A model generated the notes under the pieces. That model saw only the letters and a program-made list of their open reading frames with translations. It searched no databases and was not told where the DNA came from. A program made the translations under genes and the position numbers. Shown here piece by piece: positions 1-21,638 of a stretch of DNA of 21,638 bases. This stretch comes from a virus: the IMG/VR virus record IMGVR_UViG_3300042691_010165, positions 1 through 21,638 of that record. The stretch is one strand, 5' to 3'. How positions within the stretch are numbered: position 1 is the stretch's first letter; the number at the start of each line of letters is the position of its first letter.

Positions 1-268
1 CAGAAGAAATAGCAAATTGAACCCATGCGCCATTTTGATAAATTTCTGATTGGGAAGTGCTTGTGTTGTAGCGAATCATTCCGTTTACAGGGGTTGCAGG
101 ACGCTGTGCAGTCGTGCCAACTGGCATAGCCAAGGCGCCCGTCACATTATCCATCTCGATAATGCCGCTCGTTGCCTGAAACTCTAGCGTGCCGCTATTG
201 TCTGCAGTGCTCGTGATACCTGTTACACCGGAGATCGCTCCGTTGTCTGCTTTAATTATTGAAGGCAT
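1..268 (-). CDS. Tail-fibre paralogue, 3' end outside the window (partial)
   Basis: Only the first 89 codons are inside the window; the C-terminus lies beyond position 1. The product starts MPSIIKADNGAISGVTGITS and contains the module GTTAQRPATPVNGMIRYNTS followed by an ExYxxGAWV ending. The same module occurs at residues 47-77 of the next gene upstream, so the two are paralogues. The ATG at 268 is preceded by an AGAGGAAAAAG ribosome site almost identical to the leader of that neighbour, which suggests duplication of gene plus leader. It is probably a fibre or fibre-tip protein. What lies after the module, possibly a receptor-binding domain, cannot be seen. Gene reality is firm; the role is inferred from family features and position. 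Confidence 0.75.
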   Translation of the reverse strand, partial: MPSIIKADNGAISGVTGITSTADNSGTLEFQATSGIIEMDNVTGALAMPVGTTAQRPATPVNGMIRYNTSTSQSEIYQNGAWVQFAISS

Positions 269-283
269 ATTCTTTTTCCTCTC

Positions 284-1369
284 TTATGCTGTGTAGGTGC
301 CAGACGTTGTGAAGGTGTGGATGGTGTAGCCATCTGCTGAAGTTACCGTTCCGCCTGTTCCGCGCTGAGAACCTGAATAGCGAATAATTACAAGACCAGA
401 ACCGCCATTGCCACCAACGGCTGTATTTGCGCCAGAACCACCCCCGCCACCGCCTGTGTTTGCTGTTCCGGGCAATCCAATATCGGTATTTCCTAAACCG
501 CCATTGCCACCACCACCAGAACCACCGGTACCAATTGCATTTGGGGAGTGAGAGCCGCCTCCTCCTCCACCACCACGAGTTGTTGCGCTTCCATTTATAG
601 AGGAAGAAACGCCATTTCCGCCGTTACCAGCTTTGCTTAGGTTTGAAGAGGTTTGACCAACCGCTCCTGCACCTCCTCCACCTCCACCACCTGTTGGAAA
701 AGTTGAAGAACTATTTGATGAGCCACCAGCGTAACCTTGCCCAGATGTTCCTGCTCCACCAAGTCCATCAAGAGATGAACCGCCGCCTGAACCACCCGCG
801 CCGCCGTTGCCTCCAGCACCAACACCCCAACCTTGACCAGTTCCACCACCAGATGAAGTAATTGTGGAAAACACGGAATTATTACCAATTGACCCTGGCT
901 GTCCTGAAGAGCCTATGTTTATTCCACCAGCACCGCCCGCACCAACCGTTACTGAGTAAGCAGTTAATGGATTTAAACTGATTGTGGCTTCAGCACTATT
1001 TCCGCCACCAGACATTTCCCCAACAACTGAGCAACGATAACCACCCGCACCGCCGCCTCCGCCGTGTTGAGCGCCTCCACCTGCACCACCCGCTATGACA
1101 AGAAATTCAACCGGATATAAAAATGTTGATGCGGCTACCCAAGCAGTTCCGCTGTAAACCTCAAGTGCATTTGTTGAAGTATTTACTCTGGTCATCCCAA
1201 TTACTGGAGTTGCTGGTCTTTGCGCTGTAGTCCCAACAGGCAAAGTCAACGCCCCAGTTGCGCTGATAGTTGCGACACCAGAATCAGGTTGCAAGACAAT
1301 ATTGCCGGTTGTATCACCAGTCGAGACAAGTGCGGTCGTTAAAGTTGTTCCTGCGCGTATCGTGCTCAT
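284..1369 (-). CDS. Glycine-rich tail fibre / adhesin
   Basis: This 361-residue protein has a short N-terminal part (1-80) with the shared module GTTAQRPATPVIGMTRVNTS, then a long glycine-rich domain from about residue 86 (VEFLVIAGGAGGG) to about 340. That domain is full of GGGGG and GxGG runs and closes with GLVIIRYSGS and a final YTIHTFTTSGTYTA. This layout matches the phage glycine-rich fibre domain family (Gly_rich_2-type, from memory). Similar glycine runs in T-even adhesins of the phage S16 gp38 type fold as stacked polyglycine-II helices that carry receptor-contact loops. I infer a tip adhesin; no chaperone domain is visible. It sits 12 bases after the 380-residue fibre gene, with an AGGAAAAGAAT leader before its ATG. 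Long open frames inside it in other frames are by-products of GGN codons. Confidence 0.85.
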   Translation of the reverse strand: MSTIRAGTTLTTALVSTGDTTGNIVLQPDSGVATISATGALTLPVGTTAQRPATPVIGMTRVNTSTNALEVYSGTAWVAASTFLYPVEFLVIAGGAGGGAQHGGGGGAGGYRCSVVGEMSGGGNSAEATISLNPLTAYSVTVGAGGAGGINIGSSGQPGSIGNNSVFSTITSSGGGTGQGWGVGAGGNGGAGGSGGGSSLDGLGGAGTSGQGYAGGSSNSSSTFPTGGGGGGGAGAVGQTSSNLSKAGNGGNGVSSSINGSATTRGGGGGGGSHSPNAIGTGGSGGGGNGGLGNTDIGLPGTANTGGGGGGSGANTAVGGNGGSGLVIIRYSGSQRGTGGTVTSADGYTIHTFTTSGTYTA

Positions 1370-1381
1370 ATTCTTTTCCTC

Positions 1382-2524
1382 TTATAGCAATACTTGACGG
1401 CTGCCAGAAGGCAACGTAAACGTGGCCCCTGAACCAACGGTCCAAGGTCCTACTGTAATCACGTTTGCATTCGTCGGCACCGTGTAGCTTGTTGAAACAG
1501 TTTGTGCGTGGGTCAATACGCCATTGTTTGCATATAACTCAGCAGATTGCAATTCTCCATTTGATGGAGTATAAAGCAACTTTGCGTTAGAAGTAAATAA
1601 TGTCGAAGCTGTTCCGCTAGTCGCAGAAGCAAATAACGGGTACAAAGCGGTCGCGGTTGACGTATCATTACTAATACCAGCTCCACCCACAGACGCCCAA
1701 GCAGTTCCGTTATACCCTTCAAACTCGTTTGTCTGAGTGTTGAAGCGCAACATACCGCTGACAGGGGTTCCAGGACGAGCTGCCGTATTACCTTTGCTGA
1801 TCGTCAAAGCTCCTGTCGAGGTAAACGTAGAGTCAGCAGAAGCTGTTAGTGCCCCTGTAATTCCAAACGAGGTTCCGTTCCAAGTAAGATTAGCAGAATC
1901 AGACAAGAGACCAGAAGCACCGGCGAAGGTCACACGACCTGAAGTCAAGCCGCTGCTACGCAATTGGGAAGCTGTTAAGTTTGTGCCGTCCCAAGTAAAA
2001 CCAGCTGCTCCTGAAAGTAAGCCGCCAGTTCCTGCAAACACAACCTGAGTTGACGTCAAACCGCCAATAGTGGCATTTGATCCCAAGAACAAGCTACGCG
2101 GTCTAGTGGCTCCAGAGGCGCCAATGTCATACGTATTGTCGGTGAAGATCAGGTTAGACGTGATCGTGCTGTTGATCGTAAGGGTATCTGCAGAAGTATC
2201 ACCGATTGTGATGTTGCCATCAAATTGGATTCCGCCAGTAACTTGCAGCTTGGAGATGACAACAGAACCCGTTCCGTTAGGAGTCAGGTTGATATTGCCG
2301 TTAGCGTTTGTAGAGACGATCGTGTTGCCATTAAAGAACAGGTTGTCAACAGTCAGCTCAGACGGGTTATTGCCCATCTCAACGACAGAGCCTCCGCCGT
2401 TCTTGGCATACATGCGTCGATCTGCTACGTTCAGAGCTAGTTCGGCACCTCCCGCAGCGTTGGTAAGATCACCAGCGGTCGGAACCGCCGAGGTGTTCTT
2501 ATTCTTTAAAAGAATAGTGGTCAT
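1382..2524 (-). CDS. Tail fibre with tandem beta repeats
   Basis: The 380-residue product begins MTTILLKNKNTSAVPTAGDL and continues with an ELALNVADRRMYAKNGG stretch, an N-terminus typical of phage fibre proteins. The middle has TYDIGASGATRPRSLFLGSN, then two 30-residue repeats at about residues 155-184 and 192-221 (GLTSxxVxFAGxxGLLS...TWxGT). A divergent copy of the shared module (NTAARPGTPVSGMLRFNTQT...AWASVG) follows at 246-280, and a C-terminal domain of about 100 residues has no recognised fold. The start overlaps the stop of the 880-residue fibre gene by one base (TAATG), so the two are probably translationally coupled. It is probably a trimeric beta-structured shaft segment. The function is inferred from composition and position. 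Confidence 0.85.
   Translation of the reverse strand: MTTILLKNKNTSAVPTAGDLTNAAGGAELALNVADRRMYAKNGGGSVVEMGNNPSELTVDNLFFNGNTIVSTNANGNINLTPNGTGSVVISKLQVTGGIQFDGNITIGDTSADTLTINSTITSNLIFTDNTYDIGASGATRPRSLFLGSNATIGGLTSTQVVFAGTGGLLSGAAGFTWDGTNLTASQLRSSGLTSGRVTFAGASGLLSDSANLTWNGTSFGITGALTASADSTFTSTGALTISKGNTAARPGTPVSGMLRFNTQTNEFEGYNGTAWASVGGAGISNDTSTATALYPLFASATSGTASTLFTSNAKLLYTPSNGELQSAELYANNGVLTHAQTVSTSYTVPTNANVITVGPWTVGSGATFTLPSGSRQVLL
1862..2062 (-). repeat. Two tandem 30-codon repeats in fibre gene
   Basis: Residues 155-184 and 192-221 of the 380-residue fibre share the pattern GLTSxxVxFAGxxGLLSxxAxxTWxGTxx. The copies lie about 111 bases apart and have diverged at the DNA level, so they look like old duplications within a beta-rich shaft. 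Confidence 0.7.
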
Positions 2525-5166
2525 TAGTATGTACCTCCAGAGATTGTGCTAGTCCAGGTAGGTGAACCAGTACCACCTGAGATTAAAAATTCACCTGCAA
2601 CACCTGCAGCTGAGAACAATGTAGCTCCCGCACCAAATTGGTAAGGAACAGCTCCTGCAACACCCCCGGCAAGGTTTGTTGCTGCCGTTGCACTCGTTGC
2701 ACTCGTTGCGTTTCCTACCGTGATGCTAGCAGGATCAGTCCATGAAGGAGCAGATCCAGAAGACGTCAAGATGCGGTTAGCTGCACCAATTGTCAAGCGG
2801 TCTAGACTGGTTGACGTATTAGCGTACAACAGATCTCCAGCTGCATAGCTAGAGATGCCGGTTCCTCCGTACACTGCAGCAATCGTGCTTGCAGTCCAGG
2901 TGCCTGCTGTCAGGGTACCTACACCAGTGATGCCAGTATAAGAACCACTGATGTAGGCCGAACCCACGGTGCCAGACGTAATCTGGTTGCCGTTGATAGC
3001 AATTGGTGTGTTCGTGACCGTAGTCAGTTGACCTTGAGCATTGACAGCCAGAACGGGAACAGAAGAAGCTGAGCCGTATGTGCTTGCAGTAACCCCCGTA
3101 TTCGTAATCGAGAACTGGGTACCGGTCAGCGTCAGGCCAGTGCCTGCAGAATACACTTGGGAAGCAGATACTTGGACGAAAGTAATTGCTGTTGTGCCAA
3201 ATGTAATGACGCCAACCGTATTGCAAACGTAAGTCTCACCGGCTCCTGTATTGCCTGAAGTGACAAAGAATGCGTCGCCATTACCCAATCCGTTAGGATC
3301 CTTGATTGCATAGGTATCAGCATCCGTGGCCCTAGTCAGTACCCATGGAGTTGATCCATCACCAACAGTCGTAACAGTATAAACGCCATTCTCAAACTGG
3401 TTGGTCTGGTTGTAGACTAGGATGCGGTCACCAGGAGCAGCTGTAGGACCATCTGGCGCGAATGCAGCCAAGGTACCATTGTTAGTCAGTGTGGCTCCTA
3501 CGCCAACTCCAGGACCACCTGGTTGGTTGTAGAGGGCATTTAAGTTGCCTGTGCTATTAGGTACTTCATACTTGACCGGAGTGTGGTAGGTGATCCCAGA
3601 AGAGACCAGGGTGTCCACGTATTGCTTAGTGGCCAGCTGCAAAGCACTTACAGGGTCTTGGGTAACTGCAACAGAAGTTAGGCCACCTAAAGTTAGACTG
3701 GAACTTCCCAACGAGATAGCCGTTGTGCCAATTGTGACTGATGAGTTAGTCAGGGCAGAATTGGGGATATTTTGAAGGGTATTATTTCCACCGTCAATTG
3801 TCTTACCAGTCAGCGTCTGGGTACCGGTCAAGGTAGCGACAGTCGAATCGATAGCGATTGTTACGCCAGTCGATCCGTTAAAGCTTGTACCTTGCAAGCC
3901 TGTACCGATCGTCAAGGCATTAGTTGTATTTGCCGTGATCGTGCCAGAAGCTCCGAGAGCCACCGCAACACCGTTAAACGTGGTCGACGAATTGACCAAA
4001 GACGAGTTGCCGATGTTTGTCAGCGTATTGTCAGGTCCGTTGATTGTTTTACCGGTCAGCGTCTGGACACCCGTCAAGGTAGCGACAGTCGAGTCGATGC
4101 CGATCGTTTTTGCAACAGAACCATCAAACGTGGTGCCAGAGTTGTATTGCAAGCCAGTGCCTGCAGTCAAAGGTTGATCTGTTGCTGATGTAATTGTGCC
4201 AGAAGCTCCAAGAGCTACGTTAACACCATTAAAGGTAACCGAGCTATTGACTAAGCTAGCATTAGGAATATTTGTAAAGGTATTTGCGCCACCGTCTAGT
4301 GTCTTGCCAGTCAAGGTTGCAGGAATGTCTGCATTGACCAGTAAGCGGAAAGACGTTGGGGCTGATCCACCGGCCGTAGGTCCTGCATAGACAAAGTTAG
4401 CTGGCTGATTTGATACGATCAGGGCAGATCCCCATGAAGGGGCTCCAGATCCTCCAGACACTAATACTTGGCCAAGTGCTCCAACTGGGCTCTGCAAGAA
4501 ACCGTTTGTTCCGTTGGTGTACCAGATGCTTCCGCCAGTCAGGCCCAAAATTGATTGGCCTGTACCGCCCCTTGTCAGTGGCAATAGACCGGTCGTCTCT
4601 GTAAGATCAGCAAGATCTACAGCAGGGTGAACGTGATCGCTACGTGAAACTGTATTTGCAACACCTGGTGTTGCCGATCCAAGAGCCTGCGGGTTGCCGA
4701 CCCCAAAGTTAACGGCAAATGTACGGTCTGCTTGTAAGTTACCACCGCCAGTCAGGCCATTGCCTGCAATCACTTGGCGAGTATCTGGCACGAAGCCAGA
4801 GATATTGATGGCAGCCGTACCAACGTTGGTAATTTGACCTTGGGCGTTGACGGTCACCACTGGAATTGCAGTCGTCGAGCCGTAAGTGCCTGCCACTACA
4901 CCAGTAGGCGCAATCTTGTTAGTCGTAACCCCAGCATCAGCAATGCTCAGAGTACGATCTTGAGTTAAATTGCCACCGCCTTGTAGACCGCCACCCGTGC
5001 CAATGATACGAGAAGCCGGCACCTGAATGGTTGACTGAAGATCGATGAACGCCACCTGATAAGTGATGCCACCAATCACGCAAACCATTGTTGCGTTTGG
5101 AGTAGGATTAGGAGCTACTGGTAGATCCGTGATCCTGGTCGGTACTAGATTTGATGGGACTGTCAT
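2524..5166 (-). CDS. Large repeat-built tail fibre
   Basis: This 880-residue, Gly/Thr/Ser/Ala-rich protein is the largest fibre in the window. The first ~45 residues (TRITDLPVAPNPTPNATMVC...ITYQVAFIDLQSTIQ) look like a particle anchor and resemble the start of the virion protein at 7791-8390. Next come two copies of a GxGLxGGGNLxxDRT motif and several VxTVNAQGQITxV segments common in phage fibres. Three tandem units starting TLTGKTxxG follow (two of 85 and 82 residues, one partial), then LQLATKQYVDTLVSSG and a GDRILVYNQTNQFENGVYTV domain known from many phage fibres. It starts by ATGA overlap with the 5163-5462 gene. It is probably the main side-fibre shaft; the distal part could be extended by the smaller fibres downstream. 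Confidence 0.9.
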   Translation of the reverse strand: MTVPSNLVPTRITDLPVAPNPTPNATMVCVIGGITYQVAFIDLQSTIQVPASRIIGTGGGLQGGGNLTQDRTLSIADAGVTTNKIAPTGVVAGTYGSTTAIPVVTVNAQGQITNVGTAAINISGFVPDTRQVIAGNGLTGGGNLQADRTFAVNFGVGNPQALGSATPGVANTVSRSDHVHPAVDLADLTETTGLLPLTRGGTGQSILGLTGGSIWYTNGTNGFLQSPVGALGQVLVSGGSGAPSWGSALIVSNQPANFVYAGPTAGGSAPTSFRLLVNADIPATLTGKTLDGGANTFTNIPNASLVNSSVTFNGVNVALGASGTITSATDQPLTAGTGLQYNSGTTFDGSVAKTIGIDSTVATLTGVQTLTGKTINGPDNTLTNIGNSSLVNSSTTFNGVAVALGASGTITANTTNALTIGTGLQGTSFNGSTGVTIAIDSTVATLTGTQTLTGKTIDGGNNTLQNIPNSALTNSSVTIGTTAISLGSSSLTLGGLTSVAVTQDPVSALQLATKQYVDTLVSSGITYHTPVKYEVPNSTGNLNALYNQPGGPGVGVGATLTNNGTLAAFAPDGPTAAPGDRILVYNQTNQFENGVYTVTTVGDGSTPWVLTRATDADTYAIKDPNGLGNGDAFFVTSGNTGAGETYVCNTVGVITFGTTAITFVQVSASQVYSAGTGLTLTGTQFSITNTGVTASTYGSASSVPVLAVNAQGQLTTVTNTPIAINGNQITSGTVGSAYISGSYTGITGVGTLTAGTWTASTIAAVYGGTGISSYAAGDLLYANTSTSLDRLTIGAANRILTSSGSAPSWTDPASITVGNATSATSATAATNLAGGVAGAVPYQFGAGATLFSAAGVAGEFLISGGTGSPTWTSTISGGTY
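3720..4317 (-). repeat. Tandem 85/82-codon repeats in large fibre gene
   Basis: Repeat units begin at 4317, 4062 and 3816 on the minus strand, each coding TLTGKTxxGxxNTxxNIxNxxLxNSS. The first two are 255 and 246 bp long and the third is partial, ending near 3720. Neighbouring units keep long stretches of near-identical DNA, for example the 10-mer CAGCGTCTGG at 3811 and 4057 (plus-strand reading). This points to fairly recent duplication and gives a substrate for recombination that could change shaft length. Confidence 0.85.
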
Positions 5167-5462
5167 GGTATCATGTATCCGTCATTGTCGCTGATCAGGA
5201 AGTCGTTGTCGTCTTCAGACACGAGACCTGCAGGGTCTGTACCAATCGGGGCATCAGGCCTTACGAATGGCAAGACAATATTGTCAGGCTGGCGAGCAGG
5301 CAGGCGATATGGATCAAGATTGTCAATATCTTCTCTGCAGACTCTTAGGCCAGGTGAATTTGGGTCAGAGAATAACTCTGTGATGCTCATCTTCCGGCGA
5401 CAGCGGTCGCACACACCGATACCGATGTAGCTTTTTCCGCGTGTATCTAACCAGATGCTCAT
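5163..5462 (-). CDS. Small conserved phage protein with CxxC...C motif
   Basis: This 99-residue protein has CDRC at residues 18-21 and a third cysteine in GLRVCRED at residue 42. The order CxxC, FSDPNSPGLR, VCREDIDNLDPYRLPARQPD recalls a family often seen next to head-tail genes in aquatic phages; I know no function for it. The second half of a usual four-Cys zinc knuckle is incomplete, so metal binding would need an Asp or His ligand. It is coupled on both sides by ATGA overlaps, to the adaptor gene upstream and the large fibre downstream, which suggests a virion or assembly role at the tail. Gene reality is strong; the function is unknown. Confidence 0.85.
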   Translation of the reverse strand: MSIWLDTRGKSYIGIGVCDRCRRKMSITELFSDPNSPGLRVCREDIDNLDPYRLPARQPDNIVLPFVRPDAPIGTDPAGLVSEDDNDFLISDNDGYMIP

Positions 5463-6445
5463 CTTGTGTACACCGCAATGTTAGGTGTGAGGTAGATTGG
5501 ACTTGCGTCGCGCTCTTCGTTCTCTGCTTCGAGTAGAGCACGTTGAGCTTTTTGATCTAAGATGGCAATCATCTGTGGATCAACAGTGGGTGTTTCCTCA
5601 GCAAGCTTGGCAGCCAGTACGTAGACCATTGCGTCATACCAGCGCTGCGGCACTTCAATCTCTTCGGTCATGGTGCCTACGTCCATGATGTACCGCTTCA
5701 CCCAGACGACAGCTTGTGCTGTGACAAACTGGTCTGAAGGGACAGGCCATAGATACATGATCGGATTGTTCAGCTGGCGGTTTAACCAGAACTGAAGTGG
5801 ACGACCTTGGAACTGCTTATTAGGCAAGTTGACGTAATCGTCGCGGTTCAGACGAGCCATAGGGATCTCCGTTGGCGTATTGCCAAGGTAGACGTATGAC
5901 TGATTGAGGTTTCCGGTAACGGCTACGGTTCTGAAATAGAGGGTCGCTAGGGATCCTTCTAAGTCATACCAAGTGTAGGTACCAGAAGTCTGATTTGGAT
6001 TGCTCTCGGTTGCAACCGTGGTCCAGGTGATACCATCTGCAGATGTTTGAAAGCTAACAGATGTCGAGTTACCAGACCAAAGAATACCAACGTTAGTGAC
6101 TTGGGTCTGGGTACTGAATGCGGTTGTTGAGCTCGTAGAGGTGTTTGTCACGGTCCCTGTTACTTGCTCAAGTGTCCGCAAGTTTGTATTTAGGACGTCA
6201 ACAATGCCGTTAGGCAATTCTATCAAGCCTTGCGCCTGATAGAATGGCATCAGCTTCTTCTCAATACACCAAAGCTGCAAGCCACGATTGGCTAAACCAC
6301 TTAAGATAAGATAGAGGGTATCAAGTGCAAAAGAGATCTGCTCACTGCTAATCCCCTCAGGCGGAATGCGACAACGGCGGTACGCATGGTCAATGACCTT
6401 GCGAGTATTGAAAACCGTTTGACTTACAGTGCCTGAAACTGCCAC
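5459..6445 (-). CDS. Head-tail adaptor-like protein with inserted beta domain
   Basis: The 328-residue product starts at a GTG (6445) preceded by a perfect TAAGGAG nine bases upstream. Residues 8-95 are helical (VIDHAYRRCRIPPEGISSEQ, then LYLILSGLANRG). Residues 195-240 carry PMARLNRDDYVNLPNKQFQG, FWLNRQLNNPIMYLWPVP and a later RWYDAMVYVLAAKLAEETP, the layout I associate with P22 gp4 / T7 gp11-type adaptor proteins below the portal. Between them, about residues 110-188, lies a beta-sandwich-like insert (SFQTSADGITWTTVATES...LYFRTVAVTG) resembling a discoidin or F5/8C-type fold. The known adaptors are about 170-200 residues, so the insert explains the extra length. It sits at the head-to-fibre junction. 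The adaptor call is a judgement from motifs and position. Confidence 0.7.
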   Translation of the reverse strand: MAVSGTVSQTVFNTRKVIDHAYRRCRIPPEGISSEQISFALDTLYLILSGLANRGLQLWCIEKKLMPFYQAQGLIELPNGIVDVLNTNLRTLEQVTGTVTNTSTSSTTAFSTQTQVTNVGILWSGNSTSVSFQTSADGITWTTVATESNPNQTSGTYTWYDLEGSLATLYFRTVAVTGNLNQSYVYLGNTPTEIPMARLNRDDYVNLPNKQFQGRPLQFWLNRQLNNPIMYLWPVPSDQFVTAQAVVWVKRYIMDVGTMTEEIEVPQRWYDAMVYVLAAKLAEETPTVDPQMIAILDQKAQRALLEAENEERDASPIYLTPNIAVYTR

Positions 6446-6511
6446 CGGATCTGCTCCTTAATTAGTTAAGTGGTAAGCCGATACAGCAAACCCGGTTTTG
6501 GTTGAATAATT

Positions 6512-7276
6512 TTACTTCATTCGAGCGATTTTGGGCACTCTTGAATGCACAGGTACACCCTTGTTTTTGAGTCGAGCACCCGCTCCAGGACCGTGAGCCT
6601 TACTTGCTGGCATATTGGCATGCTTTTCAAGTTTTGACTCTACAGAACCGCCTTTTTGGTACTTTTGGGTCTCGGTGCCATACTTTTTAGCCATCCGGTC
6701 TAAAACGTCACCTTCTTTGCGCATTTTTTCAACGGCTCCTGCAGCATACTGGCCACCGGATTCCATTTTCTTGGCTTTTCGGCCCTCGGAATATGCTATT
6801 GCCAAGGCTTGCTTAGGATTTGTGACTACGGGACCCTCTTTTGAGCCTGAATGAAGCTTTCTGTCACCGTATTCACGCATGACTTTGCCCATTTTCTTGT
6901 CCATCCTAGACATTCCACCCTTTTCCATGGCTGTAGGCTCTTCCATCTCATGTTTGATCATGGAAAGTGGCGCTTTTGCCTTCTTCAACATGGAAACTTC
7001 GGCCTTTTTAGTGGCCTTGGTGTCCTTTTCGCCCTTAATTTCACGCACTTCGTGCTTAATTAGGGCCTTCGGGGCGCCGGCTTTGCGTAAAAGTGCAACC
7101 TCGCGCTTTACTACGGCCTCGGGTTCACGTTTCATGCCGCCTTTTTGCATGGCTTGAGCGTGACCTTGGTCATAGGTTGACTTCGCGATGCCCTTGGTGG
7201 ACTTGTAGCCAGCAGAAGTCGGCCTGGCTTTTGGTGCAGCGAAGCTAAATTCGCCGTATTTCAGATTTTTTCCCAT
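6512..7276 (-). CDS. Very basic phage protein, DUF6496-like segment
   Basis: This Lys/Arg/Gly-rich 254-residue protein contains an internal duplication (58-79 and 92-113, pattern EVxxLxKAxAPxxxIKHExxE). A segment at about 127-168 (KKMGKVMREYGDRKLHSGSK, then VTNPKQALAIAYSEGRK) matches what I remember as DUF6496, found in small basic proteins of phages and bacteria. KGG and GGM turns recur. No enzyme motif or membrane segment is visible. It starts one base after the preceding stop (TGATATG) with GAGGAAA as ribosome site. Together with the next two basic proteins upstream it forms a cluster inside the late operon. DNA binding or an internal head protein are possible roles, inferred from charge only. 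Confidence 0.85.
   Translation of the reverse strand: MGKNLKYGEFSFAAPKARPTSAGYKSTKGIAKSTYDQGHAQAMQKGGMKREPEAVVKREVALLRKAGAPKALIKHEVREIKGEKDTKATKKAEVSMLKKAKAPLSMIKHEMEEPTAMEKGGMSRMDKKMGKVMREYGDRKLHSGSKEGPVVTNPKQALAIAYSEGRKAKKMESGGQYAAGAVEKMRKEGDVLDRMAKKYGTETQKYQKGGSVESKLEKHANMPASKAHGPGAGARLKNKGVPVHSRVPKIARMK
6938..7105 (-). repeat. Internal duplication in basic protein gene
   Basis: Residues 58-79 and 92-113 of the 254-residue basic protein are two copies of a 22-residue helix-like unit (EVALLRKAGAPKALIKHEVR and EVSMLKKAKAPLSMIKHEME), starting 34 residues apart. Confidence 0.8.
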
Positions 7277-7277
7277 A

Positions 7278-7475
7278 TCATTTCCTCTTGGCGGCTGCCC
7301 GCATGTTATCTACAAGATTGGGATAGGGGCGTCCGGCTGCTTTGGCTGCGGCCTTTGCGCTTGCTTTTGCAGCAGACGACAACTTCTTTGGTTTAGGCAG
7401 TCCTTTTGGCCTTGGCTTATCCCAAGGAGCTTTTACTTTGCCTCCAGTTGCGAAGGCCATTTTCTTTCCAATCAT
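7278..7475 (-). CDS. Small basic Ala/Lys-rich protein
   Basis: This 65-residue protein has a KAPWDKPRPKGLPKPKKLSS linker, an alanine-lysine run (AKASAKAAAKAAGRPYPN) and the ending LVDNMRAAAKRK. The composition is like the tail of histone H1. The AGRPYPNLVDNM ending recurs in phage proteins I recall, without known function. The frame is open back to an ATG at 7532, but that would overlap the upstream gene by about 56 bases. I prefer ATG 7475, just past the upstream stop (TAATATG), or ATG 7460, which gives MAFATGGKV with GGAAAG before it. It is coupled to the gene on each side. A nucleic-acid-binding role is inferred from charge only. Confidence 0.7.
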   Translation of the reverse strand: MIGKKMAFATGGKVKAPWDKPRPKGLPKPKKLSSAAKASAKAAAKAAGRPYPNLVDNMRAAAKRK

Positions 7476-7476
7476 A

Positions 7477-7791
7477 TTAGCAATCCCATTTTTTAAGTGC
7501 CAGGGCTTTCCTCGTCGGTTTGCCACTGTCATCTTTCATAGGACCTTGCATGCCAGACATCCGAGCACAGAAGCTCTTACGACGTCCTGCTGCTTTAGGG
7601 CTCTTTGCTGCTTGTTTAGCCGACACGGGTGGTTTTAGATCTCCACCGGTCTGGCGGTTGTAAGCATCACGACCTTTTTGATTGAGCCCGCCTTTTGGAT
7701 TTTGTCCTTCTTTGCGTGCCCAAACTGCTCCGCCTTTTGCAACGAATACGGTTTCACCTTTTTTGCCGAACTTAAAGTCATTCACTGCCAT
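7477..7791 (-). CDS. Conserved basic phage protein, DUF6321-like
   Basis: The 104-residue product contains GGLNQKGRDAYNRQTGGDLK, then AAGRRKSFCARMSGMQGPMK and an ending TRKALALKKWDC. This GLxxKGRxxYNxxTGxxLK ... RRKSFCARM ... KAxxxKxWxC layout is one I recall as DUF6321, spread among phages of aquatic bacteria and cyanophages, with no known function. The two conserved cysteines could bind metal or form a bridge. ATG 7791 overlaps the stop of the preceding gene by one base (TGATG), so I prefer it to the in-frame GTG directly before. Its place in the late operon suggests a virion or assembly protein. Confidence 0.85.
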   Translation of the reverse strand: MAVNDFKFGKKGETVFVAKGGAVWARKEGQNPKGGLNQKGRDAYNRQTGGDLKPPVSAKQAAKSPKAAGRRKSFCARMSGMQGPMKDDSGKPTRKALALKKWDC

Positions 7792-8390
7792 CACTGCACC
7801 TGTGAAGCTATAAAGATCGCGGATGGTATTGCCGGCGCTGCATAAGGCGACACTTGAGGAGCATCATAACGAAGACTTATTGTTGCGCTATTTGCTGCAA
7901 CGATATACTGCAAATAGTCTCCTGGGGCAGCACTGAACAATGTGTTCAATTCAAAGATTGTGGTGCCGCCATCTGCTGCTTTTGGCACCGAAATGATTGA
8001 ACCAGAAGCCGCTATATCAGTTCCGTTCTTACGCTGCCATATACGCAGGGTATGGTCGCTGGCGTCAGAATTGTCGATTTGCAAGTTAATGCTGACCTCA
8101 TAAAGGCCTGTATTTGCAAAAGTGACCTGAGTCGGATTACCGCCTCCGTCGTTAGCTACGCTGATGTCGTTTGAAACGTCAGTGGTGCCGAGCTTTACTG
8201 CAGTCGGCGTGTTAAGGACTAACGTCTGATCAACCAGGCTATAGGCTTGCAAGTAGGCATTGTCTAGGACATACTGCTTGATCTGGGAAGCCGTGATCTT
8301 GACAGATGAGGCGGTTTGCACCGACTCAAACAGCTCTGTCCCGATTAGCGTCGTGCCAGATGATAGGTCTGTGATCTTGACGTTTGCCAT
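7791..8390 (-). CDS. Virion protein with fibre-like anchor and C1q/TNF-like beta domain
   Basis: This 199-residue protein begins MANVKITDLSSGTTLIGTEL with SSVKITASQIKQYV shortly after, an anchor pattern resembling the start of the large fibre (TRITDLPVAPNPT). From about residue 90 it has GLYEVSINLQIDNSDASDHT, then IWQRKNGTDIAASGS and PGDYLQYIVAANSATISLRY, which look like strands of a C1q/TNF-type jelly-roll used in phage fibres and head decorations. It is probably a short trimeric fibre or head/neck appendage. It starts six bases (including the stop) after the 94-residue gene. The fold call is by eye; the gene itself is secure. Confidence 0.8.
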   Translation of the reverse strand: MANVKITDLSSGTTLIGTELFESVQTASSVKITASQIKQYVLDNAYLQAYSLVDQTLVLNTPTAVKLGTTDVSNDISVANDGGGNPTQVTFANTGLYEVSINLQIDNSDASDHTLRIWQRKNGTDIAASGSIISVPKAADGGTTIFELNTLFSAAPGDYLQYIVAANSATISLRYDAPQVSPYAAPAIPSAIFIASQVQ

Positions 8391-8393
8391 GGC

Positions 8394-8678
8394 TTACCCG
8401 CAGAAAATTGTGACTGCTGCGTTTGTCGGCAACGTCACATGAATATCTGTTAGAAAACGAATTCCAGTGCCTGGGATCAAGTTTGCAAACGGGTTGTTTG
8501 TGTTTGCTGGAATGTTAATCTTTAACCTGATCGTCCCACTTGCTCCGCCGTCACGAAAAACGATTTCGCCTGCAGTTCCGCCTGACAATGCCTGGTAACC
8601 AGCAAGGTTAGTGGCCCCTGCGTAAATGGTTCCGGTTGCATCGGCATGTGCCGAAAATACATTAGCTAATGATGCCAT
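8394..8678 (-). CDS. Small beta-rich structural protein
   Basis: This 94-residue protein is rich in Ala, Gly, Thr and Ile and has no charged clusters. It contains AGYQALSGGTAGEIVFRDGG, then GTIRLKINIPANTNNPFANL and IRFLTDIHVTLPTNAAVTIF. The spacing of hydrophobic strands suggests a small beta-sandwich. I recall similar short proteins near the capsid or tail genes of uncultured aquatic phages, without a defined role. It is the first gene after the hairpin at 8701-8716 and has AGGAGACTGAATT as ribosome site, so its transcript must come by read-through or from an unseen promoter. A virion role is inferred from position. Confidence 0.8.
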   Translation of the reverse strand: MASLANVFSAHADATGTIYAGATNLAGYQALSGGTAGEIVFRDGGASGTIRLKINIPANTNNPFANLIPGTGIRFLTDIHVTLPTNAAVTIFCG

Positions 8679-8692
8679 AATTCAGTCTCCTA

Positions 8693-8716
8693 TTAAAGAC
8701 GGGGGCCGAAGCCCCC
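8693..8716 (-). terminator. Intrinsic terminator after 247-residue virion gene
   Basis: On the minus strand, GGGGGC, a TTCG tetraloop and GCCCCC form a six-pair GC stem, followed by GTCTTTAATA. The uridine run is short, so termination is likely partial. It lies seven bases past the stop of the 247-residue gene. Confidence 0.75.
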
Positions 8717-8723
8717 TGGTTAA

Positions 8724-9467
8724 TTAGGCCTGAGTTACGCCAAGAGCGCCAATGCGTGTGGCATTAGGACCAGCTGCAAGTGCAGGCAACAGGATACCCA
8801 TGACCAAACGACGTGTTCCGTTAGGAGCAGACGATGGAACATAAGTGCCACGAACGTCACCAGAAGTAGTCGTTGCAGTAGTAGTCACGGCAGCCACAAA
8901 GGTACCTGCGTCATCAGCAAGTGCACCAGCCCAACCTGAACGAGCAATGTAGCCTGCGTCAGTGATGCGAACAGGTGAACCCAAGATGTCAGTGGTGCCG
9001 ACAGCGATCGTGCCGCCGCAATCACCAGCAACAGCAACCTGAGTGATTTGGAAGAAAGCCTTCTTGCCGTTTACAGTGGTTGACTGGGTAGTACCAGTCT
9101 GAATCACTTCAGACATAGCTTCGCCATACACGTCAAGACCAGTCACGGTGATTGCTGTATCTGCAATGGTACCTGTACCAATGGTGATGCTAACAGCCCG
9201 TGGGCAGTCAAGTTGAATTGCAGTTATGCCTTCTGCGGTGGTCACGGAAGTCGTGCCTGTTCCTGCAGCCAAGGTTGCATTACCAGCTGCTGCATAAGAA
9301 GCGGCAACCGATACGTTATTGGTTTGTTTGGTCAAAGGTACCACGTCCCAGACGTAGATACGACCAAGAGGACCTACACCTTGAGACATAGGTGAAGGAT
9401 TACCTAGGTTCATGCCCATGTAAGTTACGGCAGTACCTAGAAACAGATCATCAGAATATTGAGGCAT
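8724..9467 (-). CDS. Virion protein next to major capsid gene
   Basis: This 247-residue protein is rich in Thr, Ala, Gly and Val. It has an N-terminal MPQYSDDLFLGTAVTYMGMN, a central beta-rich repeat-like region (TSVTTAEGITAIQLDCPRAV, then TIADTAITVTGLDVYGEAMS) and a C-terminal RLVMGILLPALAAGPNATRI. I recognise it as a type found beside the capsid gene in uncultured aquatic phages but cannot name its job; a head decoration or abundant head/tail surface protein is plausible. It is flanked by terminators on both sides, so it may be expressed as its own unit by read-through or from a promoter between 9468 and 9510. An AGGAGAAG ribosome site precedes the ATG. Confidence 0.85.
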   Translation of the reverse strand: MPQYSDDLFLGTAVTYMGMNLGNPSPMSQGVGPLGRIYVWDVVPLTKQTNNVSVAASYAAAGNATLAAGTGTTSVTTAEGITAIQLDCPRAVSITIGTGTIADTAITVTGLDVYGEAMSEVIQTGTTQSTTVNGKKAFFQITQVAVAGDCGGTIAVGTTDILGSPVRITDAGYIARSGWAGALADDAGTFVAAVTTTATTTSGDVRGTYVPSSAPNGTRRLVMGILLPALAAGPNATRIGALGVTQA

Positions 9468-9501
9468 TTTGTCTTCTCCTTGAAAAGCTTGACAAATTAA
9501 A

Positions 9502-9536
9502 TTAAAAATTGGGGATCTGGTTTTACCCAGACCCCC
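9502..9536 (-). terminator. Strong intrinsic terminator after major capsid gene
   Basis: On the minus strand, GGGGGTCTGG, loop GTAAAA and CCAGATCCCC make a ten-pair stem with one G-U wobble, followed directly by AATTTTTAA. It stands ten bases after the capsid stop codon, the place where T7 has its T-phi terminator after gene 10. Confidence 0.9.
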
Positions 9537-9545
9537 GCTTTAGGC

Positions 9546-10460
9546 TTACAGACCTGGGGTACCGTAAATAGTACGCCAGTCAGTCCAACCTGGGATATAA
9601 CGCTCGGTTGCTTTGTAGCGCATAGAGTCGGTTTCGAAATCACCTTCCATGCTCTTCTCAAGCTTACGACGCATCATCAACTGGAGACCAACTTTCGCGT
9701 CAGTCTGAACCCACCAAGCAGTGGTAGAGGTCAAACGAGACAAGTTAGCTTGGCCGCCATCAATCATACCCATCGAGTTGATCGGGTTGATGTCGTTGTT
9801 ACCAGTACCGGCACGCAGTACAGATTTCAACAGCACTTCACCTTGGAACACGTTAGATGGGCTCAACACCAACTTGGTAGGAGTCAAACGAATACGCTTA
9901 CCGTTGTTGTCAACAGCGTTGCGGATTTGAATGAGCATCTGCTCAAGAGATGTTTGCGACAAGTTAGCTGCAGTAGTCAACAAGTTGCTAGCATTACCAG
10001 AAGCGATCGGGTGAGCACTGTTTACGAGTGACACGCCATCACCACCGGCATAAGCGCCGTTGAACGCACGGTTAAGGATGTTAGCGCAAAGAGTTTCCTT
10101 AGTCTCGATCAGGGACTGTGCCAAGTGTTTGGCATAAGTCTGGCCGATAGAGATATGGTCGCCGTCTTCTACCAAGACCTTGGTCAATGCAAACGCAAGA
10201 CCGTAGACACGATAGACGTAGCGGGCATTAAACAGTACGCCACCAGATTGGTAGGTAACTGGCATGCCGTCAGGCAACTCAGGTGCTGCACCGAAACCGA
10301 AGAGAACAGGCTCTTCATGGTAGTTACGTGGGATACCTTGGCGCTCAGTGAATACTTGCTTCCATTCATCAGCGCGTTGGTTATAAAGACCGTCAAACTC
10401 TTCGTTTAGGATGGGCTCGACGATGGACCGAAAGTCCGTACTTCGCATTGGGACAGCCAT
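9546..10460 (-). CDS. Major capsid protein
   Basis: The 304-residue product has the layout of a HK97-fold major capsid protein. An N-terminal helix (STDFRSIVEPILNEEFDGLY) is followed by a region like the E-loop and P-domain (YVYRVYGLAFALTKVLVEDG), then DGVSLVNSAHPIASGNASNL, a helix TSLEQMLIQIRNAVDNNGKR, LTPTKLVLSPSNVFQGEVLL, and ending YIPGWTDWRTIYGTPGL. The SLVNSAHPI motif and length recall Mu gpT-like capsid proteins and those of many uncultured aquatic phages. No protease domain is fused or adjacent. It follows scaffold and decoration-like genes, has TAAGGAGG as ribosome site, and is followed at once by a strong terminator, fitting very high expression. The capsid call is secure; the exact family is less so. 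Confidence 0.9.
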   Translation of the reverse strand: MAVPMRSTDFRSIVEPILNEEFDGLYNQRADEWKQVFTERQGIPRNYHEEPVLFGFGAAPELPDGMPVTYQSGGVLFNARYVYRVYGLAFALTKVLVEDGDHISIGQTYAKHLAQSLIETKETLCANILNRAFNGAYAGGDGVSLVNSAHPIASGNASNLLTTAANLSQTSLEQMLIQIRNAVDNNGKRIRLTPTKLVLSPSNVFQGEVLLKSVLRAGTGNNDINPINSMGMIDGGQANLSRLTSTTAWWVQTDAKVGLQLMMRRKLEKSMEGDFETDSMRYKATERYIPGWTDWRTIYGTPGL

Positions 10461-10472
10461 GGTTTAGCCTCC

Positions 10473-11036
10473 TTAATAAGCGTTAATGGTTGCCACGTTC
10501 TGATGTTCAGAGATCTGAACTTGAACGATCGTGAATGCATCACCCCAGTTGTTATCAGGACCAGGTGTGATTCCGATAACACGCATTTGGGCTGTTGCGC
10601 CTGATGTAACTACCGAAGCAGTGTCCAACACAGCTTGGCTGATACCAACCACAGTAGAACCTGCGGTGATGCTGCCAAAGTTGAATTGGTTGCCAATGTT
10701 AGTCACGTTCAACGAACCATTTGCCTGGATCTGATAAACGATCGTAGGGTCAATGGTGATGTACGCAGTAACATCGGTTGCTGGGGTATTTGCCAAGAAC
10801 TTGTTAGATACACGACGACGGCCATCGCCATCCGTGAATTCAACACCTTGGAACGTGCCGACAAAAGGGTCGCCAACGGTTGCAGGTACGACCACGCCAT
10901 CTGTAGAAAGCTTGACGGGTTGATTCTGCAACAGCGTTACGGCGGCGTTATTTGCCAGCGTAAAGGCTGCTGGCCGAACGAAACCACTCGCGTGGTAGAT
11001 CGGCTGGAAGCCAAACGGAGCATTTGTACTAGACAT
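10473..11036 (-). CDS. Head decoration-like structural protein
   Basis: This 187-residue beta-rich protein starts MSSTNAPFGFQPIYHASGFV, a beginning I have seen in phage proteins encoded just upstream of the capsid gene. It continues with NNAAVTLLQNQPVKLSTDGV, GDPFVGTFQGVEFTDGDGRR and a second beta region with GITPGPDNNWGDAFTIVQVQ. A placement 12 bases upstream of the major capsid gene, and composition without helices, suggest a capsid decoration or stabilising protein. A minor capsid protein is the alternative. It is expressed with the capsid, which carries its own strong ribosome site. Confidence 0.75.
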   Translation of the reverse strand: MSSTNAPFGFQPIYHASGFVRPAAFTLANNAAVTLLQNQPVKLSTDGVVVPATVGDPFVGTFQGVEFTDGDGRRRVSNKFLANTPATDVTAYITIDPTIVYQIQANGSLNVTNIGNQFNFGSITAGSTVVGISQAVLDTASVVTSGATAQMRVIGITPGPDNNWGDAFTIVQVQISEHQNVATINAY

Positions 11037-11072
11037 GTTTGGTTTTCCTCATAAGAGAATGTTGGATACCAA

Positions 11073-11606
11073 TCACAGCTCCTCGAAAGAACCACGATTG
11101 GGGTTATTTCGCAATGCCGAAATTCCATCGCCCTCGATAATTTGGCCACCTGATGCCGCTGCGCTTTCTTTAATGCTGTCCAATACTGCAGTGAGCTTTT
11201 CGTCTTCACGTGCAGGAGCGTCATGATGCGCTTCATTCATGTATCGATGATATAAATTCATTGGCAGCTTAAAGGCAAGCATTTCGTTAACGCCAACAAA
11301 CCCCGTCCATTCACCTGTCTTAATAGTTACATATTCCCAGCCAGGTACGTCTTCGGGTTTAATGGGTTCGTACCCCAAGCGAATTCGCATCTGGATGGAA
11401 TCGCGGGGGTTAGTGGTCGTCAACCAGCATGTGTGATAGCCAGGGATCTGTGGAAGATCTGGCAGTGCGTCTTGGAAAAATTGCGAGCGGAACATCTCAA
11501 CACGATCATCGTCACTAATCGCACGGTTCTCAGTCACTGGTCTATCAGCAACTGCACGGGACTGGCGCGATACATCCGCTGTCTTTTTCAATCTTTCGTC
11601 GTTCAT
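11073..11606 (-). CDS. Conserved head-module protein of unknown function
   Basis: This 177-residue protein sits between scaffold and decoration-like genes. It starts at ATG 11606 because a strong AAAGGAG overlaps the scaffold stop seven bases upstream; the frame stays open farther but with no better site. Visible parts are a charged N-terminus (NDERLKKTADVSRQ), FFQDALPDLPQIPGYHTCWL, NPRDSIQMRIRLGYEPIKPE, VPGWEYVTIKTGEWTGFVGV, then an amphipathic helix with LYHRYMNEAHHDAPAREDEK. I recall homologues in the same place in aquatic phages but no function. No catalytic triad or zinc site is visible, so I do not call it a protease. An assembly or minor head role is inferred from position. Confidence 0.85.
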   Translation of the reverse strand: MNDERLKKTADVSRQSRAVADRPVTENRAISDDDRVEMFRSQFFQDALPDLPQIPGYHTCWLTTTNPRDSIQMRIRLGYEPIKPEDVPGWEYVTIKTGEWTGFVGVNEMLAFKLPMNLYHRYMNEAHHDAPAREDEKLTAVLDSIKESAAASGGQIIEGDGISALRNNPNRGSFEEL

Positions 11607-11619
11607 AGTCTCACTCCTT

Positions 11620-12609
11620 TCAGCGAGTTGAATTGTTTGAATTATCACGATCCCACTTAGCGTACTGTTTCAAGTAACGCTGACGTAAAACGGGATCTTC
11701 CCAGACTCCAGCATCAATCATGGCTTGCTTTCGTTCTGGGGATATGTACACTTGTTGGCGAGAAGACGGTGGCGTTTGGTCTCTTGTAGAACCAAGCATC
11801 GGGCCCTTGCGACCCTGGCGTGTGTTACCACTGTCATCATTACTCCCGCCTCCTTTTATATGCGGCAGGTGTTTGGCAACTCTATTGTCTAGCTCTTGCC
11901 AATACTCCTCTGATTTTGGATTATAGCCCTGTTCTACCAAAGATTGATCAATTGCTAACACAATTTTAGATTCTTCGGTTTTCGCATTCGGGTCATACCA
12001 CTTATTCCGGTCGATCCATTGCTTAGCGAAGTTAGTCACCTCAGGGTCTGGAGCATTAGGAGCTTGCTGGATTTGTTCAGCAACCTGAGCCTGTTTATGC
12101 TTCATGACCTGAAGCTGCTGCACTTGCTTCATGACCTCGTCACGGATTCTCAAGGCCTTGGCAGCATCTTCACCGTTACCGGCTTCAATCGCTTGGCCCA
12201 TGATCCGTTCAGCTGCCCTGACTTCAGCAATCTTCTCGTTTAGCCTAACGTCAAGATTTGAAAGAGAATTTTCGACGGTCGTCTTTTCAACCGCGTACAT
12301 CCGCTTCTCAAGATCTTCGTTTCGTTGTCTTAGGAAGTTAAGCTCGCGCTTATCTCGTTCGATAGCTTGTTTTCTGCGCTCTGCGCGGACTTGCTTCTCT
12401 TCACGACGTTTGCGGCGCAATTCCTCGCGGTCTTCATTGTCTTCCGACAACCGCGCGTCTTCACCACCCTCTTCGTCGTCCTCGTGGTCGTCCTTATCGT
12501 CCTCGGCCTTTGTCTCGACCGGTACGAACTCGACTTCCTTAGACTTGGCACCAGCTTCCTGGTCCTCGTCTTCTTCAATTAAGACGTTTTCGCCTTTATT
12601 TTCTGCCAT
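11620..12609 (-). CDS. Capsid scaffolding protein
   Basis: The 329-residue product has the usual shape of a scaffold. An acidic N-terminus (residues 1-60, DDKDDHEDDEEGGEDA) is followed by a long charged coiled-coil from about 60 to 185 (REELRRKRREEKQVRAERRK, then LNEKIAEVRAAERIMGQAIE). A conserved-looking stretch at 187-243 reads PDPEVTNFAKQWIDRNKWYD with YNPKSEEYWQELDNRVAKHL, followed by a flexible Gly/Ser region and a basic C-terminal helix that could contact the capsid protein. The WYDP ... NPKSEEYWxELDxR pattern is one I associate with phage scaffolds. It lies between portal and capsid, as expected. The Ser-rich antisense frame across it is a shadow of the acidic and arginine codons. Confidence 0.85.
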   Translation of the reverse strand: MAENKGENVLIEEDEDQEAGAKSKEVEFVPVETKAEDDKDDHEDDEEGGEDARLSEDNEDREELRRKRREEKQVRAERRKQAIERDKRELNFLRQRNEDLEKRMYAVEKTTVENSLSNLDVRLNEKIAEVRAAERIMGQAIEAGNGEDAAKALRIRDEVMKQVQQLQVMKHKQAQVAEQIQQAPNAPDPEVTNFAKQWIDRNKWYDPNAKTEESKIVLAIDQSLVEQGYNPKSEEYWQELDNRVAKHLPHIKGGGSNDDSGNTRQGRKGPMLGSTRDQTPPSSRQQVYISPERKQAMIDAGVWEDPVLRQRYLKQYAKWDRDNSNNSTR

Positions 12610-12628
12610 TGCCTGCTCCTTTCAGCAG

Positions 12629-13048
12629 TTAGATGAATGCCCTGATCGTGGTCGGATCTGCCGTAACCTTGCCGATAATGTCAAGGTCATTGAAAATCAC
12701 GAATTCGATCTCCTCGTCGCCGGACTTTACGGTCCAACGATCACCGCCGTATTTAGGGGTACGGACGAAGTCCCCAACGTTACACCATGAACCCTCTGGC
12801 CAGGACTCCATGTTGTTTCGATTCTTGTAAGCCAGCGGACCAATGGCGGCTACCTTAGCCACCTGGGTGTTACTAGCTTCTGTTTTACGTGCTTCTTCAG
12901 GCAGGTAAATACCGCCTTTAGTTTGGCTCTTGGCGCGACGAATTTGCACCATCACACGGCTGCCAAATGGAATAATGCCAGCATCAACCTCAGGAAATGC
13001 ATCCTCAGTTGAATCGTAGGCCATTGAAATTGGATTGTCTAGTAGCAT
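12629..13048 (-). CDS. groES: GroES-like co-chaperonin (Cpn10)
   Basis: Residues 24-128 follow the Cpn10 pattern. GIIPFGSRVMVQIRRAKSQT matches the first beta strands, GGIYLPEEA (45-53) the GroEL-binding mobile loop with hydrophobic tripeptide Ile-Tyr-Leu, and TQVAKVAAIGP the central strand. WCNVGDFVRTPKYGGDRWTV stands for the VGDxVlfxKYaG part, and FVIFNDLDIIGKV for the C-terminal EdDIlavi strand. Phage co-chaperonins such as T4 gp31 replace host GroES on the host GroEL to fold the capsid protein, and this gene lies directly upstream of the scaffold and close to the capsid. ATG 13048 has GGAG seven bases upstream and gives 139 residues, longer than the usual ~97 through an N-terminal tail and an insert near residues 73-86. 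The frame is open upstream of this ATG but without a better site. Confidence 0.88.
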   Translation of the reverse strand: MLLDNPISMAYDSTEDAFPEVDAGIIPFGSRVMVQIRRAKSQTKGGIYLPEEARKTEASNTQVAKVAAIGPLAYKNRNNMESWPEGSWCNVGDFVRTPKYGGDRWTVKSGDEEIEFVIFNDLDIIGKVTADPTTIRAFI

Positions 13049-13070
13049 TCGCTTCTCCGTATGCTGTTGG

Positions 13071-13271
13071 TTAAAGTTCAGAATCTCGTTTGTCTTGATC
13101 GCGCAAAAGCTGATCAATTAGCTGTTTGGCATAGTCAAGGCCTGCATATACACCTTGACGATAGCCGTATTCATAGCCAATGTCTTTTCCTTCTCCGGGC
13201 TTGTTAGCGGCAAGCTCATGCGCTAGCCGATCTTTTTCAGCCTGGATTTTTGCGAAGACTTTTTCAAGCAT
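13071..13271 (-). CDS. Small helical protein of unknown function
   Basis: This 66-residue protein begins MLEKVFAKIQAEKDRLAHEL and has GKDIGYEYGYRQGVYAGLDYAK, then a charged helix to the end (QLIDQLLRDQDKRDSEL). The GYxYGxxxGxYxGLxxAK pattern recurs in small proteins between portal and capsid genes of aquatic phages, as far as I recall, with no known function. Its ATG overlaps the preceding stop by one base (TAATG) and the ribosome site is weak, so translation is probably coupled. Short helices suggest a partner in assembly, but nothing in the sequence names one. Confidence 0.75.
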   Translation of the reverse strand: MLEKVFAKIQAEKDRLAHELAANKPGEGKDIGYEYGYRQGVYAGLDYAKQLIDQLLRDQDKRDSEL

Positions 13272-13498
13272 TACTTGCGGCCACCCATAACAGTAGAGAT
13301 CAGGTTAGGACCTCGACCGCGCTGGCTATTTGTACCGCCATTGCCTTCACCCTTGACTGTTTCAGTCTTCATCTTAGGTGTCGTCTTGTAGTCGGCATTG
13401 GGCATTGGGGCCATAGGTGAAGGATCACTGGAGATCTTCTTCGCCTTTGGATAACCTTTTCCCATGGCCATCAATTTGTGTAGCTTTATTGCTTCCAT
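13271..13498 (-). CDS. Small basic, Pro/Gly-rich protein of unknown function
   Basis: This 75-residue product starts MEAIKLHKLMAMGKGYPKAK and is low in hydrophobic residues after that (PSPMAPMPNADYKTTPKMKT, GNGGTNSQRGRGPNLISTVM, ending GGRK). It looks disordered and basic. It begins after a GGAGTTATC site nine bases from the portal stop and overlaps the next gene by one base. I do not recognise it. The real start could also be the second or third methionine (residues 10 or 12), but the ribosome site favours the first. Confidence 0.7.
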   Translation of the reverse strand: MEAIKLHKLMAMGKGYPKAKKISSDPSPMAPMPNADYKTTPKMKTETVKGEGNGGTNSQRGRGPNLISTVMGGRK

Positions 13499-13507
13499 GA
13501 TAACTCC

Positions 13508-16045
13508 TTATTGTGCACGTGGATTGGGATTGATACCGGTGCCCGTACTTACACCGATTCTTTCGCCAGTCGCCACCTCTAAGGCAGCGAGTTGCTTGGC
13601 TGTTTGGTTGTCGGACTCGTTCATCTCGAGGCGAGCACGGATCTGGGCTTGTGTGCGGCGATCCTCGGCCTCTTGACGCATGAGTTCCTTCTTGAATTCT
13701 TCTTGCAGCTCTGCCATCCGCTGCTGAATCTCTTGCAGACGTTCTTGGCTCTTGGCCTGAATCTCCATGGCCTTGGCTTGAGTGTCTGATTGCAGCTTGG
13801 CTTGCTTGAACTGCGCATCGGCCTGGTCTCTGGCTTGCTGGGCCTCGACCTGCTTCTGCATGACGCCGATCCGAGGATCTGGCGGCGGAGGCGGTGCGAA
13901 TTGCTGCAAGGTCTGAATGGCTTGCTCGATGATCTGTGGCAGGCTGCTGAAGGCCTCGTCTGCTTGCTTGGTGACCACTTGGGACGTGGCTGCCAGTACT
14001 TGGTCCAGGCTCTTCTTCTCTTCGGTCGAGGCGTCCTTCTGAATCTCGCCAATGTCGACTTCGGCAGCATCTGAAGCTTCCTCGAAGATCTGGTTCGCAT
14101 ACCACAGCACCATGTGCTCTTTAACGTGATCAAGCAGCAATGGCAGGGCAGTAGATCCAATGATCCGGTTGCCACCAAACATCGGGCTGGTGATGAAGTC
14201 AAGGTGCACTTGCAAGTGGGCCAGGTGATCTTGCTCAGGGAACGCGACGATCGGACGGCGCATCGTGGCTGCGATGTTCTCGTTGACTGCATTCAGCTCC
14301 AATGGCTGCTGCTTCGGCAACAAGAGCTCCTTGCCCTGAGGAATCTTGAGACGCTCCAAGAACATCTCTTCAACCTTGCGGAGGTCATAGAGCTGTGGCA
14401 TGGCCTGGGCACGCTGCATGACAGCCTGTACCTGGGCAAAGCGCTGGGCTTCACTGAAGATGTTGGGATCTGAGACTGGCACGACATTCATCGGGCCTTC
14501 GAAATCGCTGCGCTTAACTAGCAGCTCGCCTGTTTCGTCAACGACTTCTGACTCTTCAAGGTAGGTCTTATTGAGGCGGAACAAGAGCTTCAATACACGA
14601 GCCATGGCATCATGCATACGAGCATGAATGGCTGAGAATACCACCATGCCTTGCTCAAGACGAGCCAAGGTTGTACCGACTGGCGTATTGGCGTTGCTGT
14701 CTGCAAGCTCTTCAAATGTGGTGCGAACCACGCTTTGTGATGAGTCAACCAAGAACCCGAGCAGCTGGTACAGGACCGGGCTTGGCGGGTTGTATGGCAT
14801 GGCCATGAGCACCTTGCGGATGTCGTCTTGGCCGAAGCTGCCTTCGATCTCCTTGACTTCGGTCGGGTCGACGCGGTCTGTTTGACCACCAGCACCTGAC
14901 TTGAGCTTCAAGAGACCTGGGAAGTTGTTGATGTGGGCAGAATCAAGCAGGGCTCGAAGTGCACCAGTTGCTGCGGCACTCAGGCCACCGATCATGTGAA
15001 TCAGGCCGATTGGGTAAGCACCACGCCAAGGTACGAATGGGAACTCAACTAACCAATACATCTCTTGCTTGGTCTCGTCTTCCTCTTCCCAGTTGCGATA
15101 GATGCTGAGAATTCGCTGCGTAGACTTGTCGATGCTGATGATGTATGGTGCCAATCCGTCCTTGTTCTCAAGGTCCATGATGATGTAGCACTCGAACACG
15201 GTTCTGAGACCATCGACGTTGTATGTGTCGGCTGACCGTCCTTCGATCTTGTCGTTAGCTTTGGCAGCCTTGGACTCTTCAGGAGGCAATGGGTCAACGG
15301 CCAAGTCGACATCGAGGTACATACCAGCTTCAATGCGCTTCTGGTACTCGATCTTCGTGAGGTATTGGACGTGGGTCTTTCGCTCGGCTGTGTAGAAGTT
15401 TGTCGCTGCGAATGGCAGGTACACATCATCGATGGGCACGAACATTGGCATTGGCTTCTTGCGGTTCACGTCCCAAGTGATCTTGAGATACTGACCGCCG
15501 CCTAAGGGGAGCTGGGTTGCTAGCTGCTCGAGCTCAGCTCTGAACTCAGGCATCTGCTGAGTCATCTGCCAGTTGAGGTAACGCGTGATGCGCTGGGACT
15601 TTTCTACTTTCTCAAGGGTTGGATCGCCGACGATCTTTTCTTTAGCAGGACCATCAGGCGGGAACATCTCTTTCATGACACGAGCTGCAAAGTCCACGCA
15701 AGCTTGAGTCAACATCGGATGCACAACTTTCGAGGCTCCAGTGAACGAAGCACCGCCAGGAGCATCATCACCAAGGCCAGTACGTCTCAGGCCTTCCTCA
15801 TACTGCTCGTCGCGACGTTTACGAGCTTCCTTATCTTTCTCAATCAGGTCGCAGACACTTGAACCAAGGCCAGACAGCTGGATTGGCGGCATGGTCTCGG
15901 CAAGGTTTGCATAAAACTCAGATTCAGCTGGCGTTGGACTCTCGTCCAAGGTGACCATTGCGCCACCGTCTTCGGTATCCTCGACGTCGTTTTTCTCGTC
16001 CGGAAGGTCGATCATCTCGCCTAGTTCTTCGTCACGTTCTGCCAT
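13508..16045 (-). CDS. Portal protein
   Basis: The 845-residue product is a large portal of the type seen in podovirus-like aquatic phages. After an acidic N-terminus come GASFTGASKVVHPMLTQACV and FAARVMKEMFPPDGPAKEKI (about 98-137), NWQMTQQMPEFRAELEQLAT (158-177), LGGGQYLKITWDVNRKKPMP and the VPIDDVYLPF motif (203-212). The middle (AAATGALRALLDSAHINNFP) likely holds the stem and crown helices. The C-terminal ~150 residues are a Gln/Glu/Ala-rich coiled-coil (QEEFKKELMRQEAEDRRTQA), possibly the barrel. It forms the dodecameric DNA gate at the capsid vertex and follows the terminase by 12 bases. Many antisense and off-frame open frames lie over it and are shadows. Confidence 0.9.
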   Translation of the reverse strand: MAERDEELGEMIDLPDEKNDVEDTEDGGAMVTLDESPTPAESEFYANLAETMPPIQLSGLGSSVCDLIEKDKEARKRRDEQYEEGLRRTGLGDDAPGGASFTGASKVVHPMLTQACVDFAARVMKEMFPPDGPAKEKIVGDPTLEKVEKSQRITRYLNWQMTQQMPEFRAELEQLATQLPLGGGQYLKITWDVNRKKPMPMFVPIDDVYLPFAATNFYTAERKTHVQYLTKIEYQKRIEAGMYLDVDLAVDPLPPEESKAAKANDKIEGRSADTYNVDGLRTVFECYIIMDLENKDGLAPYIISIDKSTQRILSIYRNWEEEDETKQEMYWLVEFPFVPWRGAYPIGLIHMIGGLSAAATGALRALLDSAHINNFPGLLKLKSGAGGQTDRVDPTEVKEIEGSFGQDDIRKVLMAMPYNPPSPVLYQLLGFLVDSSQSVVRTTFEELADSNANTPVGTTLARLEQGMVVFSAIHARMHDAMARVLKLLFRLNKTYLEESEVVDETGELLVKRSDFEGPMNVVPVSDPNIFSEAQRFAQVQAVMQRAQAMPQLYDLRKVEEMFLERLKIPQGKELLLPKQQPLELNAVNENIAATMRRPIVAFPEQDHLAHLQVHLDFITSPMFGGNRIIGSTALPLLLDHVKEHMVLWYANQIFEEASDAAEVDIGEIQKDASTEEKKSLDQVLAATSQVVTKQADEAFSSLPQIIEQAIQTLQQFAPPPPPDPRIGVMQKQVEAQQARDQADAQFKQAKLQSDTQAKAMEIQAKSQERLQEIQQRMAELQEEFKKELMRQEAEDRRTQAQIRARLEMNESDNQTAKQLAALEVATGERIGVSTGTGINPNPRAQ

Positions 16046-16057
16046 TCAATTCTCCGG

Positions 16058-17536
16058 TCAAGCTGCGTAGGGATTCACTAGCTGTGGTTTATACTCTGCT
16101 GCTTTGCTTCGGTCCATGACGGGCTTAGTGACAGACACATAGCCACGGTCCGCCAATAGGCGCAAGGCTTGTGTTGTACTGTCCACAAAGTCATCATGCT
16201 TAATTGATCCCTCACCTGTAAAACTGCAAAGCTGCGAAATAAGTGGTTCAGCCCAGGAACGTGGATTCCCAGGCCGCTTGTCAGATTCTACTACCCAAAC
16301 GAATCCGTGTGCAAATAAATGTGAGACTGCATGCAACCGCTGGAGCTTGTCTGCTCGTCCAGGGTTGTATGGATAGGCCAAGATGTCCTCACGGGCTAGC
16401 ATCTGGCGGAGGCTGATTCCTGATCCCTTGTCCTCGATAATCAGCAAGTCTGGGCTTCGGCCTGTCAGGTAGGACTGCTTTGGACCAATGATTGGCTTGA
16501 TCATGGGCTTCATGTCCTCGTCACCATACCTAACGACGTACTCCTTTTTGACCCGTTCGATTAAGCCGGGCAGTCCAAGGTGCTCTTGCCAGCAGTCAAG
16601 CAGCAGGAAGGCTGGCTTCTTGTCGTGCCTGAACACGCCCCAGACTGAACAGGCTGTAGGGTCGGGGTCATGGGTCTTACGGTCAATGGACTTCTCTGTG
16701 AAGGCCGTGTCAAGGCTCATGACGATGTATTCGAGAGGCGGGATCGGCTTGTCCTTGGGCCATAGCTTCAGCCAGCTGCGCTTGATGACGCCTGACTCTT
16801 CTGGGTCAATGACCTCGGCGTGGATCTCTTGGCGGCCTAACTGCGTGCCTTCGTACTGGGTAATCTCGTCAAGGAATGACTTGGCTAGGTTCGCAGCATT
16901 GTCATACGTTGATCCTCGAGTCACCAGGACCTTGGACTTCGGAGCCTGGGCATCCTTAAGCAGCTTACGAACTAGCTCAATCGGGCGCGGGGTCGTGGTC
17001 ACGACGACCTGGGGATTATCACCGAGACGCAAGCCGAACCGCATCATGTCCCAGGTTTCCTCGCAGTATTGCCAAGCAGCCAGCTCATCACACCAGACTC
17101 GGTGGAACTGCGGACCGCGCAGACGGCTAGGTTCCTCGGCCGAGAAGCCACGGATCGATGAGCCATTTGTCAGGGTCAGCTCACCCAGGCTCTTGTTATG
17201 GTTAGCAATGATGCTTGGAGGCAGGATCGAGAGCAGACCAGATTCACCCTCAAAGCAAACGCCTCGGATGTCAGAGCTTGTTGGTGCAATGACCCCGCAG
17301 CGAACACCTGGGTTGGCTGCTGCGTAGCTCGCGATGTCCTCAGCCCCGGTCCTTGTCTTACCAAACCCGCGACCAGCCAAGATCAACCAGATCGACCAAT
17401 CACCATCAGGGGTTCGTTGTTCAGGCCTTGCAGAAGCTTTCCATTTGAGCTTCCATGCAAGCAGCTCAAGGTCCTCGACATCAAGGTGCGCGAGGTTTGT
17501 TTGAATGACCGTGAGCTCTGACGGCGAGAGGATCAT
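16058..17536 (-). CDS. terL: Terminase large subunit
   Basis: The 492-residue packaging motor has an N-terminal ATPase with Walker A AGRGFGKT (54-61), Walker B VWCDE (147-151) and a coupling-type TTTPRP motif (180-185). The C-terminal nuclease has its first acidic residue in SLDTAF (Asp276), IIEDKGSG (Glu368, Asp369) and the last acidic cluster in KHDDFVDS (Asp448, Asp449, Asp452). It cuts concatemeric DNA and drives it into the prohead through the portal. It starts by ATGA overlap with the small terminase candidate. The length is normal for the family. Phage-type packaging strategy (headful, cos or direct terminal repeats) cannot be told from the sequence here. Confidence 0.97.
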   Translation of the reverse strand: MILSPSELTVIQTNLAHLDVEDLELLAWKLKWKASARPEQRTPDGDWSIWLILAGRGFGKTRTGAEDIASYAAANPGVRCGVIAPTSSDIRGVCFEGESGLLSILPPSIIANHNKSLGELTLTNGSSIRGFSAEEPSRLRGPQFHRVWCDELAAWQYCEETWDMMRFGLRLGDNPQVVVTTTPRPIELVRKLLKDAQAPKSKVLVTRGSTYDNAANLAKSFLDEITQYEGTQLGRQEIHAEVIDPEESGVIKRSWLKLWPKDKPIPPLEYIVMSLDTAFTEKSIDRKTHDPDPTACSVWGVFRHDKKPAFLLLDCWQEHLGLPGLIERVKKEYVVRYGDEDMKPMIKPIIGPKQSYLTGRSPDLLIIEDKGSGISLRQMLAREDILAYPYNPGRADKLQRLHAVSHLFAHGFVWVVESDKRPGNPRSWAEPLISQLCSFTGEGSIKHDDFVDSTTQALRLLADRGYVSVTKPVMDRSKAAEYKPQLVNPYAA

Positions 17537-17853
17537 TTGCTGTTCAGCTTCTCGATAAGTCCAGTGATTTGCTCGATGAGCTCGAGCTTGACTTCAACAG
17601 GTCCTCCATCAGGACCCGAGATCTCCACAGCTTTCTTCTTTGCGTAGCCGTACTGGACTACGTCTTTCATGCAGTCTTTGCGGACGTCCAGCGGATTGTT
17701 GGGGTCGAAGGCCATCTCTGCCAAGGCTTCGAGGGGATCGCCGTGCTTCTCGACGATCTTGTCAAAGGTCTCTTGACGTTCAACGGTGCGCTTGTTCAGC
17801 GAACCCTTCTTCCTTCCAGATCCATCTGGTTTAACGCCTTTCTGAAATGGCAT
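17533..17853 (-). CDS. Terminase small subunit-like DNA-binding protein
   Basis: This 106-residue product starts MPFQKGVKPDGSGRKKGSLN with a basic KGxxPxGSGRKKGSxNK motif like the one in phage small terminases and DUF5681-type proteins. It continues with a helical core (FDKIVEKHGDPLEALAEMAF, then LDVRKDCMKDVVQYGYAKKK) and ends VEISGPDGGPVEVKLELIEQ plus a short helix. The pairing with TerL by a four-base ATGA overlap, and position as first gene of the late operon, support a small terminase that recognises the packaging site, which may lie in the non-coding stretch just upstream. Length is at the short end for TerS. AGGAG precedes the ATG. A classic helix-turn-helix is not obvious. Confidence 0.75.
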   Translation of the reverse strand: MPFQKGVKPDGSGRKKGSLNKRTVERQETFDKIVEKHGDPLEALAEMAFDPNNPLDVRKDCMKDVVQYGYAKKKAVEISGPDGGPVEVKLELIEQITGLIEKLNSK

Positions 17854-17928
17854 AGCAGGCTCCTCACAGTTCTAAGTTGTTTCTATTTTAGATCGGACTG
17901 CGTGAAAGCGTACATAGGCGAATCAAAA

Positions 17929-17951
17929 TCCCTATAGTGTATATTTTTCAG
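17929..17951 (-). promoter_or_regulatory. T7-like phage RNA polymerase promoter candidate for the late operon
   Basis: Read on the minus strand the site is GAAAAATATACACTATAGGG followed by ATT. Its CACTATAGGGA (17939 to 17929) matches the -7 to +4 core of the T7 consensus without mismatch, and the upstream part agrees at some more positions but not in the specificity loop contact region. Transcription would start about 80 bases upstream of the terminase small subunit and run leftward through all head and tail genes. No convincing sigma-70 -35/-10 pair is seen at the same place. No polymerase gene lies in the window, so this remains a candidate. Confidence 0.5.
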
Positions 17952-17952
17952 C

Positions 17953-18060
17953 CATAACTAAGAAAAGCTATCCATTTAAGTACTTGATTTTATTCGTTCG
18001 TTCGTTCGTCTTCTAGACCACGCGAGACCTTAACTGGTTGAATTGATTCACTTAGTTATG
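17953..18060. repeat. 10-bp inverted repeat flanking the tandem repeat
   Basis: CATAACTAAG at 17953-17962 has its exact reverse complement CTTAGTTATG at 18051-18060. The arms are 88 bp apart and enclose the (TTCG)4 array. They could be paired operator half-sites or the base of a long stem; the sequence alone cannot tell. Confidence 0.6.
17993..18008. repeat. (TTCG)4 tandem repeat
   Basis: Four exact copies of TTCG (CGAA on the other strand) follow each other in the control region. A minus-strand TAAAAT lies right beside the array, so the repeats would form the spacer of a weak sigma-70 promoter if that hexamer were used; no good -35 is present. Copy number may vary by slippage. Confidence 0.8.
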
Positions 18061-18065
18061 CCTCT

Positions 18066-18087
18066 AAAAACCTCCTATAGGGTTTTT
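18066..18087. terminator. A5/T5 hairpin with CTATAGGG core
   Basis: AAAAACC (18066-18072), an eight-base loop TCCTATAG and GGTTTTT (18081-18087) form a symmetric stem that reads as a weak bidirectional intrinsic terminator. Its loop-side CTATAGGG (18075-18082, plus strand) is also the core of the T7-like site at 17929-17939. A terminator between divergent genes is odd, so it may instead be a regulatory stem or insulator. Confidence 0.4.
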
Positions 18088-18149
18088 CCGAACGAGTCTA
18101 CTGATCCCCGGACCATTTTTCACAAATAATCGCGCGACTTGTACAACTT

Positions 18150-18158
18150 TGATATAAT
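18150..18158 (+). promoter_or_regulatory. Extended -10 promoter for plus-strand gene
   Basis: TGATATAAT is a perfect TGN-TATAAT extended -10 element of the host sigma-70 type. No matching -35 occurs 16-18 bases upstream, as is usual for extended -10 promoters. Start of transcription would be near 18165, giving a leader of about 40 bases with AAGGAG at 18193-18198 before the ATG. Confidence 0.75.
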
Positions 18159-18203
18159 CTAAGTGAGCGCATTGTGCCTCAAACAATCAACCAAGGAGCA
18201 AGT

Positions 18204-18650
18204 ATGTCACGTCCTGTAGAAGCATCATCGGCACTCGACTTAGACACCATCAAGATTCTCTTGTGGGCCAGTGAGTATGGATCAGGCCATCCCAACATCA
18301 GCAGACTCTATGACCGCGAAGCAGAGGACGGGCTGCCCATCAGCCGTGGCACCTTCTTCAACGCCATCAAGGGTCGCAAGGTCACGAACCACGTGATCGC
18401 AGCTATTGACGAACTGATCGCCATCCGTGGCTGGCAGTCCCAGTACCTAGATCATTGCCGAGAAGAACACAAGCGCCGCGTCGTTAAGGCCTTCGAAAGC
18501 CCCATGTCTTACTGCTCTGTGTGCGGTCACGCTTGCCCTAATTGCGGAGGTCCAAGGACCGAGAAGCGGCGCAAGGCTGTCAAGGATTACCTGAAGCAAG
18601 ACCCGTTAGACCTTGGCTGCAAGCTGCGAGAAGCTACGCAAGACGACTAA
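18204..18650 (+). CDS. Putative HTH plus zinc-knuckle DNA-binding protein (divergent regulator candidate)
   Basis: This is the only plus-strand gene in the window; the product has 148 residues. ATG 18204 has AAGGAG five bases upstream; an in-frame GTG at 18174 has none. Residues 11-75 are helical (DLDTIKILLWASEYGSGHPN ... ISRGTFFNAIKGRKVTNHVI), where ISRGTFFNAIKGRK resembles a recognition helix of a helix-turn-helix. Residues 104-114 read CSVCGHACPNC, a compact four-cysteine zinc knuckle, followed by a basic helix (GPRTEKRRKAVKDYLKQD). The host-type promoter suggests early expression. Position opposite the late operon, with repeats between, suggests it may bind the control region and govern late transcription. 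Family not recognised; alternatives are a replication or packaging accessory protein. Confidence 0.8.
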   Translation: MSRPVEASSALDLDTIKILLWASEYGSGHPNISRLYDREAEDGLPISRGTFFNAIKGRKVTNHVIAAIDELIAIRGWQSQYLDHCREEHKRRVVKAFESPMSYCSVCGHACPNCGGPRTEKRRKAVKDYLKQDPLDLGCKLREATQDD

Positions 18651-18668
18651 CCACGTACTGCGAAGGAT

Positions 18669-18693
18669 AAAAAAGAGGGCCTCTAGGGCCCTC
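18669..18693 (-). terminator. Intrinsic terminator ending the leftward accessory operon
   Basis: On the minus strand GAGGGCC, loop CTAGA and GGCCCTC form a seven-pair GC stem followed by TTTTTT. It stops leftward transcripts 50 bases after the last accessory gene and before they run antisense into the plus-strand gene. On the plus strand the same stem lacks a uridine run, so it would serve that gene poorly. Confidence 0.85.
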
Positions 18694-18742
18694 AAATACT
18701 CCACACGTGAATGGCAACTGCTGTGGATAGGTTCATCTTACA

Positions 18743-18988
18743 TCAGATTTCCTGGTCAGAACGCCTCTTTCGAGACTTCTTTCGGACCTGCTGCTGGAAA
18801 TCGTCCAGCTCTTTTTGAGCCGAATGAATAGCTCTCTTGAGCAGTGGCGATGATTCGGCTGAGCAGTTGCTGCATGTCTTCGATTCGTTCGTTTCTGGCT
18901 TTAAGCTCCGCCTCCAGTCGGTGAATCTCTGACATAGCATCGCCCAGCAGAAGGTCAAGCTCGTGGTAACTTTTCTGATCCATTTCAT
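18743..18988 (-). CDS. Alternative overlapping frame, basic C-terminus
   Basis: This 81-codon frame starts at ATG 18988 in an ATGA overlap with the stop of the 19-residue membrane peptide. Its first half (MKWIRKVTTSLTFCWAMLCQ) looks like a shadow, but its last 35 residues (LLKRAIHSAQKELDDFQQQV, then RKKSRKRRSDQEI) look like a natural charged helix. It may be a small overlapping gene, or hold the true end of the gene in the neighbouring frame if a +1 frameshift occurs near 18835. No strong ribosome site is visible. Confidence 0.3.
   Translation of the reverse strand: MKWIRKVTTSLTFCWAMLCQRFTDWRRSLKPETNESKTCSNCSAESSPLLKRAIHSAQKELDDFQQQVRKKSRKRRSDQEI
18756..18983 (-). CDS. Small coiled-coil protein of unknown function
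   Basis: This 75-residue frame starts at ATG 18983, one base after the stop of the 19-residue membrane peptide (TGAAATG), which fits re-initiation. Residues 1-50 (MDQKSYHELDLLLGDAMSEI, HRLEAELKARNERIEDMQQL) form a convincing amphipathic coiled-coil. After TAQES the reading (YSFGSKRAGRFPAAGPKEVS) loses that character, while the +1 frame continues a charged helix. Either the gene simply ends this way or a frameshift, natural or a sequencing error, joins the two. Function unknown; it is the last gene before the operon terminator. Confidence 0.5.
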   Translation of the reverse strand: MDQKSYHELDLLLGDAMSEIHRLEAELKARNERIEDMQQLLSRIIATAQESYSFGSKRAGRFPAAGPKEVSKEAF

Positions 18989-19044
18989 GATCCAACCAGT
19001 ACGGCCACCAGGCCTGCAATAAGTCCAAACAATACGTCAGCCAT
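18985..19044 (-). CDS. 19-residue membrane peptide candidate
   Basis: ATG 19044 is preceded by GAGGAG eight bases upstream and opens MADVLFGLIAGLVAVLVGS, which ends at TGA 18987-18985. The peptide is almost wholly a single hydrophobic helix. It overlaps the end of the acidic Cys-containing gene upstream and touches the two frames downstream by ATGA and TGAAATG junctions. It could be a tiny membrane protein or, by frameshift, the membrane anchor of the coiled-coil protein that follows. The strong ribosome site is the main support. Confidence 0.45.
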   Translation of the reverse strand: MADVLFGLIAGLVAVLVGS

Positions 19045-19231
19045 CAGGGTTCTCCTCTTCGTTGTCTTCTTCATCTTCAGGTTCCTCTTCTGTAAACTCA
19101 GCCTCGCAGCAGTCGCTTACCTCTTCAATTCGGATGTCCACGCCCTTGGCTCCCCAATATTCGTAGGCACCGATGCCAAAGTCAACTTCGACTATATTGC
19201 ATTCTTGCTTACAGGCGCAGCACCAGGTCAT
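19037..19231 (-). CDS. Small acidic Cys-containing protein
   Basis: This 64-residue protein starts at ATG 19231, where GGAGG lies eight bases upstream and the ATG overlaps the previous stop by one base (TGATG). It reads MTWCCACKQECNIVEVDFGI, then AYEYWGAKGVDIRIEEVSDC, CEAEF and an almost purely acidic tail (EEEPEDEEDNEEENPDG). Cysteines at 4, 5, 7, 11, 40 and 41 could form a zinc site of the CxxC ... SDCC kind common in small phage proteins. The acidic tail may mimic nucleic acid or stick to a basic partner; that is inference. Family not recognised. Confidence 0.75.
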   Translation of the reverse strand: MTWCCACKQECNIVEVDFGIGAYEYWGAKGVDIRIEEVSDCCEAEFTEEEPEDEEDNEEENPDG

Positions 19232-19470
19232 CAAAAGTTCCTCCGGTAGAACTCGTCTAAGCACTCCTCGAAGTTCTTAAACTGTCCGCCTTCGCCACCG
19301 TCGCGCTCGCCGATCCACACAGTCCCGTCATCGAGCTGCGTGATTCGGTAGGCGCCCACCACGACCGAAGACTTGCGGTAGATCAGCTCTTGCAGCTGAC
19401 TGCGGTTTACCACCACAAAATCCTCGGTCGCGTTTGGCTCAGTCAATTTTTCAACTTTGCTGCCGTTCAT
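19231..19470 (-). CDS. Small hypothetical protein
   Basis: This 79-residue product begins MNGSKVEKLTEPNATEDFVV. It contains NRSQLQELIYRKSSVVVGAY, RITQLDDGTVWIGERDGGEG and a charged end FKNFEECLDEFYRRNF. The alternation of beta strands and the DDGTVWIGERDGEGG turn suggests a compact alpha/beta domain. It has AAGGAG before its ATG, overlaps the preceding gene by ATGA and the next by TGATG. I do not recognise a family; phage accessory operons often carry such host-modifying small proteins. Confidence 0.75.
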   Translation of the reverse strand: MNGSKVEKLTEPNATEDFVVVNRSQLQELIYRKSSVVVGAYRITQLDDGTVWIGERDGGEGGQFKNFEECLDEFYRRNF

Positions 19471-19658
19471 GGCTGCTCCTTGGCCTGCCTCTCGACTTCT
19501 AGCATGGCGTCGGCAAACTTAAAGGCATCGCGGCAGGTCTCCCAAAGGTACCCATTACCGTGCACCTGGATCAGGGCTTGCATGGCCTTCGCTGCGTAAT
19601 AACGCCGTGCAGAGACCATCTCTACCACCGCCCCGTCTTCATATTCCTTCTGAGTCAT
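19467..19658 (-). CDS. Small hypothetical helical protein
   Basis: This 63-residue product reads MTQKEYEDGAVVEMVSARRY, YAAKAMQALIQVHGNGYLWE, TCRDAFKFADAMLEVERQAK and EQP. The pattern suggests two or three helices without a membrane segment. AAAGGAATGCT precedes the ATG, and both ends overlap neighbours by four bases (ATGA). The helix ending ADAMLEVERQAKE resembles the end of small phage proteins that share the same operon in aquatic phages, as far as I recall. No function can be given. Confidence 0.75.
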   Translation of the reverse strand: MTQKEYEDGAVVEMVSARRYYAAKAMQALIQVHGNGYLWETCRDAFKFADAMLEVERQAKEQP

Positions 19659-19822
19659 AGCATTCCTTTCTCGCGCATCTTGCGCTGTATTTGCTCTACG
19701 GCTTGTTGCTGGCCTGCCTTGAGCAAGGACAGAGCCACTTCGACCAAGATCGGTCTAATCTTCTTCAGCTGCTTCTCAACTAGCAGCTCAGCTACCTTCT
19801 CGAGGCGTTCTTTCTCAGTCAT
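19655..19822 (-). CDS. 55-residue helical protein
   Basis: From ATG 19822 the frame reads MTEKERLEKVAELLVEKQLK, KIRPILVEVALSLLKAGQQQ, AVEQIQRKMREKGML and ends with TGA overlapping the next ATG (ATGA). GAGGACC lies five bases before the start and overlaps the stop of the secreted Cys-rich gene. The product is a single long amphipathic, highly charged helix pair, likely oligomeric. No family is recognised. Tight coupling on both sides makes it a real gene despite its size. Confidence 0.7.
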   Translation of the reverse strand: MTEKERLEKVAELLVEKQLKKIRPILVEVALSLLKAGQQQAVEQIQRKMREKGML

Positions 19823-19828
19823 AGGTCC

Positions 19829-19990
19829 TCAGATACAGTTAGTGCTGCAATTATTCCCTACGCAGCAGGTCGTACAGACGATCAACCGGCCGTTAGGTCC
19901 TGGGTTCGTGGTCACCACACAAGCTGCGTAAGCAGCAGACGCCACAACGGTTAGATACACGGCCAACAGGCCAGACAAGACTCTCTTCAT
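19829..19990 (-). CDS. Secreted six-cysteine micro-protein
   Basis: From ATG 19990, with AAGGAG nine bases upstream, the 53-residue frame opens with a clear signal peptide (MKRVLSGLLAVYLTVVASAAYA). An AYA motif gives a predicted signal peptidase I cut before Ala23. The mature ~31 residues hold six cysteines at 24, 39, 42, 43, 48 and 52 (LIVCTTCCVGNNCSTNCI). The Cys24 site could alternatively be lipidated, but Tyr at -3 is a poor lipobox. It lies between a single-helix membrane protein and a helical protein, so it may act in the envelope or periplasm, for example in superinfection exclusion or lysis. I recall short phage proteins with a similar CTTCC motif but no function. Confidence 0.75.
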   Translation of the reverse strand: MKRVLSGLLAVYLTVVASAAYAACVVTTNPGPNGRLIVCTTCCVGNNCSTNCI

Positions 19991-19993
19991 GCT

Positions 19994-20167
19994 TCACTCC
20001 TTCGGTGGAAAGTTAATAAACACACACTCATTTAGATGCCGCTTACCGTAGGCATCCACATACGACTCCCCGCAGCCCGCCATCCACTCGATGGTGATGA
20101 CTGCAAGGCCTGCTCCAAAGATCACCATGGTCACAAACCCAATGATCCACTCAAATACCTTCTTCAT
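19994..20167 (-). CDS. Single-helix membrane protein
   Basis: This 57-residue protein starts at ATG 20167 with GGGAGG seven bases upstream; the frame upstream of it has only a TTG. MKKVFEWIIGFVTMVIFGAG then LAVITIEWMAG gives one transmembrane helix at about residues 6-27. The rest (CGESYVDAYGKRHLNEC, then VFINFPPKE) is a short tail with two cysteines that could form a disulfide if it faces the periplasm. A positive N-terminus favours N-in topology. Holin, anti-holin or envelope-modifying roles are possible, but no endolysin is nearby in the window. It follows the preceding gene by TAAGATG. Confidence 0.75.
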   Translation of the reverse strand: MKKVFEWIIGFVTMVIFGAGLAVITIEWMAGCGESYVDAYGKRHLNECVFINFPPKE

Positions 20168-20168
20168 C

Positions 20169-20891
20169 TTAAGACCTCCCAAATAATCCGTTGAGTAAGT
20201 ACTTCAGCTCTGATACCCCGCCATTGCAGTAATGCATATTCTGGTGCTTCCTGTACTTGCTATGAACCCCATGATTGATGAACTTAGTCATGAGCACCGT
20301 GTGGTCCTTGTGCAGCGTATGGTGGCTCAGGGCATGCTCGCCAGTCACAAAGGTAAAGTCCACGTTTGGCTGGTGCTGCCTGATGCAGTCGACCTGGGCG
20401 CCGTTCAGTCCGATCACAAGGCACGTGCCCTTGCTAGCTGCCTTCTTCTTTCTGATGGTCAGGTTCTCAAGCTCATCTAGCCAACCTGTATTGACCACCG
20501 GCTCCTTAATCTCGATCTTGTGAGAGTCCTCGATCTTCGTCTGGATCTTCTCCATGACACGCTCGGTGATAGCGTCGACGAGCAGCTCAAAGAGGTCTCC
20601 TATGGTATCGACCTTCTTGACAGGCTCTGGGGGCGGTGGTTCAGGTGCCACGAACACAGGCTCAGGTGGCACTGCGCTGCGTATCTTCTCTGCAGCATCA
20701 CGTGCAGCCTGAATCATGGCCTTGTAGTTAAAGGTCCGCTGGTCGTTGATGACGACCCTGCGGTTGGTGGGCAACACGATCTGACCTTGCCGCATCAATT
20801 CCTTGCTAGACAGCCGTGGCTTCTCAACAGCCACAGCGATCATGCCTTCAAGGACCATGTCCTTCTCGTCACGCGTCCAGACTATTCTCAT
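20169..20891 (-). CDS. Multi-domain accessory protein with DUF2325-like C-terminus
   Basis: This 240-residue product has three parts. Residues 1-70 (WTRDEKDMVLEGMIAVAVEK, LSSKELMRQGQIVLPTNRRV) are helical and may form a DNA-binding fold. Residues 71-95 are a Pro-rich linker (VPPEPVFVAPEPPPPEPVKK), then a helical stretch (FELLVDAITERVMEKIQTKI). Residues 156-236 read TCLVIGLNGAQVDCIRQHQP, THVxMTK-like HTVLMTKFINHGVHSKYRKH and YCNGGVSELKYLLNGLF, a pattern of a small Rossmann-like domain of the DUF2325 type as I remember it. It overlaps the upstream gene by ATGA. It is possibly a regulator or replication accessory protein. The domain call is tentative. Confidence 0.8.
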   Translation of the reverse strand: MRIVWTRDEKDMVLEGMIAVAVEKPRLSSKELMRQGQIVLPTNRRVVINDQRTFNYKAMIQAARDAAEKIRSAVPPEPVFVAPEPPPPEPVKKVDTIGDLFELLVDAITERVMEKIQTKIEDSHKIEIKEPVVNTGWLDELENLTIRKKKAASKGTCLVIGLNGAQVDCIRQHQPNVDFTFVTGEHALSHHTLHKDHTVLMTKFINHGVHSKYRKHQNMHYCNGGVSELKYLLNGLFGRS

Positions 20892-21088
20892 GCTGCCTCC
20901 AGGTTGCCGTTTTGAAGGTCAACTACAAGCTCAAGCAGCTCGGCATAGGCGCCGTAAGCCATGACCCGATGAAAGTCGCTGTTCTTGACTTGGTCGTAGC
21001 CGTTGTCTGGATCAAACTTCCACTTGTTCTCAAGGTAGCTGATCTGGCTCCAAATGTGGTTGATCACGTTGTCTTTATTGAATCTCAT
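20888..21088 (-). CDS. Small hypothetical protein
   Basis: ATG 21088 has AAGGAGGCAGC before it and gives 66 residues: MRFNKDNVINHIWSQISYLE, NKWKFDPDNGYDQVKNSDFH, RVMAYGAYAELLELVVDLQN and GNLEAA. It is helical with aromatic residues and a FHRVMAYGAYAELLELV segment that recalls small phage proteins of unknown role. It overlaps both neighbours by ATGA junctions. The frame extends upstream of this ATG but only through the previous gene's coding region. Function unknown. Confidence 0.75.
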   Translation of the reverse strand: MRFNKDNVINHIWSQISYLENKWKFDPDNGYDQVKNSDFHRVMAYGAYAELLELVVDLQNGNLEAA

Positions 21089-21432
21089 GCTGCCTCCTTC
21101 GGTGCGTAGTGACGAGCTTCTGCCAATGCTTCTGTCCAATCTTCTCCATACATCTCGCGCTTCTGGTTGTCGCGCTCCTTAGCCAGCCAGTAAGCGTGCT
21201 GCTGCATCTCTGGATCTAGCTCATGAATGATCCAGCCTTGGCTGCGCAATTCCTCGCGGCCTGCAAAGGTCTGGTGCATCTTGTCGTGGTAAGCGCCAAG
21301 GTCCTCTAATGCAGCGATCAAGCCAGCACGGTCGTCGTACTTGACGTGACGTGGGCGAAAGCCAAAGGTATCCTTGTACCAGTCTGAAAATAAACCGCTC
21401 AAAGAGTCGGTGGGCATCTCTGCGTAGTTCAT
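21085..21432 (-). CDS. Conserved phage protein with DWYKDTFGFRPR motif
   Basis: This 115-residue product reads MNYAEMPTDSLSGLFSDWYK, DTFGFRPRHVKYDDRAGLIA and a long charged helical C-terminus ending EALAEARHYAPKEAA. The L(S/Y)xxYKDxxGFRPR motif occurs in a widespread small phage protein family that I recall from many Caudoviricetes without known function. GGAGG lies nine bases before the ATG, and the start overlaps the previous stop by TAATG while the end overlaps by ATGA. The helical part (HELDPEMQQHAYWLAKERDN) could mediate self-association. Confidence 0.8.
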   Translation of the reverse strand: MNYAEMPTDSLSGLFSDWYKDTFGFRPRHVKYDDRAGLIAALEDLGAYHDKMHQTFAGREELRSQGWIIHELDPEMQQHAYWLAKERDNQKREMYGEDWTEALAEARHYAPKEAA

Positions 21433-21611
21433 TATTTGATTCCTCCAAGTTCGATCAACAAGTCAGCGATTTCAGAGACTGACATGTTGTCATATTCTTC
21501 AAGATCCTCTTGCACGAGCAAGTCAAAAGCTTTTGGCGGCACCTTGATACCGCAGCGCTTCATCTCTTTGAGCTCAGCCATAACGGCAGCACGCAATTTA
21601 GAGGTTTCCAT
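21432..21611 (-). CDS. 59-residue hypothetical protein
   Basis: From ATG 21611 the frame reads METSKLRAAVMAELKEMKRC, GIKVPPKAFDLLVQEDLEEY, DNMSVSEIADLLIELGGIK and stops at TAA overlapping the next ATG (TAATG). GGAGG precedes the start. The product is compact and helical, acidic in its second half. A VSEIADLLIELGG ending recalls small helical domains but no family is recognised. Gene reality rests on the ribosome site and both-sided overlaps. Confidence 0.7.
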   Translation of the reverse strand: METSKLRAAVMAELKEMKRCGIKVPPKAFDLLVQEDLEEYDNMSVSEIADLLIELGGIK

Positions 21612-21638
21612 TAGATTGCCTCCGCTTGAACGTTGATC
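21611..21638 (-). CDS. C-terminal end of an upstream gene (partial)
   Basis: The last 28 bases hold a frame reading INVQAEAI and TAA, with TAATG overlap onto the next gene, in the same style as the rest of the operon. The N-terminal part is outside the window, so nothing can be said about the product. Confidence 0.45.

Follow-up and report, generated by a model that had tools for sequence, protein, structure and literature searches.

Llp of phage T5, Cor of the T1-like phages, and Rtp45 of phage Rtp are small phage-encoded proteins that are exported to the envelope of the host cell. Llp is a disulfide-containing protein that jams FhuA from below, in the periplasm (PMC9586334), and Rtp45, which has a single disulfide and a mass of ∼6 kDa, binds LptD in part through strand addition (PMC12685063). 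Both studies report inaccurate AlphaFold predictions for small phage proteins of this kind. The gene described here codes for a protein that is likewise small and phage-encoded and carries a signal for export to the envelope. It was detected in a 21,638-nucleotide stretch of viral DNA (IMG/VR record IMGVR_UViG_3300042691_010165, analyzed over its full length and referred to below as the window) and belongs to a family of conserved microproteins that carry export signals and are restricted to phages; the family is widespread and has not been described before.

Identification of the gene

An earlier note on this DNA had described a 53-residue gene with a signal peptide, an AYA cleavage motif, and six cysteines in 31 mature residues, and all these features are present at positions 19829 to 19990 (Table 1). 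The coding strand, absent from that note, is the minus strand; the plus-strand reading of the same positions is interrupted by a stop codon and yields no such protein. The gene starts 3 nt past the stop codon of an upstream gene for a small membrane protein, and the next gene follows 6 nt downstream. Shine-Dalgarno-like motifs were found for 156 of the 157 open reading frames (ORFs) tallied, a set that includes one unrelated ORF.

The mature part of the protein is strongly conserved at the amino acid level. In the clade of five distinct phages to which the window belongs, it differs from the window sequence by 11 to 14 synonymous and 0 to 1 nonsynonymous codons, while the signal peptide is free to vary. 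A comparison of 413 pairs of relatives gave median dN/dS ratios of 0.127 (whole gene), 0.207 (signal peptide), and 0.095 (mature part). Because of these ratios and the bias toward synonymous changes, a chance ORF is rejected: the locus is a genuine phage gene.

The expectation that such a protein would be overlooked by annotation was borne out as well, as it matches no curated family and an antisense ORF is annotated in its place in the GenBank genomes that contain it. In records MW202462 and MW202544 (locus L104, positions 19694 to 19936, minus strand), the deposited hypothetical protein lies antisense to the real microprotein gene. This choice of frame was rejected, as it is the sense frame that has the signal peptide, the ribosome-binding site, and the signs of selection; the antisense frame most likely stays open as a by-product of the cysteine codons.

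Table 1. Features of the six-cysteine locus and its surroundings in the window
Feature	Positions	Strand	Remarks
Six-cysteine microprotein gene (predicted to be secreted)	19829..19990	-	53 aa + stop; sequence MKRVLSGLLAVYLTVVASAAYAACVVTTNPGPNGRLIVCTTCCVGNNCSTNCI
Ribosome-binding site AAGGAG of the six-cysteine gene	19997..20002	-	Within the end of the upstream gene
Predicted signal peptide, residues 1-22	19925..19990	-	MKRVLSGLLAVYLTVVASAAYA; signal peptidase I type, no strict lipobox
Mature peptide, residues 23-53	19832..19924	-	31 aa, ACVVTTNPGPNGRLIVCTTCCVGNNCSTNCI; predicted three-stranded antiparallel sheet
Upstream small membrane protein	19994..20167	-	57 aa from MKK start; one TM segment and GCGExYxDxxGxxHxNxC tail
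Upstream gene of the same run	20169..20891	-	240 aa; from ORF list
Next gene downstream	19655..19822	-	55 aa; from ORF list; no significant Pfam or PHROGs match
Small gene	19467..19658	-	63 aa; weak phrog_2201 match (E = 7e-4)
Probable intrinsic terminator at the end of the small-gene operon	18675..18693	-	GAGGGCCCTAGAGGCCCTC followed by six T; fold z = -2.5

Family size and distribution

A single-sequence search of IMG/VR retrieved 24 loci, and three profile-type scans of the same database yielded at least 491, at least 438, and at least 507 confirmed relatives. Among 84,980 bacterial and archaeal species, there was one match, in a Runella metagenome-assembled genome (locus L102, positions 1 to 1100), where the gene sits at the contig end next to phage-type neighbors that are followed by Bacteroidota genes. 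This contig, the sole genome match, is likely a chimeric join, and a bacterial origin of the family was rejected. The plasmids searched contained no family member. In GenBank phage records, the gene was found only in the two near-identical Manatee Spring genomes (MW202462 and MW202544), and other family members used as queries against the phage collection retrieved nothing beyond these records.

Comparisons with Pfam, PHROGs, NCBIfam, and PADLOC gave no credible match; the stray best matches are weak, involve few members, and are mutually unrelated. A sequence search of the PDB up to an E-value of 10 found no match, and a literature search found no publication describing the family. One relative in the BFVD collection, the 49-residue protein A0A6J5M8Q5 (UniProt) from an uncultured Caudovirales phage, shares 48% identity with the window protein and has a Foldseek TM-score of 0.88 to its model; it is evidently a family member, and its E-value is merely 0.01 because the chain is short. 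Its name, “Lipoprotein,” implies lipidation, which is contradicted by the family-wide analysis (see below).

Cysteine layout and composition

Conservation of the cysteines in homologs had been set beforehand as the test on which the proposal could fall, and all six are kept in each of the 156 distinct relatives. The entire layout, X-C-x13/14-C-x2-CC-x4/5-C-x3-C-[F/Y/I/M]-stop, is present in 156 of the 156 distinct proteins examined; in the window protein, the cysteines occupy mature positions 2, 17, 20, 21, 26, and 30. The chain ends one residue past the final cysteine, with Phe in 74, Tyr in 72, Ile in 9, and Met in 1 of the 156 distinct members. The number of mature cysteines is always even, six (87 distinct mature forms) or eight (38 forms). 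The two extra cysteines, located between the first and the second, occur together in 53 proteins of one subfamily and singly in none. The mature part is rich in Thr (23.5%), Cys (21.8%), Asn (11.8%), and Tyr (8.3%), and its net charge is 0 or +1 in 123 of 125 mature forms.

A diverged tandem paralog of the microprotein, MTYLLAISLSLPPPDTLEKCFWRHYCTLEKCVSCSICCYESSCMKSCF, is encoded at locus L170 (positions 2856 to 3002, plus strand). It retains all eight cysteines and the terminal Phe, while nearly everything else is altered and the signal peptide is degenerate.

Export signal

The signal peptide ends in V/A-Y/W-A in nearly all family members, and the AxA rule of signal peptidase I is satisfied in 154 of 156 distinct relatives. 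By these sequence rules, the microprotein would be exported. A strict lipobox was found in none of the 156 relatives, whereas a permissive PROSITE-type lipobox pattern occurs in 32 of them; in 65 of the 156, the residue preceding the first cysteine is not Gly, Ala, or Ser and is therefore excluded by the lipobox rules. Lipoprotein identity was rejected, as the strict rule fails for every member examined.

Predicted fold and disulfides

The AlphaFold2 model of the mature window peptide, built with 66 family sequences, has a pLDDT of 91.5 and strands at positions 2 to 8, 14 to 22, and 25 to 30; that of an eight-cysteine homolog has a pLDDT of 89.3 and strands at positions 2 to 9, 12 to 21, and 24 to 29. 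The window model consists of one sheet of three strands alone and hence has no second layer. When the register is derived from the strand ends, facing positions sum to 22 and 47 in the window peptide and to 21 and 45 in its eight-cysteine relative, and every cysteine is paired across strands in both models, although AlphaFold2 may itself have exploited the cysteine pattern. The disulfides predicted from this register would be C2-C20, C17-C30, and C21-C26 (mature numbering) in the window peptide and 2-19, 16-29, 20-25, and 8-13 in the eight-cysteine relative. Cysteines 8 and 13 of the latter are the pair gained together, and they face each other in the predicted hairpin. In typical numbering, the modeled register would line one face with Thr 4/17 and 6/15 and the opposite face with Thr 3/18/27.

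Foldseek searches detected no significant structural relative. The best PDB fold matches cover local meanders within lipocalins, DNA polymerases, and lectins (E > 0.3, VIA Z ≤3.6), which were judged uninformative. With a length of 30 residues, the statistics of such searches are weak and therefore say little about the novelty of the fold.

Phage and genomic neighborhoods

The window comes from a tailed phage, in which the terminase, portal, major head protein, and GroES-like co-chaperonin were recognized. The co-chaperonin (phrog_3188; positions 12629 to 13075, minus strand) is encoded among the structural genes, and Caulobacter phage RW likewise has a gene annotated as GroES. The window terminase and portal share 57% amino acid identity with those of Caulobacter phage RW and its relatives, the nearest cultured phages; this similarity, the sole basis for assigning a host type, makes a Gram-negative host likely. 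The 14-kb stretch of Caulobacter phage RW with matching genes contains no small exported Cys-rich ORF of the six-cysteine type.

The small-gene operon of the window stops at its own strong terminator-like hairpin, apart from the structural genes. A candidate gene convergent with this operon (positions 18174 to 18650, plus strand) encodes a zinc-finger-like motif, CSVCGHACPNCGG, and has no PHROGs match. Other phages of the clade likewise encode a member of the 63-residue protein family (Table 1) just downstream of the six-cysteine gene. Of the 190 distinct six-cysteine loci, 143 have a recombination or replication gene on the same strand within 3 kb. The gene directly upstream codes for an SSB-like protein in 70 of the 190 loci (54 matching a PHROGs SSB-type family and 16 of a second family recognized by its SSB-like acidic tip) and for a DUF968 protein in 13; genes for NinB, Rad52/RecT-like, ERF, HTH_39, PDDEXK, and DUF1376 proteins are also frequent nearby. 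From this gene order, namely the operon position and the separate terminator, early or middle expression would be expected.

All 21 large contigs carry one copy each of the six-cysteine gene, and a tyrosine integrase was found in none of them. The terminases that could be compared form at least four groups, between which BLAST detects no similarity (the window; L104 with L335; L330; and L333); this comparison covers five sequences, as L331, L332, and L334 of the initial eight were dropped because they did not represent the terminase reading frame. Given these unrelated terminases, transfer of the gene from one phage lineage to another is probable.

The membrane protein encoded directly upstream of the six-cysteine gene has two invariant cysteines in its tail, which is probably periplasmic. 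The adjacency in an accessory operon described in the earlier note holds in all five distinct phages of the window clade. As a fixed pair, the two genes fared differently: the membrane protein has 197 IMG/VR relatives of its own, mostly without the six-cysteine gene, which is present at only 4 of the 79 loci of this family examined (L251 to L329). Obligate pairing is thereby refuted as a general rule, and the membrane protein, for which the family members scanned gave no significant match to PHROGs or Pfam, represents a second unnamed phage envelope family rather than a dedicated partner. At one of its loci (L279), a different candidate exported Cys-rich microprotein, MKKALAVLLLTVSFGAVAACPPYSPYGCKQGMNGKMICGCGIR, is encoded ∼640 nt upstream of the membrane protein gene.

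Possible functions

Our tentative preference, held at somewhat less than even confidence, is that an early periplasmic peptide modifies the envelope in the manner of superinfection exclusion. The support counted for this role consists of the purifying selection, the strict layout, the export motif, the even number of cysteines, the confident AlphaFold2 models, the restriction to phages, and the genomic context. Judging by gene position, the protein would be made early or in mid-infection, together with recombination and accessory proteins and apart from those of the virion. Sec export and cleavage by signal peptidase I, as read from the sequence rules, would release a soluble peptide of 29 to 31 residues into a Gram-negative periplasm. 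There, as modeled, it would fold into a single antiparallel sheet of three strands, stapled from strand to strand by three disulfides, or by four in one subfamily. The faces of this sheet would be rich in Thr and Asn and its two edge strands exposed, and the chain always ends in a hydrophobic residue (Phe, Tyr, Ile, or Met). The least certain steps come last: the peptide may bind a conserved component of the outer envelope, for instance by pairing an edge strand with a protein of outer membrane assembly or transport, and the altered surface of the infected cell would then most likely block adsorption or DNA entry of further phages. The mode would be like that of superinfection-exclusion lipoproteins, but with a soluble, nonlipidated, disulfide-locked ligand.

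Receptor-blocking proteins are expected to track the receptor of each particular phage. The mature sequence is alike across unrelated phages, and a conserved nonreceptor target in the envelope therefore fits as well or better. The same conservation despite unrelated terminases, suggestive of one conserved target, would also suit a different role, in which the peptide blocks or diverts a conserved host machine of the periplasm for the benefit of replication or lysis timing and superinfection plays no role. The candidates include a protease or sigma-E sensor, the assembly of lipopolysaccharide or outer membrane proteins, and Dsb oxidation. As the chain stops exactly one residue past the last cysteine in all 156 members, the free C-terminal Phe, Tyr, or Ile could be bound by a PDZ-type protease of the periplasm (DegS or DegP, for example); the C-terminal motif N/T/S-C-F/Y, however, is unlike the YxF motif that DegS recognizes. 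We put this role at about one chance in four. An equally speculative extension of the envelope reading is that the family represents a new fold-level class of effectors, 30-residue single-layer cystine-ladder sheets with Thr-lined faces, which hit one universal part of the envelope that known phage proteins do not target; the near-unchanged sharing across unrelated phage backbones would then follow from the universality of that part.

The remaining explanations appear less probable. Stacking of the single-layer sheet, with its two free edges, into fibers or a coat, either on the cell or within its periplasm, would suit both the Thr/Asn/Tyr-rich composition and the modeled fold, but the AlphaFold2 model is a monomer, the sequence has no repeat structure, and small disulfide-locked sheets may be monomeric, which makes self-assembly improbable. 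Still more doubtful is a secreted peptide that acts outside the infected cell as a bacteriocin-like killer or as a signal between infected cells: its export signal and compact disulfide-rich design would fit, but neither a route across the outer membrane nor an immunity gene was seen, and the adjacent membrane protein is unlinked beyond the window clade. The near-neutral charge, unlike that of cationic lytic peptides, also speaks against a toxin that lyses membranes. A classic superinfection-exclusion or spanin-type outer membrane lipoprotein, as suggested by the name of A0A6J5M8Q5 and by the permissive pattern in 32 of 156 relatives, is very unlikely in view of the missing strict lipobox, the 154 of 156 fits to signal peptidase I, and the residues other than Gly, Ala, or Ser before the cysteine in 65 members. 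Least probable of all is metallothionein-like metal binding by the cysteines in place of disulfides; all members do have a Cys-rich CxxCC motif, but the protein would be exported to an oxidizing compartment, its cysteines are always even in number, and two of them were gained jointly at facing positions.

Whatever its role, the gene is borne under strong selection by hundreds of aquatic environmental phages and yet is absent from the family libraries used here. The family thus serves as a warning that exported microproteins of near 50 residues get lost in phage annotation. A sheet of 30 residues locked by disulfides is accessible to chemical synthesis, which allows a direct search for its target; if a universal envelope component is bound, a weak point exploited by many phages would be named.

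Comparison with known systems

Several known classes of small exported proteins share some features with the six-cysteine family. The Phe or Tyr at the C terminus of 146 of 156 members is reminiscent of the beta-signal of outer membrane proteins, in which a C-terminal aromatic residue is combined with alternating hydrophobic ones, yet the residues two and four positions ahead of it are almost all Asn, Thr, Ser, or Gln. The lipobox that characterizes Rz1-type spanins and bacterial lipoproteins is absent in its strict form from all 156 relatives. The phage P1 Sim protein, a superinfection factor with a cleaved signal peptide, is much larger.

The cysteine order C-C-CC-C-C in a secreted peptide of 30 residues, found in 156 of 156 members, is knottin-like. 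Inhibitor cystine knots pair C1-C4, C2-C5, and C3-C6, whereas the modeled register of the six-cysteine peptide implies C1-C3, C2-C6, and C4-C5, which would give a flat ladder; in addition, its two-residue C2-C3 loop is unusually short. Theta-defensin and tachyplesin, which are antimicrobial beta-sheet peptides, are strongly cationic two-stranded hairpins with a cystine ladder. Like the modeled peptide, they have a small antiparallel sheet stapled by cross-strand disulfides, but the six-cysteine peptide would have three strands, and its net charge of 0 to +1 sets it apart from these strongly charged molecules.

The closest precedents for the proposed mode of action are the superinfection-exclusion proteins. 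No sequence or fold match to Llp, Cor, or Rtp45 was found, with the weak statistics that 30-residue models give. These three proteins are lipidated and have masses of ∼6 to 7 kDa, whereas the six-cysteine protein is of the signal peptidase I type, with a mature mass of ∼3 kDa and three or four predicted disulfides. As a strict lipobox is lacking in all 156 relatives, the family falls outside the superinfection-exclusion lipoproteins. Llp and Rtp45 nonetheless combine a disulfide with periplasmic action on outer membrane proteins (PMC9586334, PMC12685063), and, by analogy, a soluble sheet whose edge strands are open could act as they do.
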